Below, one piece after another: positions 1 through 64,000 of a DNA stretch of 64,000 nucleotides. The stretch comes from Nitrosomonadales bacterium (GTDB lineage: Bacteria; Pseudomonadota; Gammaproteobacteria; Burkholderiales; Gallionellaceae), in contig JACPYR010000004.1 in the NCBI GenBank assembly GCA_016195965.1, positions 1-64,000 on the forward strand, written 5' to 3'. The position numbers were made by a program, and so were the translations under genes. Position 1 is the first letter of the stretch; each line of letters starts with the position of its first letter. Below the pieces are notes generated by a model. The model saw only the letters and a program-made list of their open reading frames with translations. It had not been told where the DNA came from and searched no databases.

Positions 1-381
1 AAATCCAAACTGGCCGGTGCGCAAGGCGATGATCTCCTCAGCCAGGCGGTAGATTGCAAAGGCATCAAGGTGCTGGCGGCACTGCTGGAAGGTGCGGATG
101 CGGCAGTGTTGCGCGAGACGCTGGACAAGCTCAAGGATAAACTCAAGTCTGCAGCGATTGTGCTGGCAACCGTAAGCGATGGCAAGGTCAGTTTGATTTC
201 CGGTGTGACGCCCGATCTGATTGCGAAAATCAAGGCGGGCGAACTGGTGAACTTCGTCGCGCAGCAAGTCGGCGGCAAAGGCGGGGGCAGGCCGGACATG
301 GCGATGGCGGGCGGCACGCAACCGGAGCATCTGGCTGCTGCATTGGCCTCCGTTCCAGCCTGGGTGCAGGCGAAGTTATAG
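1..381 (+). CDS. alaS: Alanyl-tRNA synthetase, C-terminal fragment (cut by window edge)
   Basis: The reading frame is open from base 1 and ends at a TAG at 379-381, so only the last 126 codons are present. They match the C-Ala domain of AlaRS: the stretch [15 protein letters not shown] near the end is the highly conserved glycine-rich signature of this domain, followed by a short tail ending in AWVQAKL. The enzyme charges tRNA-Ala in the cytoplasm and the C-Ala domain helps bring tRNA to the catalytic and editing sites. The ATG at 70 is internal and is not a start. No terminator-like hairpin is evident before the next gene. Confidence 0.95.
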
Positions 382-463
382 TATGAATGTCCGGCTGGTT
401 TAGGCTTCAGTTTGTGCGCAGGCTAAGTTATAGTATCCGGGGTGTCTGGTATTTTAAGGAGCG

Positions 464-928
464 ATGCTGGTGAATACGACTGTCCATAATGTGACGACGC
501 GTCAGAACGTGCTGTTGATCGAGGACGATGAGTTCGAAGTGGATCTGGCGCGCCGTGCCGCAGCCGAGTGTTGCCCCGAGATCGAATTGAAAGTGCTGGA
601 AAGTGTTGATGCCGTGCTGGATTGGCTGGGTGATACGCGCAAGAAAGCCCCCTACCTGATCATGCTGGATTTGAAGCTGCCCAAGCTGGATGGTTTGGCG
701 GTGTTGCGCAGGTTGCGCCAGCACGATGCCACGCGCGATATTCCGATTGTGGTATTTTCCGCAGAATATATCCAGGACGATGTGCGCCTGAGTTACCAGG
801 TTGGTGCCAATACCTTTGTGGCTAAGCCAGCCGATGTGGCGCAATTCAGCGCATTTTTACGAGAACAGATGGAGTATTGGACGCATTCCCGCCAGCGCGA
901 AGCGTTGCTTGCCGGTAACGCGAACTGA
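464..928 (+). CDS. Receiver-only response regulator
   Basis: This 154-residue protein is a single CheY-like receiver domain with no output domain. Acidic pocket residues E20-D21-D22, the phospho-acceptor D69 in MLDLKLPKLDG, S99 and K121 (VAKPAD) are all present. The longer helix after beta-3 and the KLPKLDG motif resemble Rcp1-type receivers that act as phosphate shuttles or protein-interaction switches. AAGGAG at 456-461 lies only two bases before the ATG, so the GTG at 470 (eight bases further from the Shine-Dalgarno site) is an equally good start. The gene is convergent with the PilZ-type gene. No partner kinase is adjacent. Confidence 0.85.
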   Translation: MLVNTTVHNVTTRQNVLLIEDDEFEVDLARRAAAECCPEIELKVLESVDAVLDWLGDTRKKAPYLIMLDLKLPKLDGLAVLRRLRQHDATRDIPIVVFSAEYIQDDVRLSYQVGANTFVAKPADVAQFSAFLREQMEYWTHSRQREALLAGNAN

Positions 929-941
929 AGAATTAGTTTCG

Positions 942-1868
942 TTACACCCGCAGATGCGGGTTCTCGATGAGTTGCTGGTAGATCAGGCTTTTCAGGATGA
1001 TCTGGTCGTTCGGTTGCAGCTTTTGGAATTCGATGCCGTGGCGGGTGATGCCGGCTTTCAGTCCATCAACCGTGTCGCCGCTGAGCACGGCGCGTATTAC
1101 TCCCTTGACCGACAGGTAAACATCCATGTCGTGCACATTCACCTTGAATTCCAGGTTGAGAATTTCCCCTTTTTTCCCCAGTTGCTGTTTGCTGTCAAGG
1201 GACGCTCCGCTGGCGCTAATGTCGGTAAGGTAGGCGGATATGGATTCTGTTGGGCCTGGGTGGCTTTCCTTTACCGTCGTGATGATGTGTACCTTGACCC
1301 TGGGAGCCTTGCGTATCACGACTCCTTCAATCTGGGTGGGAAATGATAAATGCAGGTATTCATAGGGCAGTTTGCAGACTTTTTCTACCGAGCAGGCGAA
1401 AGCAAAAATCTTCTGTCCGGTGAAGGAGCGCATGACGACATTTTCTCCCTCCACGAGTTGTAGCCGGACGCCGTTGGCGGCGACCGGCGCGGTGACCAGC
1501 AGGCTGCGCCCCCTCAGGAAGCCAATCACTTTTACCAGGATGCGCTCGCGCGTTAGTTGGGCGGGGGGCTCGAGTTGCAGCTTGTCTTCGACTTTCAATT
1601 GCATGTCGTCGAAAGTGAAACCCGTGTCGCCTTCATTTTCCTGGGACTGAACGGGATTTCCCGGTGTGGATAATGGGGCGTTGTTATGGTCGGCTGTTTC
1701 CAGCGATAGTTCGTGAAACGCCCCCTTGGCCAGCAGTTCGGCACGGTGTTCGTTGTCGCGAACCGCGTCTCCCTGGAATAGCAGCAGGTTATATTGCTGA
1801 TCGTATAACGGCCAGGGCAGGGGCTGACCGACGACAATGTCTTTGCTGTTTACCGAGACCAGACTCAT
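942..1868 (-). CDS. PilZ-domain protein (YcgR-like)
   Basis: The 308-residue product has an N-terminal beta-rich region of the YcgR_2/PilZN kind and a C-terminal PilZ domain from about residue 180. The c-di-GMP-binding motifs are visible as basic residues in IRKAPRVKV followed downstream by DISASGAS, which fits the (D/N)xSxxG consensus. Such proteins bind cyclic-di-GMP and act as brakes on flagellar motility or on surface polysaccharide export. Its ATG overlaps the waaF stop by one base (TAATG), so the two genes are probably translationally coupled. A function in motility rather than in envelope synthesis cannot be decided from the sequence. Confidence 0.8.
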   Translation of the reverse strand: MSLVSVNSKDIVVGQPLPWPLYDQQYNLLLFQGDAVRDNEHRAELLAKGAFHELSLETADHNNAPLSTPGNPVQSQENEGDTGFTFDDMQLKVEDKLQLEPPAQLTRERILVKVIGFLRGRSLLVTAPVAANGVRLQLVEGENVVMRSFTGQKIFAFACSVEKVCKLPYEYLHLSFPTQIEGVVIRKAPRVKVHIITTVKESHPGPTESISAYLTDISASGASLDSKQQLGKKGEILNLEFKVNVHDMDVYLSVKGVIRAVLSGDTVDGLKAGITRHGIEFQKLQPNDQIILKSLIYQQLIENPHLRV

Positions 1869-2890
1869 TAAGCAATTCCTCCACTAACGGTATTTGCCAA
1901 ATTTTCCCATACCAAATCGGGTGTGAGTTTGTTCATGCAATTGAAATGTCCCAGCGGGCATTCGCGTTTGAAGCAAGGGCTGCATTGTAAATCCAATTTG
2001 ATGATCCTGGCATGCGCCGAGAGCGGCGGGGTAAATTGCGGGCTGCTGGAGCCGAACAAGGCCAACATCGGCCTGTCCAGTGCCGCAGCCAGATGCATCA
2101 GGCCGGAATCATTGCTGATCACGATCTGGGCACAGGATAGCAGGGCGATGGCGTCTGTCAGATCGGTGCTGCCGCACAGGTTGCGGCATGCCGGGCCGCC
2201 AGACGCGGTGATCTGGTCGGCGCATTCCTTGTCTTTGGCCGAACCGACCAGCCATACCACATAACCGTGGCGCTGCAAGCGTTGCGCGATCTCCGCAAAA
2301 TATTTTGCAGGCCAGCGCTTGGCCGGGCCGTATTCGGCGCCGGGACAAAACACCGCGACGGGTTTGTCCAGCATCAAGCCCAGTTTTTTCAGTGTGGCAT
2401 CGCGTTGTTCAGCGGAAACTTCCAGCTTGGGATAGGCCAAGGGGCGGGGAATTGCGCTGCCGGAATCTTCCGCGAGCTGCGCGAAACGTTCCACCATCAG
2501 CGGCAGGGCCGTCTTATCGAGTCTCCTGGCATCGTTGAGCAGGCCGTAGCGGCTTTCGCCTATAAAGCCGGTGCGCAGCGGTATGCGCGCAAAAAAAGGC
2601 ACGAGTGCCGACTTCAACGAGTTGGGCAGCACGATGGCTTGATCGTATTGCGCGACGCGCAGTTGCTTGCCGAGCCGATAGCGTGCGCGAAGTTGCAATG
2701 CGCCGTGGGGGAAGGGGTTGATGATGACCTGATGCACTTGCGGCATCGCATTGAGCAGGGCGGCTGTCCACGGCGGGGCCAGCACATCGATCCGGCTTTC
2801 GGGATGGCGTTGCTTGAGGCGTTGCAGCATGGGCTGCATCAGCATGGCGTCGCCTACCCAGCTAGGGCCGATGACGAGGATTTTTGTCAT
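1868..2890 (-). CDS. waaF: ADP-heptose:LPS heptosyltransferase II
   Basis: The 340-residue protein begins MTKILVIGPSWVGDAMLMQP, the typical start of a GT9 heptosyltransferase, and the ATG at 2890 was chosen over the longer open frame because the added N-terminus is low-complexity and unlike the family. The C-terminal donor-site signature appears as NDSGLMHLAAALDRP followed by LFGSSSPQFTPPL. The enzyme adds the second heptose to the lipopolysaccharide inner core at the cytoplasmic face of the inner membrane. It sits between the small zinc-finger gene with ilvE and the PilZ-type gene, all on the same strand; the zinc-finger/ilvE/waaF association is common in betaproteobacteria. Confidence 0.93.
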   Translation of the reverse strand: MTKILVIGPSWVGDAMLMQPMLQRLKQRHPESRIDVLAPPWTAALLNAMPQVHQVIINPFPHGALQLRARYRLGKQLRVAQYDQAIVLPNSLKSALVPFFARIPLRTGFIGESRYGLLNDARRLDKTALPLMVERFAQLAEDSGSAIPRPLAYPKLEVSAEQRDATLKKLGLMLDKPVAVFCPGAEYGPAKRWPAKYFAEIAQRLQRHGYVVWLVGSAKDKECADQITASGGPACRNLCGSTDLTDAIALLSCAQIVISNDSGLMHLAAALDRPMLALFGSSSPQFTPPLSAHARIIKLDLQCSPCFKRECPLGHFNCMNKLTPDLVWENLANTVSGGIA

Positions 2891-2981
2891 GGGGTAAATT
2901 GTAGGATGGGTTGAGCAACGCGATACCCATCGCCTTTTACGGTGCAAATGATGAGTGTCTCCGTTCAATCCATCCTGTATG

Positions 2982-3182
2982 TTAATGGTGCGCCTTGGGC
3001 AGTTCGCCCTTGAAGCGATACAGCGTGCCGCAATACGGGCAGCGCGCTTCGCCGCCATGATTCAGCGGAATCATCACTTTCGGATGCGCGTTCCACAAAT
3101 TCATGTTCGGCATCGGGCAGGAAAGTGGCAAATCATTGGCGGTGATTTCGATATAACGCTTGGTGATGTCCTGTGTGCTCAC
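2982..3182 (-). CDS. Small zinc-finger protein (zf-CHCC family)
   Basis: The 66-residue protein has the metal ligand pattern of the zf-CHCC family: a first cysteine in LSCPMP, a histidine in NHGGEARC and a closing CPYC pair, followed by the typical YRFKGE tail. The family is related to the zinc-binding subunit NDUFS6 of mitochondrial complex I. In betaproteobacteria a free-standing copy sits next to ilvE and waaF, as here. Its exact role is unknown. It follows ilvE on the same strand with a 21-base gap, so it is probably co-transcribed. Confidence 0.85.
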   Translation of the reverse strand: MSTQDITKRYIEITANDLPLSCPMPNMNLWNAHPKVMIPLNHGGEARCPYCGTLYRFKGELPKAHH

Positions 3183-3203
3183 AATAGATCTCCTGATACC
3201 CGG

Positions 3204-4124
3204 TTAAACATAGCTCAACCAATTGGCGTGCTGCGGATGTTTGCCTGCCACACAGTCGAAGAAGGCCTGTTGCAGTTTGGTGGTGATCGGTCCTCGCATA
3301 CCTGCGCCTATGGTGCGGTGATCCAGCTCGCGGATGGGCGTGACTTCCGCAGCAGTACCGGTGAAGAAGGCTTCTTCCGCACAATAAATTTCATCGCGGG
3401 TGATGCGCTTTTCGATGATCTCGATGCCCATTTCTCTGGCCAGCGTGATCACGGAATCGCGCGTGATGCCTTCCAGGCAGGAAGTCAGGTCGGGCGTATA
3501 CAGCTTGCCTTTTTTGACGATGAAAATATTTTCTCCTGCGCCTTCCGCGACGTAGCCGTCCACATCCAGCAGCAAGGCTTCGTCGTAGCCGTCGTTGGCG
3601 ACTTCCTGATGCGCCAGTATCGAGTTGGCGTAAGTCGTCACCGACTTGGCGCGGCACATGTTCACGTTGACATGATGGCGGGTGAAGCTGGAGGTCTTGA
3701 TGCGTATGCCTTTTTGCATGCCTTCTTCGCCGAGATACGCACCCCACGGCCAGGCGGCGATGGCGACATGTGTGGACAACGTCTTGGCGGCGATGCCCAT
3801 CGCTTCGGAACCGTAGAAGCAGATCGGGCGGATGTAGCAGGATTCCAGTTTGTTGGCGCGCACCACTTCGAGTTGCGCGGCCATCAGGGTGGCCTTGTCG
3901 TAAGGCATCTTCATCTGGAAGATGTGCGCGGAATTAAACAGCCGGTCGGTGTGTTCCTGCAAACGGAAGATCGCCGTACCCTTGGCGGCCTTGTAGGCGC
4001 GCACGCCTTCGAATACGCCCATGCCGTAATGCAGGGTGTGGGTCAGCACATGGGTGGTGGCATCGCGCCAAGGCACGAGCTTGCCGTCATACCAGATAAA
4101 ACCGTCGCGGTCGGACATCGACAT
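3204..4124 (-). CDS. ilvE: Branched-chain amino acid aminotransferase
   Basis: The 306-residue protein is a fold-type IV PLP aminotransferase. The N-terminal [13 protein letters not shown] signature and the lysine K160 in [13 protein letters not shown], the expected Schiff-base residue, are present, as is the C-terminal [14 protein letters not shown] motif. It catalyses the last reversible step of leucine, isoleucine and valine synthesis with glutamate as amino donor. The length is normal for IlvE. The gene heads the ilvE/zinc-finger run and is divergent from the adenylate cyclase gene, with about 200 bases of shared upstream region. Confidence 0.93.
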
Positions 4125-4327
4125 AATGGGATCCTTAAATAATGGTCAGTTGCAAACCGCGCATTCTAGCCTTTTCTGGCGGACTTATGAAGAAGCGGCA
4201 GCAATTTTTAGGGGTTATTCGGCGCAATTTTCGTGTGGGTAAATGAGGTATGATTAAAATATAGCCTGTATTTTTGTACCATCCAGATATCAGTTTCTGG
4301 CTGCACTTGCTGAAGGGCGGATTAAAA

Positions 4328-5611
4328 ATGCAAAAGTTTCTCAAAACCGGAGTCGGCGCGGAAACGTCCTACGCTCAAGAAGATAAATTGCAACAGGATC
4401 TGCTGATTTTTTCCTGTGGCTTCATGAATCTGGCGGTGGTGTTGTGGCTGGGGATATATTGGATCATGGGGCTGCACTTTTCGGCCAATGTTCCGCTGAT
4501 TTATCAGGTTATTTCGGTTACCTCGCTGGTGCACTTCCTGAAAACCGGGAAGTTTGAAATATTCCGCTTTGTGCAATTGAGTTTATTCCTGTTTGTTCCA
4601 TTTATCATGCAATGGAGCATAGGCAGCGCCGTCAGTGCCAGCGGCGTGATGCTCTGGGCATTGCTCGCGCCGATAGGCGCACTGGTGGTTTCGGGTTGGC
4701 GAGATTCTGTCCCATGGTTCATCGCTTACATCGTGATGACGGTGGTGTCCGGATTCTTCGACTATTACCTCGGTACCCCGCTGGACAACGGCGTTTCGAT
4801 GAAGACGGTAGGCCTGTTCTTTGCGCTGAATTTTGGCGTGATGTCTTCCATCGTTTATTTTCTGGTGCGCTATTTCGTCGTGACGATGGATAAGATCAAA
4901 AAACAGCTTGATCAGCAGCATCAGTTGCTGGCGGAAGAGCAGCAGAAATCCGAGCGCGTGTTGCTTAACGTGTTGCCCAGCAGCATTGCGCAACGCCTGA
5001 AAAATCATCAGGGGTTAATAGCGGATGGGCATGCGGATGTGACGGTGATGTTTGCCGATCTGGTGAATTTCACGCAACTGACCGAGTCGCTTGCCCCCGA
5101 GCAAATGGTGGGTTTGCTGAATATCATCTTCACCGGTTTTGACGAGTTGTGCGAGAAATACCGTGTGGAAAAAATCAAGACGATAGGCGATGCCTATATG
5201 GCGGTAGGCGGGTTGAACCGCGACAATTCAAATTACACTCAGGATATTGCCGATATGGCTTTGGAGATGCGTGACTTTGTCGTTCATCATCCGGAATTGT
5301 CCAGATACAAGTTGGGCATACACTGCGGTGTCGCCACCGGACCTGTGGTTGCCGGGGTGATCGGCACCAAGCGCTTCATCTACGATTTATGGGGAGATAC
5401 GGTCAATGTTGCCAGCCGGCTCACCGATGAGGCCATAGAAGGGGTGATACAGGTGGATAAGACCACCTTTAACCGGATTAAACACGACTACGCTTTCGAG
5501 CCGCCTGCGATCATCAACGTAAAGGGAAAAGGCGAGATGGTGATACATCGCCTCACCGAGCGTCTCAGCGATGCCGCACATCCGGCAAGAGCATTTTCAA
5601 CAGCTGCGTAG
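4328..5611 (+). CDS. Membrane class III adenylate cyclase
   Basis: The 427-residue protein has about six transmembrane helices in the first 190 residues, a short coiled linker (KIKKQLDQQHQLLAEEQQK) and a C-terminal class III nucleotidyl cyclase domain. Metal-binding aspartates appear in VTVMFADLVNFTQ. The base-specifying lysine in KIKTIGDAYMAVGG and aspartate in YDLWGDTVNVASR indicate ATP rather than GTP as substrate. The ATG at 4328 was preferred over 4274 because GAAGGGCGGA lies at a suitable distance upstream and the added 18 residues look unlike the family. It probably makes cAMP in response to a membrane signal. It is convergent with the hybrid kinase gene. Confidence 0.88.
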   Translation: MQKFLKTGVGAETSYAQEDKLQQDLLIFSCGFMNLAVVLWLGIYWIMGLHFSANVPLIYQVISVTSLVHFLKTGKFEIFRFVQLSLFLFVPFIMQWSIGSAVSASGVMLWALLAPIGALVVSGWRDSVPWFIAYIVMTVVSGFFDYYLGTPLDNGVSMKTVGLFFALNFGVMSSIVYFLVRYFVVTMDKIKKQLDQQHQLLAEEQQKSERVLLNVLPSSIAQRLKNHQGLIADGHADVTVMFADLVNFTQLTESLAPEQMVGLLNIIFTGFDELCEKYRVEKIKTIGDAYMAVGGLNRDNSNYTQDIADMALEMRDFVVHHPELSRYKLGIHCGVATGPVVAGVIGTKRFIYDLWGDTVNVASRLTDEAIEGVIQVDKTTFNRIKHDYAFEPPAIINVKGKGEMVIHRLTERLSDAAHPARAFSTAA

Positions 5612-5640
5612 TAAGTCTCCCCCTGATTGAATTTGATCAT

Positions 5641-5660
5641 CCCTGAGCGAGATGTCAGGG
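5641..5660. terminator. Weak hairpin between convergent genes
   Basis: CCCTGA at 5641-5646 pairs with TCAGGG at 5655-5660 around an eight-base loop in the short gap between the convergent cyclase and kinase genes. There is no uridine run on either side, so it may serve only as a weak bidirectional stop or transcript end. Confidence 0.3.
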
Positions 5661-5675
5661 GTCACTGAAGCGCCC

Positions 5676-7616
5676 TTAATGGATCGCAGGCGGCGCGCCG
5701 ATTCCTTCCAGCACTTCCACGATCTTGCGGTACAGCAGGCTGGGCGATACGGGCTTGTGCAGCAGGGGCACGCCGCTGGCTTGCGCTTCGCGTAGCCGTT
5801 CCGGCGCGGTATCGCCGGTGATCAGCAGGGCCGGCAAGGTGTTTCCCAGCAATGCCCGTAGCGTAACGATAGCCTCGGTGCCGGTGCGTTGTTTGCGCAG
5901 GCGGTAATCGCTGATGACCAGGTCGGGCGCGTGCGCGCGTGCCAATGCGACTGCCTCATCGATCGATTCCGCAGACTCGCACTCGCAGCCCCAGTCGCGC
6001 AGCAAATGGCACATGCCGTCGCGTACGGCTTCATCGTCGTCAATCACCAAGATGCGCACTTCGAGCAACCGTGTCTTGCGCAGCGTCATGACCACTTTTT
6101 CAGGCGGTAGGGCGCCGGTAGCAAGGGGCAGCGCAAGCCGGAACATACTGCCGCGCTGCGGGGTGGATGCCAATGTCAAGACATGGCCGAGTGCGTGTGC
6201 CAGCCCATCCGCAATGGCCAGTCCCAAACCGAGCCCTTTGCGGTGATCGCGTTCCGGATTGCCCAATTGATGAAACTCCCGGAATACCTCCTGCTGATGT
6301 TCCGGCGCGATGCCGATGCCGGTGTCCCAGACTTCCAGCACGGCCTGTGTGCCGCGCAGCCGGCATGCGACCAGCACTCCGCCGCGCTCGGTGTAGCGGA
6401 TCGCATTGGACACCAGGTTGCGCAGGATCAATTCGAGCAAAATCGGGTCTGATTGCACCGCCACATGGGTCTCGCGCGAGCGGTACACGATATTTTTCGC
6501 ATCGGCGTCCGGCGCGAGTTCGTTTTCTATCTTGTTGAGCAAGGGCTGCAAGCGGAAAGATTGTAGCTGCGGTTCGATGACGCCCGCCTCAATGCGTGAA
6601 AAATCGAGCAAGGTATTGAGCATTTCACTGGAGGCTTGCGAGGCTGCACGTGCGCTGGCTACCAGATCCTGCTGATGTGCGGTCAGTTCCGTGCGCGATA
6701 GCACGCCCAGGAATAACCCCTGGGCATGTATCGGCTGTCGTAAATCGTGGCTGGCTGCGGCGAGAAATTTCGATTTTGCGGTGTTGGCTTGCTCGGCTTT
6801 TTCCTTGCTCAGACGCAAGGATAGGGTTGTTTCATCCACCCGTTGTTGTAGCACGGCGCGTTCGTGCTGCAACTGTTCTGCCATATGGTTGATGCCATGT
6901 GACAAAGTGTCCAATTCGGTCATGCTGGTGTGGGTGGTAACCCGGGTTTCAAGATTGCCCAGGCTCATCGCCTGTATCGCATCACTCAATTTGCCGATCG
7001 GATAAGTGATACGGCGACTGGCCAGGTAGATCAGATAACTGGCCAGCGATAAAAAGATTGCTGTCGCAGCAATCGTATATCTAAGAATGTCTGCTTTGAG
7101 CTTTTCGGTACGTGCCAGGTTTATTTCCAGGATAACCATCCCGACCGGCTTAACAGCAGAAGCGGTATCCAGCTCATCCAAAGCCACGGTTTGCGGGATG
7201 ATGGGTTGGTAAACCAGCAAACTTTCATCTCCGTAGCGAACCGCGCGTGGCGCACTGTCTGGCAGATGCTGTTTTGCGGCGGCGAGCGCATTTTTTGCCG
7301 AACTGGAAAAGTAGCCTAACTCGGTCAAGGTCCGGGATATTGAAGATATTGAATTCGTGATCATCACCCCGCGCACATCCGCTTGCTGTAAAACATCTTT
7401 GGAAATATGTTGCAAGAATGGCTGGTTATCGGAAATCACGCCGTATTCGCTGCTGGAGCTGAGCTGGCTTGCGATGAGCTTCGCGCGTTCAACAACGTGA
7501 AGATCAAGCTCGGAAAAATAGCCGTATAAAAAAAACAATTCCAGGCCGATCGCGATAACGATCAGCGGGATGAGTGTGACCCAGCCCACATATTGGCGTA
7601 TGCTATATCGCATCAA
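5676..7616 (-). CDS. Hybrid sensor histidine kinase
   Basis: The 646-residue protein has a transmembrane helix at about 10-32, a periplasmic sensor region to about 175, a second helix at about 180-200, a HAMP domain, a coiled linker, a HisKA domain with the phospho-accepting H290 in AAASHDLRQP, an HATPase domain (N-box around NLVSNAIRY, DTGIGI, GLGLGLAI) and a C-terminal receiver with D570. No Hpt domain follows. The upstream gene on the same strand codes for a NarL-type regulator, its likely partner, but a MITE-like element separates the two. The ligand is not recognisable from the sensor region. Confidence 0.9.
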   Translation of the reverse strand: MMRYSIRQYVGWVTLIPLIVIAIGLELFFLYGYFSELDLHVVERAKLIASQLSSSSEYGVISDNQPFLQHISKDVLQQADVRGVMITNSISSISRTLTELGYFSSSAKNALAAAKQHLPDSAPRAVRYGDESLLVYQPIIPQTVALDELDTASAVKPVGMVILEINLARTEKLKADILRYTIAATAIFLSLASYLIYLASRRITYPIGKLSDAIQAMSLGNLETRVTTHTSMTELDTLSHGINHMAEQLQHERAVLQQRVDETTLSLRLSKEKAEQANTAKSKFLAAASHDLRQPIHAQGLFLGVLSRTELTAHQQDLVASARAASQASSEMLNTLLDFSRIEAGVIEPQLQSFRLQPLLNKIENELAPDADAKNIVYRSRETHVAVQSDPILLELILRNLVSNAIRYTERGGVLVACRLRGTQAVLEVWDTGIGIAPEHQQEVFREFHQLGNPERDHRKGLGLGLAIADGLAHALGHVLTLASTPQRGSMFRLALPLATGALPPEKVVMTLRKTRLLEVRILVIDDDEAVRDGMCHLLRDWGCECESAESIDEAVALARAHAPDLVISDYRLRKQRTGTEAIVTLRALLGNTLPALLITGDTAPERLREAQASGVPLLHKPVSPSLLYRKIVEVLEGIGAPPAIH

Positions 7617-7664
7617 GGAGCGTCCCTACTGGCGCGATTAATGTTAGGCGAATATCGTCGGCTG

Positions 7665-7849
7665 CTAGTGTAGTGTTGCATTCTGTTTGGAACTTAACTT
7701 CTTCTGTGGGAGCGGCTTTAGCCGCGATGCTGACAGTGAAATCCAGCGGCCAATCGCGGCTAAAGCCGCTCCCACAACTAAAGCCGCTCCCACAAAGGAC
7801 TTGCTTGATAACTCCATTAAGTTTCATCATCAGTGCAACACTACACTAG
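7665..7849. mobile_element. MITE-like element, copy 1 (185 bp)
   Basis: A perfect 16-base terminal inverted repeat (CTAGTGTAGTGTTGCA at 7665-7680 and its complement at 7834-7849) bounds a non-coding element. CTAG stands at both outer ends and may be a 4-base target duplication. The interior holds a REP-type palindrome, GTGGGAGCGGCTTTAGCCGC and its inverted copy. This copy is 18 bases longer than the other two because the right REP arm is partly duplicated in tandem (CTAAAGCCGCTCCCACA twice). It lies between the response regulator gene and its probable kinase gene. Open frames crossing it are artefacts. Confidence 0.85.
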
Positions 7850-7863
7850 CAATTCGATGCGGC

Positions 7864-8481
7864 TCAAGCGACTAAACCCAGGCGGCGCGCGGCAAACACC
7901 GCCTCCGATCGGCTGGATACCTGCAAGAGTCCCAATATTGCCTGTACATGCCCGCGCACGGTATTTTCCGAAAGGTTTAACTGGCGCGCAATCAGCTTGT
8001 TTGACAGTCCTTTGCACAGCAGCTCGAGTACTTCGCATTGGCGCGGAGTCAAGTGCTGGAGCGCGTCAGTGTCATCGCTGACCCCTTCCGCTTGAGCGGT
8101 TAGCTCGGCGAATTCCCCTCGCAGCACCAGATTGATCGACGCCATGATTTTATCTGCCGTGTCCGCCTTGGAGACGAAGCCTATTGCTCCGCGGGTGAGC
8201 GCCAGGCGAACGGTTTCCGGTTCATCCTGGGACGACAGCATGATCACGGGAACTTGCGGCCATTTGCGCTTCAGCAATGCAATACCTTCCAGGCCGTTCA
8301 GGCCGGGCAGCTTGATGTCCAGCAGCATGACGTTTAGCGCTTCCGGAGCATCCTGCATGGCTTCGTTAAGGGAGCCTGCCTCAAACACTTCCGCGTCAGG
8401 CATGCCCGCGTTCAGCACCATGCGCAGTCCCGAGCGGAACATAGCATGGTCATCAATCAACAGGATGCGGGTAGAAAACAT
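7864..8481 (-). CDS. NarL/LuxR-family response regulator
   Basis: The 205-residue protein joins a receiver domain (D10-D11, phospho-acceptor D55 in MLLDIKLPG, a lysine in FVSKAD) to a C-terminal LuxR-type helix-turn-helix beginning LTPRQCEVLELLCKGLSNKLIA and ending with NTVRGHVQAIL. It binds DNA as a phosphorylation-dependent dimer. Gene order (regulator then hybrid kinase, same strand) suggests they form one two-component system, interrupted by the MITE-like element. It is divergent from a second NarL-type regulator across a 301-base gap. Target genes are not known; the dsr promoter nearby is one candidate by position only. Confidence 0.92.
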   Translation of the reverse strand: MFSTRILLIDDHAMFRSGLRMVLNAGMPDAEVFEAGSLNEAMQDAPEALNVMLLDIKLPGLNGLEGIALLKRKWPQVPVIMLSSQDEPETVRLALTRGAIGFVSKADTADKIMASINLVLRGEFAELTAQAEGVSDDTDALQHLTPRQCEVLELLCKGLSNKLIARQLNLSENTVRGHVQAILGLLQVSSRSEAVFAARRLGLVA

Positions 8482-8782
8482 GATGTGAATTTAACCCGCA
8501 CGGCATCCACTACGCAAGCATTTACGCCCAACCAGTCCAAATGGACTATATGAATAACTTGCCATATCGCCTACATTATAGATGTGCCTTTAGGGGGCTA
8601 CTACCGGAAGCGTACGCAATGCAGCCATTTTCAGGTTGGGCAAGCAGTATGCAAGCAGGAGCGGGAATAATCACGAAAATTATGATCAAATATATTGCAT
8701 CAATGCCGATCGGATGCTCGACTCAGTTTGGTTTGGCTGGGAGGACGTTCGAGTCCGCTGCGGGACAGCCGATTATTGAGAG
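8482..8782. promoter_or_regulatory. Divergent upstream region between two NarL-type regulator genes
   Basis: This 301-base gap carries no credible gene. It holds an inverted repeat AGTCCA-AA-TGGACT at 8534-8547, a possible operator for one of the two flanking regulators, about 50 bases from the minus-strand start. Nothing else distinctive is seen. A clear -35/-10 pair could not be assigned with confidence on either strand. Confidence 0.35.
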
Positions 8783-9475
8783 ATGTTCTTGAAGATGACG
8801 GTTGGCAGCATTCGTGTTGTGCTCATCGATGATCACAAGAGTATGCTCTGGGGTTTGGAGAGGCTCATCGACAGCCAAAGTCCAAAAATGCAAGTGGTTG
8901 GGAAATTCACCAGCCATGCCGAAGCATCTGCCCATATAAAAAAACTATCCCCCGACGTCATCCTGCTGGATCTTGATCTGGGCGATGAGCACGGCCTGGA
9001 TATCATTCCGCAGCTGGTCTTTCATATGCAGGCAAAAATTCTGGTCTTGACCGGCGCGCGCGATGCGATGCTGCTTGACAAGGCCTTGATTGCCGGAGCA
9101 AAAGGCGTCGTCGAAAAAGGGGAACCCGTTGAAACAATTCTGGCTGCCATTGAGCGGGTGCATAGTGGTCAGTTGTGGATGGACCAAGGCAGGATGGGCA
9201 GAATCATCATAGAGCTGTGCCGCCAAAAATCACTCGAAGAAAATGATCCTGACCGCAAGAAAATAGCATCGCTTACCCCGAGAGAGCGTGAGATTGTGAA
9301 GGCCGTAACTTCCCGTTCCGGGACAACCTGCATTGATGTTGCGAAAGAGCTGCGTGTCAGCGAGAGCACTTTGCGCAATCACCTCAGCTCTATTTACTCC
9401 AAGCTTGACCTGACCAACCGCCTGGAACTCTGGGAGTTCGCGCATAAACATGCGTTGAACGGCGCAGTCCGATAA
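8783..9475 (+). CDS. NarL/LuxR-family response regulator (second)
   Basis: The 230-residue protein has a receiver domain with D16-D17, phospho-acceptor D63 in VILLDLDLGDEHG and a lysine in VVEKGEP, then a linker of about 30 residues and a LuxR-type helix-turn-helix (LTPREREIVKAV ... STLRNHLSSIYSKLDL). The start at 8783 is preceded by GAGAG; the ATG at 8795 is an alternative with GAAG upstream. No kinase is adjacent on this strand, so it is either an orphan or a second output of the hybrid kinase. It is convergent with the TauD-like gene. Confidence 0.88.
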   Translation: MFLKMTVGSIRVVLIDDHKSMLWGLERLIDSQSPKMQVVGKFTSHAEASAHIKKLSPDVILLDLDLGDEHGLDIIPQLVFHMQAKILVLTGARDAMLLDKALIAGAKGVVEKGEPVETILAAIERVHSGQLWMDQGRMGRIIIELCRQKSLEENDPDRKKIASLTPREREIVKAVTSRSGTTCIDVAKELRVSESTLRNHLSSIYSKLDLTNRLELWEFAHKHALNGAVR

Positions 9476-9517
9476 AGGTTAACGTCGGCTGCGTTGTAGT
9501 AAGTTTTTTCCGCGGCC

Positions 9518-10402
9518 TTAAGTCCGCGATGTTGCTGCGATCCTGTCATGGTAGCGCGCGCGGAACAGCAGGCGCGGGGCATTGGTGTTGTCAATAAAGG
9601 CGGCACGCTCATGCAGCACGTTGTTGCACAGCAGCCCCATGCCGGGTTCCAGGCGCAGGCGGTGGATGTGCGGTGAATTCGAGGCGAGCAGTTGTTCCAG
9701 CATCGCGACCGCGGCCCGCGTGGCATCGTCCTGCTTCCATTCGATGCTGCGGGTGCGCGCGGTATAGCGCATGTGCAGCGCGCCGCTTTTATCCAGCGAA
9801 AACACCGGGCCGGTCTGCGCTGCGCGCGCCACGCCATGTTCGTCGGTGCGTTCCGGGATGGTCATCGCATCCGGTGCGGACAGCGCGCGGATGAAATCGC
9901 TGCTTGCGTCACGCAGCATCAGGTAAGCGATCTCGTGATCCAGCAATCGGTTTTCGCCGCCTTGCCCGGCGCTGTGCAGGCAATGCAATATCATGCCGCG
10001 CACCTGACGATCGGGCGTATTGTAATAGCCATCGGTATGCCATTTGATCGCGCGGTCGGTGTAGGGGATATAGGCCTGGCGCTGGCCTTCGTTCTTGCAT
10101 ACGGTAATGCGGGTGATGCCCTGTTCGCCCGCCAGCCAGTTGGCATCCAGGCTATTTAGCCCGAACTGCTGTCCGAGTTGGCGCACCATGTCCTCATCAA
10201 CCCGCTCTGTGTGGGTGGCATAGATGGCCATGTTGCTGCGCCGGCAGCGTTCCAGCAGTGCCGTATGTTCGGATGGGGTCAGCGCACGGGGATCGTTGAT
10301 TTCGACGATCAGCTTGGCGGTGCCGGTGATCGCGTTTTCCAGCTTGCGCTCTCGCCAGCGCTGGTAGGCACTGTCATTATCCAGGTCGAATGGGGATGGC
10401 AT
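9518..10402 (-). CDS. TauD/TfdA-family Fe(II)/2-oxoglutarate dioxygenase
   Basis: The 294-residue protein carries the facial triad of the family: H122 and D124 in KWHTDGYY and the distal H264 in NNVLHERAAF. R277 in PRLLFRARYH is the likely 2-oxoglutarate anchor. Family members hydroxylate a wide range of substrates, including taurine and alkylsulfonates, but the substrate here cannot be predicted. It is the last gene of the minus-strand satellite group, three bases after the 198-residue unknown protein, so it is probably co-transcribed with it and with the TusA-like gene. That neighbourhood suggests an organosulfur substrate, as inference only. Confidence 0.85.
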   Translation of the reverse strand: MPSPFDLDNDSAYQRWRERKLENAITGTAKLIVEINDPRALTPSEHTALLERCRRSNMAIYATHTERVDEDMVRQLGQQFGLNSLDANWLAGEQGITRITVCKNEGQRQAYIPYTDRAIKWHTDGYYNTPDRQVRGMILHCLHSAGQGGENRLLDHEIAYLMLRDASSDFIRALSAPDAMTIPERTDEHGVARAAQTGPVFSLDKSGALHMRYTARTRSIEWKQDDATRAAVAMLEQLLASNSPHIHRLRLEPGMGLLCNNVLHERAAFIDNTNAPRLLFRARYHDRIAATSRT

Positions 10403-10405
10403 GAC

Positions 10406-11002
10406 TCAATCTCCGCTGGTGACTTTGCGGGTGCGAGTTGGCCTGGGTTCTGATTCATAAAGATTGCGCATGGTTGCTTCCACCATCTCCACGGCTTCCG
10501 GCGCCGCTATGCTCATCATCTGGTCTATCACCCATTCGACATCTTTTTCATCCATGACTTCGCGCATGCAGTAGGCGAGATAACGGGTAAAGGCGAATTC
10601 GGGGCCATCGCTGCCGTAGTTGAAATCGGCGTATTCTCCGGCGCGCTGGTTGAGTATGTCGATGAAGCGCTGCTTGTGTGCGGCGAGACTGTTGCCCATC
10701 AAACGGCTTTGATTTTCGGCGAGGGTTTCCGCGACGCGATTGGCCAGCGTGCTGGTGAAGGTATAGCGGTCTTCGGCGGATAACTGGCGATGGGCGACTC
10801 GATCTGCGACCTGGACCAGAAACACCAGAAATTCGGTGAGAAATGAAAAGTACTGCGGGCCGATCGCGATCTCGAAATTCGCCTTGCGGGTATTTTTGAG
10901 CGCGTTGTCGGCGATGCGCCAGATGGTAAATGCCAAGGCCCCTGCAACTTCCTGCGGTGATTTTTCGCGGTCAGCCTTGAACCAGTGGCTTTTGATGCGC
11001 AT
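10406..11002 (-). CDS. Conserved helical protein of unknown function next to dsr
   Basis: I do not recognise a named family in this 198-residue protein. It has no signal peptide or membrane segment, is predicted to be mostly helical, and has a single cysteine (in YLAYCMREV). The central part is rich in aromatic and acidic residues and the C-terminus is basic (RPTRTRKV). It lies between the two-domain TusA gene (17 bases upstream) and the TauD-like gene (3 bases downstream), so an operon with both is likely and a role in sulfur metabolism is plausible by context. Confidence 0.7.
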   Translation of the reverse strand: MRIKSHWFKADREKSPQEVAGALAFTIWRIADNALKNTRKANFEIAIGPQYFSFLTEFLVFLVQVADRVAHRQLSAEDRYTFTSTLANRVAETLAENQSRLMGNSLAAHKQRFIDILNQRAGEYADFNYGSDGPEFAFTRYLAYCMREVMDEKDVEWVIDQMMSIAAPEAVEMVEATMRNLYESEPRPTRTRKVTSGD

Positions 11003-11019
11003 GTCAGGTGCGGCGCAAG

Positions 11020-11511
11020 TTAACGCCAGCCCTTTTGCAGGTAGAACTCATACTCGCCAGCGGACACTTCGACGGTGCTGACGATTTTGACTCCCGTTGT
11101 GTTTGCCCAGCCCACGATGTCGGATCGGATGCCGGGGCAGTTGCTGACCAGCTTGAGAATTTCGCCTGAATTCATGCCGTTCAACAGTTTCTTTGCTTCC
11201 ACGATGGGGCCCGGGCAAACCACGCCGCGTATGTCGAGAATGACATGCGCCTTGAGCGCTTCTCCCTGGCCTTTCATGACGTAGTAACCTGTGCCGCCAT
11301 CCGGCATGCTTTCGGTTTTTAATACTTTGTTATGGGTCTGTTCGGCCCAGGAAAAGAGATCGTCCCTGGTGCCGGGGCAGTCGGAGATCAATAACAATAC
11401 TTGTTCGTTTTTCAGGTCGTCGACCACGCGCTTGGCACCGAGCAGCGGTGCGGGGCAGGTCAGGCCACGCATATCCAGCGTGACATTGGCGTGCAGGTCT
11501 TGAGTGTTCAT
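11020..11511 (-). CDS. Two-domain TusA-like sulfur carrier protein
   Basis: The 163-residue protein consists of two TusA (SirA) domains in tandem. Each has the strand-CPxP signature: DMRGLTCPAPLL with C19 and DIRGVVCPGPIV with C99. Each also has a second cysteine in a matching position, SDCPGTRDD (C45) and SNCPGIRSD (C125). TusA proteins carry sulfane sulfur as a persulfide on the CPxP cysteine and deliver it to DsrE in sulfur oxidisers or to TusBCD in tRNA thiolation. A fused pair with four cysteines suggests intra-chain sulfur transfer or a two-site carrier. The location beside dsr supports a role in feeding sulfur to DsrEFH. Confidence 0.88.
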   Translation of the reverse strand: MNTQDLHANVTLDMRGLTCPAPLLGAKRVVDDLKNEQVLLLISDCPGTRDDLFSWAEQTHNKVLKTESMPDGGTGYYVMKGQGEALKAHVILDIRGVVCPGPIVEAKKLLNGMNSGEILKLVSNCPGIRSDIVGWANTTGVKIVSTVEVSAGEYEFYLQKGWR

Positions 11512-11544
11512 ATTCTAAATTCCCTATCCATTTTTAAAGCGTTG

Positions 11545-11711
11545 CTAGTGCAGTGTTGCATTCTGTTTGGAATTTAACTTTTCCTGTGGGAGCGGCTTTA
11601 GCCGCGATTGGCCGCTCGATTTTACTGCCTGCATCGCGGCTAAAGCCGCTCCCACAAAGGACTTGCTTGATAGCTCCATTAAGTTTCATCAACAGTGCAA
11701 CACTACACTAG
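11545..11711. mobile_element. MITE-like element, copy 2 (167 bp)
   Basis: The element has the same ends as copy 1, with one mismatch in the left terminal repeat (CTAGTGCAGTGTTGCA), CTAG at both outer edges, and the same internal REP-type palindrome. Its interior is very similar to copy 1 apart from the loop between the REP arms and the extra arm copy. It is inserted between the two-domain TusA gene and the RspA-like gene, ending one base before the stop codon of the latter. Confidence 0.85.
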
Positions 11712-11712
11712 T

Positions 11713-12042
11713 TTAATATCCACCCTTGCCATAAGGCTGCGGCAGGCCGGCCACCTTTGCGCCTTGCTTGGCCGGGCCGGTCGGAAATAAATCATACAGG
11801 GCTTTGCTGTCTGCCTCCGGCCAGAATTCATTGACGCCCTTCAGCATATTGCGGAAATTGGGCGTATGCCCATGTTCGCGGTACTGCTCGCGCATGTAGT
11901 TGATGACCTGCCAATGCCGGGGCGTTAGCTCTATACCTTCAGCCGCAGCGATGACATTCGCGGTTTCTTCGCTGAAATCTGGCTCCAGCAAATATCCGTC
12001 GGCGTCGGTTTCCAGTTCATTGCCCGCGATAATGTATCCCAT
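11713..12042 (-). CDS. DsrC/TusE-family paralog without cysteines (RspA-like)
   Basis: The 109-residue protein aligns along its length with the DsrC encoded at 16741 (start MGYIIAGNELETDADGYL, middle TPRHWQVINYMREQYREHG, end PAKQGAKVAGLPQPYG). Both redox cysteines of DsrC are missing: the penultimate cysteine is lost in the YGKGGY tail and the other is alanine in KQGAKVAGL. DsrC-family proteins lacking both cysteines have been called RspA and proposed to be regulatory. The ATG at 12042 has a strong GAAGGAG upstream. It follows the Cas6-like gene by 28 bases, so the two are probably co-transcribed. Confidence 0.88.
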   Translation of the reverse strand: MGYIIAGNELETDADGYLLEPDFSEETANVIAAAEGIELTPRHWQVINYMREQYREHGHTPNFRNMLKGVNEFWPEADSKALYDLFPTGPAKQGAKVAGLPQPYGKGGY

Positions 12043-12070
12043 GATTGATCTCCTTCGGAAAAATAATGAC

Positions 12071-12682
12071 TCAGCCCTCACTCAAGCCAGAAATGACCTT
12101 GTAAGGAACAAAAATGCCGCAACCAAATTGTCTGCCTTCTCCCAGCCCGGTATATTGCAGCTGCAGCGAGGCTGCGGGTGACAGGTCGTGTATCACCAGG
12201 CTGTATCCCTGCAAGACTTGCTGGTCACCGCTGATGGTGTGCCGCTTGCCGCAGATCAGCTTGCCCTTGATCTGCATTTCTGCCAGTTGGGCTTGAATGT
12301 GTTCCACAAACATCACCTCGTCGCTGACGCCGGTGACCTGTTGCGCGTGTATCGTGGGGTAGGGCTGGATGGGTCTGGCCTTTGCCGTTCCCAGCCGCAG
12401 GGGGCTTCCTGCGATATCGAGTTGATGTCCGGTCAGGCGTGCGGCAATATGCTCTGCCAGCAGGGTCGGCAAGCGCATCGCCAGTTTGGCGCGCTTGGGC
12501 AACAGGAGGTTCTCGTTGTTTCCGGTTCCGCGCAGCGGTAGTATCCCGGCAGATTTTTCTGCGCTGAGTTCGGGTATATGGCGTATCAGCGCCGCCCATA
12601 GCGCAAAGGGATACGCGGCGGGAAGTGTCCCGCCGTCGAGATCGAACACCATGTCGATCATCTCTGGAGCCGGATTAGACAT
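12071..12682 (-). CDS. Orphan Cas6/Cmx6-family (type I-MYXAN type) RNA-binding protein
   Basis: The 203-residue protein matches the Cas6/Cmx6 family from end to end: an N-terminal EMIDMVFDLDGGTLP, a middle RAKLAMRLP and a C-terminal glycine-rich loop GLGEGRQFGCGIFVPYK typical of RAMP-fold Cas6 endoribonucleases. In CRISPR systems these proteins cut precursor crRNA at repeat hairpins. No CRISPR array and no other cas gene occurs in this window. The gene is instead embedded between a 70-residue unknown (3-base gap) and the RspA-like gene, next to the dsr operon. Whether it is still a ribonuclease cannot be told; a histidine is present in CGKRHTISG. Confidence 0.82.
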   Translation of the reverse strand: MSNPAPEMIDMVFDLDGGTLPAAYPFALWAALIRHIPELSAEKSAGILPLRGTGNNENLLLPKRAKLAMRLPTLLAEHIAARLTGHQLDIAGSPLRLGTAKARPIQPYPTIHAQQVTGVSDEVMFVEHIQAQLAEMQIKGKLICGKRHTISGDQQVLQGYSLVIHDLSPAASLQLQYTGLGEGRQFGCGIFVPYKVISGLSEG

Positions 12683-12685
12683 ACG

Positions 12686-12898
12686 TCAGTCTTTTTGTGA
12701 GTTTGCCCATTGTTGCATTGCTGCGGCCCATTGTTCTGCCGTCGCGGGATCGATGTCAAAGATAGTAAAGCGTTTGCCTTCACGAATACGGATACGCATC
12801 AAGCTTATTCCGCCTTCGGCATGATCTATTTGCTGTAGTTCAATTTCCTGGCTACCCAGCGGTACCTTGATCTTGGTTAATGCGCTGATTTGTGCCAT
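12686..12898 (-). CDS. Small conserved protein of unknown function (70 residues)
   Basis: The 70-residue protein reads from ATG at 12898, preceded by GAGAGGA. It has a short N-terminal strand region (KIKVPLGSQEIELQQI), a central basic motif MRIRIREGKRFTIFDIDP and a helical, tryptophan-containing C-terminus. It resembles a family of tiny uncharacterised proteins (possibly DUF6967), an assignment I am not sure of. It is the first gene of the minus-strand group, divergent from dsrA, so its promoter lies in the shared dsr control region. Confidence 0.7.
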   Translation of the reverse strand: MAQISALTKIKVPLGSQEIELQQIDHAEGGISLMRIRIREGKRFTIFDIDPATAEQWAAAMQQWANSQKD

Positions 12899-13245
12899 GA
12901 TAATTTCCTCTCGTTTTGGTTTAGCCGCAACCCTCATCAGGGTATTCTGAACGAGAATCAGTAACGGCTTAAGTTTATCGTTAATATACTTGTTTTTGAA
13001 ATACTACCGGGGGAAACAAAATACTACCCTTAAGGGTTATAAACGATAGCCGCTTAGGGTGATGGAATGCGCAAGATGATATATCGTAGTATGCTAATAC
13101 ACTAAAGAACATGGGCTGACCGCAAGATATAGCAAATGTAGCCCGCATGCGTAACCGTGTAACAAGCCCCGCCTCTGTCGGGTTATTATTGAATCGTTTG
13201 CCAGCAGTCAGCCCCAGGCGACCGCGACTAAAAGGAGATCTTATT
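12899..13245. promoter_or_regulatory. Divergent dsr control region with direct repeats
   Basis: This 347-base gap separates the dsr operon from the satellite group. AAATACTACC occurs twice at 12999-13008 and 13019-13028, exactly 20 bases (two helical turns) apart. A reverse-orientation core GTAGTAT follows at 13086-13092. The second repeat runs into a perfect 12-base palindrome ACCCTTAAGGGT at 13026-13037. This looks like an activator-binding array. A strong Shine-Dalgarno site AAAGGAG precedes dsrA. I could not assign a sigma-70 promoter with confidence. Confidence 0.5.
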
Positions 13246-14544
13246 ATGGCCAAGAAGATGCATGATACCCCGAACCTCGATCAGCTTGAGGATGGTCCGT
13301 GGCCCAGTTTTGTGACCGGCTTGAAAGAGCTGGCCAAGGATAAGGATTACGTCGTCGATCTGTTGGGTCAACTCGAAACCTCGTACCGAACCAAGAAAGG
13401 TTACTGGAAAGGCGGCACGGTAGGTGTATTCGGTTATGGCGGCGGTGTGATTCCGCGCTTTACCGAACTCAAGGATGACAAAGGTCAGCCGGTCTACAAG
13501 GATTGTGCGGAATTTCATACGCTGCGCGTGATGCCTCCGCCCGGCATGCACTATGACACCAAGGTGTTGCGCGACATGTGCGACATCTGGGAGAAGCATG
13601 GCTCGGGCTTGATCGCCTTCCACGGCCAGTCCGGCGACATCATGTTCCAGGGGGCGACCACGGACAACGTGCAAAAAGCCTTCGATGAAATCAATGAGCT
13701 GGGTTTCGATCTGGGCGGCGCAGGCCCTGCGGTGCGTACTTCGATGTCCTGCGTGGGTGCGGCGCGTTGCGAGCAGTCCTGTTACGACGAGGCATCGGCT
13801 CATCGTACCGTGTTGAATACTTTTCTGGACGACATTCATCGTCCTTCTTTGCCGTATAAATTCAAGTTCAAATTCTCCGGTTGTCCGAACGATTGCATGA
13901 ATTCGGTGCAGCGCGCCGACATGGCCGTGATCGGCACCTGGCGCGACAACATCCGTACCGACGAGGCGCTGGCGAAAAAATGGTTTGCCAAGCACGGCAT
14001 GGGCGAGTTGGTGAATGACGTGGTGGCGCGTTGCCCGACCAAGACGTTCCAGTTGAAGGAAATCAAGAACGTCAAGAAGGGCGACAGCATTTCCAGCGTG
14101 GCCGTCAGCGACACCCATGCGGTCGAAATCGACAACCGCGATTGCGTGCGCTGCATGCACTGCATCAATGTGATGACCGGCGCACTGGCTCCCGGTAAAG
14201 ACAAGGGCGCGACGATACTGGTGGGCGGCAAGCGCACCCTGAAGATCGGCGACCTGATGGGCACCGTGGTTATCCCGTTCATGAAGCTGGAAACAGATGA
14301 AGATCGCGAAAAGCTGGTCGATCTCGGTCAGCGCATCATCGACTTCTTTGCGGAAAATGCGCTTGAGCACGAGCGCACCGGCGAGATGATCGAGCGCATC
14401 GGTCTGGTGAATTTCCTGGAGGCATTGGAAATCCCGGTGGATCCGAACATGGTGACGACTCCGCGCATGAATCCTTACGTCCGCACCGATGGCTGGGACG
14501 AGGAAGTTGCCAAAATCAATGCAAAAAAATTAGCCGCAGCCTGA
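13246..14544 (+). CDS. dsrA: Reverse dissimilatory sulfite reductase alpha subunit
   Basis: The 432-residue protein starts MAKKMHDTPNLDQLE; the ATG at 13246 was chosen over an upstream in-frame ATG because of the strong AAAGGAG site and family length. The siroheme-[4Fe-4S] cysteines are in CVGAARCEQSC and FSGCPNDCMNS, and a ferredoxin-type domain with CVRCMHCINVM lies between about residues 275 and 340. With DsrB it forms an alpha2beta2 cytoplasmic enzyme. Linkage to dsrEFH and dsrL marks the oxidative type, which turns the DsrC-bound persulfide into sulfite. It is the first gene of the dsr operon. Confidence 0.97.
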   Translation: MAKKMHDTPNLDQLEDGPWPSFVTGLKELAKDKDYVVDLLGQLETSYRTKKGYWKGGTVGVFGYGGGVIPRFTELKDDKGQPVYKDCAEFHTLRVMPPPGMHYDTKVLRDMCDIWEKHGSGLIAFHGQSGDIMFQGATTDNVQKAFDEINELGFDLGGAGPAVRTSMSCVGAARCEQSCYDEASAHRTVLNTFLDDIHRPSLPYKFKFKFSGCPNDCMNSVQRADMAVIGTWRDNIRTDEALAKKWFAKHGMGELVNDVVARCPTKTFQLKEIKNVKKGDSISSVAVSDTHAVEIDNRDCVRCMHCINVMTGALAPGKDKGATILVGGKRTLKIGDLMGTVVIPFMKLETDEDREKLVDLGQRIIDFFAENALEHERTGEMIERIGLVNFLEALEIPVDPNMVTTPRMNPYVRTDGWDEEVAKINAKKLAAA

Positions 14545-14555
14545 GGAGAGAAGAG

Positions 14556-15653
14556 ATGAATCAAGCCGTTCAAGCTGACAAGCCCGCCGCAAAACGCAAG
14601 CCGAAAGAAACCGGCGTTCCCGATAACAAGCAGTACCTGCATCCGTTGCTGGCCAAGAACTACGGCGACTGGAAGTATCACGACCGTCCCCGTCCCGGCG
14701 TGCTGCATCACGTCGCGCACAGCGGCGACCAGGTGTGGTCGGTGCGCGCCGGTACGCAGCGCCAGATGGACGTGGGCACGATACGCAAACTTTGCGATAT
14801 CGCCGACAAATATGCGGAAGGCCACGTGCGCTTCACGATACGTTCCAACATCGAGTTCATGGTGTCGAAGGCAGAGAAGGTCGATCCGCTGATCGCCGAA
14901 CTGGAAAAGCATGGCTTCCCGGTGGGCGGCACCGGCAACTCGATTTCGATGATCGCCCATACGCAAGGCTGGCTGCACTGCGACATTCCGGGCACGGATG
15001 CATCCGGCGTGGTCAAGGCGCTGATGGACGAATTGATCGTGGAATTCAAGCGCGAGGAAATGCCTAACCGCGTGCATCTTTCCACGTCCTGTTGCGAGAT
15101 CAACTGCGGCGGCCAGGCAGACATCGCGATCATCGTGCAGCACACCAAGCCGCCGGTGATCAACCATGATCTGGTCGCCAACGTGTGCGAGCGTCCGACC
15201 GTGGTGGCGCGTTGCCCGGTGGCGGCGATCCGTCCGGCGATGGTGAATGGCAAGCCTTCGCTGGAAATCGATGAGTCCAAGTGCATGTGCTGCGGTGCGT
15301 GCTATCCGCCCTGTCCGCCGATGCAGATCAATGATCCGGAAAATTCCAAGCTGGCGATCTGGGTGGGCGGCAAGAATTCCAATGCGCGTGGCAAGCCGAC
15401 CTTCATGAAGATGGTCGCCTCCGGTCTGCCCAACAATGCGCCGCGTTGGCCCGAGGTCAACGAGGTGGTGAAGAAGATATTGCATGTTTACAAGGAAGAT
15501 GCGCGTCCCTGGGAGCGCATGGCTGACTGGATCGAGCGCATCGGCTGGCCGCGCTTCTTCGAGAAGACCGAATTGCCGTTCACCAAGTATCTGATCGACG
15601 ACTGGCGCGGTTCGCGTGCGACCTTCAATGCGTCTACGCATATCCGCTTCTGA
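14556..15653 (+). CDS. dsrB: Reverse dissimilatory sulfite reductase beta subunit
   Basis: The 365-residue protein is the paralog and partner of DsrA. Conserved cysteines are in STSCCEINCGG, and the inserted ferredoxin domain has the ligand set SKCMCCGACYPPCPPM. DsrB provides the siroheme ligands for the catalytic site at the alpha-beta interface. It follows dsrA by 11 bases with GAGGAGAGAAGAG upstream. The opposite strand also shows a long open frame, which is a shadow of the codon usage here. Length and composition match DsrB of sulfur oxidisers. Confidence 0.97.
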   Translation: MNQAVQADKPAAKRKPKETGVPDNKQYLHPLLAKNYGDWKYHDRPRPGVLHHVAHSGDQVWSVRAGTQRQMDVGTIRKLCDIADKYAEGHVRFTIRSNIEFMVSKAEKVDPLIAELEKHGFPVGGTGNSISMIAHTQGWLHCDIPGTDASGVVKALMDELIVEFKREEMPNRVHLSTSCCEINCGGQADIAIIVQHTKPPVINHDLVANVCERPTVVARCPVAAIRPAMVNGKPSLEIDESKCMCCGACYPPCPPMQINDPENSKLAIWVGGKNSNARGKPTFMKMVASGLPNNAPRWPEVNEVVKKILHVYKEDARPWERMADWIERIGWPRFFEKTELPFTKYLIDDWRGSRATFNASTHIRF

Positions 15654-15667
15654 GGCGAGGTGACTGC

Positions 15668-16027
15668 ATGAAATTCGGAATCGTTGTTAACGAAGGGCCT
15701 TACCAGCATCAATCCAGCGATACGGCCTATCTGTTCTGCAAGGCTGCGATAGAAAAAGGCCATGAAGTTTGGCGGGTGTTTTTTTATCACGATGGCGTGA
15801 ACAACGCATCGAAATTGACCGAGCCGCCGCAGGACGACCGGCATATCGTGAATCGCTGGAGCAAGCTCAATGAGGAGCATGGCGTGGATCTGGTGGTTTG
15901 CGTTGCTGCGGCTTTGCGCCGGGGCATCAAGGAAGAAAACCTGGCCCAGGGTTTCCGGATTTCCGGGCTGGGGCAGCTGGTGGAGGCGGGCGTCAAGTGT
16001 GACCGTCTGGTTACCTTTGGCGATTGA
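15668..16027 (+). CDS. dsrE: Sulfur transferase subunit DsrE
   Basis: The 119-residue protein belongs to the DsrE/TusD family. Cysteine 78 in DLVVCVAAALRRG matches the persulfide-carrying cysteine of DsrE from purple sulfur bacteria. DsrE joins DsrF and DsrH in an alpha2beta2gamma2 complex that accepts sulfur from TusA-type donors and passes it to DsrC. The DsrEFH set is found in sulfur oxidisers and not in sulfate reducers, so it fixes the direction of the pathway. It is 14 bases after dsrB. Confidence 0.96.
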   Translation: MKFGIVVNEGPYQHQSSDTAYLFCKAAIEKGHEVWRVFFYHDGVNNASKLTEPPQDDRHIVNRWSKLNEEHGVDLVVCVAAALRRGIKEENLAQGFRISGLGQLVEAGVKCDRLVTFGD

Positions 16028-16036
16028 GGAGCGTAT

Positions 16037-16402
16037 ATGAGCGATATCAAGAAATTCATGTTCGTCAACCGCAAAGCGCCGCACGGCACGATCTACGCGC
16101 TGGAGTCGCTGGAGGTGGTGCTGATCACCGCCGCTTTCGACCAGGATGTTTCTCTGGTATTTGTTGACGATGGCGTATACCAGCTGAAGAAAGGCCAGCA
16201 GACCAAGGGCATCGCAACCAAAAACTTTTCACCCGCATATCGCGCGCTGGAAGGTTACGACATCGAGAAGCTGTATGTCGAAAAGGAATCAATGGAGGCT
16301 CGCGGCCTCAGCGAGGAAGATTTGCTGGTGGATGTGACCGTGCTGGGGCGCGCAGAAATGGGCGAATTGATGGATCGGCAAGACGTGGTCTTGAGCTTTT
16401 AA
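16037..16402 (+). CDS. dsrF: Sulfur relay subunit DsrF
   Basis: The 121-residue protein is of the DsrE/F-like fold (TusC type). It begins MSDIKKFMFVNRKAPHGTIYA, a typical DsrF start, and lacks the active cysteine expected only in DsrE and DsrH. It acts as a structural subunit of the DsrEFH hexamer. The gene has AGGAG shortly before its ATG and lies nine bases after dsrE. Confidence 0.95.
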   Translation: MSDIKKFMFVNRKAPHGTIYALESLEVVLITAAFDQDVSLVFVDDGVYQLKKGQQTKGIATKNFSPAYRALEGYDIEKLYVEKESMEARGLSEEDLLVDVTVLGRAEMGELMDRQDVVLSF

Positions 16403-16416
16403 GGGAGAACCGTTAA

Positions 16417-16713
16417 ATGTTGCATATCATCAATAAATCCCCAATGACGAATAGCGCTCTTGACAGTTGTTTGCGCGTCGCCCAATCAGGGGATATTCTG
16501 CTGATCGAAGACGCGGTCTATGCGGTTACTTCCGGCAATGTGTTCGAGAGTAGGATGCGCGAGGCAATGGGGCGTTTCAATATATATGTGTTACAACCTG
16601 ACCTTGAGGCGCGCGGGTTTGCGGATCGCCTCATCGGAGGCGTGTCGTCTGTCGATTACGGTGGTTTTGTCGATCTCACCGCGTCCAATAAAAGTTGCCA
16701 ATCCTGGCTCTAA
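16417..16713 (+). CDS. dsrH: Sulfur relay subunit DsrH
   Basis: The 98-residue protein is of the DsrH/TusB family. It starts MLHIINKSPMTNSALDSC, and C18 corresponds to the conserved cysteine near residue 20 of DsrH. It completes the DsrEFH complex. It lies 14 bases after dsrF with AGGGAG as ribosome binding site and is followed by dsrC after a gap of 27 bases. Confidence 0.95.
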   Translation: MLHIINKSPMTNSALDSCLRVAQSGDILLIEDAVYAVTSGNVFESRMREAMGRFNIYVLQPDLEARGFADRLIGGVSSVDYGGFVDLTASNKSCQSWL

Positions 16714-16740
16714 CCTGCATTTATTAAAAGGAGAATTACC

Positions 16741-17076
16741 ATGGCCAATATCGAAGTTGACGGCAAAACATACGAAACCGATGAAGAGGGTTACCTCGTC
16801 AATCTGGCTGACTGGAACACGGCAGTTGCCAATTACATCGCCAAGACCGAAAACGTCGAGATGACCGAGCAGCACTGGGAAGTGATCAACTTCCTGCGCG
16901 AATATTTTGAAGAATACCAGATCGCGCCGGCCGTCCGTGTGTTGACCAAGGCGATAGGCAAAAAACTGGGCGCGGAGAAGGGCAACAGCGAGTATCTGTA
17001 CGGCCTGTTTCCATATGGCCCAGGCAAGCAGGCTTGCAAGATCGCCGGATTGCCCAAGCCGACCGGTTGCGTATAA
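16741..17076 (+). CDS. dsrC: DsrC sulfur carrier protein
   Basis: The 111-residue protein has the full DsrC C-terminal arm: KQACKIAGLPKPTGCV, with cysteines at 99 and 110 separated by ten residues. These two cysteines carry the persulfide or form the trisulfide on which DsrAB and DsrMKJOP act. This distinguishes it from the cysteine-less paralog at 11713. It has a strong AAAGGAG site. A quasi-palindrome made of heptamers separates it from dsrM, which may allow a separate, abundant dsrC transcript end. Confidence 0.97.
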   Translation: MANIEVDGKTYETDEEGYLVNLADWNTAVANYIAKTENVEMTEQHWEVINFLREYFEEYQIAPAVRVLTKAIGKKLGAEKGNSEYLYGLFPYGPGKQACKIAGLPKPTGCV

Positions 17077-17083
17077 AGAAGCC

Positions 17084-17151
17084 GGATTGAGGATCGAGGA
17101 TCGAGCTTGGCTCGCCTCAATCTTCAATCCTCAATCCTCAATCCTCAATCC
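17084..17151. repeat. Heptamer-built quasi-palindrome between dsrC and dsrM
   Basis: The left arm has three heptamers (GGATTGA, GGATCGA, GGATCGA at 17084-17104) and the right arm five copies of TCAATCC or TCAATCT in tandem (17117-17151), which are the reverse complement of the left unit. In RNA this forms a long, slippable hairpin with several alternative registers. It ends three bases before dsrM, whose start has no clear Shine-Dalgarno site. Confidence 0.8.
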
Positions 17152-17154
17152 TGA

Positions 17155-17883
17155 ATGATGAGCGCATTGTTTGCAATCCTGCTTTACCTTGCCACTCTGG
17201 TGTTCATCGTGGGATTGTTATATCGCATCGGCGGCTATGCGCGCACTCCCGCACCGCTCAAAATTCCCACCACGCCCGCACCAACCACCAGCACCGGTGT
17301 GGTGTTGCGCATTACACGCGAAGTGCTGTTTTTCGAAAGCCTGTTCAAGGCAAATTTATGGACCTGGGGCTTGGGCTGGTTGTTCCATGCCAGTCTGGCG
17401 CTGGTGTTGCTGCGCCACTTGCGCTATTTCACCGAGCCGGTCTGGGGCTGGGTGGCGTTCATCCAGCCGTTTGGCATCTATGCCGGCATCACCATGCTGC
17501 TGGGTGTCGCCGGACTGTGGGCAAGGCGCCTGCTGGTCGAGCGCATACGCTACATCTCCACGCCTTCCGATCACCTGATGCTGGTGTTGTTCATCGTGAT
17601 CGCCGTGTCGGGCCTGACGATGAAATTCGTGTCCCATACCGATGTGGTCGGCGTGAAAAATTTCATGCTCGGCATGATGTATTTCGACATTCAGCCGCTG
17701 CCCGAGCATCCCGGTTTATATGTGCACTTGTTTCTGGTCGCGGTGTTGCTGTTGATCTTCCCGGTCAGCAAACTGTTGCATGCACCCGGCGTGTTTTTCT
17801 CGCCCAGCCGCAACCAGGCGGATAATCCTCGCGAGAAACGCCACACCTCGGGGTGGGGCAAGAAACTGGAATCGGAGAGCTAA
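17155..17883 (+). CDS. dsrM: DsrM, membrane cytochrome b subunit of DsrMKJOP
   Basis: The 242-residue protein has about five transmembrane helices and resembles NarI-type diheme cytochrome b subunits, with membrane histidines (for example in WLFHASLALVLLRHLRYF and LYVHLFLVAV). It exchanges electrons between quinone and DsrK. The start is given as ATG 17155; ATG 17158 is equally possible because no clear ribosome binding site is seen, the upstream sequence being the heptamer repeat. Its stop abuts the dsrK start. Confidence 0.93.
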   Translation: MMSALFAILLYLATLVFIVGLLYRIGGYARTPAPLKIPTTPAPTTSTGVVLRITREVLFFESLFKANLWTWGLGWLFHASLALVLLRHLRYFTEPVWGWVAFIQPFGIYAGITMLLGVAGLWARRLLVERIRYISTPSDHLMLVLFIVIAVSGLTMKFVSHTDVVGVKNFMLGMMYFDIQPLPEHPGLYVHLFLVAVLLLIFPVSKLLHAPGVFFSPSRNQADNPREKRHTSGWGKKLESES

Positions 17884-19413
17884 ATGGCAGACGTCACCGC
17901 TCCGGCCTATCGTGTCATCCCCATCATCCCCGCGCTGAAACCGGGAGCGATGGAGGGGGTCAAGTCGTTCGTGGCGAACGACAAGATACAGGAGGCGATC
18001 GGTTTCCCCGGACAGCTGGTCGACGACTGGCATGACAAGGTAATCGCCAAGATGGGCGAGCTGCTGGGCAAATACCGCTCGCTCAAGGTTTACATGGATG
18101 CATGCGTGCACTGCGGAGCGTGCTCGGATAAATGCCATTACTTCATCGGCACACAAGATCCGAAGAACATGCCGGTGGCGCGCCAGGACCTGATGCGCAG
18201 CGTGTATCGCCGCTATTTCACTTTGCCCGGAAAACTGTTTCCCAAGCTGGTCGGCGCGCGCGACCTGACCCGCGAGGTGTTGGACGAGTGGTACTCCTAT
18301 TTCTACCAGTGTTCGGAATGTCGCCGCTGCTCGGTGTTCTGTCCTTATGGCATAGATACCGCCGAAGTGACGATGGCCGCGCGCGAGATACTGGACTCGG
18401 TGGGCTATGGTCAGAAGTATTCCAACGAGATCATCGGCAAGGTGCACAAGATCGGCAACAACCTCGGCCTGCCCGGCCCGGCGCTGGCGGACACGCTGGA
18501 AGGACTGGAGGAAGATGTCAAGGAGGCAACGGGCATAGACGTGCGGTTCCCGATGGATGTCAAAGGCGCGGAAGTGCTGTTGATCACGCCTTCCGCCGAC
18601 TTCTTTGCCGAGCCGCATATCGACAGCCTGATCGGCTACGCCAAGGTGTTTCATGCCACCGGCACCAGCTGGACACTGTCCTCGATGTCCTCCGAGGCGG
18701 GCAACTTCGGCATGTTCATCGGCAACTACGAACAGTTGCGCAAGATCGCGCTGCGTATCCGCCAGGCCGCGCTGGAACTGGGCGTGAAGCGCATCGTGGT
18801 CGGAGAGTGCGGCCATGCCTGGCGCGTTGCCTACAGTTTCTGGAACACGCTGAACGGTGTGGGCGAGGGGGCAGACCCTAACGACCAGTTCGCGCAGATG
18901 TTGCAGAAGCAGCTCGATCATAGATACAAACAGCCTATGCATATCTGCGAGTTCACCTGGGACATGATAGGACAGGGAGCGCTGTCGTTCGACAAGGGCG
19001 CCAACGACAAACATATCATTACCTTCCACGATTCCTGCAACGTGGCGCGCGGCTCCAGCATGGGCGGTTATCCCGGCGGCCAGTTCGACATCCCGCGCAA
19101 CATCATCAAGGCGGTTGCCAACAACTTTGTCGAAATGTCGCCATCCACCACGCACGAGCGGACTTTCTGTTGCGGCGGCGGCGGCGGGTTGTTGACCGAC
19201 GACCTGCTTGATCTGCGTGTCAAAGGGGCGCTGCCGCGCATGGAGGTGTTGCAGCAAGTCGTGGACGAGCACGGCGTCAATTTCATGGCGTGCATCTGTG
19301 CGATCTGCAAGGCGCAATTCACCAAGGTCATGCCGATCTACGGATTCGACAGGCGCATGGTTGGCGGTGTGCACCAGCTGGTCAGCAATGCAATCATTCT
19401 TGGAGATAAATAA
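17884..19413 (+). CDS. dsrK: DsrK, HdrD-like iron-sulfur subunit of DsrMKJOP
   Basis: The 509-residue protein has two [4Fe-4S] ferredoxin motifs (CVHCGACSDKCHYF and CSECRRCSVFCPYGID) and a C-terminal CCG domain pair, including CCGGGGG and CICAICKAQF, as in heterodisulfide reductase HdrD. This is the proposed site of the reaction with DsrC trisulfide at the cytoplasmic face of the membrane. It starts directly after the dsrM stop. Its own stop is followed by an untypical 139-base gap filled by a quasi-palindrome. Confidence 0.95.
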   Translation: MADVTAPAYRVIPIIPALKPGAMEGVKSFVANDKIQEAIGFPGQLVDDWHDKVIAKMGELLGKYRSLKVYMDACVHCGACSDKCHYFIGTQDPKNMPVARQDLMRSVYRRYFTLPGKLFPKLVGARDLTREVLDEWYSYFYQCSECRRCSVFCPYGIDTAEVTMAAREILDSVGYGQKYSNEIIGKVHKIGNNLGLPGPALADTLEGLEEDVKEATGIDVRFPMDVKGAEVLLITPSADFFAEPHIDSLIGYAKVFHATGTSWTLSSMSSEAGNFGMFIGNYEQLRKIALRIRQAALELGVKRIVVGECGHAWRVAYSFWNTLNGVGEGADPNDQFAQMLQKQLDHRYKQPMHICEFTWDMIGQGALSFDKGANDKHIITFHDSCNVARGSSMGGYPGGQFDIPRNIIKAVANNFVEMSPSTTHERTFCCGGGGGLLTDDLLDLRVKGALPRMEVLQQVVDEHGVNFMACICAICKAQFTKVMPIYGFDRRMVGGVHQLVSNAIILGDK

Positions 19414-19416
19414 ATC

Positions 19417-19551
19417 ATGGCCTACGAAAAAAAACATAGTCCACTAAAGACACGAAAATCACGAACAACTGCGGAAATCCGGTTCTGGATTTTTTCGTGT
19501 GTTTCGTGCTTTTCGTGGACTGAATATCAGGTAACCATCTGGAGGTAGCGC
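19417..19551 (+). CDS. Doubtful 44-codon ORF across the dsrK-dsrL repeat
   Basis: An ATG at 19417, with GGAG 11 bases upstream, opens a frame of 44 codons ending in TAG just before dsrL. Its start, MAYEKKHSPLK, looks protein-like but most of the frame is the translation of the quasi-palindrome at 19438-19521. It may be translated to couple dsrK and dsrL, or be the remnant of a gene start displaced by the repeat. I give it low confidence. Confidence 0.15.
19438..19521. repeat. Quasi-palindrome between dsrK and dsrL (CACGAAA words)
   Basis: AGTCCAC at 19438-19444 pairs with GTGGACT at 19515-19521, and inside each arm short CACGAA/TTCGTG words recur (GACACGAAAATCACGAA on the left, TTCGTGTGTTTCGTGC and TTTTCGTGG on the right). 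This forms a long imperfect hairpin in the mRNA. It belongs to the same structural class as the elements at 21541 and 17084 although the words differ. Confidence 0.8.
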
Positions 19552-19552
19552 A

Positions 19553-21520
19553 ATGTCTACAACAACCGAAGCCCCGCAAAAAATCACGTTCCGCCGCTAC
19601 AAAGACGGCGATAACAAGGTCGGCAGATTGAGCGAGAAGATCATGCAGGCGAGCCATACACACAAGTGCCCGACCTATATACAGTCCACGCCGCCATGCC
19701 AGGGCAGTTGCCCGGCTGGCGAGGACATACGCGGTTATCTGGCGATAGCTCGCGGCACGGAAAAACCACCGGTCGGTGCCGACGGTAAGCCCGCGATGCC
19801 TTGGCAGGAATATGCGTGGCGGCGTTTGACCGAGGCTAATCCTTTCCCGTCGGTGATGGGGCGGGTATGCCCTGCGCCTTGCGAGACAGGCTGCAACCGC
19901 AATGCGCTGGAAGATCACGTCGGCATCAACTCGGTGGAACATTTCCTCGGCGAATATGCGATCGCGAATAATCTTTCCTATAACAAAACCGCGGCGGCTA
20001 CCGGCAAGAAAGTCGCGGTCATCGGCGGTGGTCCGGCCAGTTTGTCCTGTGCCTACCAGCTGGCGTTGAAGGGGCATGAGGTCACGGTGTTCGACGAGCA
20101 CGAGCATCTGGGCGGCATGATGCGCTATGGCATTCCGGGATTCCGCACCCCGCGCAACGTGCTGGATGCGGAAATCAAACGCATCGTCGATCTGGGCGTG
20201 AAGACCCGGATGAATTGCCGGGTAGGCAGGGATGTCACGCTGGAGCAGATACGCAAGGAGTTCGATGCGGTATTTCTGGGCATGGGTGCGCAGGCGGGAC
20301 GTGCCTTGCCTGTCGCGGACAGCGTTGCACCCAATGTGGTGACGGCGACCGCGTTCCTGAAAGCCTTCAATGACGGACGTTTGCAGCATGTGGGCAAGCG
20401 CGTCGTGGTGGTCGGCGGGGGCGATACCTCGATCGACGTCGCGACGGTTGCTCGTCGCCTGGGGCATCTGGAGAGTTCACAGCCTACCGATTTCGAGCAG
20501 GCCATCGCGGGCCAGATGGCGCATGATGTGGCCGAGATTTCGGTCAAGCAGGGCGCCGAGGTGACGCTGACCTCGATTTTCCCGATCGACAAGATGCAGG
20601 CCAACAAACACGAAATCGAGCAGGCGCTCGCCGAAGGCATCGCGATCTACGGCGGGTTGGCGCCGATAGGCATCACTCGCGGTGCGGACGGGCGAGCCAC
20701 CGCGTTGCGCGTTATCGAGTGCGAAGCCAAACTGGCTGGCGGCAAACTCGAAGTCAAGAATATCGAAGGGACAGAGCGGGATATCCCGGCCGATCTGATC
20801 GTGTCCGCGATCGGTCAGGCGGTGGATTTCAGCGGCCTGGAAGAATTCAACAACGGCAAGGGCGCGGTCTCGACCGATCGCAACTATGTGGTTGCCGGCC
20901 AGCAGGGCGTGTTCGCCGGTGGCGACATCATCCGCCCGCACCTGCTGACCACCGCGATCGGCCACGGTTCGATTGCGGCGGATGGCATACACAATTATCT
21001 GCTGGGCAAGGATCTGGAAAAGCGTCCCAAGATCGACGCGCACCAATTCGATCTGATGCGCAAGATGATGGAGAAGGGACTCGAAGTCAAGGAAGTGCAT
21101 GAGCCTCTGCGCGGCACCTGCAGCAGCAATGTCGCGGTGCACAACTTCGACAACCGTTCGGATCGCTATGTGATTCCGCACGACAAACTGTTCCTGGGAC
21201 ACTTTTCCATCGTCGCGCGCAACAGGCGCAATATCGTCACGCTGAGCAAGGAAACCGCGCTGGGCAATTTTGAAGACAGGCTGGGTGTGCTCAGCCAGGA
21301 GAGCGCCGTCGCCGAAGCCAAGCGCTGCATGAGCTGCGGCATGTGCTTCGAGTGCGATAACTGCGTGGTGTACTGCCCGCAGACGGCGGTGTTCCGCGTC
21401 AAGAAAAACCAGGCGACGCTGGGACGTTATGTGGACACCGATTACAACAAGTGCATCGGCTGCCATATCTGCGCGGATGTGTGTCCGACGGGTTACATCC
21501 AGATGGGACTTGGGGAATGA
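19553..21520 (+). CDS. dsrL: DsrL, NAD(P)H:acceptor iron-sulfur flavoprotein
   Basis: The 655-residue protein is GltD/NfnB-like: an N-terminal helical Fe-S region with CPTY...CQGSCPAGED, an FAD-binding motif VAVIGGGPASLSCAYQL, an NAD(P)H-binding motif VVVVGGGDTSIDVATVARR and a C-terminal double ferredoxin domain (CMSCGMCFECDNCVVYCP and CIGCHICADVCP). DsrL takes electrons from DsrAB during sulfur oxidation and reduces NAD+. It is essential in the oxidative pathway and supports this direction here. The start has GGAGG upstream. Confidence 0.96.
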   Translation: MSTTTEAPQKITFRRYKDGDNKVGRLSEKIMQASHTHKCPTYIQSTPPCQGSCPAGEDIRGYLAIARGTEKPPVGADGKPAMPWQEYAWRRLTEANPFPSVMGRVCPAPCETGCNRNALEDHVGINSVEHFLGEYAIANNLSYNKTAAATGKKVAVIGGGPASLSCAYQLALKGHEVTVFDEHEHLGGMMRYGIPGFRTPRNVLDAEIKRIVDLGVKTRMNCRVGRDVTLEQIRKEFDAVFLGMGAQAGRALPVADSVAPNVVTATAFLKAFNDGRLQHVGKRVVVVGGGDTSIDVATVARRLGHLESSQPTDFEQAIAGQMAHDVAEISVKQGAEVTLTSIFPIDKMQANKHEIEQALAEGIAIYGGLAPIGITRGADGRATALRVIECEAKLAGGKLEVKNIEGTERDIPADLIVSAIGQAVDFSGLEEFNNGKGAVSTDRNYVVAGQQGVFAGGDIIRPHLLTTAIGHGSIAADGIHNYLLGKDLEKRPKIDAHQFDLMRKMMEKGLEVKEVHEPLRGTCSSNVAVHNFDNRSDRYVIPHDKLFLGHFSIVARNRRNIVTLSKETALGNFEDRLGVLSQESAVAEAKRCMSCGMCFECDNCVVYCPQTAVFRVKKNQATLGRYVDTDYNKCIGCHICADVCPTGYIQMGLGE

Positions 21521-21540
21521 AGGATAAAATCTTAATTCTG

Positions 21541-21626
21541 GCCACAGAGAACACAGAGGCCACCGAGAGAGCGCGACCTCGTAATCAATGGATTGTTTTC
21601 TCTGTGTCCTCTGTGATCTCTGTGGC
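21541..21626. repeat. Quasi-palindrome between dsrL and dsrJ (CACAGAG words)
   Basis: GCCACAGAGA at 21541-21550 pairs with TCTCTGTGGC at 21617-21626. The arms contain repeated CACAGAG and CTCTGTG words (three on each side). Like the other dsr gaps, this would fold into a long imperfect hairpin inside the operon transcript. Confidence 0.8.
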
Positions 21627-21638
21627 TAAATAAGTGAC

Positions 21639-22004
21639 ATGAAAGTTCTGCTGCTTTCCTTTTTGCTTGCCATTACGCCCGTTTGGGCGGCAGATGTCTT
21701 TGCGCCCAAGCTGGACATCGGCAAGGGCGGGCAGTGCGTGGAAGAGCCGCAGTGGATGCGCAAAAACCACATGAAAGTGCTGATGCATCAGCGCGACGAG
21801 ACGGTGCATCAGGGCATACGCGACAGCAAATACAGCCTGAAGAATTGCATCGAATGCCATGCCAGTACCAAGGACAATAGCGTGATCGGACGTGCCGACA
21901 GTTTCTGCGAAGGTTGCCATCGCTTCGAGGCGGTCAAGATCGATTGCTTCGAATGTCATTCCAGCAAACGCAGGCCGGCATTGGTGCAAGGGGAATCCAA
22001 ATGA
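21639..22004 (+). CDS. dsrJ: DsrJ, periplasmic triheme cytochrome c
   Basis: The 121-residue protein has an N-terminal signal sequence (MKVLLLSFLLAITPVWAA) and exactly three CxxCH heme sites: CIECH, CEGCH and CFECH. This is the hallmark of DsrJ, the periplasmic heme subunit of DsrMKJOP. The N-terminal segment may remain as a membrane anchor. Its stop overlaps the dsrO start (ATGA). Confidence 0.95.
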   Translation: MKVLLLSFLLAITPVWAADVFAPKLDIGKGGQCVEEPQWMRKNHMKVLMHQRDETVHQGIRDSKYSLKNCIECHASTKDNSVIGRADSFCEGCHRFEAVKIDCFECHSSKRRPALVQGESK

Positions 22005-22717
22005 GCGATACGGATGTACGGCGCAGGCAATTTCTGAAGACCTCGGTCGGGGCGGCGGCGGTTGCGATTGCACCGGGGATGCTGCTGTTCGATATGGCGC
22101 ACGGCAAGACTGAAGCAGTCTCCAGCAAGGTGCGCTGGGGCATGCTGATCGACACCGCGAATTGCGCCGATGGCTGCAACGATTGCGTGCAAGCCTGCAA
22201 CAAGGAGAATGGTTTGTCGGGAGGATTGTCTCCTACCGATTCTCAATGGATACGCAAGGTCGAGCTCAATGACATGCGCAGTGGCCGCACTCTGGCGTTG
22301 CCGATGATGTGCCAGCATTGCGCGGAACCGCCCTGCGTGGATGTCTGCCCGACGGCTGCCTCATTCAAGCGCGCCGACGGCATCGTGCTGGTGGACAAGC
22401 ATCTGTGCATCGGCTGCCGCTACTGCATGATGGCCTGCCCGTACAAGGCGCGTTCATTCGTGCACGAACCGCTGCATGACCAGAAGCCCGATGTGCCGCG
22501 CGGCAAGGGCACGGTGGAAAGTTGTACGATGTGCGTGCATCGTGTCGACAAGGGGCAGCAACCCGCCTGTGCCGAAGCCTGCCCGAACAAGTCGATCCTG
22601 TTCGGCAATCTCAACGATCCTGACAGCGAGATTTCCAGAAAAATACGCACCGTCGCATCCACGCAGATCCGCGCCGATCTGGGGCTGAATACCGGTATTC
22701 GTTACCAGGGGATATAA
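22001..22717 (+). CDS. dsrO: DsrO, periplasmic ferredoxin-like subunit (Tat-exported)
   Basis: The 238-residue protein starts MSDTDVRRRQFLKTSVGAAA; the RRRQFLK motif is a twin-arginine signal. Four ferredoxin-type cysteine groups follow, among them CADGCNDCVQAC, CQHCAEPPCVDVCP, CIGCRYCMMACP and CTMCVHRV. It is the iron-sulfur partner of DsrP and DsrJ on the periplasmic side. The start at 22001 overlaps the dsrJ stop by four bases and gives the family's usual length; an upstream ATG in the same frame is internal to dsrJ. Confidence 0.95.
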   Translation: MSDTDVRRRQFLKTSVGAAAVAIAPGMLLFDMAHGKTEAVSSKVRWGMLIDTANCADGCNDCVQACNKENGLSGGLSPTDSQWIRKVELNDMRSGRTLALPMMCQHCAEPPCVDVCPTAASFKRADGIVLVDKHLCIGCRYCMMACPYKARSFVHEPLHDQKPDVPRGKGTVESCTMCVHRVDKGQQPACAEACPNKSILFGNLNDPDSEISRKIRTVASTQIRADLGLNTGIRYQGI

Positions 22718-22720
22718 GTC

Positions 22721-23911
22721 ATGCCAGTCAATTCCTTCAGCAGAAACGAACAGTATTATTTTTATGGACTGGTGGGCATAGGGTCGCTATTGCTGGCGCT
22801 GGGGCTGTTCGCCGTGCATGCGATGGAAGAACACGGCCATATCATCACCGGCATGAACAACCAGATCGTCTGGGGCATTCCGCATGTGTTTGCGATATTT
22901 ATGATCGTTTCCGCCTCCGGCGTCTTGAATGTTGCTTCGATCGGTTCGGTGTTTGGCAAGCCGATGTACAAGGCGAGGGCGCCGCTGGCCAGCCTGTTGT
23001 CCATCGCGCTGCTGGCAGGCGGATTGACGGTATTGATGCTGGACCTGGGCAGGCCGGATCGCATCATCGTTGCCGCGACGAATTTCAATTTTACCTCGGT
23101 ATTTGCCTGGAACGTCGTGCTGTATTCCGGAATGTTTGCCGCTGTGGCGATTTATATCTGGACCATGATGGAACAGCGCATGAATCCCTGGTCCAAACCG
23201 GTTGGATTATTTGTGTTTGCCTGGCGCTTCATCCTGACCACCGGCACCGGTCTGATCTTCGCGTTCCTGACGGCCAGACAGGCTTATGGTTCGGCCCTGC
23301 TGGCGCCGATGTTCATCGTCATTTCCTTCACCTGGGGCTTGGCTGTGTTCCATGTGGTTCAGTCGGCGATTTATGCGTGGAACGGCAAGACGCATACGCC
23401 CGAGATCGTGCGGCGGATGAAAAACCTGCTGGGCATTTTTATCCTGGGTTCCTTGTATCTGGTCGCGACCTATCATCTGACCAATCTGTATTTTGCGCAC
23501 CAGTCCGGCTTCGAGCGTTTTATTTTGAAAGAGGGCGGCATCTATCCTCAACTTCTCTGGTGGGGTTATGGCCTGTTCGGCAATCTCATACCGCTGCTGC
23601 TGATTTTCTATCCCGGCATGGGCAAGTCCCGGTGCGCGCTGTTGGCTTCGCTGCTGGTGATACTCGGCGGTTTTGCCTTGCTCTATGTATTCATCATCGG
23701 CGGCCAGGCTTATCCGCTGAACATCTTCCCAGGCTATGAGGTCAGCAGCAGTTTTGGCGACGGGCAGATCGGTCTGTATAGCCCATCCTTGCCTGAATTT
23801 ATGCTGGGTATGGGTGGCCTGGCCGTTGCTTTTCTGGTTATTCTCGTCGGCATCAGGGCATTGAATTTTGTGCCGCATGACAAGCCCCACGTCGCGGGCG
23901 CCTCTGATTAA
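22721..23911 (+). CDS. dsrP: DsrP, NrfD-like integral membrane subunit
   Basis: The 396-residue protein has about ten transmembrane helices and belongs to the NrfD/PsrC family of quinone-interacting membrane proteins. It starts MPVNSFSRNEQYYFYGLV, three bases after dsrO. With DsrO and DsrJ it forms the second electron-transfer module of DsrMKJOP. Hydrophobic segments are interrupted by acidic and histidine residues typical of the quinone pocket. Confidence 0.95.
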   Translation: MPVNSFSRNEQYYFYGLVGIGSLLLALGLFAVHAMEEHGHIITGMNNQIVWGIPHVFAIFMIVSASGVLNVASIGSVFGKPMYKARAPLASLLSIALLAGGLTVLMLDLGRPDRIIVAATNFNFTSVFAWNVVLYSGMFAAVAIYIWTMMEQRMNPWSKPVGLFVFAWRFILTTGTGLIFAFLTARQAYGSALLAPMFIVISFTWGLAVFHVVQSAIYAWNGKTHTPEIVRRMKNLLGIFILGSLYLVATYHLTNLYFAHQSGFERFILKEGGIYPQLLWWGYGLFGNLIPLLLIFYPGMGKSRCALLASLLVILGGFALLYVFIIGGQAYPLNIFPGYEVSSSFGDGQIGLYSPSLPEFMLGMGGLAVAFLVILVGIRALNFVPHDKPHVAGASD

Positions 23912-23918
23912 ATCCGCC

Positions 23919-25334
23919 ATGAACCGGATGCTGATTTCGGCAGCACATAAGTCGTCCGGAAAAACGCTGGTCAGCATAGGCCTGTGTGCGGCGTTGAAGA
24001 AGCGCGGACATGCGGTACAACCCTACAAGAAAGGCCCCGATTACATCGATCCGATGTGGCTCAGCCAGGCGTCCGGGCGGCCTTGCCGCAACCTCGATCT
24101 GTACCTGATGGAGCGCGAAGAGATCGTTGCCACTTTTGCGCAACACAGCTCCGCTATCAATCTGGTCGAAGGAAACAAGGGGCTGTACGACGGCCTGGCG
24201 CTGGACGGCAGCAACAGCAATGCGGCCCTGGCGAAGCTGCTCGACCTGCCGGTGTTTCTGGTGATCGATGCGCGCGGCATGACGCGCGGCATCGCACCGC
24301 TGATCCTCGGCTATCAGGCGTTCGATCGCGACATCGATATCGCCGGGGTGATCCTGAACAACCTCGGCGGTTCGCGGCACGAAGCCAAATTGCGTGCCGT
24401 CATCGAACACTACACCGATGTGCCGGTGATAGGCGCGATTCACCATGACGAACAGCTCGGCATCATCGAACGCCATCTCGGTTTGATGCCCAGCAACGAG
24501 TCGGTCGAATCCGCAGCAAAGATAGCGCAGATCGGTTCGGTCATCGAGCATCAGGTCGATCTGGATAAATTGCTGGCGCATTCCAGCAAAGCACCGCTGA
24601 CTGCTCCTCGCCAAGCCGAGCTTAAGGTGGCTCCGTTGGCTGACAGGGTCAGGATAGGTGTTGCGCGCGATCAGGCATTCGGCTTTTACTATGCCGACGA
24701 TCTCGATGCGCTGGTCGCTTCCGGCGCGGAAATCGTTCCATTCGACACGCTCAATGACGCACTGCTGCCCGATGTAGATGCGCTGTATATCGGTGGAGGT
24801 TTCCCGGAAGTGTTCGCCGCCGGACTGGAAAAAAATGCAAGCATGCGCAACGCAATCAGGCAGGCCATTGCAAGCGGCATGCCGGCTTATGCCGAATGCG
24901 GCGGGCTGATGTATCTGTCGCGCGGCATCACCTATCAGGGGCGCAGCTACCGGATGGTGGGGGCGATACCTGGCGATGTGAAGATGCACGACAAGCCCAT
25001 CGGGCGCGGCTATGTGCATCTGAGCGAGCATGCGGATCATCCCTGGCCGCGCCCGCATGCGCCGGACGAGCAAATCCGCGCGCACGAATTTCATTATTCC
25101 AGCCTGGAGAATCTGCCACCCGACAGCCGGTTTGCCTATCGGGTAGCACGCGGGCATGGCATAGATGGGAAGCAGGACGGACTCATCCTGAATAATCTGC
25201 TGGCTTCTTATACTCATTTGCGTACCATAGGCAGTTGCTACTGGACATCGCGATTTGTCGCATTTATTCGGGACGTGAAAATGCAGCGTGCAACCCTCAA
25301 CCGCTTAGAGAATATTTCTATACAACAAACATGA
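23919..25334 (+). CDS. dsrN: DsrN, siroheme amidase (cobyrinate a,c-diamide synthase-like)
   Basis: The 471-residue protein is CobB/CbiA-like: an N-terminal ATP-binding domain (AAHKSSGKTLVSIGL), then a class I glutamine amidotransferase domain with the nucleophile cysteine in YAECGGLMYLSRG. In dsr clusters this enzyme amidates siroheme for DsrAB. The ATG at 23919 was taken because the open frame further upstream lies inside dsrP; ATG 23928 is an alternative. The last codons overlap the next start (ATGA). Confidence 0.92.
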   Translation: MNRMLISAAHKSSGKTLVSIGLCAALKKRGHAVQPYKKGPDYIDPMWLSQASGRPCRNLDLYLMEREEIVATFAQHSSAINLVEGNKGLYDGLALDGSNSNAALAKLLDLPVFLVIDARGMTRGIAPLILGYQAFDRDIDIAGVILNNLGGSRHEAKLRAVIEHYTDVPVIGAIHHDEQLGIIERHLGLMPSNESVESAAKIAQIGSVIEHQVDLDKLLAHSSKAPLTAPRQAELKVAPLADRVRIGVARDQAFGFYYADDLDALVASGAEIVPFDTLNDALLPDVDALYIGGGFPEVFAAGLEKNASMRNAIRQAIASGMPAYAECGGLMYLSRGITYQGRSYRMVGAIPGDVKMHDKPIGRGYVHLSEHADHPWPRPHAPDEQIRAHEFHYSSLENLPPDSRFAYRVARGHGIDGKQDGLILNNLLASYTHLRTIGSCYWTSRFVAFIRDVKMQRATLNRLENISIQQT

Positions 25335-26329
25335 CACATCCATTCGCACCCTACATACAGATATTAGGCAAAGGCCAGCGCGGATCGCGCGACATGACGC
25401 AACAGGAGGCCGAGCAATCCATGACCATGATCCTCAATGGCCAGGTCGAGCCAACCCAGCTCGGGGCATACCTGATGCTGATGCGCGTCAAGGAAGAGAC
25501 CGCAGCCGAAATGGCCGGATTTGCGCAGGCATCGCGTCAGTCGTTGAAAGTGCCGCAGGATTTTCCGCCGGTCGATCTGGATTGGGCCTCGTATGCGGGC
25601 AAGCGACGGCAATTGCCGTGGTTCATACTGTCCGCGTTGCTGCTGGCCAGCCACGGCAGCAAGGTGCTGATGCACGGTATCGGGGCGCAATCCGCCGACC
25701 GTGTTTATACGCCAGATGCGCTCGCCGCACTCGGCATCGCAAGCTGCGATTCTTTTGCCCAGGCCGCACAACAATTGCAGCAGCGTAATTTTGCGTTCAT
25801 CCCGCTCGATAAGATGAATCCGACCTTGCAATATTTTATCGACCTGAAGGAAACCCTGGGTTTGCGCTCGCCGATGCACTCCGTGGTGCGCATGTTGAAT
25901 CCAGGTCACGCACCGGTTTCCGTGATGGGTATCTTTCATCCGGGCTACGACGAGACGCACCAGAGTGCGGCGCAATTGCTGGGCGACAATAATCTTGCGG
26001 TGTTCAAGGGAGAAGGCGGCGAGGCCGAGCGCAATCCCGACACCGAGTGCAAGGTACGCCTGCTGTTGCGCGGAGAGATGCTGACGGAGACCTGGCCCGC
26101 GCTGTTTGGCAGCCGTCACATGAAAGATGAAAAAATGGACGTGTCGCGCCTGGCAGCCTTGTGGCGCGGCGAGATTGAAGACGAATATGGTCAGGCCGCT
26201 GTCTTGTCCACTGCTGCCATCGCGCTACGCGCGATGGGGCGTGCGGCGAGTATTGATGAAGCCGAACGGCAGGCTGCCGATTACTGGCAGCGGCGCGATC
26301 GTCACTATATTTGTGAGAACTTAACTTAG
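25331..26329 (+). CDS. ybiB: TrpD2/YbiB-like glycosyltransferase-fold protein
   Basis: The 332-residue protein resembles the YbiB/TrpD2 family, which has the anthranilate phosphoribosyltransferase fold but binds nucleic acid and lacks that enzyme activity. It begins MTHPFAPYIQILGKGQRGSRDMT and has the family's helical N-terminal domain (TQQEAEQSM) and the central LLASHGSKVLMHG. The start overlaps the dsrN stop by four bases, so it is part of the dsr transcript. A link with sulfur metabolism is not known; the position between dsrN and cysG is notable. Confidence 0.85.
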   Translation: MTHPFAPYIQILGKGQRGSRDMTQQEAEQSMTMILNGQVEPTQLGAYLMLMRVKEETAAEMAGFAQASRQSLKVPQDFPPVDLDWASYAGKRRQLPWFILSALLLASHGSKVLMHGIGAQSADRVYTPDALAALGIASCDSFAQAAQQLQQRNFAFIPLDKMNPTLQYFIDLKETLGLRSPMHSVVRMLNPGHAPVSVMGIFHPGYDETHQSAAQLLGDNNLAVFKGEGGEAERNPDTECKVRLLLRGEMLTETWPALFGSRHMKDEKMDVSRLAALWRGEIEDEYGQAAVLSTAAIALRAMGRAASIDEAERQAADYWQRRDRHYICENLT

Positions 26330-26341
26330 AACGGATTTGGC

Positions 26342-27718
26342 ATGGATTTTCTTCCTATCTTCCTGAACGTCAAAGGCAAGCTGTGCCTCGTGGTCGGCGG
26401 CGGCACGGTCGCCAAGCGCAAGGCGGGCGTATTGCTGGAGGCAGGCGCGAGCGTGCGTGTGGTTGCGCCGCAGATTGAAGCCGGCCTGGTCGAGCAGGCA
26501 GGGGTCGAGGCTGTACTCGCGCGCTTTGAGCAGCAACATCTGGATGGCGTGGCGATGGTCATTGCGGCGACCGACGATCAAGGCGTCAATCGGCAAGTTT
26601 CCGAGTTGGCGCGCGCGCGCAACATTCCTGTGAACGTAGTGGATCATCCCGAGCTGTGCAGCTTCATCATGCCGGCGATCCTCGACCGTTCGCCTATGAT
26701 GGTGGCGTTTTCCAGCGGCGGCGCATCGCCGGTGCTGACACGCATGCTGCGCGGCAAGCTGGAGACGATGATTCCGCAGAACTACAGCCGCCTTGCCGCA
26801 TTCGCGGAACGCTTCCGCGAACCGGTGAAGAAACGCGTCACCAATCCGGCCAAGCGTCGTATCTTCTGGGAGAACGCGCTGGAAGGGGTGGTCGCCGAGA
26901 AGGTGCTGACCGGCGACGAAGGCAGTGCAGAGAAAATGATGCAGCAGATGCTGGCGAGCGAGGACAATATCCAGCGCGGCGAAGTCTATCTGGTCGGGGC
27001 TGGGCCGGGCGATCCGGACTTGCTGACCTTTCGCGCTCTGCGCCTGATGCAGAAGGCGGACGTGGTGGTGTATGACAACCTGGTGTCCAAGCCGGTGCTG
27101 GATATGGTGCGGCGCGATGCCGAGCAGATTTATGTCGGCAAGAAACGCGCCGACCACACCTTGCCGCAGGAGGAAATCAACGAACTGCTGGTGCGCCTGG
27201 CCAAGGAAGGCAAACGGGTGTTGCGGCTGAAGGGCGGCGATCCGTTTATTTTCGGGCGCGGCGGGGAAGAGATCGAAACACTGGCAGGACATGGCATCCT
27301 GTTCCAGGTTGTGCCCGGCATCACCGCAGCCTCGGGCGTATCCGCCTATGCGGGCATACCGCTGACCCACCGCAACCACGCGCACTCCTGCATATTTGTG
27401 ACCGGCCATCTGAAAGACGGCACGATGAATCTCGACTGGGATGCGCTGGCCCGCCCGCAACAAACCATCGTGGTTTATATGGGGTTGCACGGTTTGGCCA
27501 CGCTGTGCAGCGAGCTTGTTGCGCATGGCTTGCCCGGCGATACCCCTGCGGCAATCGTGCAGCAAGGCACGACGCAGAACCAGCGTGTCGTCACCGGAAC
27601 GCTGGCTACCTTGAACGGCATTGCGCAAGCTGCCAATCTGCAAGCTCCGACGCTGATCATCGTCGGCGGGGTGGTCACGCTCAGGGAAAAACTGGCCTGG
27701 TTTAATCCTGGAAACTGA
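26342..27718 (+). CDS. cysG: Siroheme synthase (trifunctional CysG)
   Basis: The 458-residue protein has an N-terminal precorrin-2 dehydrogenase/ferrochelatase domain ([21 protein letters not shown]) and a C-terminal uroporphyrinogen-III methyltransferase domain from about residue 215 ([35 protein letters not shown]). It makes siroheme from uroporphyrinogen III, the cofactor of DsrAB. It lies 12 bases after the TrpD2-like gene and is therefore probably the last gene of the extended dsr operon. Confidence 0.95.
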
Positions 27719-27764
27719 ACAGACGCGAATCTTTGCAATTTAATAACCGGCTAGGAGAATTCTG

Positions 27765-28691
27765 ATGTGGAAGAGAAATAGTCTGATGGACAAGTCTATA
27801 TTGAAAAATATATTGTGCGCTGCATTGCTGTTGTTGGTCACCGGCAGCGCGCTGGCCGATGACGAGAATCTTAAGCCGTTCGTGTTGGCATCGAAGGGAG
27901 CCGGTACGGTAGCCGAGAAAATCGAGCAGGCAAAAGCGGCGTTGACAGCGGCAGGATTTATCGTGGTCGGCAATTATTCTCCTTATTCCGATGCCGGCAT
28001 TTTAATCGTCACCAATGACGAGTTGAAGAAAAATGCGGCGGGTTCGGAGCACGGCGGTTTTGGCGCGGTGCAGAGAGTGTCAGTCACCAAGGCCGGTGAG
28101 GGTGTGCAGGTGAGCTATACCAATCCGGTTTATATGGCCAATGCGTATCGCATGCAAGGCGACCTGCGCAATGTTGCGGCAGGGCTGGCTTCGGCGCTGG
28201 GCAGGGTCGAAGAGTTCGGCGCAAAGGGGATGACCGCGAAACAGGCGCGCAAATATCACTATATGATGGGCATGGAATATTTCGATGAGCCGGACGTGCT
28301 GGCCGAATATGCCAGCTACGAAGAAGCGCTTCAGGCGGTCGATGTAAAACTGGCAGCCAACAAAAATGGGGTCAGCAAGGTTTACCGCGTGGATATACCC
28401 GGCAAGCAGGAGAGCGTTTTCGGGGTCGCAATGAAGGGTGCTGGCGAAGCGGATAAGTACATGGACGACAGGTTTATCATGAGCGAGATTGATTTTCATG
28501 ACCTCAAGTCCACCGCTCACTTGCCCTATGAGGTACTGGTTTCGGGCAACAAGGTATATGCGTTGTACGCGCGTTTTCGCATCGCGATCAATTTTCCAGA
28601 CTTGAGCATGATGGGAAAAAACAGCTTCATGAATATCATGAAAACGCCGGATGCGATTCGCGACACCCTGAAGAAAACCGTGCAGAAATAG
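27765..28691 (+). CDS. Secreted protein of unknown function between cysG and petA
   Basis: The 308-residue protein has a signal sequence (hydrophobic NILCAALLLLVTGSALA then DDENL); ATG 27786 is an alternative start that keeps the signal. The region VAEKIEQAKAALTAAGFIVVGNY faintly resembles DUF302, but I do not recognise the rest. It is rich in lysine and aromatic residues, has no cysteine in the mature part and no heme motif, and has a MMGMEYFDEPDVL segment. Good AGGAG upstream. By position it could be a periplasmic factor linked to sulfur or quinol oxidation, but nothing in it proves this. Confidence 0.7.
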   Translation: MWKRNSLMDKSILKNILCAALLLLVTGSALADDENLKPFVLASKGAGTVAEKIEQAKAALTAAGFIVVGNYSPYSDAGILIVTNDELKKNAAGSEHGGFGAVQRVSVTKAGEGVQVSYTNPVYMANAYRMQGDLRNVAAGLASALGRVEEFGAKGMTAKQARKYHYMMGMEYFDEPDVLAEYASYEEALQAVDVKLAANKNGVSKVYRVDIPGKQESVFGVAMKGAGEADKYMDDRFIMSEIDFHDLKSTAHLPYEVLVSGNKVYALYARFRIAINFPDLSMMGKNSFMNIMKTPDAIRDTLKKTVQK

Positions 28692-28732
28692 TTGCTGCAC
28701 AGGATATATAAAATATCAAACTGGAGATCGAA

Positions 28733-29245
28733 ATGGCTGATAGCGATGTGTTGGACGATGACGGGCGCCGGGATTTTTTGGTCAAGGTGACTTCCGTTGT
28801 TGGCGGAGCCGGTGCGGCAGCGGCGTGTATCCCGTTCATTGCCAGCATGAATCCGAGTTCGGATGTGCTGTCCAAGGCGACGACGGAAGTGGACTTGTCC
28901 GGCATTCCCGAGGGCGGGATGCATACCGTGGCCTGGCAAGGCAAACCGGTGTTCGTGTTGCATCGCACCCGGGAGCAGATCGATGCGATGAAGAATTCCA
29001 ATGGCGGTTTTCAGCCGGAGCCGGATCAGCAGCGCGTCAAGCAGCCGGAGTGGCTGGTGGTGGTCGGGGTCTGCACGCACATGGGCTGTGTGCCGAACAA
29101 GGAAGGCCCCGGTTGGACCTGCCACTGCCACGGCAGCCAATATGACGACAGCGGTCGCGTGGTGCGCGGCCCGGCACCGAAAAATCTGGAAGTTCCACCC
29201 TACCGTTTCATCGCGGCCGACAAGCTGGTCATCGGCGAAGCATAG
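28733..29245 (+). CDS. petA: Ubiquinol-cytochrome c reductase Rieske iron-sulfur subunit
   Basis: The 170-residue protein has an N-terminal twin-arginine-type anchor (GRRDFLVKVTSVVGGAGAAA) and the Rieske [2Fe-2S] ligands in CTHMGC and CHCHGSQYD. It is the mobile electron carrier of the bc1 complex. It is the first gene of petABC; the next start is nine bases after its stop. Position directly after the dsr/cysG block suggests coordinated need, although a gap with its own GGAG site precedes it. Confidence 0.96.
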   Translation: MADSDVLDDDGRRDFLVKVTSVVGGAGAAAACIPFIASMNPSSDVLSKATTEVDLSGIPEGGMHTVAWQGKPVFVLHRTREQIDAMKNSNGGFQPEPDQQRVKQPEWLVVVGVCTHMGCVPNKEGPGWTCHCHGSQYDDSGRVVRGPAPKNLEVPPYRFIAADKLVIGEA

Positions 29246-29254
29246 GAGAAAGCC

Positions 29255-30511
29255 ATGAGCAACAAAATCATCCAATGGATAGATCATCGTTTTCCGCTCA
29301 CCAGCTTCGTCAAGCATGAACTGACCGCGTACCCGACGCCGCGCAATCTCAGCTACTGGTGGAACTTCGGATTTCTCGCCGGCTTCGTGCTGGTGTTGCA
29401 GGTGGTCACAGGCATATTCCTGGCGATGCATTACAAGGCGGACATCGCGATGTCGTTCGATTCCATCCAGCACATCATGCGCGATGTGAATTACGGCTGG
29501 CTGTTGCGCTTCATGCACTCCACCGGCGCATCTGCATTCTTCCTGGTGATCTATATCCATATGTCGCGCACGCTTTATTACGGTTCTTACCGGGCGCCGC
29601 GCGAGCTGATGTGGTGGACCGGGCAGGGGTTGCTGTTGCTGTTGATGGCGACGGCCTTCATGGGCTATTTGTTGCCGTGGGGACAGATGTCTTACTGGGG
29701 GGCGACTGTCATCACCAACCTGTTCCGCGCAACTCCGTTCATCGGCGATCAGGTGGTGGTCTGGCTGCGCGGCGACTACACCGTGGGCGATGCGACATTG
29801 ACGCGCTTTTTTGCGCTGCATTATTTGTTCCCTTTCCTGATCATCGGCGGGGTGATGGTGCACCTGGTCGCGCTGCACACCGTCAAGAGCAGCAACCCCA
29901 GCGGCATCGATCTGGCGGACAAGGACAACATCCCGTTCCATCCTTATTTCACCAGCAAGGATTTTTACGGATTGGGCATTTTTCTGATCGTGTATTGCAC
30001 CTTCGTGTTTTTCTTTCCGAACAGCCTGATCGAACCGGCCAACAATATCCCGGCCAACCCGATGCAAACGCCTAACCACATCGTGCCGGAATGGTATTTC
30101 CTGCCCTTTTATGCAATTTTGCGCTCGGTGCCGAATCTGGTGGGCGGCGTGGTGGCGATGGGGTTGTCGGTGATGGTGTTTTCTTTCATGCCTTATCTGG
30201 ACCGTTCCCAAATTCCCGGTGGAGCACACTTTCGTCCCTGGTATCGCGTAATGTTCTATTTGTTTGTCGTGGACATGCTGGTGCTCGGTTATATCGGCTA
30301 TATCCCGCCTACCGATAGCTCCATCATTGTCGGGCAGGCGGCGACATTGGTTTACTTTACCTTGTTCATATTGCTTCCCTACATTTCCAGACGGGAAGAA
30401 CAATGGTTGATCCGGCGCGGCCTGCCGCCTGAAGTGCAAGCATTGATCGTCAGCGAAACCAGGGAAATCAGTAAATATCCCAAACGCCGCCGCCGTGGAG
30501 ATACCACATGA
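29255..30511 (+). CDS. petB: Cytochrome b subunit of bc1 complex
   Basis: The 418-residue protein is a fused long cytochrome b with eight to nine helices. It has the start [20 protein letters not shown], heme-binding histidines in the second and fourth helices (for example in [21 protein letters not shown] split over helix B) and the Qo motif PEWYF. The C-terminal tail after the last helix is basic. It overlaps petC by four bases. Confidence 0.96.
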
Positions 30512-31155
30512 ACAAGCTCATTGCGATATGGATGCTGTTCGGTTTGGCCTTGCCGGCCTGGGCCGGAGATGAGGTCAAGCTGGAAGACATCAAGCTTGAT
30601 ACCAGTATGGCAGCTGTGGAACGGGGTGCGGACACCTTGATGAATGTCTGTCATGGCTGCCACAGCCTGAAATATGTCAGGTATCGCGATCTGCTGACTG
30701 CCGGCATAGACAAGAAAAAAGTCGATACCTGGCGCGGCGATCAAGCGCTGGATACCGCCATGACCGGCCTGTTGCCCGATGATACTGCCATGCAAATGTA
30801 CGGAAAAATTCCGCCGGACCTGAGCCTGATGACCAAGGCGCGCGAGGGCGGGACGAACTATGTGTATTCCTACCTGATAGGCTATTACATCACAGCGGAA
30901 GGCGCGGCCAGCAATCATGTTTTTCCTGCAACCAGGATGCCTGACATGCTGGGTATCAGCGGCGCGACAGATGCGGCGCAGCGTAGCGAAATTCAGCACA
31001 AGGCGCAGGATGTCGTGTCGTTCCTGGCCTGGGCCTCCGATCCGCACGAGGAGGAAAGGCGCAGGCTGGGCTTTTATGTGATCGCATATTTGTTCGTTTT
31101 GACCGCGCTGCTTTATGTGGTGAAGAAACAAATCTGGTCGCGGCTGAAAAAATAA
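30508..31155 (+). CDS. petC: Cytochrome c1 subunit of bc1 complex
   Basis: The 215-residue protein has a signal sequence ending [11 protein letters not shown], a single heme site [12 protein letters not shown] and a C-terminal membrane anchor ([18 protein letters not shown]). A methionine ligand is available in TRMPDML. It passes electrons from the Rieske centre to a soluble cytochrome c. Translation is probably coupled to petB through the ATGA overlap. Confidence 0.95.
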
Positions 31156-31183
31156 ACCCACAGGCAACTATGGAGAGCAACTC

Positions 31184-31561
31184 ATGAGAAAGAATATCCT
31201 GTCTGTTACAGCTGCGCTGCTCGTCGGTTTTCTATCGATCTCCGTTGCGCGGGCGGAGGTCAGCTATAAAAACGAAGTGTTTCCCATCCTTCACGACTAT
31301 TGCTTGAATTGCCATCAGCCGGGAGGGCAGGGCTTTGAAAAAAGCGGGTTGGACATGCGCACCTACCAGAGCCTGATGAAGGGTACGAAGTTCGGTTCGG
31401 TCATCAAGCCCGGCGACAGCTTTACCAGCATCCTGATCCAGGTGGTCGAGGGTCGCGTTCACGCCTCGATCAAGATGCCGTATGGAATGAGCGGCGGCCT
31501 GGCCAAGGACAAAATCGATACATTGAAAAAATGGGTGAAGCAGGGCGCCCCCAACAATTGA
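31184..31561 (+). CDS. Small periplasmic monoheme cytochrome c
   Basis: The 125-residue protein has a signal sequence (RKNILSVTAALLVGFLSISVARA) and one heme site, YCLNCHQPGGQG. The spacing and the later KMPYGMSGGL, which could supply the methionine ligand, resemble the small cytochrome domain found in planctomycete-type PSCyt1 proteins. It lies 28 bases after petC with GGAG upstream and may accept electrons from cytochrome c1. A dedicated redox partner is not visible. Confidence 0.85.
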   Translation: MRKNILSVTAALLVGFLSISVARAEVSYKNEVFPILHDYCLNCHQPGGQGFEKSGLDMRTYQSLMKGTKFGSVIKPGDSFTSILIQVVEGRVHASIKMPYGMSGGLAKDKIDTLKKWVKQGAPNN

Positions 31562-31600
31562 CCAGCCATGCATGAAAAGCAAGGTAACAAGGAAAGCGAT

Positions 31601-32173
31601 ATGTCTGAATTGGTAGTAGCTGTGAAATCGGGTGACGTAGCTTACGTGCGGAGATTGTTGGCCGCAGGCGGCGATGTCAATGCCCGCGATAGCGAGGGCG
31701 CCACACTGCTGATGCAGGCTTCCCATGCGGGCAAGCTGGCCATGGTTCAGGCCTTGATAGCGGCGGGCGCAGATATCAACGCCAGCGATGAACGCGGCTG
31801 GACAGCGCTGATGAAAGCGGCGTACAACGCGGAGCTGGATAGGGGATTCGCCGATGTGGCGCAAGCGCTGATCGATGCTGGAGCAAACGTTGAGGCGGCT
31901 ATCGGCTACGGTATCCGTCCTTTGATGCTGGCGGCAGGCTATGGCGAGACTGCCGTGGTCGAGACGTTGTTGCGGGCGGGAGCCGATGTGATGGCGCGCA
32001 ACGAGGGAGGCCTGACCGCGCTGATGATGGTGAAGCAAAAGCACTATGTGGATGTGATCAATGTGCTGCATGAAGCCGAGCGGGACGCCGGGATAGGGGA
32101 AGGCAGCTGCGCAAGCAAGAATGAACCAGGATCTAACGTGGTGACTTTCCTGAAGCCCGTTGGCAAATCCTGA
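31601..32173 (+). CDS. Ankyrin-repeat protein
   Basis: The 190-residue protein has about four ankyrin repeats with the usual pattern (for example GDVNARDSEGATLLMQASHAG and GADINASDERGWTALMKAA). It has no signal sequence when started at ATG 31601, which follows AAGGA; the longer frame from 31568 adds only 11 residues. Ankyrin repeats mediate protein binding. Its place 40 bases after the cytochrome gene suggests co-transcription. The partner is unknown. Confidence 0.85.
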   Translation: MSELVVAVKSGDVAYVRRLLAAGGDVNARDSEGATLLMQASHAGKLAMVQALIAAGADINASDERGWTALMKAAYNAELDRGFADVAQALIDAGANVEAAIGYGIRPLMLAAGYGETAVVETLLRAGADVMARNEGGLTALMMVKQKHYVDVINVLHEAERDAGIGEGSCASKNEPGSNVVTFLKPVGKS

Positions 32174-32210
32174 TAGATGTAACGTCACAAACGCATAAAA
32201 CTATTGAGTT

Positions 32211-32326
32211 CGCAGATCACACAGATTCACGCAGATTTATTGGAGCTAGTCTTGATGTTCTGCCAGATGTTAATCAATGCAGTTCCTTGCTCGTATTTAA
32301 TCTCGTGTAATCTGTTTAATCTGCGG
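32211..32326. repeat. Quasi-palindrome (CGCAGATT words) after ankyrin gene
   Basis: CGCAGATCACACAGATTCAC begins the left arm (32211-32239) and TAATCTGTTTAATCTGCGG closes the right arm (to 32326), with CAGATT words repeated in both arms. A loop of about 60 bases separates them. The same words recur at 47105-47230 between gspI and gspH. Confidence 0.75.
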
Positions 32327-32352
32327 ATAACAGCCTTTTAGGAATGATAGCT

Positions 32353-32580
32353 ATGCCTTATTTCGTGTACAAGATATTTGAAACCCCGATACGCCGTTTG
32401 GAAAAATTGGAGCAACACGATGCGTTCAGCGCCGCGTCTAACCGGGCCAAGCAGTTGCGCGGCGAACTGGGCGGCGAGGCAACATACACCATCAAGGTGA
32501 TCTTCGCCGACAATGAATTGCACGCCGAGGATTTGCTCAACCAGGTGCGCACCGCAGCGCCGAACCCGCAGGATGATTAG
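32353..32580 (+). CDS. Small conserved protein of unknown function (75 residues)
   Basis: The protein reads MPYFVYKIFETPIRRLEKL and continues with an alternating charged region and IKVIFADNELHAEDLL. ATG 32353 was preferred to ATG 32344 because AGGA at 32340-32343 lies nine bases upstream of it. No signal sequence, membrane segment or cysteine is present. The mixed strand/helix pattern suggests a small compact fold. It is followed after nine bases by another unknown gene, likely co-transcribed. I do not recognise the family. Confidence 0.65.
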   Translation: MPYFVYKIFETPIRRLEKLEQHDAFSAASNRAKQLRGELGGEATYTIKVIFADNELHAEDLLNQVRTAAPNPQDD

Positions 32581-32589
32581 GCGCATGCA

Positions 32590-33027
32590 ATGGATGAAGC
32601 CGCGTATCGGCAAGCACTGATCACATCGATTGCGCATGCTTGCCCGTTCGAGAAATCCATACTGACCCATTGCGCAGCCTGCTCGCTGGCGGAGAAACGC
32701 CATATCGCCGAGCGGGAAGCCGTCATCTGCAATGATGCTGAAGCGCTGGTGCGTTGCATCGCGTTGCGCGATGCGTTGCGGCATAACTTCAACTTCGCAC
32801 TGGGTAGGCCTCATATCGATGGGCCGCTGCCGCATGCGCAGGAAATGCGTATGCAATGCGGCGGTTTGCGGGGGTTGCAATTCTCGCTGGATGGCGTGGG
32901 CGAGGTACGGAATGTCGCTGCATTGTTAAAGCTGGCGCAACAGCAATATGGAGAATTGGCAGACTATCCATATTCGAAAATCGTACAATTGGCGAACGAC
33001 TGCTACAGGCCGCGCAAGACTCTGTGA
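32590..33027 (+). CDS. Cysteine-containing protein of unknown function
   Basis: The 145-residue protein has a cysteine-rich N-terminal half with CPFEKSILTHCAACS and a further cysteine in AVICND, a set that could bind a metal or an Fe-S cluster. The C-terminal half contains GGLRGLQFSL and a helical tail. There is no signal sequence. It follows the 75-residue gene closely and ends the run downstream of petABC. I do not recognise the family; a role in metal or redox handling is only inferred from the cysteine spacing. Confidence 0.65.
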   Translation: MDEAAYRQALITSIAHACPFEKSILTHCAACSLAEKRHIAEREAVICNDAEALVRCIALRDALRHNFNFALGRPHIDGPLPHAQEMRMQCGGLRGLQFSLDGVGEVRNVAALLKLAQQQYGELADYPYSKIVQLANDCYRPRKTL

Positions 33028-33162
33028 TAAATCCTGTCGAAAGCAAACCTGTCGGATCGAGTGAAACAACAAATACCCGACAAAATAAGTAGGTTGGTTT
33101 AAAATATATGAGATATGCGGGCCGAATTTTCAGTTTAGCCAATTTCAATTTAGGAGCAAGTG

Positions 33163-34257
33163 ATGAGTTTTAAAGATACCGATGTGCAAAATGCGTTGAA
33201 GAATTTGATCGACCCGAATACCAGAAAAGATTTTGTCAGCGGCAAGTCGGTGAAGAACATCAAGATCAGCGGCAACGATGTGTCGCTGGATATCCTGCTC
33301 GGCTACCCGGCCAAGAGCGTGTGGGACGAGATACGCGCGCTGGTGGAAGGCCATCTGAAAGCGGCCTTGCCCGGTGCCGGCAAGATCAGCGCGAACGTGA
33401 GCAGCAAGGTCGTGCCGCACGCGGTGCAGCGCGGCGTGAAGCTGGTGGAAGGCGTGAAGAACATCATCGCGGTGGCGAGCGGCAAGGGCGGCGTGGGCAA
33501 ATCCACCACTGCGGTAAATCTGGCGCTGGCGCTGGCCGCCGAGGGCGCGCGCGTCGGCGTGCTGGACGCGGACATTTACGGCCCTTCGCAACCGACCATG
33601 CTGGGCATCTCCGGCCAACCGAAATCGAAAGATGGCAAGTCCATGGAGCCGATGATCAATCACGGCATACAGGCGATGTCCATAGGCTTCATGATAGAGG
33701 GCGACGACACGCCCATGGTGTGGCGCGGCCCTATGGTGACGCAGGCGCTGGATCAGCTGTTGCACCAGACGCGCTGGGATAATCTGGATTATCTGGTGGT
33801 GGATATGCCGCCGGGCACCGGCGACATCCAGCTGACCTTGGCGCAAAAGGTGCCGGTCACCGGTGCGGTGATCGTCACCACGCCCCAGGACATCGCGCTG
33901 ATGGATGCGCGCAAGGGGCTCAAGATGTTCGAGAAGGTCGGCATCAAGATCGTCGGCATCGTCGAAAACATGAGCACGCACATCTGCTCGAAATGCGGCC
34001 ACGAGGAACACATCTTCGGTGCGGGCGGCGGAGAAAAAATGTGCGCCGATTACGATGTGGAATTCCTGGGCGGCCTGCCGCTGGACATCCGCATCCGTGA
34101 ACAGGCGGATTCAGGCAATCCGACCGTGGTGGTCGATCCGGATGGCAACATCGCCAAGGTGTACAAACAGATCGCCCGCCGCATCGCGGTCAAGGTCGCG
34201 GACATGGCGCAAGACCACAGCGCGGCCTTCCCCAAGATTGTGGTGCAAAACACCTGA
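33163..34257 (+). CDS. apbC: Mrp/ApbC-type iron-sulfur carrier ATPase
   Basis: The 364-residue protein has an N-terminal MIP18/DUF59 domain (to about 90), a deviant Walker A motif SGKGGVGKST at about 107-115 and the C-terminal CxxC of this family in ICSKCGHEEHIFG. It assembles and transfers [4Fe-4S] clusters in the cytoplasm, a plausible need here given the many iron-sulfur proteins of the dsr cluster. The ATG at 33163 follows TAGGAGCAAGTG. It is convergent with the gsp cluster. Confidence 0.93.
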   Translation: MSFKDTDVQNALKNLIDPNTRKDFVSGKSVKNIKISGNDVSLDILLGYPAKSVWDEIRALVEGHLKAALPGAGKISANVSSKVVPHAVQRGVKLVEGVKNIIAVASGKGGVGKSTTAVNLALALAAEGARVGVLDADIYGPSQPTMLGISGQPKSKDGKSMEPMINHGIQAMSIGFMIEGDDTPMVWRGPMVTQALDQLLHQTRWDNLDYLVVDMPPGTGDIQLTLAQKVPVTGAVIVTTPQDIALMDARKGLKMFEKVGIKIVGIVENMSTHICSKCGHEEHIFGAGGGEKMCADYDVEFLGGLPLDIRIREQADSGNPTVVVDPDGNIAKVYKQIARRIAVKVADMAQDHSAAFPKIVVQNT

Positions 34258-34267
34258 GTTGCGCAGA

Positions 34268-34282
34268 AACCGGCGACCGGTT
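34268..34282. terminator. Short hairpin between convergent apbC and gspC
   Basis: AACCGG at 34268-34273 pairs with CCGGTT at 34277-34282 around a three-base loop in the 30-base gap between two convergent genes. There is no long uridine run, so efficiency is doubtful. Confidence 0.4.
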
Positions 34283-34287
34283 GCTGT

Positions 34288-34698
34288 TCACTTGCGTTTG
34301 GCGTCGGCGGGCAGTTCTACGCGCTTGATGGTGCCGTTGTCCGACAGCAGCACATAGCGATGCTGCACTTCGGTGAGCCTGACGCCGGGCAGCACTTCGG
34401 TATTCACTCTGGTCGCCTTGGGTGGCTTGCCGTTTGCCGACAGTATCGCGACGCTTTCGGCGGGATTGCTCGCAACCACCACCCCTTTTAACTGGAAATT
34501 GCTTGCCACCGCCGCACTCGCATGGCCGCCTAACAAACCCGCCGCGGCATCCAGATTAGTGGTAGGCAGTGTTATCGTCTGGGGCGGTGCCGCGACAGGG
34601 CGCACCGGCGGCTTGAACAATTGCATCGCCCAATAGGCAGCCGATACGCACAGCGCGATGAATAATATAAAACTGGTAATCAGTGGCCAGCGTTTCAT
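34288..34698 (-). CDS. gspC: Type II secretion protein GspC-like (no PDZ domain)
   Basis: The 136-residue protein has an N-terminal membrane helix (LITSFILFIALCVSAAYWAMQLF), a proline-rich linker and an HR-type domain (NFQLKGVVVASNPAESVAILSANGKPPKATRV) typical of GspC. It ends soon after the HR domain, so the PDZ or coiled-coil end of longer GspC proteins is missing; this is common in short GspC forms. GspC links the inner-membrane platform with the secretin GspD. It is the last gene of the gsp cluster, after gspF. Confidence 0.82.
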   Translation of the reverse strand: MKRWPLITSFILFIALCVSAAYWAMQLFKPPVRPVAAPPQTITLPTTNLDAAAGLLGGHASAAVASNFQLKGVVVASNPAESVAILSANGKPPKATRVNTEVLPGVRLTEVQHRYVLLSDNGTIKRVELPADAKRK

Positions 34699-34741
34699 TA
34701 CATTCCTCTATACATTAGCGCAGCGGTATTACCGCGTCTGG

Positions 34742-35962
34742 TTAGCGCACCAATTGGTTGATCTCGATAATCGGCATCAGCACCGCCAGCACGATCAATA
34801 ATACCACCACGCCCATCGCCAGGATCAGCGCGGGTTCCAGCAATCCTGCCATGGTCATCGCGCGCCGCTCCAGATCCATCTCCTGAGCGTTTGCGGCGCG
34901 CTCCAGCATCGCCGGCAATTCTCCGGTGGCTTCGCCAGCGCGTATCATGTGGATCAGCATCGCCGGGAAATGTTTGTGCGCCGACAAGGCGCGCGCCAGG
35001 CCGACGCCTTCGCGCACGCTGGCGGTGGCCTCCTCGACCTGGGCGCGCATCGCCACATTGGTCAGCGTATCGCGGCTGGTTTGCAGCGCGCGCAATATCG
35101 GCACGCCGGAGCCTGTCGTAATTGCAAGCGTGCTGGCGAAGCGCGCGGTGTTCAGGCTGCGCTCGAATTTCCCGTACAGCGGCGCGTTCAGCAGCCAGGT
35201 ATGCCAGCGCATCCTGATTGCGGGATTTTTCAGTGCGCGGCGCCAGGCGTAACCCAGCGCGACAACGACCAGCAAAACGATCCAGCCGTAATTCCGCACG
35301 AAATCCGAAACGCCCAGCATCATCGTGGTCAGCAGCGGCAGCTTCTGTTTGGTATTGGCGAACACCGAGACGATCTGCGGCACCACATAGGTCAGCAAAA
35401 AGATCACGATCAGGAAAGCGACGACCGTGACGATGGCCGGATAGGTGAATGCCAGCCTGACCTTTTGCACCAGCGCATTGCGCCGTTCGATGTAGTCGGC
35501 CAGCCGCGACAATACCTTCGCCAGTTGGCCGATCTGCTCGCCTGACGACACCAGCGCGCGGTAGATGTCGGCGAAGTCACGCGGATGTTGTGCCAATGCG
35601 TCGGACAGCGATGCCCCTCCCATCACCTCGGAACGTATCGACGCAACCAGGTCGCGCACATAGGTGCGCTCGGCCTGTTCCAGCAACGCGGAGAACGCCT
35701 GCTCCAGCGGCAGGCTGGCTTCCAGCAGGCTGGCCAGCTGGCGCGTGAACAGCGCCAGCTCGGACGTGGACAGGCGATCGCCGAACGCGCGGCTTTTGGT
35801 TTGTCCGGACGCGTCGAGCTGGGTGGCGATCTCGCTAACGTTGATAGTCACCAGTCCTTGCGCGCGCAATTCCGCCCGCGCGGCGCGCGCGGAATCGGCG
35901 TTGACCACCCCTTTCCGGGTGGCGCCTAGGGTATCGACGGCTTCGTAGCTGAATGCGGGCAT
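34742..35962 (-). CDS. gspF: Type II secretion inner membrane platform protein GspF
   Basis: The 406-residue protein has two T2SSF domains and three membrane segments (around residues 170-190, 220-240 and 370-400). Typical motifs are TRQLASLLEASLPLEQAF and MIRAGEATGELPAMLERAA. It forms the inner-membrane core that works with GspE. In other gsp clusters it follows gspE directly; here about 1.7 kb with two toxin-antitoxin modules lie between them. Confidence 0.95.
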   Translation of the reverse strand: MPAFSYEAVDTLGATRKGVVNADSARAARAELRAQGLVTINVSEIATQLDASGQTKSRAFGDRLSTSELALFTRQLASLLEASLPLEQAFSALLEQAERTYVRDLVASIRSEVMGGASLSDALAQHPRDFADIYRALVSSGEQIGQLAKVLSRLADYIERRNALVQKVRLAFTYPAIVTVVAFLIVIFLLTYVVPQIVSVFANTKQKLPLLTTMMLGVSDFVRNYGWIVLLVVVALGYAWRRALKNPAIRMRWHTWLLNAPLYGKFERSLNTARFASTLAITTGSGVPILRALQTSRDTLTNVAMRAQVEEATASVREGVGLARALSAHKHFPAMLIHMIRAGEATGELPAMLERAANAQEMDLERRAMTMAGLLEPALILAMGVVVLLIVLAVLMPIIEINQLVR

Positions 35963-36016
35963 GGTGAGTTGGTTAGAGTGATGTTAGAGAGGCAACTTGA
36001 AGTCAAAATGGCAAAA

Positions 36017-36035
36017 TGGGGTCAGGTCTTGCATT
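36017..36035. repeat. TGGGGTCAGGTCTTGCATT motif
   Basis: This short motif lies between gspF and vapC. From memory, very similar motifs flank REP-associated tyrosine transposase genes and related elements in many proteobacteria. No transposase gene is present, so at most it is a relic of such an element. Confidence 0.35.
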
Positions 36036-36081
36036 AACACATCAAGCTGTGGCAACACACGCATCGCGTCTGCCAACCTAA

Positions 36082-36510
36082 TCACAAATCAACCTGCCAC
36101 GGATTGAACACAGCCAAACCTTGGATATTGGCAAAATCCTTTACGTTACGTGTTGCGATTGACAGGCTATTTGCTCTGGCGATAGACGCGATTTGTGCGT
36201 CTTCCACGCTGATCGGGTTGCCTTGCCGGGTGCGTTCTGAAACGATGTTTGCGTAGTGTTTCGCAGCATCGCTATCAAACGGCAGGCAGCGCTTCACGAA
36301 ATCTTCGTCAAACATGGCAGCCGACACATGCATCAAATCATGCTGGCGTTTGCCTTCTTGCATCAGCGCCAAACCCGTGAGAATTTCAGCTTGGGTGATC
36401 GAGCATATCCAAACGCTCACGTCTTTTTGACGATCCAGCCATTCCACTACGTGTGCATCCGGCTTGAGGCGCATCAACTCGGAGAGGACATTGGTGTCGA
36501 GCAGTATCAA
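36082..36510 (-). CDS. vapC: VapC/FitB-type PIN-domain toxin
   Basis: The 142-residue protein is a PIN-domain ribonuclease: MILLDTNVLSELMR gives the first acidic residue, E in SITQAEILTGL the second, and D in ISVEDAQIASIA the third. It would cut RNA when free of its antitoxin. It overlaps the antitoxin gene by four bases (ATGA). The pair lies inside the gsp cluster between gspE and gspF, in the same orientation as gsp. Confidence 0.93.
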   Translation of the reverse strand: MILLDTNVLSELMRLKPDAHVVEWLDRQKDVSVWICSITQAEILTGLALMQEGKRQHDLMHVSAAMFDEDFVKRCLPFDSDAAKHYANIVSERTRQGNPISVEDAQIASIARANSLSIATRNVKDFANIQGLAVFNPWQVDL

Positions 36511-36761
36511 TTGGGTTCACCAAAATTGACTTGCTGACGCGGTAACGACCGAACAGGTTGGGGCAACTCAACGCCGCCAACTTCCGTAAAGCGTTTGGAG
36601 ATTCTGCTGCCGAGGCCGCCGGTATTTGGTGATGGCTCAGAGACAGCGAGACGAAGGATTTGCCGCGCCTCTTCTTCGATAGTTCGCCCATGTTGCTGCG
36701 CATGAATGCGCAATTTATTTGTAAGCGATTCGTCCAGGTTATGAATGGTGAGATTAGTCAT
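36507..36761 (-). CDS. vapB: FitA-type ribbon-helix-helix antitoxin
   Basis: The 84-residue protein starts MTNLTIHNLDESLTNKLRIHA, a ribbon-helix-helix DNA-binding domain followed by RTIEEEARQILR, as in FitA/VapB antitoxins. The C-terminal part (LPRQQVNFGEPN) would bind the toxin. The ATG at 36761 has a strong AAGGAGATATAC upstream; the longer frame is rejected. It probably represses its own operon. Confidence 0.9.
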   Translation of the reverse strand: MTNLTIHNLDESLTNKLRIHAQQHGRTIEEEARQILRLAVSEPSPNTGGLGSRISKRFTEVGGVELPQPVRSLPRQQVNFGEPN

Positions 36762-36872
36762 GTATATCTCCTTCAAAAAAATTGACGGGGCATTGTAATC
36801 CAAACGTGCGTGGCAGCGTAGCACGCACACGAGACCCCAGTATCGGAGTCGATTTCTTTTCTACACACATCG

Positions 36873-36952
36873 CTATTCTTTGGTGACGCGCAGCAGCTCC
36901 GCCCGCATCGTCGTGCCATTGTTTCTTCAGCGCGCCATTCTCGCGCACGCGG
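36873..36952 (-). pseudogene. Relic of a gspE/pilB-type 3' end
   Basis: Read on the minus strand, the bases ending in TAG at 36873-36875 translate as [16 protein letters not shown] and stop, nearly the same as the last residues of GspE ([15 protein letters not shown]). Upstream, in another frame, VRENGALKK matches the preceding [11 protein letters not shown] of GspE; four extra bases shift the frame between the two parts. At DNA level roughly three quarters of the aligned bases agree. It lies between the DUF433/PIN-like module and vapB, on the gspF side of gspE. Confidence 0.7.
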
Positions 36953-37037
36953 CGCTTATTGTCACGGAGCGTTTGTTTGCTTATGCCTGTTGCTGCGCTT
37001 ATACTTTCCGCCGTATCTGTTCCCAAGGAGTCTGTAT

Positions 37038-37262
37038 ATGTCTGAGCTTTTAGACCGAATCACGCTCAATCCCGCCGTGCGCAGCGGAAAGCCTGTCATT
37101 CGCGGCACGCGCATTACGGTTTCCGATGTGCTGGAGTATCTGGCGAGCGGGATGTCCGAGGGCGAGATACTTGCGGATTTTCCCGACCTGTCTCACGAAG
37201 ACATCCTAGCGACACTTGCTTTTGCGGCGCAGCGTGAGCAGAGGCTGTTCTCGGCTACATGA
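37038..37262 (+). CDS. DUF433 antitoxin-like protein
   Basis: The 74-residue protein starts MSELLDRITLNPAVRSGKPVIRGTRITVSDVLEYLASGMS, the typical DUF433 pattern with a helix-turn-helix. DUF433 genes are commonly paired with DUF5615 PIN-like toxins, as here. The ATG at 37038 has AAGGAG seven bases upstream. It overlaps the toxin start by four bases. The module is on the plus strand, opposite to the gsp genes around it. Confidence 0.9.
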   Translation: MSELLDRITLNPAVRSGKPVIRGTRITVSDVLEYLASGMSEGEILADFPDLSHEDILATLAFAAQREQRLFSAT

Positions 37263-37612
37263 AGCTGCTGCTCGACGAGAATCTCTCGTACAGGCTGGAG
37301 GCGGTGCTTGCCGATATCTATCCCGATTCAAAGCATGTGCGGAATGCCGGGTTGTTGGGTGCGGACGATTTGAGCATCTGGGACTATGCGGCAGAGCACA
37401 GTTTTCTGCTGGTCTCGAAGGACACCGATTTTTACGAGCGCAGTCTGGTGTTCGGCGCTCCCCCGAAAATTATCTGGCTGCGGATCGGGAATAGCACGGT
37501 CAACGAAACTATCGCTATATTGCGCAGCCAGTACATCGTGATCCGCCACTTTGCGGAAGATAAAGCGGCTACCTTTTTGCCCTTGTTGAAGCCCGTAATT
37601 TCAGACGCGTGA
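37259..37612 (+). CDS. DUF5615 PIN-like toxin
   Basis: The 117-residue protein starts MKLLLDENLSYRLEAVLADIYPDSKHV and contains DDLSIWDYAAEHSFLLVSKDTDFYERS, both diagnostic for the DUF5615 PIN-like family. The acidic residues D6, E7 and those of KDTDF would form the nuclease site. Its 3' end points toward the gspE 3' end, with only 18 bases between the two stop codons, so the two genes are convergent. Confidence 0.9.
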   Translation: MKLLLDENLSYRLEAVLADIYPDSKHVRNAGLLGADDLSIWDYAAEHSFLLVSKDTDFYERSLVFGAPPKIIWLRIGNSTVNETIAILRSQYIVIRHFAEDKAATFLPLLKPVISDA

Positions 37613-37630
37613 AGCGGGTTCGATAGAATC

Positions 37631-39055
37631 TTACTCCTTCGTCACCCGCAGCAATTCCGCTTGCGTCGTCGTGCCGTCCTTCAGCCAGCGCTCGCCGTCC
37701 TCACGCATCGTGCGCATGCCGTTTTGTTGCGCGGTGGCGCGGATGTCGGCTTCGGAGGCGCGGTTGTGAATTTGCGCGCGGATCTGTTCGGTGGTCAGCA
37801 GCAATTCATACACGCCGACACGCCCCTGGTAGCCGGTGTGGCCGCACTTATCGCAGCCGATCGCTTGCCAGAATTCTCCATCGCGCTGTTTGCAATAGGG
37901 GCATAATTTGCGCACCAGCCGCTGTGCGACCACGCCTAGCAGCGATGACGACAGCAGGAAGGGTTCTATGCCCATGTCGAGCAATCGCGTGACGGCAGCC
38001 GCCGAGTCGTTGGTGTGCAGCGTCGCCAGCACCAGGTGGCCGGTCAGCGAGGCCTGCACCGCGATCTGCGCGGTTTCCAGGTCGCGTATCTCGCCTATCA
38101 TGATGATGTCAGGGTCCTGACGCAGGATCGCGCGCAAGGCCTTGGCGAAGGTCATGTCGATGCGCGGGTTGACCTGGGTCTGGCCTACGCCGTTCAGCTC
38201 GTATTCGACCGGGTCTTCGACCGTCAGGATATTGGTGTCCGGAGTGTTCAGCCTTGAGAGCGCGGCATACAGCGTGGTGGTCTTGCCCGATCCGGTGGGG
38301 CCTGTGACCAGCACGATGCCGTGCGGTTGCGCGATCAGCTTGTCGAATTGTTCCAACACCTCGGCACTCATGCCCAGATGCTGCAAGTCGAGCTTGCCGG
38401 ATTCCTTGTCGAGCAGGCGCAACACCGCGCGCTCGCCGTGACCGGTCGGCAAGGTGGAGACACGCACATCGACCGGCTTGCCGCCGACGCGTAGCGTGAT
38501 GCGGCCATCCTGCGGCAGGCGTTTCTCGGCGATGTCAAGCTGCGCCATGATCTTGATGCGCGAGATCAGCGAGGCGTGGATCGCCTTTTTGGGTCTGACC
38601 ACATCACGTAACGCGCCGTCGATGCGGAAGCGCACCACCGAAATCTGTTCGAACGGTTCGACATGGATATCCGACGCACCTTCGCGTAGCGCCTGAGTCA
38701 GCAGCGCGTTGATCATGCGTATCACCGGCGCATCGTCTGCCGATTCCAGCAAGTCCTCGACCGCGGGCATGTCCTGCATCAGTTTGTTCAGATCCAGATC
38801 GGATTCGTATTCGTCTATCACCTGTGCGGCATCGCCGCCCGCTCCGGCATAGGCCTTGGCGATAGCGGCTTCGAGGGTTTCATGCGGCATGGACTTCAGT
38901 CTGATGCGACCGAAACAGCGGCTCACTTCGGCGATCGCCTTGGGCGCGGTTGCCTCCGATATCCAGACTTCGACAGGCGCATCCGCAGCGTCGTTTCGTT
39001 GTGCCAGCAGTGCGTAGTCTCGGGCGAATGCATAGGGGAGCAGGCGGGTATCCAT
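37631..39055 (-). CDS. gspE: Type II secretion ATPase GspE
   Basis: The 474-residue protein has an N-terminal GspE domain, the Walker A motif [11 protein letters not shown], Asp and His boxes ([27 protein letters not shown]) and a zinc site with two CxxC pairs (CPYC, CDKC). It is the cytoplasmic hexameric motor for pseudopilus assembly. It follows gspD by 21 bases on the same strand. Its usual follower gspF is displaced by toxin-antitoxin genes. Confidence 0.96.
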
Positions 39056-39076
39056 CGCAAAATGACCTATCGCAAA

Positions 39077-41248
39077 TTACTGCGGTGCCGCTGCAGGTTC
39101 TTGCGGAGCAGGGGCGGGCGGAGACGGCGGTTGTGCATTTGCAGGAGTGCTTGGAGTGGTTGCCTTGTTGTACAAAGAGCCCCCTGCCATCTGGCTATCC
39201 TGCAGCGGCGGCAATTGCGGAGCCTCCATGTTGGGCAACACGATAGTGTGTTCCGGTTGCCCGCTGATCTCCGCATTGCGGATGTAATCGTAACGGTCTG
39301 CCGCCAGGTTCATGCTTTGCTCGTTGTTGCGTATGATGGTCGGACGCAGGAACACCATCAGATTGGTTTTGACGTGTTTGCGACTCTTGTATTTGAACAG
39401 GTTGCCGATGATGGGGATATCGCCCAGGCCCGGCACTTTTTCGACGCTATCCTGCATATTGTCGTCGATCAGGCCGCCCAGCACGATGATCTGCCCGTCG
39501 TCCACCAGCACGTTGGTGTCGAGCGATCGTTTGCTGGTGATGTACCCGGATGAGGTTGACTCCTGGATATCTGACGTTTCCTGATAAATAGCCATCTTGA
39601 CTGTGCCGCCTTGTGAAATCTGCGGCTTCACGCGCAATGTCAGGCCGATATCCTTGCGCTCGAAAGTCTGAAAGGGGTTTACTCCGGCACCGCCTGCTGC
39701 AGAGGCGGATGAGGTGAACTGGCCGCTAAGCAATGGCACGTTCTTGCCGACGATGATCTTGGCCTCTTCGTTGTCGAGCGTGATCAGGTTGGGCATGGAC
39801 AGGATGTTGACGCTGGTGTCGGACTCCAGCGCATGGACCAATGCACCCAGGCCGGCCTGGTTAAGGATGCCCAGGGTCAGGCCGTTGCCCGGCGCTAGGG
39901 GAGCACTTCCGGCGGCTTTCGCGGCGGCCTGGCTGATCAGATTGTTGCCCCCGGGTAGCTGCTGGGTAAATCCGGTCAGGGCGCCGACCCGATAGCTGCT
40001 GGTGCTGTCTCCCGACATGGCGGCCCATTGCACGCCCAATTCGGCCGCTTTGCTGGCGGATACTTCGACGATCATAGACTCGATATAAACCTGGGCGCGG
40101 CGCGCATCCAACTGGTCGATGACGGTGCGCAAATCGCGGTAGACCGATTCGCTGGCCGTGATGATCAGCGTGTTGGTGGTCGGGTCGGCCTGGATGAATC
40201 CGGACGGACCTCCGCTGGGCAGCAGTACTTGCTGGGGTGACGCGGTGCCCGTCGCAGGGGTAGGTGTGTTGATCGACGAGGTATCCGCCGACACGACGGC
40301 ACGCAGAGTCTGCGCAAGCTTGGTCGCATCGGCATTTTTCAGGTAGACCACATGCACATTACCCGCCTGTACGGTGGGCTGGTCGAGTTTCAGAATCAGC
40401 GATCTTGCCAGGTTCAGGCGTGCTTCGGAAGGTGCGCGCAGCAGGATGGAATTGGTGCGCGGATAGGCCAGCAATGTGACGCGTCCGGCTTCACCTCCGG
40501 CTGGCCCACCTTGCTCCAGCAGCCGGCTGGCGATCACGGCAATATCGTTGGCGATCGCGTAACGGATAGGCATGATATGCAGATCGCCGCTGGCGGGACC
40601 ATCCAGCGCGGTGATTATTTTGCCCAGCCTCAGCAGATTGTCGGCGTAATCGGTGATGACCAGCGTGTTATTGCCGGGGTTGGCGTTGATGGTGTTGTTG
40701 GGTGAGATCAGCGGGCGCAACACCGCTACCAGATTGTTTGCGGACTCATAATTCAAATGGAACACCTGCGTCGCGATCTGGTCGCCGCGCACTGCGCCAG
40801 CCTGCATCGGCCCAGCCTGCAACTTCGCATCTGCTTCCGGCACGACCTTGGTATAGCCGCTTCCCGCCACCACGGTATAACCGCGCAAGCGCAACGCCGA
40901 GGTCAGCAGTTGAAATGCCTGGGCTTTGCTGAGCGGTTTTTCGGATACCAGCGTGATCGTGCCTTTCACGCGCGGATCGACGATGAAGGTGATATTGGTG
41001 TAATCGCCTACGGCGGCGATCACCGATTCGATATCGGCCTCGACAAAATTGAGCGTGCCTTTATTGGCGCCCATATCTTTATTGGTATTTGCGCTATCGC
41101 TCGCAGGTCCTGCCGGGTTTACATCCAGCGCCAGCGCCGGTTGCAAAGCTGCCGATAGCATCAGGATTGCGGCATGCCAGCGGAACCATCCTGCCGTTCC
41201 GGGCAAGGTCGTTTGCAAGCGATTTTTTGGAAATTGTTTTTTTATCAT
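39077..41248 (-). CDS. gspD: Type II secretion outer membrane secretin GspD
   Basis: The 723-residue protein has a signal sequence ending around LQPALALD, an N0 domain (LNFVEADIESVIAAVGDYTNITFIVD), three N1-N3 modules (repeats with ANTLVITD and TNSILLRAP) and the C-terminal secretin domain (VPLLSGQF, SKRSLDTNVLVDDGQIIVLGGL). The C-terminal tail is proline-rich and low-complexity. It forms the outer-membrane pore. It overlaps gspN by four bases. Confidence 0.95.
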   Translation of the reverse strand: MIKKQFPKNRLQTTLPGTAGWFRWHAAILMLSAALQPALALDVNPAGPASDSANTNKDMGANKGTLNFVEADIESVIAAVGDYTNITFIVDPRVKGTITLVSEKPLSKAQAFQLLTSALRLRGYTVVAGSGYTKVVPEADAKLQAGPMQAGAVRGDQIATQVFHLNYESANNLVAVLRPLISPNNTINANPGNNTLVITDYADNLLRLGKIITALDGPASGDLHIMPIRYAIANDIAVIASRLLEQGGPAGGEAGRVTLLAYPRTNSILLRAPSEARLNLARSLILKLDQPTVQAGNVHVVYLKNADATKLAQTLRAVVSADTSSINTPTPATGTASPQQVLLPSGGPSGFIQADPTTNTLIITASESVYRDLRTVIDQLDARRAQVYIESMIVEVSASKAAELGVQWAAMSGDSTSSYRVGALTGFTQQLPGGNNLISQAAAKAAGSAPLAPGNGLTLGILNQAGLGALVHALESDTSVNILSMPNLITLDNEEAKIIVGKNVPLLSGQFTSSASAAGGAGVNPFQTFERKDIGLTLRVKPQISQGGTVKMAIYQETSDIQESTSSGYITSKRSLDTNVLVDDGQIIVLGGLIDDNMQDSVEKVPGLGDIPIIGNLFKYKSRKHVKTNLMVFLRPTIIRNNEQSMNLAADRYDYIRNAEISGQPEHTIVLPNMEAPQLPPLQDSQMAGGSLYNKATTPSTPANAQPPSPPAPAPQEPAAAPQ

Positions 41249-42018
41249 TTGAACTCTAGCGTAATGATGTCTTTGTCGCCTTCTCTGCGGCGTTGTCCCA
41301 GCAAATTCATAAAATTCGCCAGCCTCTCTTCTTGTCCTGCCTCGGCTTGCGCCGTGCCGGAAAACTGCAAGCGCCCGTTGTTGAACACCCCCGAACCGTT
41401 CAACAGCAGCGGTCCCTTGCTAGTCTTAAGTGCCGCAACAGCCTCGGTCCCGCGCCAGTCTAGCGCCAAATCGTAACTGCCCAGCGGTTTGACCGGCGAC
41501 ATCCGCGAGGCAAGGTCATTCATATTCAGATTCATCGCTCCGGTGAGCTTGATTATTCCATCCTGCAGCGTCAACTGCAGCGCTCCCCATGACAAGCGCA
41601 TCTGGCCGGATGGCTGCACGGTATTAAGCGGCGCACCCAATGCGGCCAATCGTTCTGCCGGTAACAAAATCGCTCCGGGGCTGACCTGGTACTGAGGCCA
41701 ACTGCCCATGATACGGATCGATTGCGATAACACCGCAGTATTTTCCAGTTCGGCATCTATGTTGCCCAGCATGACCAGCGGGGATAGCCGCCAGGAAAAA
41801 CGTCCCGGCAACAACGGTGTGACGGGATCGTTACCGCCGGGAGCCGCGCCGATGAAGGCCGAACCGCGCCACAATGTGCCATGTGCGTCCCCCAGCGTCA
41901 AGCGGCCCGCAGTCTGCGTCTCTATCAAGACCGCGATCCAGGTTGCAGGAAAAAAAATCAATACCGTGAGCGCGGTACTGATCAACCCGGCCAGCAACCA
42001 TATCAACAGCCGGCGCAA
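41245..42018 (-). CDS. gspN: Type II secretion protein GspN
   Basis: The 257-residue protein has one N-terminal membrane helix (RRLLIWLLAGLISTALTVLIFF) and a periplasmic beta-rich domain, with GTLWRGSAFI typical of GspN/PulN proteins. It is an accessory part of the secretion platform. The first codon is nine bases after gspM and its end overlaps gspD, so the genes are tightly coupled. Confidence 0.85.
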   Translation of the reverse strand: MRRLLIWLLAGLISTALTVLIFFPATWIAVLIETQTAGRLTLGDAHGTLWRGSAFIGAAPGGNDPVTPLLPGRFSWRLSPLVMLGNIDAELENTAVLSQSIRIMGSWPQYQVSPGAILLPAERLAALGAPLNTVQPSGQMRLSWGALQLTLQDGIIKLTGAMNLNMNDLASRMSPVKPLGSYDLALDWRGTEAVAALKTSKGPLLLNGSGVFNNGRLQFSGTAQAEAGQEERLANFMNLLGQRRREGDKDIITLEFK

Positions 42019-42027
42019 TGCACATCC

Positions 42028-42540
42028 TCATTCATTTCTCGGCTGCCTCAGTGTCAGCATCGCATTGACCATGTCGGGTTGCGGTAGCACCACGACATTG
42101 GCTTCGATCACGGCAAGCTGCGCCGTTCTTTGCATATCGTTCAGCCAGTTCAGCATGGCGGAAAAAGAACCCGAGGCGAGTTGCACCTTTACCATGTCGC
42201 CGGTCAGCATCACGTTTTGGGGCTTCAGGCCCTTGCGTGCCAGTGCCGCTTCAATGTCTTCCCTGGACAGTGTTATCGGCGGTGCGGCAGATTTTCCGGA
42301 AAGCGTGGCGGCTTCTTTGGATAACGCCTGCATTTGCGCGGCTTGCTGGCGCAGCACGGGCAGACTCTTGTTTAATTGCTCGCGGCCGGACAGGGCAGGG
42401 GAGATCAGCACGGCGTAGACCAGACTCATTGATGCGACTAACGTTGCCGCCATAAGCATCATGCGCTCACGCGCATCGCGCGCCACCCAGAATTCCGTGA
42501 ACGATTGCACGGATAGTTTTAGCAGGTCGGGCAGCTTCAT
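42028..42540 (-). CDS. gspM: Type II secretion protein GspM
   Basis: The 170-residue protein has a short cytoplasmic start with SFTEFWVARDARERMMLMAA followed by a membrane helix, then a ferredoxin-like periplasmic domain (REDIEAALARKGLKPQNVML). This is the GspM architecture. It pairs with GspL in the inner-membrane platform. It overlaps gspL by four bases. Confidence 0.88.
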   Translation of the reverse strand: MKLPDLLKLSVQSFTEFWVARDARERMMLMAATLVASMSLVYAVLISPALSGREQLNKSLPVLRQQAAQMQALSKEAATLSGKSAAPPITLSREDIEAALARKGLKPQNVMLTGDMVKVQLASGSFSAMLNWLNDMQRTAQLAVIEANVVVLPQPDMVNAMLTLRQPRNE

Positions 42541-43811
42541 TTTGCGCTCCTGATTTTCCAGATGGTCGCATCCGATGATTCGGATACCGGGTCTAGCGTC
42601 AAATCTCTTTGCGCCAGCGCCGTATTCATCGCTTGCGTCAGCGTTCCACCGTTGGCCTTGATGCGCACCACCAGGCTGCGCTCGCGGTATTCGAGTGCGG
42701 CAATGGGTGGGGCCGGTTTGCCTGTTGCGGCTATCACGCCGGACCAGACCTCGCTAAAAGTCGCGGTGATCGCCGTGAAATCATCGGGTGCGGCGAGTCC
42801 GGAATCGCGTTTGGCGATAGCGATCTTTTGCTGCATTTGCGCGATGGGATCGATGATCACGGATTCTTTCGGATAGGCCGATTTGTAAATCTGGGTCATC
42901 GTTGCGCGCAGCGCGGAGGCTTCGCTCTTCATGCGCCACCAGTCGATATTCAATGCGGCGGCATTGACGAGCAGCACGGCAAAGGCCAGTGCCAGCGGCC
43001 AACGCCACGGGCGCCAGTCCAGCTTGGCGCCGCTTCTCAAACCCAGGCCTGCCATCAAATCCAGCGTCGTGCTGTTGGCGCCGGCTATCCAGTGCGACCA
43101 GTTGTCGGCGGACACTTTGATGCGCGGATTGCCTATATCGCTGATTGCTGCCTGGCAGGCTGGCAGCGCAGATTGCGGAACGTAGAGTGTGATAGGTTTT
43201 TCTGCTGGGGCCATCGCGCACAATGCCCTGATCACGGCATGTTCTGCTGGTTCATTGGGTTCTGCGCTGATCGCCAGGCCGAGGCCGTCCTGTTCAGAGA
43301 GCCGCAGGGTCATGTCGATATCGGCACCGCTATCCGTGCTGTTGAACGCCGCGATTGCACTGCCAGCTTGATAGGGCAGGCACAATTGTGCGGGCAATGC
43401 CGAAATATGGCGCGCGCCGAATGCGGTCAATGTCTGGGCCAACTTATCGAGCCAGGCGCGCTGTACCACGGCAACAGTGCGCAGCCCATCGGATAACCCG
43501 CTTGCGACAACCTGACAGTCGGACGGATCGCTGATCAATTGATCCTCCACCAGGTTGGGCAGCGCCGCCTTGAGTTTTGCCGGCGATAGCGGCGGAACTT
43601 GAGCGCGCAGCAGCGTGACGTCGCTGGCGGCCAATAGCAGCACGACGCGTTGCGTATTCGCTATCGTGTCGGCCAGTCCCGGCAAAGCGGACATCCCTTG
43701 ACGCCCGATGCCGTTATTCGACACCAGTGCGTATGGGCAGACCAGCGCAAGCCAGTTAGGCGCGCTGTCAGCGGTGGCTTTAGAAAGTAAGCGGATATAG
43801 AGTGTGCTCAA
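42537..43811 (-). CDS. gspL: Type II secretion protein GspL
   Basis: The 424-residue protein has an actin-like cytoplasmic domain, a single membrane helix (WPLALAFAVLLVNAAALNI) at about 270-290 and a C-terminal ferredoxin-like periplasmic domain. It anchors GspE to the membrane. Upstream, where gspK would normally be its close neighbour, about 1.2 kb with a toxin-antitoxin module intervenes, so gspL may depend on a promoter in or beyond that insertion. Confidence 0.9.
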   Translation of the reverse strand: MSTLYIRLLSKATADSAPNWLALVCPYALVSNNGIGRQGMSALPGLADTIANTQRVVLLLAASDVTLLRAQVPPLSPAKLKAALPNLVEDQLISDPSDCQVVASGLSDGLRTVAVVQRAWLDKLAQTLTAFGARHISALPAQLCLPYQAGSAIAAFNSTDSGADIDMTLRLSEQDGLGLAISAEPNEPAEHAVIRALCAMAPAEKPITLYVPQSALPACQAAISDIGNPRIKVSADNWSHWIAGANSTTLDLMAGLGLRSGAKLDWRPWRWPLALAFAVLLVNAAALNIDWWRMKSEASALRATMTQIYKSAYPKESVIIDPIAQMQQKIAIAKRDSGLAAPDDFTAITATFSEVWSGVIAATGKPAPPIAALEYRERSLVVRIKANGGTLTQAMNTALAQRDLTLDPVSESSDATIWKIRSAK

Positions 43812-43972
43812 GGCGTCTAATCGGTATTGTTATTGGGATTATTGGTAAATTCGATTGTTGTTTTTCTTGCGCCGCAATCTTAACATCCCTTGGTGCTGGC
43901 AGGGTGCGCTTGCGGAGTCACAATTCTGATCCTGGCTTGCGAGCTTAGGATGCCGCCCGCTGTTCAAACCCG

Positions 43973-44350
43973 TCAACTTTCTGCCCACAGGGATGGGAAA
44001 TCAAACGAGAGTTGGCAGTGATGTTTAATCGACAGCAAATGAATGATCCCGCCAAACTGCGCATACAACACCAGATAGTCAACAAAAAGGTATTCGCGTA
44101 ATTCACCGTCATGCAGCTTTTGTTTTAACTGCGCAAGCGCATTCGCCACTTCCACAGAGCGGACAGATCGCTCAAGGAATGGCCGACCAATCGCAGGGAA
44201 ATGTTCGAGGTTAGGGATCAACGTGCCGGCCAGCTCATCCAGCAGGCGATCATAAGCTTGGGGAGCGTTCGCCTCGATTAGATATAACTCGATCGCTTCG
44301 AGATCGCGCTCGAAGTTGGCGGTCAGTTTGACAGTGATTTTCTTTGCCAC
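43973..44350 (-). CDS. ParE/RelE-type toxin
   Basis: The 125-residue protein is a RelE/ParE superfamily toxin: KITVKLTANFERDLEAIELYL at the start and YLFVDYLVLYAQFGGIIHLLSIKHH near the end match the family core. Whether it acts on gyrase (ParE) or on ribosome-bound mRNA (RelE) cannot be told. It follows its antitoxin by 12 bases, in the same direction as the gsp genes. Confidence 0.87.
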   Translation of the reverse strand: MAKKITVKLTANFERDLEAIELYLIEANAPQAYDRLLDELAGTLIPNLEHFPAIGRPFLERSVRSVEVANALAQLKQKLHDGELREYLFVDYLVLYAQFGGIIHLLSIKHHCQLSFDFPSLWAES

Positions 44351-44362
44351 TTCTGCCTGTAC

Positions 44363-44653
44363 TTAAACTGCTCGCCTATTTTTAAGCTTCTGGATCGCCT
44401 GGCGCGCATTTTTCACCCGGCCCGCCGCCACGTCGTCCAATCCCTTGCCGATTTCATCAACCAGCAACAGATGAATGCGCTCGCGCTCCAAACGATGGTA
44501 GTAATCAAGCCGATCGGAATCAATGAGCGCGACATAGCTTTCACCATTTTTGGTGATGATCTTCTCCGCTCCGGCCTTGACCTGTTCGGCCAAATCGGAA
44601 AGATTGGCGCGTGCCTGTGAAAATGCCACCACGTCGCGTACAGAAATTCCCAT
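44363..44653 (-). CDS. Phd/YefM-type antitoxin
   Basis: The 96-residue protein starts MGISVRDVVAFSQARANLSDLAEQVKAGAEKIITKNGESYVALI, a typical Phd/YefM antitoxin DNA-binding domain, followed by a helical toxin-binding end. The ATG at 44653 has AGGAGGCATC upstream; the longer frame is rejected. A perfect inverted repeat 21 bases upstream is a likely operator. Confidence 0.88.
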   Translation of the reverse strand: MGISVRDVVAFSQARANLSDLAEQVKAGAEKIITKNGESYVALIDSDRLDYYHRLERERIHLLLVDEIGKGLDDVAAGRVKNARQAIQKLKNRRAV

Positions 44654-44673
44654 GATGCCTCCTTTTATATTTG

Positions 44674-44701
44674 GCACTGAATATTGTGCAATATTCAGTG
44701 C
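44674..44701. promoter_or_regulatory. Perfect palindrome upstream of the antitoxin gene
   Basis: GCACTGAATATT at 44674-44685 and AATATTCAGTGC at 44690-44701 form a perfect 12-base inverted repeat around GTGC. It lies just upstream of the antitoxin ribosome binding site and is a good candidate for the autoregulatory operator of the module. Confidence 0.6.
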
Positions 44702-45006
44702 AGCATACAAGCAATGTTGTTCGCGGGCAACACTCATTTGCGCCTGGCCTTTTTCCCCTTGGAATAAGGTGTGAAACACCGTCAGATTTTAAGCGCCAAG
44801 CCTGTATGAAACTGGTGGATGGCCTCATTGGCTGCATTGCGGCGAGGAGTTTTTCCCGAGTGTTAACGGCAGAAGAAGTGCGTGCGGAGTGCCGGGTTGC
44901 CGTTTTGCCGAATGACTTCGAACGTTTGAGCATGGGTCATAAGCCGATGGTTTGGGAGATCGCGCATGGGTTGTTGCGGCAGGAGAGACATGGAGGGGTA
45001 AACCCG
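44702..45006. other. Non-coding remainder between antitoxin and gspK
   Basis: About 305 bases between the palindrome and the gspK stop contain open frames on both strands, but none has a family pattern, a good ribosome site or consistent codon use. It may be a degraded part of the insertion that carried the toxin-antitoxin genes. Confidence 0.4.
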
Positions 45007-45969
45007 TTAATGTTCCCGTATCCAGATCAGCTTGGTGCTCATGCTGTTGCGTTCGATCAATGCCTGTACATCCAATCCGGCACGGCTCATGCGTACTTTA
45101 CCATTGACCAGAAAATAATTGGTTGCGACCGACGCAATGCTGGGCGATGCGGAAAACGGCCTGATGGACAAGCGGTGTGAAAAGTCGGCGAAATCTCGGA
45201 AGCTGGCGGTGTTGCGGCTTTTTACCAGGGCGTTTGCATCGGCCAGCGTAAGGCCATCGAGCCGGGCTGCCAATACCTCAGCCGACGCGGTGTTCACATT
45301 GACGGGCGTGGCGCGCGGCAAAAAAATGACGAGCTCCCGGATTTTGGCCAGCATCTGCGGTGAGAAGCCGGGTACCGCGAGCAAATCATCCACCTGGGTC
45401 AGGTTCATCATCTGCGGGCCGGATTGACTGTCGCGCGTGGCGTCGACCACCGGTTTTTTGTACGCAGTGGCCATTGTATCGGCGGTCGCCTGAGCCAGCG
45501 CAGGCTCTAGTTTGGCATTGAAGAGCAGGCGTGCAAAAGCCGCGACCTCGGCAGAATTGACGATTCCATTGGAGCACAGGTTGGTCAGGTTGAGGCGCGC
45601 CTGGGCATCGCTGATGCCGCCGGACAGGGTGGTATCGGCGATGTCGGCGTCGGCATTGCCGTTTTCCATAAACTGGTCGAGGCGCGTTTCCGCCAGCGGC
45701 ACAGCCCACGGTTCATCCAGGGTATCGACGCTGGAGTACTTTGCATCTTCGCGCAGGATCAGACTGGCCCAATCCAGCGCGCCGCGCAGTATCCATTGCT
45801 TTTGCAATTGCAGGCGCTGGTTTTCGATCGAGCGCACCTGCACCTGCTGCTGCCAGAACAGGCTGGCGACGATGGTGATCGCCAGCGTGGTCAGCAACAG
45901 CGCCGTGATGACCGCGACTCCGCGTTGTCGGTGCGCCGGTAGAGGTGCTGAGGCCGGATGAATTTTCAC
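45007..45969 (-). CDS. gspK: Type II secretion minor pseudopilin GspK
   Basis: The 320-residue protein has a short basic leader and prepilin cleavage site (HRQRG before VAVITALLLTTLAITIVASLFW), then the GspK domain with a helix-hairpin-helix-like insert (LLAVPGFSPQMLAKIRELVIFLP and ASAEVLAARLDGL). GspK lacks the glutamate at position 5 of the mature pilin, as usual for this subunit. The start is taken as GTG at 45969, which overlaps the gspJ stop; the longer frame runs back into gspJ. Confidence 0.9.
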   Translation of the reverse strand: MKIHPASAPLPAHRQRGVAVITALLLTTLAITIVASLFWQQQVQVRSIENQRLQLQKQWILRGALDWASLILREDAKYSSVDTLDEPWAVPLAETRLDQFMENGNADADIADTTLSGGISDAQARLNLTNLCSNGIVNSAEVAAFARLLFNAKLEPALAQATADTMATAYKKPVVDATRDSQSGPQMMNLTQVDDLLAVPGFSPQMLAKIRELVIFLPRATPVNVNTASAEVLAARLDGLTLADANALVKSRNTASFRDFADFSHRLSIRPFSASPSIASVATNYFLVNGKVRMSRAGLDVQALIERNSMSTKLIWIREH

Positions 45970-46658
45970 ACCGCCCCCAGTAAGAATATTTTCACCATGC
46001 CGGTATCGTGTCCGCGCAGTTTCAGCGTAACTTCCAAACCTGTCGGTGCCGACAAGCCCGGTGGCGCGGGCAAACCCGATGGCGTCGGCAGTCCGGGTGG
46101 GCTTGTTGCCTGAGCGGCGGGCAGCGCATCTGTTCCGGTGCGCCAACTGCCATTGCTCCACAAGCGCAGCGCCAGCGAGGTGACATCCGATTGCAGTATC
46201 ACCGCCCGATTCGTCTCGGTGTCGTTGATCGCAGACAACCACCAGCTATCCAGTTCCTTCAGGTTGCGCGTTGCGGCCGATTCGCGGCGTGACAGCATGC
46301 CATCCTTGAGCCGGTAGGTAATGACCTGCAGTCTGGAGGGCTGATTGTCGGCAAACACCGTGCGCACCAATGCGAGCCATCCCGGTCCGGCGGCGAGCGG
46401 TATTGTATCGGGCAACTCGGCAGCGCTGGCCAGATGCGCGCAGTCGCTTTGCAGCTGGGCGAAAGCGAGTTGCATGCCGCGCGTCTGTTCGAGTTCGCTG
46501 GTGAGCGCGACGCGCGCCCGCACGATGCTGTCCAGCCCCCTCCAGCCGAGCACCGCGACGAATCCGAGCACGCTGATGGCGACCAACAGTTCGACCAGGG
46601 TCAAGCCCGCGCTTTTCTCCGGATTGCTGGCAGTAAGCGGTTTTGCGTTATTGCGCAT
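45966..46658 (-). CDS. gspJ: Type II secretion minor pseudopilin GspJ
   Basis: The 230-residue protein has the prepilin motif SAG before LTLVELLVAISVLGFV, including the glutamate five residues after the cut. The later GLSAPTGLEVTLKLRG fits GspJ. Repeated proline-glycine-leucine units (SPPGLPTPSGLPAPPGLSAP) lie before this, an unusual low-complexity insert. The start overlaps gspI by about 11 bases. Confidence 0.88.
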   Translation of the reverse strand: MRNNAKPLTASNPEKSAGLTLVELLVAISVLGFVAVLGWRGLDSIVRARVALTSELEQTRGMQLAFAQLQSDCAHLASAAELPDTIPLAAGPGWLALVRTVFADNQPSRLQVITYRLKDGMLSRRESAATRNLKELDSWWLSAINDTETNRAVILQSDVTSLALRLWSNGSWRTGTDALPAAQATSPPGLPTPSGLPAPPGLSAPTGLEVTLKLRGHDTGMVKIFLLGAV

Positions 46659-47079
46659 TCGGCACCACCTGGTTCAATTTGATGATGCGTCGTTCGGCAT
46701 TGGGCGTGTTCCTGGTATTTTGCGCATCCGGGGAATTTTGCGTATCCAGGACGCTGACCTCGACGCGGCGGAAAAAGGGGTTGGGCGTGGCGTATACGTT
46801 TTCTTCGCACACCAGATGCAATTCACCCTGGAGGCAATCGAATCTGCGCTGGCCCAGCGGCGGCCATTCGTGTGCCAGGCGAATTTGCGCCAGGCGGTTT
46901 TCTGCCGACCAGGTCGCCATCATCGAAGTGCGCAAGTCGCTGCTGTTCTGCGTCAGGCTGCCGACCGCGCGCAGGCTGGCGCCCAATGCGGTGCCGACGA
47001 TGACCAGCGCCACCAGCACTTCGAGCAAGGTGAAGCCCGCGTTGTGGTGGATGGGTGTGTGTCGATGTTCGAGGCGCAT
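46648..47079 (-). CDS. gspI: Type II secretion minor pseudopilin GspI
   Basis: The 143-residue protein has the prepilin site NAG before FTLLEVLVALVIVGTALG. A typical GspI core follows (WSAENRLAQIRL, FFRRVEVSVLD). The ATG at 47079 has AAGGAT five bases upstream and gives a 14-residue leader; the longer frame is rejected. A quasi-palindrome separates it from gspH. Confidence 0.9.
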   Translation of the reverse strand: MRLEHRHTPIHHNAGFTLLEVLVALVIVGTALGASLRAVGSLTQNSSDLRTSMMATWSAENRLAQIRLAHEWPPLGQRRFDCLQGELHLVCEENVYATPNPFFRRVEVSVLDTQNSPDAQNTRNTPNAERRIIKLNQVVPNAQ

Positions 47080-47104
47080 TTTATCCTTAAAGCCGTAGTT
47101 CAAT

Positions 47105-47230
47105 CCGCAGATTACGCAGATTAACGCAGATTCTCAAACAGCAGCAGATGGTGGAATACTTTCGCCAATGTTTATTCAAATATCTCTGCAAGCAATCTGT
47201 TTGATCTTATGTAATCAGTTTAATCTGCGG
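47105..47230. repeat. Quasi-palindrome (CGCAGATT words) between gspH and gspI
   Basis: The left arm has CCGCAGATTACGCAGATTAA from 47105 and a further CGCAGATT, the right arm TAATCAGTTTAATCTGCGG ending at 47230. The words are the same as in the element at 32211-32326, so this is a second copy of one family, with a different loop. Confidence 0.75.
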
Positions 47231-47244
47231 GCAAGTTTTGGGGT

Positions 47245-47733
47245 TTATTCGACTACAAAATGTCCGATGCCGTCGGCGCGGATCGCGACTTGCGCTTCTC
47301 CGGCGGCGAGTGTCAGCACAAAGGGTTTATCGACCGGTTCGCGACCGAAGATAATGCGTAAAGGGGGGGGCGGTTCAGCCAACGGCGGGCTGATCGAGAA
47401 GATGACCGGCGAGCGTTTGAATTCGCGCTCGCGCAGCAAATCATCCTGCTTGAGCGCTTGCCAATTGTTTTCTTCAAATATCATGAAGCGGTAGCGGTCT
47501 GCTTCTGCCTCGAAGGCGATCGGGCGGTTGCGCACGATCGCCTCATCGCGCGCCAGTTGCAGCAACAGCGCGATGCGTTGCGCATCGTTCTGCAACACCT
47601 GGCGTTCGTTGGGCATCGCATTGAACGAAACCATGCCGAGCGTGATACCGACGATCACCAGCACGACCAGCAACTCCAGCAGCGTGAAGCCTTTCTGGGT
47701 GATCAGTGATTCGCGGCTAAAAGCCGCTTCCAC
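47245..47733 (-). CDS. gspH: Type II secretion minor pseudopilin GspH
   Basis: The protein has the prepilin site ITQKG before FTLLELLVVLVIVGITLG. The frame is open far upstream into gspG, so the start is uncertain. The best candidate is GTG at 47733, giving a 162-residue protein with leader VEAAFSRESLITQKG. That codon and the next eight lie in a degenerate REP sequence (GTGGAAGCGGCTTTTAGCCG on this strand), so the repeat appears to supply the gene's start. No good Shine-Dalgarno site is seen. The C-terminus (RADGIGHFVVE) is normal for GspH. Confidence 0.8.
   Translation of the reverse strand: MEAAFSRESLITQKGFTLLELLVVLVIVGITLGMVSFNAMPNERQVLQNDAQRIALLLQLARDEAIVRNRPIAFEAEADRYRFMIFEENNWQALKQDDLLREREFKRSPVIFSISPPLAEPPPPLRIIFGREPVDKPFVLTLAAGEAQVAIRADGIGHFVVE
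47711..47733. repeat. Degenerate REP sequence at the start of gspH
   Basis: The plus strand reads TCGCGGCTAAAAGCCGCTTC then CAC, a slightly changed copy of the REP arm TCGCGGCTAAAGCCGCTCCC found in the MITE-like elements and at 50557-50617. It lies in the short space between the gspG stop and the gspH prepilin site. Confidence 0.7.
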
Positions 47734-47768
47734 AGCAGCGCGATTCGGACCATGCGAGGGAAATTTAA

Positions 47769-48227
47769 TTACAGATCCCACGAACCGATATCGGCATCGT
47801 TGCCTGCCCCGCCCGGCTGTCCATCGGCGCCCAACGAGAATACATCGAGTTCGCCCTTGATGCCGGGAGACAGATATTGATAGGGATTGCCCCACGGGTC
47901 TTTCGGCAGCTTGTCGAGATAGCCGCCGGTTTTCCAGCCGGGGGCGGCTGGCCCTGCGGTCGGCTTCGCAACCAGGGCCTGCAAGCCTTGCTCGGTGGTC
48001 GGGTAACGCTGGTTGTCGAGCTTGTAAAGTTTGAGCGCCTGCATCACTGTGGCGATGTCCTGTTTGGCTGCGATGATGCGCGCGTCGTCGGTGCGGCCCA
48101 TCAGCTTGGGCACGATCAGTGCGGCCAGGATGCCCATGATGACAACGACCACCATGATTTCAATCAGCGTAAAACCGCGCGCGGTAGCAGCCGGATGCCG
48201 GGATGAAGAGACAGAGAATTTTCGCAT
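47769..48227 (-). CDS. gspG: Type II secretion major pseudopilin GspG
   Basis: The 152-residue protein has the prepilin site TARG before [22 protein letters not shown] and the GspG signature [20 protein letters not shown], with the calcium-site region [22 protein letters not shown]. It is the major pseudopilin of the system. It is the first gene of the gsp cluster; its promoter lies in the 405-base divergent region before the protease gene. Confidence 0.95.
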
Positions 48228-48632
48228 GGCAAATTATTTGGTTATGAGAAACGTGCGAATTGTACGCCGAGCACGGGATGTGCGAAAGGAGTGACGCATG
48301 GTCGGCTCTGGATAGGCGACGAATCATTCCGGTGAATTTGACCCGCACATGATGCGCCATGAAAACTGCACCGCGAAAAAGTGCGCTAAACTAGCGTAAC
48401 GTTGCACTGTTGATTAAACTGAATGAAGTTATCGAGCAAGTCCTTTGTGGGAGCGGCTTTAGCCGCGAAACGGACAGTAAACTCGAGCTACCAATCGCGG
48501 CTGAAGCCGCTCCCACTGGAGAAGTTAAGTTCCAAACAGAATGCAACACTAAACTAGACTCGGTTGTATCGCCGTATATTCGATTTTCTGTCATGCCGTT
48601 AGTCCAATCCTGTATAGAAAGAGCCAGCCACA
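48228..48632. other. Divergent region between gspG and protease gene
   Basis: This 405-base gap carries MITE-like copy 3 (48391-48557). The gspG side (48228-48390) is not coding and presumably holds the gsp promoter, but I could not assign a convincing -35/-10 pair. The 75 bases before the protease start contain no feature I can name. Confidence 0.5.
48391..48557. mobile_element. MITE-like element, copy 3 (167 bp, inverted, diverged)
   Basis: This copy is in the opposite orientation to copies 1 and 2 and more diverged (left end CTAGCGTAACGTTGCACTGT, right end ATGCAACACTAAACTAG). CTAG is again at both outer edges, and the internal REP palindrome and the TCAAGCAAGTCCTTTGTGG-like segment (here with GAGCAAG) are kept. 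It lies in the divergent region between gspG and the protease gene. Confidence 0.8.
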
Positions 48633-50483
48633 ATGCGCTTCAACACAACCAGTCTGATATACGGCTTGCTGTTTCCGGTGTTGTTGTCTTCCTGTGGCGG
48701 GGGTAACGGCGGCAGTGTGGCGCCCCCCGCGTTGACGGTGCCTGGTAATGTGTTGGCCACGGCGGGCAATGGCAACAACTATGTCAGTTGGTCTCCTGTT
48801 ACCGGGGCGACTGCTTACAATGTGTACTGGTCGAACATAAGCGGCGTGAGCAAATCGAACGGCACGAAAATTCCCAATGCCAGCAGCCCCTATACTCATG
48901 CCAACCTGACCAACGGCACGGCGTATTACTACGTGGTCACCGCTATGATTGCTTCAGGCGAGAGCGCGGAATCGGCGCAGGTCAGCGCAACGCCAGCCAT
49001 CGCCAGCAATGACCCTCTGTATGCCGACCAGTGGCATCTGAAGAACACCGGGCAGGCGGGCGCAGGCTCGATAGGCGTGCCGGGCGAAGACATCAATGCG
49101 GAACCGGCATGGGTAAAGTACAAAGGCATAGGCATACGCATCGCCGTGGTCGACGATGGCTTGGAAATCGCCCACGAGGATCTGGCCGCTAACGTAGCCG
49201 CAGGGCTGAGCTACAACTATCTCAATGGCAGCACTGATCCCACCGAAGCGCCAACGGATGTCAGTACGGGCAACGGTCATGGTACCGCCGTCGCGGGCAT
49301 TGCTGCGGCGCGCGACCTGAACGGATTGGGCGGATGCGGCGTCGCGCCGCGCGCCAATCTGGTAGGCTATAACTTGCTGCAAAATGGGACCTCGGCCAAT
49401 GAGGCCGATGCGATGACGCGCGGGGCACCCAACGTGCATGTTTCCAGCAGCAGCTGGGGGCCGCCGGACGGCAACGGCACGCTGGATGCGCCCCTGGCCT
49501 CATGGCGTACTGCGATTGATTATGGCTTGGCCTATGGGCGTAGCGGTCTGGGCACAATCTATACCTGGGCAGCGGGGAACGGTGCCGTGGGTAGCGCGGC
49601 CTGCCCCAGTTGCGTCGACAACTCCAACTACGACGGTTATGCGAACTACCGCGGCGTGATCGCTGTGGCTTCGGTCAACGATCAGGGTAAGCAGTCTGTC
49701 TATTCCGAGCAGGGCGCTAATCTATGGATCAGCGCGCCGGGCGGCGATTACTGCAATACGCACACGATTACTACTACCGATCGCACCGTGCACGGGTTTA
49801 ATCCTCCCGATCCGAAATATTTTTACTCGGATTACCCCAATCAAAGTTACACCCGCTGCATGAACGGTACCTCGGCCGCAGCACCCGGCGTCGCCGGAGC
49901 GGTCGCGCTGATGTTGCAGGCCAATCCCAATTTGGGCTGGCGCGATGTGCGGCTGATCCTGGCGCAATCGGCGCGCAAGAATGATGCGACCGATCTGGGA
50001 TGGGTGACCACTGCCTATCACTACAATCACAAATACGGCTTCGGCGTGGTCGACGCGGGGGCGGCGGTTTTATTGGCTGCGAGCTGGGTCAATGTAGTGC
50101 CGCAGAAGACCTATGCGGCAAGCGCTGCAGCGGGTTTGCCGATTGCGATTCCGGATGCGTATGCTAACGGAGTGAGCAATGCGATCACGGTTGCCAACAG
50201 CAAGATATCGAGTATTGAGTTTATCGAGATCACCTTCAGTTCGGATCATCCCTATTCAGGCGATCTGGCGATTACGCTGACCAGTCCGGCGGGTACGGTC
50301 AGCCAGTTATCGGCAACCCACGTCTGCAATGTTTCATGCACTGTATACAGCGGCTGGGTATTCGGCAGCGCGCGTCATCTGGGCGAGGCCGCCGATGGCA
50401 ACTGGACGCTGACCGTGAAAGATGGAACGCCAACCAATACCGGCACGTTCCAATCATGGGGCCTGAAATTTTACGGGCGTTGA
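48633..50483 (+). CDS. Kexin-like subtilisin-family lipoprotein protease
   Basis: The 616-residue protein has a lipoprotein signal (LLSSC with C21), a fibronectin type III-like domain at about 33-122, an S8 catalytic domain and a C-terminal P/proprotein-convertase domain from about 490. Catalytic residues are D174 in VVDDG, H216 in GNGHGTAVAGI and S414 in NGTSAAAPG, with the oxyanion N316 in AAGNG. No propeptide domain is seen in front of the catalytic domain. It could be exported by the nearby type II system or stay lipid-anchored. It is followed by a small propeptide-like protein gene. Confidence 0.92.
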   Translation: MRFNTTSLIYGLLFPVLLSSCGGGNGGSVAPPALTVPGNVLATAGNGNNYVSWSPVTGATAYNVYWSNISGVSKSNGTKIPNASSPYTHANLTNGTAYYYVVTAMIASGESAESAQVSATPAIASNDPLYADQWHLKNTGQAGAGSIGVPGEDINAEPAWVKYKGIGIRIAVVDDGLEIAHEDLAANVAAGLSYNYLNGSTDPTEAPTDVSTGNGHGTAVAGIAAARDLNGLGGCGVAPRANLVGYNLLQNGTSANEADAMTRGAPNVHVSSSSWGPPDGNGTLDAPLASWRTAIDYGLAYGRSGLGTIYTWAAGNGAVGSAACPSCVDNSNYDGYANYRGVIAVASVNDQGKQSVYSEQGANLWISAPGGDYCNTHTITTTDRTVHGFNPPDPKYFYSDYPNQSYTRCMNGTSAAAPGVAGAVALMLQANPNLGWRDVRLILAQSARKNDATDLGWVTTAYHYNHKYGFGVVDAGAAVLLAASWVNVVPQKTYAASAAAGLPIAIPDAYANGVSNAITVANSKISSIEFIEITFSSDHPYSGDLAITLTSPAGTVSQLSATHVCNVSCTVYSGWVFGSARHLGEAADGNWTLTVKDGTPTNTGTFQSWGLKFYGR

Positions 50484-50556
50484 TTTTGTTTGGCAGCTTG
50501 ATCGTTAACGAGCTGCCTGGGTTTTTCCCTGATAATTACCGGGGTAAGTTGTACTC

Positions 50557-50617
50557 GTGGGAGCGGCTTTAGCCGCGACAAGGCATGTGTTGTAATCGCG
50601 GCTAAAGCCGCTCCCAC
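50557..50617. repeat. REP-type inverted repeat
   Basis: GTGGGAGCGGCTTTAGCCGC begins at 50557 and its complement ends at 50617 (about 22 paired bases in each arm, loop of 17). Each arm is itself partly palindromic. This is the same REP sequence as inside the MITE-like elements, here without their terminal repeats. It lies between the protease and the propeptide-like gene and could act as an mRNA hairpin. Confidence 0.85.
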
Positions 50618-50672
50618 CAGGATCATGCTGCAAATTGATTGTTATTGAGCGCTAAATTGGAAGGAGTAGGCA

Positions 50673-51305
50673 ATGCATGCTTGGATGAAGTCGGTGGTCG
50701 AGATGGTGGTGCTGGCTGTCATGCTGTCCTGCAACGCTTTTGGCGCCACACCTGCAAAACCGGCAGCCGCCAAGGCCGCGCCCTTGAGCCAGTCATATGT
50801 CTGGTACGACGGCGACCGCGAGCGGCAAGTGTGGTTGAATCCGCAACTGGTGGCGGAATTCAATCCGGGGTCGCAAGGCGAGCACGCGATCAAGAGCGCC
50901 TATGCCACAGCCCAGGCCATGAGTCCGAAGCGCGGGCAGGGTGGCGTCCGGTTGTGGAAGCTGAACGATACGGCGACAAGCGCGATGGGTAAACTCAAGT
51001 CTGCCCATCCGCAGGGGAAATATTCGGTGGTGTTGCACGATGGGGGGAGCGATGCCGGGCGGATGCGCGCGTTGCCGGGCAACATCATCGTCTATCTGAA
51101 TCCGCAATGGGATCAGGCGGCGGTGAGCAACTGGCTGAGTCTGCACAAACTGGAGGTCGTCAAGAAACTGGAGATCGGACCCAATATCTATGTGATTAAA
51201 ACCGGCCCCGGCATTGAGGCGCTCAATACCGCGAACGCGCTTTATAAGTCGGGGGAGGTGAAGGCTGCGTTCCCGGACTGGTGGCAGGAAATGGCAACCC
51301 GCTAA
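50673..51305 (+). CDS. Secreted protein resembling a subtilisin propeptide/I9-type inhibitor
   Basis: The 210-residue protein has a signal sequence (SVVEMVVLAVMLSCNAFGA) and a linker rich in alanine, proline and lysine. The C-terminal part, with NIIVYLNPQWDQAAVSNWL, PNIYVIKTGPGIEALNTAN and SGEVKAAFPDWWQEM, has the spacing of the pro-domain of bacterial subtilases, where a strand-helix-strand unit ends just before the mature enzyme. The preceding protease gene has no such domain, so this may be a separate chaperone or inhibitor of it. The resemblance is from pattern recognition and not proven. Confidence 0.6.
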   Translation: MHAWMKSVVEMVVLAVMLSCNAFGATPAKPAAAKAAPLSQSYVWYDGDRERQVWLNPQLVAEFNPGSQGEHAIKSAYATAQAMSPKRGQGGVRLWKLNDTATSAMGKLKSAHPQGKYSVVLHDGGSDAGRMRALPGNIIVYLNPQWDQAAVSNWLSLHKLEVVKKLEIGPNIYVIKTGPGIEALNTANALYKSGEVKAAFPDWWQEMATR

Positions 51306-51320
51306 GCGTATTGGATGATA

Positions 51321-51373
51321 TGTAACGCGGTCGTTACATTGTTTTGACAGGATTGCAACAAAGCGACTAGAAT
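51321..51373 (+). promoter_or_regulatory. Sigma-70 promoter with upstream palindrome
   Basis: TTGACA at 51344-51349 and TAGAAT at 51368-51373, 18 bases apart, form a good vegetative promoter for the gene at 51462. TGTAACG-CGGT-CGTTACA at 51321-51338 is a perfect 7-base inverted repeat five bases before the -35 box, a probable operator. Confidence 0.6.
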
Positions 51374-51461
51374 TTTCCTGAGGGTGGTAGGTAAGACTCA
51401 TAAAAAGTTGCACGCAATGCGAAAAACATACGCATCATCATAAATCACGGAGGAGTAACCC

Positions 51462-52871
51462 ATGAAACATAAAGTCAAACTCGCAGTCCTGTCGGCCATG
51501 TTATGCGCCAATGCGATTGCCGATCCGGTGTATCTGCCACCCGGCCCGAATCTTACCTATGGTTCATCCAGCAACAACCAGTCCATCATGTCCAGCGTCG
51601 CCAACCCGGCTGCGGCCGCAGCGGAACTGAACCGCGAGGACAGCCAGTATCGCGCCGGGATACTCTCGATAGGTGCGGGGTTTGAGGTCGGAAAAGTAGA
51701 TGGCCTGTTTAACCTGATTGACAGCACCAAGAATACGATTACCACGCCGATAACCAATACACAACTTCAAACTTTGTATACAACAGACTGCCCAACGCTC
51801 ACTTGTACACCTACGCAGCAGGCAACTTTTGCTACGGATATTGCCAATGCTGTCAATAATAGTGCGGCAGTTGCCACGATCAATAATTCGGTATTGCCCG
51901 CGCTGCAGCAGGACGGCAAAGCTTCGGTTTTTGTTGGCGGGCATGTGCCGCTGACACCGCTGGTGGTGTCCAAGAAAAATTGGGGGGGCAGCTTCGTGCT
52001 CGACGCGAACATCAGCGCGATCGCGAACATGTCCTTCATCGCCGATCCGCTCTTCCTTTCCAACGCGACTGCAACAACAATTGCAACAGCGTATGCTGCC
52101 AATCCTGCAACATTTACTATGCCTACCATCCCTAACGACAGCACGTTGCTGGTCAAGGCGGCGGTGGTTCAGGAAGTCAGTTTCGGCTACAGCCGCCCGG
52201 TGCTGTCTCGTGAAACGGGAGACCTGACGGCGGGCGTGCGCGCCAAGGCCTACCAGGTCAAGCTGGCACGCAATGCCCAGAAGCTGATCACCTCGACCGG
52301 CGCGCAGAACACGCTCAATGCCAGCCAGACCTACACCAGCAGTTCCGGCATCGGGCTGGACGTAGGTACCTTGTGGACCGCCAAACGTTACCGCGTCGGC
52401 GCCTGGGTGAATAACCTCAACAAGCCCAGCTTCAAATACAATGCCATTGATCCTGCTGTGCTCGCCACTTACGATGCGACCAAGGGTGTGCTGTCCCAAC
52501 TTGTTGCTGAAACAACCTATGACATGAAACCCCAGGTGCAACTGGAAGGGGCATATTATTCGGAAAGCCAGAACTGGATCGTCAATGCCGGGCTTGATGG
52601 CAACACCATACAGGATGCGGTCGGCAGGGACTTCAAATGGATGACGCTGAGCGCGGCCTATGCGACCGATAGCTGGTGGATACCCGGCGCCCGCGTGGGT
52701 TATCGCGCCAATATGGCCGGTTCCAAGCTGCGTTATGCCACGGCCGGTTTGACGCTGTTCAAGGCGTTGTCGCTGGATGTGGCCTACGGTCTGGATTCGG
52801 TAACCGACAACAACGGCAGAACGATCCCGCGCAGCGCGATGATCAATCTCGGTTTGCAGATGACATTCTGA
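51462..52871 (+). CDS. TraF_2-family outer membrane-like protein
   Basis: The 469-residue protein has a signal sequence (KVKLAVLSAMLCANAIAD) and belongs to the family named after conjugal TraF (TraF_2, PF13729), seen in the start YGSSSNNQSIMSSVANPAAAAAEL and the amphipathic strands to the end (AMINLGLQMTF, ending in phenylalanine as in outer-membrane proteins). A threonine-rich internal stretch lies at about 95-130. No other conjugation genes are near, so the name does not imply plasmid transfer. It has its own sigma-70 promoter and GGAGGAG site. Confidence 0.78.
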   Translation: MKHKVKLAVLSAMLCANAIADPVYLPPGPNLTYGSSSNNQSIMSSVANPAAAAAELNREDSQYRAGILSIGAGFEVGKVDGLFNLIDSTKNTITTPITNTQLQTLYTTDCPTLTCTPTQQATFATDIANAVNNSAAVATINNSVLPALQQDGKASVFVGGHVPLTPLVVSKKNWGGSFVLDANISAIANMSFIADPLFLSNATATTIATAYAANPATFTMPTIPNDSTLLVKAAVVQEVSFGYSRPVLSRETGDLTAGVRAKAYQVKLARNAQKLITSTGAQNTLNASQTYTSSSGIGLDVGTLWTAKRYRVGAWVNNLNKPSFKYNAIDPAVLATYDATKGVLSQLVAETTYDMKPQVQLEGAYYSESQNWIVNAGLDGNTIQDAVGRDFKWMTLSAAYATDSWWIPGARVGYRANMAGSKLRYATAGLTLFKALSLDVAYGLDSVTDNNGRTIPRSAMINLGLQMTF

Positions 52872-52880
52872 GCATGAACG

Positions 52881-52928
52881 CGAGGCCGTAACCGGGTATA
52901 ATCGTCCGGTTACGGCCTCGCTGTTTTT
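52881..52928 (+). terminator. Strong intrinsic terminator after the TraF_2-like gene
   Basis: CGAGGCCGTAACCGG at 52881-52895 pairs perfectly with CCGGTTACGGCCTCG at 52906-52920 and is followed by CTGTTTTT. The loop contains TATAAT (52897-52902), which might serve as -10 box for thrS, although no matching -35 box is seen. Confidence 0.85.
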
Positions 52929-52987
52929 GAGGTTGATAGTTCCTGGTGCGGCATCGCCGCACTTTGTATTTTAGAGAGTTAAGAAAT

Positions 52988-54892
52988 ATGCCAATTATTA
53001 CGTTACCGGATGGTTCGCAGCGCAGTTTTGAGCAACCCGTCACCGTCGCCGGAGTCGCGGCGAGCATAGGCGCTGGCCTGGCGCGCGCCGCGCTGGCTGG
53101 CAGGGTGGACGGCAGGCTGGTCGATGCTTCGCACCTGATAGAGCAGGATGCGCAGCTTGCTATCGTCACCGACAAGGATGCGGATGGCGTAGAGATCATC
53201 CGCCATTCGACCGCGCACTTGCTGGCGCATGCGGTGAAGGAACTGTTCCCGGATGCACAGGTGACCATAGGTCCGGTGATCGACAACGGCTTCTATTACG
53301 ATTTCTCCTACAAGCGCCCGTTCACGCCGGAAGATTTGAGCGCGATCGAGAAGCGCATGGCCGAGATCGCCAAGTCCGACCTGCCGGTGGCGCGCCGCGT
53401 GCTGCCGCGCGACGAGGCGGTGGCCTATTTCAAGCATATCGGCGAGCACTACAAGGCCGAGATCATCGAGTCGATCCCGGCGGATCAGGATGTGTCGCTG
53501 TACAGCGAGGGCGAGTTCACCGACCTGTGCCGCGGCCCGCATGTGCCGTCCACCGGCAAGCTGAAAGCGTTCAAGCTGATGAAGCTGGCCGGCGCCTACT
53601 GGCGCGGCGACTCCAAGAACGAGATGCTGCAGCGCATCTACGGCACCGCCTGGGCGAAGAAGGAAGAGCTGGAAGCCTACCTGCACCAGCTCGAAGAGGC
53701 CGAGAAGCGCGACCACCGCAAACTGGGCAAGCAGCTGGAATTGTTTCACATGCAGGATTCGTCTCCGGGCATGGTGTTCTGGCACCCCAAGGGCTGGACG
53801 CTGTGGCAGGAGGTCGAACAATACATGCGCCGCAAGTTCCGCGAACACGATTATAAAGAAGTGCGCACGCCGACCATCATGGATCGCACGTTGTGGGAAA
53901 AATCCGGACACTGGGAAAACTATCACGACAACATGTTTACCACCGCGTCGGAGAATCGCGACTACGCGGTGAAGCCGATGAACTGTCCCGGCCATGTGCA
54001 GATATTCAACCACGGCCTGCACAGCTACCGCGACCTGCCGCTGCGCCTGGCGGAATTTGGCTCCTGCCACCGCAACGAGACCTCGGGTTCGCTGCACGGC
54101 CTGATGCGGGTGCGCGGCTTTACCCAGGACGATGCGCATATTTTCTGCACCGAAGATCAGGTGCAGCCCGAAGTGTCGAACTTCATCGTGATGCTGAACG
54201 AGGTGTACCGCGATTTCGGTTTCAACGAGGTGCTGGTCAAGCTGTCCACTCGCCCGGAAAAGCGCGTCGGCTCGGATGAGACCTGGGATAAGGCCGAAGC
54301 AGGCTTGGCATCGGCATTGCGGCAAAATGGCCTGGCATATGAAATACAGCCGGGCGAGGGTGCGTTCTACGGACCCAAGGTCGAATTTACGCTGAAGGAC
54401 AGTCTCGGTCGCCTGTGGCAATGCGGTACGATACAACTGGACTTCAATCTGCCGGTGCGTTTGAGCGCCGAGTTTGTCGATGAAGACAACAGCCGCAAGC
54501 CCCCGGTGATGCTGCATCGCGCTATCCTGGGCTCGATGGAGCGCTTCATCGGCATCCTGATCGAGCATCATGCTGGCGCGTTCCCGCTATGGTTATCGCC
54601 GATCCAAGTGGTGCTGATGAATATCTCGCAGGCGCAGGAGGAATACACGACCCAGCTAGCCCAAAAATTGCGGGCCGCCGGACTGCGTGTGCAACTGGAT
54701 TTGCGTAATGAGAAGATTACCTATAAAATACGAGAACATAGCTTGCAGAAATTGCCTTATCAGCTGATCGTTGGCGATAAGGAGGTAGCAGGAAGTTTGG
54801 TGGCCGTGCGTACCCGCAGTGGCGAAGATCTCGGACAGATGACGTTGGAAGCCTTGCTTCAACGTTTGCAAACCGAAATCAATAACGGGTAG
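52988..54892 (+). CDS. thrS: Threonyl-tRNA synthetase
   Basis: The 634-residue protein has an N-terminal TGS domain ([20 protein letters not shown]), the editing domain, and a class II catalytic core with zinc ligands in [13 protein letters not shown] and nearby histidines, and the anticodon-binding C-terminus. The ATG at 52988 was preferred over 52946. It starts the conserved thrS-infC-rpmI-rplT-pheS-pheT-ihfA-merR block. A 190-base element lies before infC. Confidence 0.97.
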
Positions 54893-54918
54893 CACGGCTT
54901 GATTATTGTGTAACAGGA

Positions 54919-55108
54919 GATTGAAAAACGTCGCGAGCAACGGCAGAGCAAGGCGCGAATGGGCGAAAAAGCGGAGTTTGCTGGTAGTAAATGAGCATTT
55001 TGAGCCCTTGAGTAACGCAGTTATGCCAAGCACATAACCAATGACTTGGTTGGCGTAGTTTGCCAACTTAGTCAGATGGCTAGTCGTTCCATCAGTAATT
55101 TTTCAATC
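54919..55108. repeat. Inverted-repeat element upstream of infC
   Basis: GATTGAAAAA at 54919-54928 and TTTTTCAATC at 55099-55108 bound a 190-base segment between thrS and infC. The left arm reads on as CGTCGCGAGCAACGGCAGAG, a pattern I have the impression is repeated in genomes of this group. It ends shortly before the infC ribosome binding site and may structure its leader RNA. Confidence 0.5.
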
Positions 55109-55132
55109 CCCTGTTCAAGTGGAGATATTGAG

Positions 55133-55657
55133 ATAGCACAAGAAAAAGCGCAGCGCGTCAATGAAATGATTACCGCACCTCAGGTGCGACTCATTGGCGT
55201 CGAAAAAGAGCCCCTCGGGATTGTGGCCATCGCAGAAGCATTGCGTCTGGCAGATGAAGCAGAGCTGGACCTGGTGGAGATTTCGCCGTTAGCGGATCCG
55301 CCCGTGTGCCGCATCATGGACATCGGCAAATTTAAATATGCCGAGAGCAAGAAGCAGCACGAGGCCAAGCTCAAGCAAAAGCAGGTTCAGATCAAGGAAA
55401 TCAAGTTTCGTCCCAATACGGATGAGGGCGATTACAACATCAAGTTGCGCAACTTGATCAAGTTTCTGGAAGATGGCGACAAAACCAAAGTCACGCTGCG
55501 TTTTCGCGGTCGTGAAATGGCCCATCAGGAAATCGGCATGCGCTTGATCGAGCGCGTAAGAGCGGACTTGATGGAGCATGGCGTAGTCGAGCAGTTTCCC
55601 AAGATGGAAGGCCGGCAGATGGTAATGGTGCTGTCGCCCAAGCCGGGTAAAAAATAA
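55133..55657 (+). CDS. infC: Translation initiation factor IF-3 (non-ATG start)
   Basis: The 174-residue protein covers both IF-3 domains (N-domain to about 80, linker with [15 protein letters not shown]-domain to PKPGKK). No in-frame ATG gives a normal start; the ATA at 55133 lies eight bases after GGAG and begins with the usual [25 protein letters not shown] at 55127 is possible but too close to GGAG. Rare start codons are the basis of IF-3 autoregulation. Confidence 0.92.
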
Positions 55658-55663
55658 GTGAAT

Positions 55664-55782
55664 AAATTCACTTTTGCGGGATGAAGCGCAAGGAGCCGCA
55701 CAGCGAATGACGAGGCATATCGAAAGATAGACGAGAAATGAGCGAGCACGCGACACCGCGATTCGCCCGAAAAATGAATTTA
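55664..55782. repeat. Quasi-palindrome between infC and rpmI
   Basis: TAAATTCACTTTTGCGGG from 55664 pairs with CCCGAAAAATGAATTTA ending at 55782 with two interruptions, bounding about 119 bases. The interior reads like a translated sequence, but no plausible gene is present. Together with the element before infC it leaves infC flanked on both sides by inverted-repeat segments. Confidence 0.6.
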
Positions 55783-55904
55783 AGTTGTCTCGGCAGCAAG
55801 GGATGGTCGGGATGATGTAGTACCTGGTCCCAATAAAAAGTGGTGTATGGGTTAAAAAGTTTTTCCACCGGAAAACACCTCGCACCATAACTTAAGGAAG
55901 AATT

Positions 55905-56102
55905 ATGCCTAAGATGAAAACCAAAAGCGGGGCGGCCAAGCGTTTCAAGGTTCGCGCCGGCGGTAGCGTCAAGCGCTCACAAGCGTTCAAGCGTCATATC
56001 CTGACCAAGAAGACCACCAAAAACAAACGTCAATTACGCGGCACGGCTGAAGTCCACGCAACCAATACAGCATCGGTTCGCGCCATGATGCCTTACGCAT
56101 AA
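55905..56102 (+). CDS. rpmI: 50S ribosomal protein L35
   Basis: The 65-residue, highly basic protein starts [20 protein letters not shown] and has the typical [24 protein letters not shown] of L35. It follows infC after a long gap (about 250 bases) filled by a quasi-palindrome, and precedes rplT by ten bases. Confidence 0.97.
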
Positions 56103-56112
56103 GGAGTAGAAC

Positions 56113-56472
56113 ATGCCAAGAGTAAAACGTGGAGTAGTAGCACGCGCCAGTCACAAGAAAATTCTCGACCTGGCCAAAGGTTATCGCGGTCGTCGCAAGA
56201 ACGTCTACCGTATCGCCAAACAGGCGGTGATGAAAGCCGGTCAGTATGCCTATCGTGACCGTCGCCAGAAGAAGCGCCAGTTCCGCACTTTGTGGATTGC
56301 GCGTATCAATGCGGCGGCTCGCGAGCAGGGCATGACGTACAGCGTATTCATGAACGGCCTGAAGAAGGCGGCTATCCAGGTCGATCGCAAGGTGCTGTCG
56401 GACATCGCGGTGTTCGATAAGCCGGCATTTGCGCAATTCGTCGCGCAAGCTAAAGCCAGCCTCGGCGTTTAA
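56113..56472 (+). CDS. rplT: 50S ribosomal protein L20
   Basis: The 119-residue protein starts [26 protein letters not shown] and has the long helical basic region typical of L20. In many bacteria L20 represses its own operon by binding the rpmI leader. A clear intrinsic terminator follows, so part of the transcripts end here before pheS. Confidence 0.97.
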
Positions 56473-56490
56473 GCGTGTAGGTAGTAAGTA

Positions 56491-56515
56491 AAAGGAGGCG
56501 TAATGCCTCCTTTTT
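56491..56515 (+). terminator. Intrinsic terminator after rplT
   Basis: AAAGGAGGC at 56491-56499 pairs with GCCTCCTTT at 56505-56513 around a five-base loop, followed by more T residues (TTTTT from 56511). This splits the ribosomal protein part from pheST. Confidence 0.8.
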
Positions 56516-56543
56516 CGTTTGTGTTAATAAGATGTCGTGGTAG

Positions 56544-57533
<990 letters not shown>

Positions 57534-57543
57534 TGGCACAACG

Positions 57544-59964
57544 ATGAAGTTTTCCGAGAAGTGGTTAAGAACCTGGGTTAATCCGACGCTCTCCAGCGAT
57601 GAGCTGGGGCATGCGCTGACGATGGCCGGGCTGGAAGTCGAGGCGCAGGAAGCCGTCGCCCCCGCGTTCGATAATGTGGTGGTGGCCGAGGTGCTGGATG
57701 TGGTCAAGCATCCCAATGCGGATCGTTTGAACGTGTGCCAGGTAAATGTCGGTGAAGCGAGCCCTTTGACCATTGTATGCGGTGCGGCCAATGTCGCGGT
57801 GGGCGTCAAAGTACCCTGCGCGCGCATAGGTGCGGTGTTGCCCGGTAATTTTATTATCAAGCAGGCCAAGGTGCGCAACGTCGAATCGTTCGGCATGTTG
57901 TGCTCGGACAAGGAATTGGGGCTGGCCGAGACGAGTGAAGGCTTGTGGTTGTTGCCCAGCGATGCGCCGGTAGGCAAAACGCTGCGCGAGTATCTGGAGC
58001 TGGACGACACGCTATTCACGCTGAAGCTCACGCCGAACCGCAGCGACTGTTCCGGCATGGTCGGCATCGCGCGCGAAGTATCGGCGCTGACCGGCTGTGC
58101 GCTCAAGCCGTTGGATATTCAAACTCAGCCCGTCACTCTGTCAGAACAATTGCCGGTGCATGTGGCAGATGCGCAAGGTTGTCCGCTGTATTGCGGTCGC
58201 CTGGTGCGCGGCGTGAATGCCGCTGCGGCCACCCCGGCTTGGATGCTGCGCCGCCTGGAGCGCAGCGGTCTGCGCGGCATCAGCGCGGTGGTGGATATCA
58301 CTAACTACGTGATGCTGGAAATGGGCCAGCCCATGCATGCCTTCGATTTGGCGAGGCTGTCCGGCGGCATCACGGTGCGCCGTGCGCGCAAAGGCGAAGA
58401 GCTGACCTTGCTCAACGAACAAGAGCTAATGCTCGACGAAGACGTGCTGGTGATTGCAGACGACACCAAGGCCTTGGCGCTGGCGGGCATCATGGGCGGG
58501 CAGGGCAGCGGGGTGGAAACAACAACCTGTGATGTATTCCTGGAAAGCGCATTTTTCCATCCCGATGCGATTGCCGGAAGGGCACGCCGCTTCGGGCTGG
58601 CGACGGACTCATCGTTTCGTTTCGAGCGCGGCGTGGATTTTGCGGCGACCCGGCAGGCCATGGAGCGCGCCACCCAGTTGTTGCTGGAAATCTGCGGCGG
58701 CAGTACCGGTGCAATCAGCGAAGTGCGCGGATCGATGCCTGCGCGCCACGCGATCGCGCTGCGCCGTTCGCGCGTGGAACGGGTATTGGGTATTGCGCTG
58801 GATAATAACCAGATCGCCGATTTGTTCACCCGGTTGCGATTCGAGTTTACTGTGAACCCCCACCTCAATCCTCCCCCGGAGGGAGAGGAGGCAGACGCCG
58901 CTTCTGCGAGGCCTTTGTTAGACGACGATTATCGCGTTACCCCGCCTAGCTTCCGTTTCGATTTATCCATCGAGGCCGACCTGATCGAAGAGCTGGCGCG
59001 CCTGTATGGTTATGACAATATTCCCGCACTGGCGCCGCAGGCTGTGTTGACCATGTTGCCTTGCAGCGAAACACAACGGCCACTGTCGCGCATTCAGCAG
59101 ACTTTGGTTGCGCGCGAATACCAGGAAATCGTCAGCTATGCGTTTGTCGATGCGCAAATCGAACGCGAATTGTGCGGCAACCTTCAGCCGGTCGCGCTGC
59201 AGAACCCGATTGCCAGCAACCTTGCGGTGATGCGCAGCAGCCTGATAGCCGGACTGGTGGGGGCGTTGCGTTTCAACCTGAATCGCAAACAGGCGCGGGT
59301 ACGGCTGTTCGAGATCGGCGCGTGTTTTGCCAAGGCGGACGACGGATATGTCCAGACCCAGCGTTTATCCGGCCTGGCTTATGGTGCTGCGCTGACCGAG
59401 CAATGGGGCACGGCCGGCAGGGCAGTCGATTTCTACGATGTGAAAGCCGATGTCGAGGCATTGTTTGCTCCGCAAGTCTTGCGTTTTGTCGTGGCAGCTC
59501 ACCCTGCGTTGCATCCCGGTCGTTGCGCGCAGATACATTGCGGCGAACAGGCCGTAGGCTGGATAGGCGAGCTGCATCCGCAGTGGCAGCAGCAATACGA
59601 TATGGCGCAATCAGCAGTATGGTTCGAGGTCGAGCTCGGCGCGCTGACCAGGACAACTGTCCCGCGCATGAGCGAGATTGCCAAATTTCTGCCGGTACGC
59701 CGCGATCTGGCCGTGCTGGTGGACGAGCCGGTGGCGGTGCAAACCCTGCTGGATGCGATGCGGCAGGCTGCGGCGCCTTATGTAGGTGAGATCGCGTTGT
59801 TTGACGTGTATCGCGGCAAGGGCGTGGAGCAAGGCAAAAAAAGCCTTGCATTCCGTGTGTTATTACAAGATACTCATAAGACACTCACGGACTCGGAAAT
59901 TGAACCAAGCATTGCGCAATTAGTGGCTGTTTTACAAAAGCTCGGCGCGCAGTTGCGGATGTAA
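57544..59964 (+). CDS. pheT: Phenylalanyl-tRNA synthetase beta subunit (with inserted segment)
   Basis: The 806-residue protein has the tRNA-binding OB domain (NADRLNVCQVNVG), B3/B4 editing domain, B5, a core domain and the C-terminal FDX anticodon-binding domain (FLPVRRDLAVLVDEPV). Between B3/B4 and the VTPPSFRFDL strand of B5, an extra stretch of about 24 residues (438-461, beginning NPHLNPPPEGEEAD) is present. It is encoded by a palindromic DNA segment and is absent from the PheT proteins I know. The gene is otherwise complete. Confidence 0.95.
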   Translation: MKFSEKWLRTWVNPTLSSDELGHALTMAGLEVEAQEAVAPAFDNVVVAEVLDVVKHPNADRLNVCQVNVGEASPLTIVCGAANVAVGVKVPCARIGAVLPGNFIIKQAKVRNVESFGMLCSDKELGLAETSEGLWLLPSDAPVGKTLREYLELDDTLFTLKLTPNRSDCSGMVGIAREVSALTGCALKPLDIQTQPVTLSEQLPVHVADAQGCPLYCGRLVRGVNAAAATPAWMLRRLERSGLRGISAVVDITNYVMLEMGQPMHAFDLARLSGGITVRRARKGEELTLLNEQELMLDEDVLVIADDTKALALAGIMGGQGSGVETTTCDVFLESAFFHPDAIAGRARRFGLATDSSFRFERGVDFAATRQAMERATQLLLEICGGSTGAISEVRGSMPARHAIALRRSRVERVLGIALDNNQIADLFTRLRFEFTVNPHLNPPPEGEEADAASARPLLDDDYRVTPPSFRFDLSIEADLIEELARLYGYDNIPALAPQAVLTMLPCSETQRPLSRIQQTLVAREYQEIVSYAFVDAQIERELCGNLQPVALQNPIASNLAVMRSSLIAGLVGALRFNLNRKQARVRLFEIGACFAKADDGYVQTQRLSGLAYGAALTEQWGTAGRAVDFYDVKADVEALFAPQVLRFVVAAHPALHPGRCAQIHCGEQAVGWIGELHPQWQQQYDMAQSAVWFEVELGALTRTTVPRMSEIAKFLPVRRDLAVLVDEPVAVQTLLDAMRQAAAPYVGEIALFDVYRGKGVEQGKKSLAFRVLLQDTHKTLTDSEIEPSIAQLVAVLQKLGAQLRM
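58853..58926. repeat. Palindromic in-frame insertion inside pheT
   Basis: CCTCAATCCTCCCCCGGAGG at 58863-58882 continues as GAGAGGAGG, an imperfect palindrome of the kind seen as intergenic repeat in beta- and gammaproteobacteria. It is inserted in frame within pheT, giving residues NPHLNPPPEGEEAD and a linker of acidic and alanine residues. Confidence 0.6.
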
Positions 59965-59998
59965 TTCCATTGAGATGGAACAGGAATAAGGGAGAGAA

Positions 59999-60310
59999 AT
60001 GACAACTACATTAACCAAGGCCGAACTGGCTGATTTGCTGTTCGCCAAAGTAGGGCTTAATAAACGCGAAGCAAAAGATATGGTCGAGGCATTTTTTGAG
60101 GAAATCCGTTTGCAGCTTGAGAAGGGCGAGAGCGTCAAATTATCCGGCTTCGGTAACTTTCAATTGCGCGATAAACCGCAGCGTCCCGGGCGCAATCCCA
60201 AAACAGGCGAAGAAATTCCGATCACTGCACGCCGTGTGGTGACGTTCCATCCCAGTCAGAAACTGAAGACCATGGTGGAAAAGTCTTATCATGGAAAACC
60301 ACAAGCCTAA
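59999..60310 (+). CDS. ihfA: Integration host factor alpha subunit
   Basis: The 103-residue protein starts [33 protein letters not shown] and has the DNA-binding arm with [27 protein letters not shown], typical of IHF alpha. The ATG at 59999 follows GGGAGAGAA. It bends DNA in recombination, replication and transcription. It overlaps the merR-type gene by 20 bases. Confidence 0.96.
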
Positions 60311-60662
60311 TTCAGAACTTCCGCAGATACCCGCCAAACGTTACTTCACGATCGGTGAAGTGAGTGAGTTGTGCGGGGTCAAGGCGCATGTGCTGCGTTA
60401 TTGGGAGCAGGAGTTTACCCAGCTCAAGCCGGTCAAGCGCAGCGGCAACCGGCGTTATTATCAACACCATGAAGTGATGCTGATACGGCGTATCCTCGAG
60501 CTGTTGTACGGCCAGGGTTTTACGATCAGTGGGGCACGCAATCTTCTGGAAAACCCGACCACCCAATCCGATGTTCGGGCGGTTGCACCACCGGGCGCAA
60601 CGCTCGATGTAGCCGCGCTACGTCACGAAATAAGAGAAATTATTAACTTGCTCAACGCATAG
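60291..60662 (+). CDS. MerR-family regulator
   Basis: The 123-residue protein has a winged helix MerR domain ([53 protein letters not shown]). It has no metal-binding cysteines in a C-terminal effector part, which is short and helical. This gene always follows ihfA in this group; its targets are not known. It shares 20 bases with ihfA. No tRNA gene follows, unlike in some relatives. Confidence 0.9.
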
Positions 60663-60666
60663 CGTC

Positions 60667-60683
60667 CGCATTCGCGGAATGCG
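60667..60683. terminator. Hairpin between convergent merR-type and kelch genes
   Basis: CGCATTC at 60667-60673 pairs perfectly with GAATGCG at 60677-60683 around GCG, in the 32-base gap between convergent genes. Only a weak T-rich end (AACTCTT) follows. Confidence 0.5.
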
Positions 60684-60694
60684 AACTCTTCTCG

Positions 60695-62035
60695 TCAGTC
60701 GGCTTTTTGCACTTGTCCGACAAACAGTATTTCCTTAAACGTCCGGTTCAATTCTTTGCTGTAGAAGCCGCTCATGATTACGCCTTTGCTATAGCGGACC
60801 ATGCTTCTGGGCTTAATGTCCGCCATCTTGGGGCCAGCCAGCCAGATCACTTCCTGCTTGTCGTTGATAACTTCCAGATAGGTATAGGCTGATGCCTGCA
60901 GTATCGTGCGTACAGCGCCCCGGTTAGGCAACTGGGCCAGAGTATTTTTGCGTGCGGCCTGTTTTTCCTTGTGCGCCTTGGCATCCGCGTCGCTTCCCCA
61001 ATAGCCGAAGTCAGCGGTGTCATTGACGGTGGCGTATTCCACGTTGGATAAATACTTGTCCCGATTGGAGCCACCTATCACATAGATCCAGTTTTTGTAT
61101 TCCACGACGCTGAACATGCCGCGCGCGACCGTGAGAGGAGTGGTCGTTTCCCATGCGGATAGTTGTCCGTCCGGATTCACCTTGCTTCTTTCCACACTAT
61201 CGAGAAATTCCAGCCCGGTCAGGCCGCCCAGCGCATAGATATAGTCGCCATGCGCAACCGTGGACAAGCCATAACGCCCGGTTTGCAGCGGTTTCGTCTC
61301 TTTCCAGTTGCGTAAATCCTGATTGCCCAGCGGTGACCATTCGACATTTGTAATACCGACGCCTTTTTCCTGATCGTGCCCACCGATGACATAAGCGGCC
61401 GAGCCCCATTTTTTTACGCCATTCACATAACGGGGCATCAGCATGCTTTTGGCTTCGAGCTGCCACTCGCCGAGGCTGCCATCGGGCATGAAGTCTGCCC
61501 GTTCGACGGAATCCAGCAGCGTGCCACCAAAGCCACCGAAAGAATAAATCGTGGTATCCGTTGCGACAATTTTGCTGCAACGGCGGGGCACGATCATTTG
61601 GTTCAGTTCGGTTTCCCATGGCCCCAGCGTGCCGTCGGGCAGAATGCGTGCGCGTTCTGCGGTACGCAGCAGATTGTGTCCGTTGGGGCCGTTGCCGCCG
61701 CCGACTACATAGATTGAACCATTGTGTACCACAGCTTCGAGGAATCCCCTGGCCTCATTCAAATTCGGCCCCGGTCTCCATGGGCTCAGGGAGCCATCCG
61801 GGCGAATTTTTGCGTATTCAGTGGTATTGAGGAAGTCTTTTCCGTCGACTCCGCCGATCAGGAAAATAGTGTCATCGACTGCCACGACCGCAGCACCTGC
61901 GCGTGCGGCGGAAAGCGAGGAGGTTTCTTTCCAGTCGGGAATCCAGAGTTTATTTAGTGTTGAGATGCCAGTGCTGTTTGTTGAACTGCATGCGGACAGG
62001 GCTAACAGCAGGGCGAGGATGACGAGTTTATTCAT
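60695..62035 (-). CDS. Kelch-like repeat lipoprotein
   Basis: The 446-residue protein has a lipoprotein signal (MNKLVILALLLALSAC) and about six beta-propeller blades of about 50 residues with the pattern IYVVGG/FLIGGVDG, SVERA and PDGSLGEW. The C-terminal 100 residues are different (TILQASAYTYLEVINDKQEVIWLAGP). The ATG at 62035 was preferred to an upstream TTG in the same frame. The protein is probably at the outer membrane or periplasm; its role is unknown. Confidence 0.85.
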   Translation of the reverse strand: MNKLVILALLLALSACSSTNSTGISTLNKLWIPDWKETSSLSAARAGAAVVAVDDTIFLIGGVDGKDFLNTTEYAKIRPDGSLSPWRPGPNLNEARGFLEAVVHNGSIYVVGGGNGPNGHNLLRTAERARILPDGTLGPWETELNQMIVPRRCSKIVATDTTIYSFGGFGGTLLDSVERADFMPDGSLGEWQLEAKSMLMPRYVNGVKKWGSAAYVIGGHDQEKGVGITNVEWSPLGNQDLRNWKETKPLQTGRYGLSTVAHGDYIYALGGLTGLEFLDSVERSKVNPDGQLSAWETTTPLTVARGMFSVVEYKNWIYVIGGSNRDKYLSNVEYATVNDTADFGYWGSDADAKAHKEKQAARKNTLAQLPNRGAVRTILQASAYTYLEVINDKQEVIWLAGPKMADIKPRSMVRYSKGVIMSGFYSKELNRTFKEILFVGQVQKAD

Positions 62036-62269
62036 AAAAATCACTTTCAATTTGATTCCGGATCAATCGAGAATGGTTATGCGGATAGTTGGGTAGTGCA
62101 AAAACGCAATGATACACGTCAAGCGCTGCCAGGTCAGCCCAGTTTTGCTGTTGCGGGTAAAAATGAATGACGGCTTGCAAATACCAGGCCGACGATAGAT
62201 GATTCATCCCATCGTCCCTAAGCTTCCCAGCGAATGTCGCTTTAAACTGCTACCCCTGCAAGAAAAACC

Positions 62270-63112
62270 ATGCATACCTTGATCACCATTGCGTTCCGAA
62301 TCTGCTTCCTGCTCGTTCTGGCTTTCCCGGCCCATGCCGGCCTGCCCCGGTCTTCAAACGTGCCCGGCGGCGTGGCGATTGTTCCGCTGGGCAGCAGCTC
62401 CATTGCGCCGCAAACCTGGCTGGGCGATCAACCGGTGCTGGTCACCTCCGATCGCAAACGCTGGTATGCGGTGGTCGGCCTGTCGCTGGATACAACGCCG
62501 GGTGCGCATCAGCTGCGCGTCAAGATAGGCGATGCGACGAAAACGCAGGACTTCGTGGTCAAGCGCAAGCATTACCCCGAGCAGCACATCACCCTCAAAG
62601 ACAAGAGCAAGGTAGAACTGTCTGCCGAAGATGAGGCACGGGCTGCCCGCGAGCTCGCGGTGATCAAGGAGCTCAAACGCCACTGGCGCGAGGAGCCGCA
62701 TACCGATCTGGCTTTTATGCTGCCGGTGAATGGTGAACTGGCCGGGCGTTTCGGTGTGCGCCGGTTTTTCAATGAAGAACCGCGTTCACCCCATGCCGGC
62801 CTCGATGTGGCGGTCGCGAGCGGCACGCCGATCAAGGCCAGCGCGCCAGGTCAGGTGCTCGCGGTCGATGATTATTTCTTCAACGGCAAGACGGTCTTTG
62901 TCGATCACGGCAACGGGCTGATCACGATGTACTGCCACCTAGAGCGCATCGACGTGGCAGCAGGTGCTGCGGTCAGGAAAGGCCAGCGCATCGGTCTGTC
63001 CGGACAGACCGGCCGCGCCACCGGCCCGCATCTGCACTGGAGTGTGGTGCTGAATGGGGCGATGGTTGATCCGGAGTTGTTTATTCCAGCAAAAAAACAT
63101 AATCGTCGTTGA
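62270..63112 (+). CDS. M23-family peptidoglycan endopeptidase
   Basis: The 280-residue protein has a signal sequence (ITIAFRICFLLVLAFPAHAG), an N-terminal immunoglobulin-like region and a LytM domain with zinc ligands H and D in SPHAGLDVA and the HxH pair in TGPHLHWSV. It cuts peptide cross-links in peptidoglycan. It lies divergent from the kelch gene. The C-terminus ends in a basic tail. Confidence 0.93.
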   Translation: MHTLITIAFRICFLLVLAFPAHAGLPRSSNVPGGVAIVPLGSSSIAPQTWLGDQPVLVTSDRKRWYAVVGLSLDTTPGAHQLRVKIGDATKTQDFVVKRKHYPEQHITLKDKSKVELSAEDEARAARELAVIKELKRHWREEPHTDLAFMLPVNGELAGRFGVRRFFNEEPRSPHAGLDVAVASGTPIKASAPGQVLAVDDYFFNGKTVFVDHGNGLITMYCHLERIDVAAGAAVRKGQRIGLSGQTGRATGPHLHWSVVLNGAMVDPELFIPAKKHNRR

Positions 63113-63281
63113 TGGCTACAGCAGTTATGCGTATTGGGTCGTTGCCAGGAGGGCGCGGGATTTTTTGCTTTGCGAGGTCGGGGAGGAGTGGTAGATTGCG
63201 GGGTGATGTATTTATAGGCCTCACGACCAAGGGTTTGTGTAGCCTCTTTACCGTATTTTGTGCATAGATTAGGGATAGCTT

Positions 63282-64000
63282 ATGGCCGATAATGACAACG
63301 AAATCAAAACAAGCGCACGGCTGATCGTAGAGTTACTTACCAATCCCAATTTTGCGAAATCAGAAGATAGTCGCTTGCAAGCACAATTAGCGGCTCTCAA
63401 TGGACTTGCGAAAGGCAATAAGGATTCAATAGAATCCATACTGCATGATGTACGCGTTGAAGCCCCTTTGACTTTCAATAAACTTTGGCCAACAGCCTTT
63501 GGAGCAATTCAAGATTATGGCAATAATCCCGATGGCGCTATACAACGCTTAGGTCTCTTATTGGGATGGGCTTATATTGAAACTGTATGGAACGCTCAAG
63601 TAACTGGTAGAACAAGTTGGGCGCTAAATGGAGCTGAACTGGCAAGCCTAGCGGCTATTCAGATGGGTTTGCCTGAACATTTAAATGAAAAGGATTCACT
63701 CACAGCCATTTTTACACATAGCACCTTAATTTCATCGCTGTTAATGAATCGGTTTGAACAAAGCGTAAAGGGGGGACTAGAAAAAATAAATGGCATGGAA
63801 ACTCGTTTATCGGGTTGGGAGCAACGTTTAAATGCAACTGAGGATCTCACGAATAACGCTGAAGCAAAAATCAATGCTTATAACGAAACACTAAAGAAGT
63901 ATGAAGTAGCATTTGGATTTCTTGGAATGGCTACAGCTTATAAGAACTTTTTTGGGCGCAAAAAAACTGAACGAAACTTGTTTGGTATAGCCCTCGTTCT
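63282..64000 (+). CDS. Unassigned AT-richer gene, cut by the window edge
   Basis: From ATG 63282 the frame is open to the end of the window (239 codons) and is not closed. The protein begins MADNDNEIKTSARLIVELL, has an alternating helical region, then a coiled-coil-like stretch (GLEKINGMETRLSGWEQRL and EAKINAYNETLKKYEVA), and ends with a basic turn GRKKTERN before FGIALVL, perhaps the start of a membrane helix. Its composition is AT-richer than its neighbours, which suggests acquired DNA. I do not recognise the family. Confidence 0.6.
   Translation, partial: MADNDNEIKTSARLIVELLTNPNFAKSEDSRLQAQLAALNGLAKGNKDSIESILHDVRVEAPLTFNKLWPTAFGAIQDYGNNPDGAIQRLGLLLGWAYIETVWNAQVTGRTSWALNGAELASLAAIQMGLPEHLNEKDSLTAIFTHSTLISSLLMNRFEQSVKGGLEKINGMETRLSGWEQRLNATEDLTNNAEAKINAYNETLKKYEVAFGFLGMATAYKNFFGRKKTERNLFGIALV

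Follow-up and report, generated by a model that had tools for sequence, protein, structure and literature searches.

An orphan Cas6-family protein associated with dsr sulfur oxidation loci in Gammaproteobacteria

Results

A Cas6-family gene lies head-to-head with dsrA

The window, by which we mean the whole 64-kb stretch of DNA that was analysed, contains a minus-strand set of genes in the order DUF6967, Cas6-like protein, DsrC paralog, double TusA protein, 198-aa protein and TauD-like dioxygenase (Table 1). The plus-strand dsrA begins at 13246, so this minus-strand module is divergent from it, and the gene coordinates agree with the original prediction, in which the Cas6-like gene was co-directional and nearly contiguous with a 70-residue protein and a cysteine-less DsrC paralog. 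On the plus strand, dsrB, dsrE, dsrF and dsrH are named from position and conserved order, without a profile match of their own, while canonical DsrC matches PF04358 at E 1.8e-47.

Table 1. Features of the window discussed in the text
Feature	Position	Strand	Evidence or remark
Inverted-repeat element GTGGGAGCGGCTTTAGCCGCGAT, four copies	7706-7775; ~11585-11656; 48447-48516; 50557-50617		second copy between the DsrC paralog and double TusA genes
LuxR/NarL-type response regulators, two	7864-8481; 8783-9475
TauD-like 2-oxoglutarate dioxygenase	9518-10402	minus	PF02668 E 2e-18
198-aa protein	10406-11002	minus	no Pfam or NCBIfam match; similar ORFs in the same gene order in Gallionellaceae
Double TusA-domain protein	11020-11511	minus	PF01206, two stretches
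Cys-less DsrC paralog ending KGGY	11713-12042	minus	28 nt downstream of the Cas6-like gene; PF04358 E 1.2e-33; TIGR03342
Orphan Cas6-family (RAMP) protein, 203 aa	12071-12682	minus	ORF, PF09559, TIGR02807
Glycine-rich loop GLGEGRQFGCGIF, residues 179-191	12110-12148	minus	low model confidence (block means 60, 44)
H165	12188-12190	minus	in 47/47 Tyr24-type and 2/49 His24-type sequences
Y24, start of helix a1	12611-12613	minus	His in most CRISPR-linked relatives and in the other half of the dsr clade
DUF6967 protein, 70 aa	12686-12898	minus	3 nt upstream of the Cas6-like gene; PF22295 E 2.9e-31
Divergent spacer, DUF6967 to dsrA	12899-13245		alignment of 41 distinct Gallionellaceae spacers
dsrA, head-to-head with the Cas6 operon	13246-14544	plus	TIGR02064, 505.6 bits (cut-off 392.85)
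dsrB, dsrE, dsrF, dsrH, canonical dsrC (C-terminus GCV)	14556-17076	plus	ORFs
Hairpins in dsr gaps	17084-17151; 19442-19517; 21540-21626		first in the dsrC-dsrM gap

The genes upstream of Cas6 vary among loci, many of which end early: DUF6967 is found at 50/112, a TauD-like gene at 38/112 and a TPR-like gene at 22/112. DUF6967 is present in 89 of 158 Gallionellaceae genomes, and its AlphaFold2 model consists of four strands and a helix (beta4-alpha; pLDDT 90). We rejected a PUR-repeat fold for this protein: PUR repeats are the nearest shapes, but at a non-significant Foldseek E of ~0.5. In many other families the TauD-like gene lies upstream of Cas6, unlike its downstream placement in the window. 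The TPR-like protein (~230 aa; L096 10290-10997, L097 10344-11054, L107 1190-1870) has no significant Pfam match.

The protein belongs to the Cas6 family

Profile matches and a predicted fold together make membership of the protein in the Cas6 family firm. PF09559 is the sole Pfam family to match at E <=1 (E 2.2e-53; 181.5 bits against a cut-off of 26.7), aligning residues 9-195 with profile positions 1-190 of 191, and TIGR02807 is likewise the sole NCBIfam family, at 141.1 bits against an equivalog cut-off of 98.85; six Cas6 models of PADLOC also match. The Cas6/Cmx6 likeness along the whole length that had been predicted is thereby borne out, including the glycine-rich loop GLGEGRQFGCGIFVPYK at residues 179-195, and no profile places the protein in a different family. 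In an alignment of 63 proteins, 57 dsr-linked and six CRISPR-linked, every member has a TIGR02807 match at E 1e-20 or lower; a pass of the curated cut-off is established for the window protein, the other members being given by E-value.

An AlphaFold2 model built with 17 sequences (mean pLDDT 77.8, pTM 0.75) contains two tandem RAMP/ferredoxin-like domains and the glycine-rich loop, with confidence falling from about residue 181 on (block means 60, 44 and 33), a stretch that covers the loop and the C-terminus. Its best structural match is the Cas6 of a type I-B CAST (8fcj_B; VIA-align Z 21.6 over 192 residues; Foldseek E 1.4e-17, TM ~0.8), and the next-best structures are other Cas6 proteins, those of Pyrococcus furiosus included (VIA-align Z 12-14.5). 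Compared with five relatives, the gene has a dN of 0.14-0.23 and a dS of 1.03-1.66, the latter near saturation, and the resulting dN/dS of ~0.11-0.15 indicates purifying selection.

The gene stands apart from CRISPR

As the original prediction held, there is no CRISPR-like repeat array in the 64-kb window, and no cas1; elsewhere the genome does carry CRISPR. Its one Cas1 match lies on another contig (C46), in a type I-C locus (L083 8585-17535) comprising cas3c, cas5c, cas8c, cas7c, cas4 and cas1c with an array of eight copies. PF09559 has a single match in the source genome, whose assembly is 83% complete, and the identified neighbours of this match are dsr, DsrC-, TusA- and TauD-like genes rather than the cas3, cas8, cas7, cas5 and array of a type I-MYXAN system.

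Because the protein matches over its full length above the equivalog cut-off in a genome that has an array, we considered whether it might still function as a CRISPR Cas6 in trans, serving arrays at other sites in the genome. This is very unlikely. The type I-C locus, the one CRISPR locus found in this genome, has its own Cas5c, and a passage of PMC3652601 describes type I-C systems as having no cas6 and using Cas5d instead. Moreover, cas1, the cas family searched, is absent from 18 of 25 complete or near-complete genomes bearing the gene, hand-chosen from earlier lists of gene-bearing genomes, among them all five genomes of 1.0-1.1 Mb. Across Gallionellaceae the two families are not associated (33 genomes with both PF09559 and cas1, 55 with Cas6 only, 33 with cas1 only, 37 with neither; p 0.26), and the protein belongs to a clade separate from its CRISPR-linked relatives, as described below. 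A Cse2-like identity for the gene 5' of Cas6 at one locus (L090) was rejected at E 0.018, below the cut-off. No phage-borne copies were found in the phages or viral_contigs collections, the viral_contigs scan being one that detects close relatives only.

Co-occurrence and conserved linkage with dsrA

The association between the Cas6-like gene and dsr is real, and larger than the original prediction supposed. In a class-wide sample of 369 genomes, scoring dsrA at E 1e-60 or better, 110 carry both PF09559 and dsrA, eight Cas6 only, seven dsrA only and 244 neither (odds ratio 479, p 1.5e-74 in a Fisher test uncorrected for relatedness). Where both genes lie on one contig (82 genomes), they are head-to-head and at most 6 kb apart in 80, the exceptions being G266 (41 kb apart) and G482 (517 kb apart). 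Homologs that were always CRISPR-linked and showed no conserved dsr linkage would have spoken against the original prediction; instead, the linkage is conserved far beyond the source genome. In each of the eight Cas6-only genomes the sequence upstream of Cas6 reaches the contig end within 2.6 kb, with G284, rated 100% complete, a possible case of Cas6 without dsrA. Six of the seven dsrA-only genomes have dsrA at a contig edge, the seventh (G368) showing no Cas6 across 10.8 kb of sequence upstream of dsrA.

In 28 genomes the two genes are on separate contigs, and in 16 of these 5 kb or more of upstream sequence is free of dsrA, so we count them as truly unlinked. Together with G266 and G482 they make 18 genomes in which the Cas6-like gene is kept away from dsrA. 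The Cas6-DsrC pair is kept in six of the 16 unlinked genomes, the DsrC paralog not adjoining in the other ten.

The same joint presence and absence is seen inside Gallionellaceae, where 85 of 158 genomes have both genes, three Cas6 only, two dsrA only and 68 neither, and where dsrA is on the opposite strand and no more than 8 kb away at 86 of 91 Cas6 loci. The dsrA rows behind this tally were hand-picked. They comprise the full-length matches together with G062 and three partial genes (G153, G152 and G143); weak dsrB-like and other sulfite-reductase matches were dropped, as was a partial dsrA at the start of a contig in G113 (E 2.4e-34), a genome with no Cas6, whose inclusion would give 85/3/3/67. 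One of the genomes scored as Cas6-only, G127, has a cut dsrA adjoining Cas6.

Beyond the class the picture differs. A phylum-wide draw found PF09559 in 5 of 398 genomes (G000 included), all from the window's own order, and these five include none of the 45 genomes from outside the class that carry dsrA; the 45 come from a 200-genome draw with dsrA in 46, which probably lies within the 398. The protein is therefore not present wherever dsrA is, and the Dsr pathway has no general need for it. The module seems confined to one class, Gammaproteobacteria in the GTDB sense, Betaproteobacteria included.

This restriction to one class, combined with Fisher tests that are uncorrected for relatedness, is what would be expected of a passenger of the dsr locus that has no sulfur role and is kept by shared ancestry and physical linkage. 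We regard a passenger as quite improbable, given the joint presence and absence with dsrA inside a single family, the retention of the gene in 18 genomes away from dsrA and in five genomes of 1.0-1.1 Mb, and the low dN/dS.

A separate clade with its own conserved residues

A tree of 72 proteins separates the CRISPR set (nine rows; SH-aLRT 99) from all 63 dsr-clade proteins. The root probably lies on the CRISPR side, in which case the lineage would have moved from CRISPR to dsr, with His24 as the older state. The nine CRISPR-set rows include a Cas6/Cmx6 from a Gloeobacter morelensis plasmid (L128, 5974-6765) that has no annotated cas gene near it over 12.6 kb, perhaps another orphan, which lies two genes upstream of a PAPS-reductase-family protein.

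The two groups share the glycine-rich loop: G179, G181, C188, G189 and F191 are conserved at 99-100% in the dsr set and in 7-8 of 8 CRISPR-linked sequences, G187 at 98% and in 6/8, and R70 is nearly invariant as well. What sets the dsr-linked proteins apart is E122 (96/96 versus 0/8), R64 (96/96 versus 2/8), G145 (95/96 versus 0/8) and K195 (94/96, with none shown in CRISPR-linked sequences).

The presumed active site is divided within the dsr clade. Passages of PMC3652601 report a catalytic His in helix a1 of TtCas6e and PaCas6f, which our alignment would place at position 24. CRISPR-linked proteins have Asp-His at 23-24, with His24 in 6/8 (one sequence is without its N-terminus and the CAST protein has Asn); among dsr-linked sequences 49/96 have His24, in all 49 cases preceded by Asp or Glu, and 47/96 have Tyr24, as the window protein does. 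In the active-site alignment that the original proposal called for, the loop residues and R70 are conserved and the presumed catalytic His is replaced by Tyr in the window. Because some true Cas6 proteins are without the catalytic His, SsoCas6 being described so in PMC3652601, Tyr24 is compatible with Cas6 membership.

All Tyr24 proteins form one clade (support 100), and position 165 changes along with position 24: the His165 of the Tyr24 proteins corresponds to Ala in 44 of 49 His24 proteins. Two proteins from other families of the window's order (L079 and L080) have both His24 and His165, and a third (L081) has His24 with Asn165; all three fall outside the main His24 clade, and the tree does not settle their branching order relative to the Tyr24 clade.

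The two groups also differ in charge, with a pI of 9.2-10.2 in the nine CRISPR-set rows against a median of 6.1 in the dsr clade and 7.06 in the window protein. This drop argues against strong nonspecific RNA binding; RNA binding or cleavage by the protein is suggested by its fold and its conserved residues. The main rival to the RNA-binding regulator that we favour below is a Cas6 fold that has lost its use of RNA and become a protein-binding scaffold, which with the Cys-less DsrC regulates or assembles the Dsr sulfur relay. The lost basic charge, the disappearance of the presumed catalytic His in Gallionellaceae, the new conserved R64, E122, G145 and K195 outside the glycine-rich loop, and the frequent pairing with the DsrC paralog would all suit such a scaffold, but the near-invariance of the loop and R70, and of Asp/Glu-His at 23-24 in 49/49 His24 sequences, speak against it, and on balance we consider it somewhat unlikely.

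A KGGY-ended DsrC paralog is the frequent downstream neighbour

Of 110 loci whose downstream sequence runs to 500 nt or more, 96 have a DsrC paralog on the same strand no more than 400 nt downstream of Cas6; some genomes are counted twice in this tally under two names, and the profile used for scoring drew in part on these loci. Among the 14 loci without one, L062 and L110 miss by the distance or overlap limit alone. All 96 paralogs end in KGGY, in contrast to the GCV end of canonical DsrC, and Cys is found at the upstream Cys position in 4/96; the window paralog has no Cys, and so lacks the C-terminal Cys pair of a sulfur-carrier DsrC. Speculatively, such an end of Gly-Gly plus one residue is reminiscent of thiocarboxylate-type sulfur carriers.

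DsrC is homologous to TusE of the tRNA thiolation relay, according to a passage of PMC3397948, and a double-TusA protein is encoded downstream on the same strand. One could therefore imagine a link between the Dsr relay and tRNA, in which the Cas6 fold binds tRNA and the DsrC and TusA relatives tune 2-thiouridine, much as TusE does with MnmA. The KGGY ending of 96/96 paralogs, with no C-terminal Cys, the linkage to dsrA, and the lack of a recognised tRNA-modification gene among the neighbours identified in a partial annotation make this an improbable account.

Candidate RNA targets and the divergent spacer

The original prediction proposed three strong hairpins in the dsr transcript, given without coordinates, as possible substrates; we take these to be the three listed in Table 1. 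They are real: each is an inverted repeat built of short tandem units, lies in a dsr gap and differs from the other two. As substrates of the Cas6-like protein they are unsupported, because they are missing from most relatives compared. The dsrC-dsrM gap, to which the folding comparison was confined, is readable in 13 of 14 relatives: in ten it spans 22-58 nt with little structure, and in three (L040, L046 and L088) it spans 72-98 nt and is well folded. Structured inserts occur in other dsr gaps of L032 and L044 (dsrB-dsrE) and L044 (dsrH-dsrC), and the repeat motifs of the hairpins are seen again at no more than three of the 17 relative loci L032-L048 and at one of the 116 others. The parts of the original interpretation that are supported are Cas6 family membership, orphan status and wide dsr linkage.

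Two further RNA candidates were rejected. A hairpin in the dsrA leader (~13167-13183) recurs in position among relatives, with some compensatory change by eye, and its stability is no better than that of dinucleotide shuffles; low folding z-scores are not counted as RNA evidence, since they derive from energies of -3 to -4 kcal/mol and in part from the palindromic operator. The 24-bp perfect inverted repeat next to the DsrC paralog belongs to an element present four times in the window. No RNA target of the Cas6-like protein was found among the dsr hairpins and the dsrA-leader hairpin.

The divergent spacer itself contains a strongly conserved block (~12997-13065; AATACTAC..GGGG ... ACCCTTAAGGGTTA ... 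GATAGCCGCTAAGGGTGATGG), with AATACT[A/G]C in 40 and GGGTTA in 34 of the 41 distinct spacers, and within it the palindrome ACCCTTAAGGGT. From its sequence this block looks more like an operator, on which the LuxR/NarL-type regulators encoded in the window may act.

Discussion

The dsr-linked Cas6-fold proteins form a single orphan clade that stands outside CRISPR and is part of the reverse-Dsr locus. Here, we tentatively propose that these proteins are RNA-binding regulators of dsr that work together with a Cys-less DsrC. In this model, a Cas6 lineage would have moved from CRISPR to the reverse-Dsr locus and may have retained RNA binding, and the protein would form a regulatory module with the DsrC paralog and, in the window's lineage, DUF6967. 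The module may bind a specific RNA, either one from the dsr regulon or a tRNA, and the half of the clade that bears His24 may also cut it, such that dsr expression would track sulfur supply. The Cys-less DsrC, unable to carry a persulfide in the usual way, could compete with DsrC for partners and thereby couple the module to sulfur state.

Several observations favour this RNA regulator: the family and fold, the co-occurrence with dsrA at class and family level, the lack of association with cas1 in Gallionellaceae, the single clade with its own marks at E122, G145 and R64, the pairing with a KGGY-ended DsrC, purifying selection, retention both in the 18 genomes where dsrA is unlinked and in the five genomes of 1.0-1.1 Mb, which lack cas1, and Asp/Glu-His at 23-24 in every His24 sequence. 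Against it stand the lack of an RNA target among the candidates compared, the fall in pI, Tyr at position 24 in the window's clade, the absence of PF09559 from 45 dsrA genomes outside the class, and the ten of 16 unlinked genomes in which the DsrC paralog does not adjoin. We nonetheless favour the RNA regulator over the protein scaffold.

A bolder form of this proposal, which we offer still more tentatively, is that Cas6 left CRISPR once and, with the KGGY-ended DsrC, became an RNA-based sulfur-responsive module (processing, riboregulatory or tRNA-directed) across Gammaproteobacteria, and that the Gallionellaceae active site was rebuilt by a shift of His from position 24 to 165, the L079 and L080 proteins of the same order still having both. 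In Allochromatium vinosum (A. vinosum) growing on sulfide, transcripts of dsrEFH and dsrC exceed those of dsrA, according to a passage of PMC3397948 citing Grimm et al. 2010. Such an imbalance would fit transcript processing, and other explanations exist.

Our data suggest that a Cas6-like protein has been borrowed from CRISPR for sulfur metabolism. In a literature search we found no description of a link between Cas6 and dsr in the passages retrieved, including those on Cas6 and on dsr in PMC10952691, PMC7540712, PMC5728499 and PMC11636981. If the link is functional, sulfur oxidation by rDsr gains, in one large class, a component that we did not find described in the literature searched, and RNA biology enters a pathway regarded as protein chemistry. 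The system also lends itself to testing, with one gene, one neighbour and one divergent promoter. There is a practical consequence for annotation as well: since the model that bears the name 'type I-MYXAN CRISPR-associated protein Cas6/Cmx6' matches 57 of 57 dsr-linked sequences scanned, their genomes are likely credited with CRISPR parts that are absent.

Comparison with known systems

Among the nearest known counterparts are the type I-MYXAN Cas6/Cmx6 proteins of cyanobacterial plasmids, which belong to the same TIGR02807/PF09559 family, are 25-30% identical to the window protein and share its glycine-rich loop and R70. In the CRISPR-linked cases annotated cas8 and cas5 adjoin Cas6/Cmx6 in all seven loci fetched, and cas3 also in six of seven; these proteins carry a strong basic charge and their loop contains GGK or GGR, whereas the dsr-linked clade is distinguished by E122, G145, K195, a near-neutral pI and dsr-type neighbours. 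The type I-B CAST Cas6 (PDB 8fcj/8fcu), the best structural match, differs in being part of a Cascade-transposon complex and in having Asn at position 24. More distant is the archaeal Pyrococcus furiosus Cas6 3ufc, which shares the Cas6 fold (VIA-align Z 13.3) and is not known to be linked to sulfur metabolism; it is described as non-catalytic in a passage of PMC3652601. On the sulfur side, the downstream neighbour of Cas6 belongs to the TusE/DsrC/DsvC family (PF04358/TIGR03342), from whose typical members it differs by its missing C-terminal Cys and its invariant KGGY end. This family includes a Cys-less 'RspA', a name that did not turn up in a literature search.
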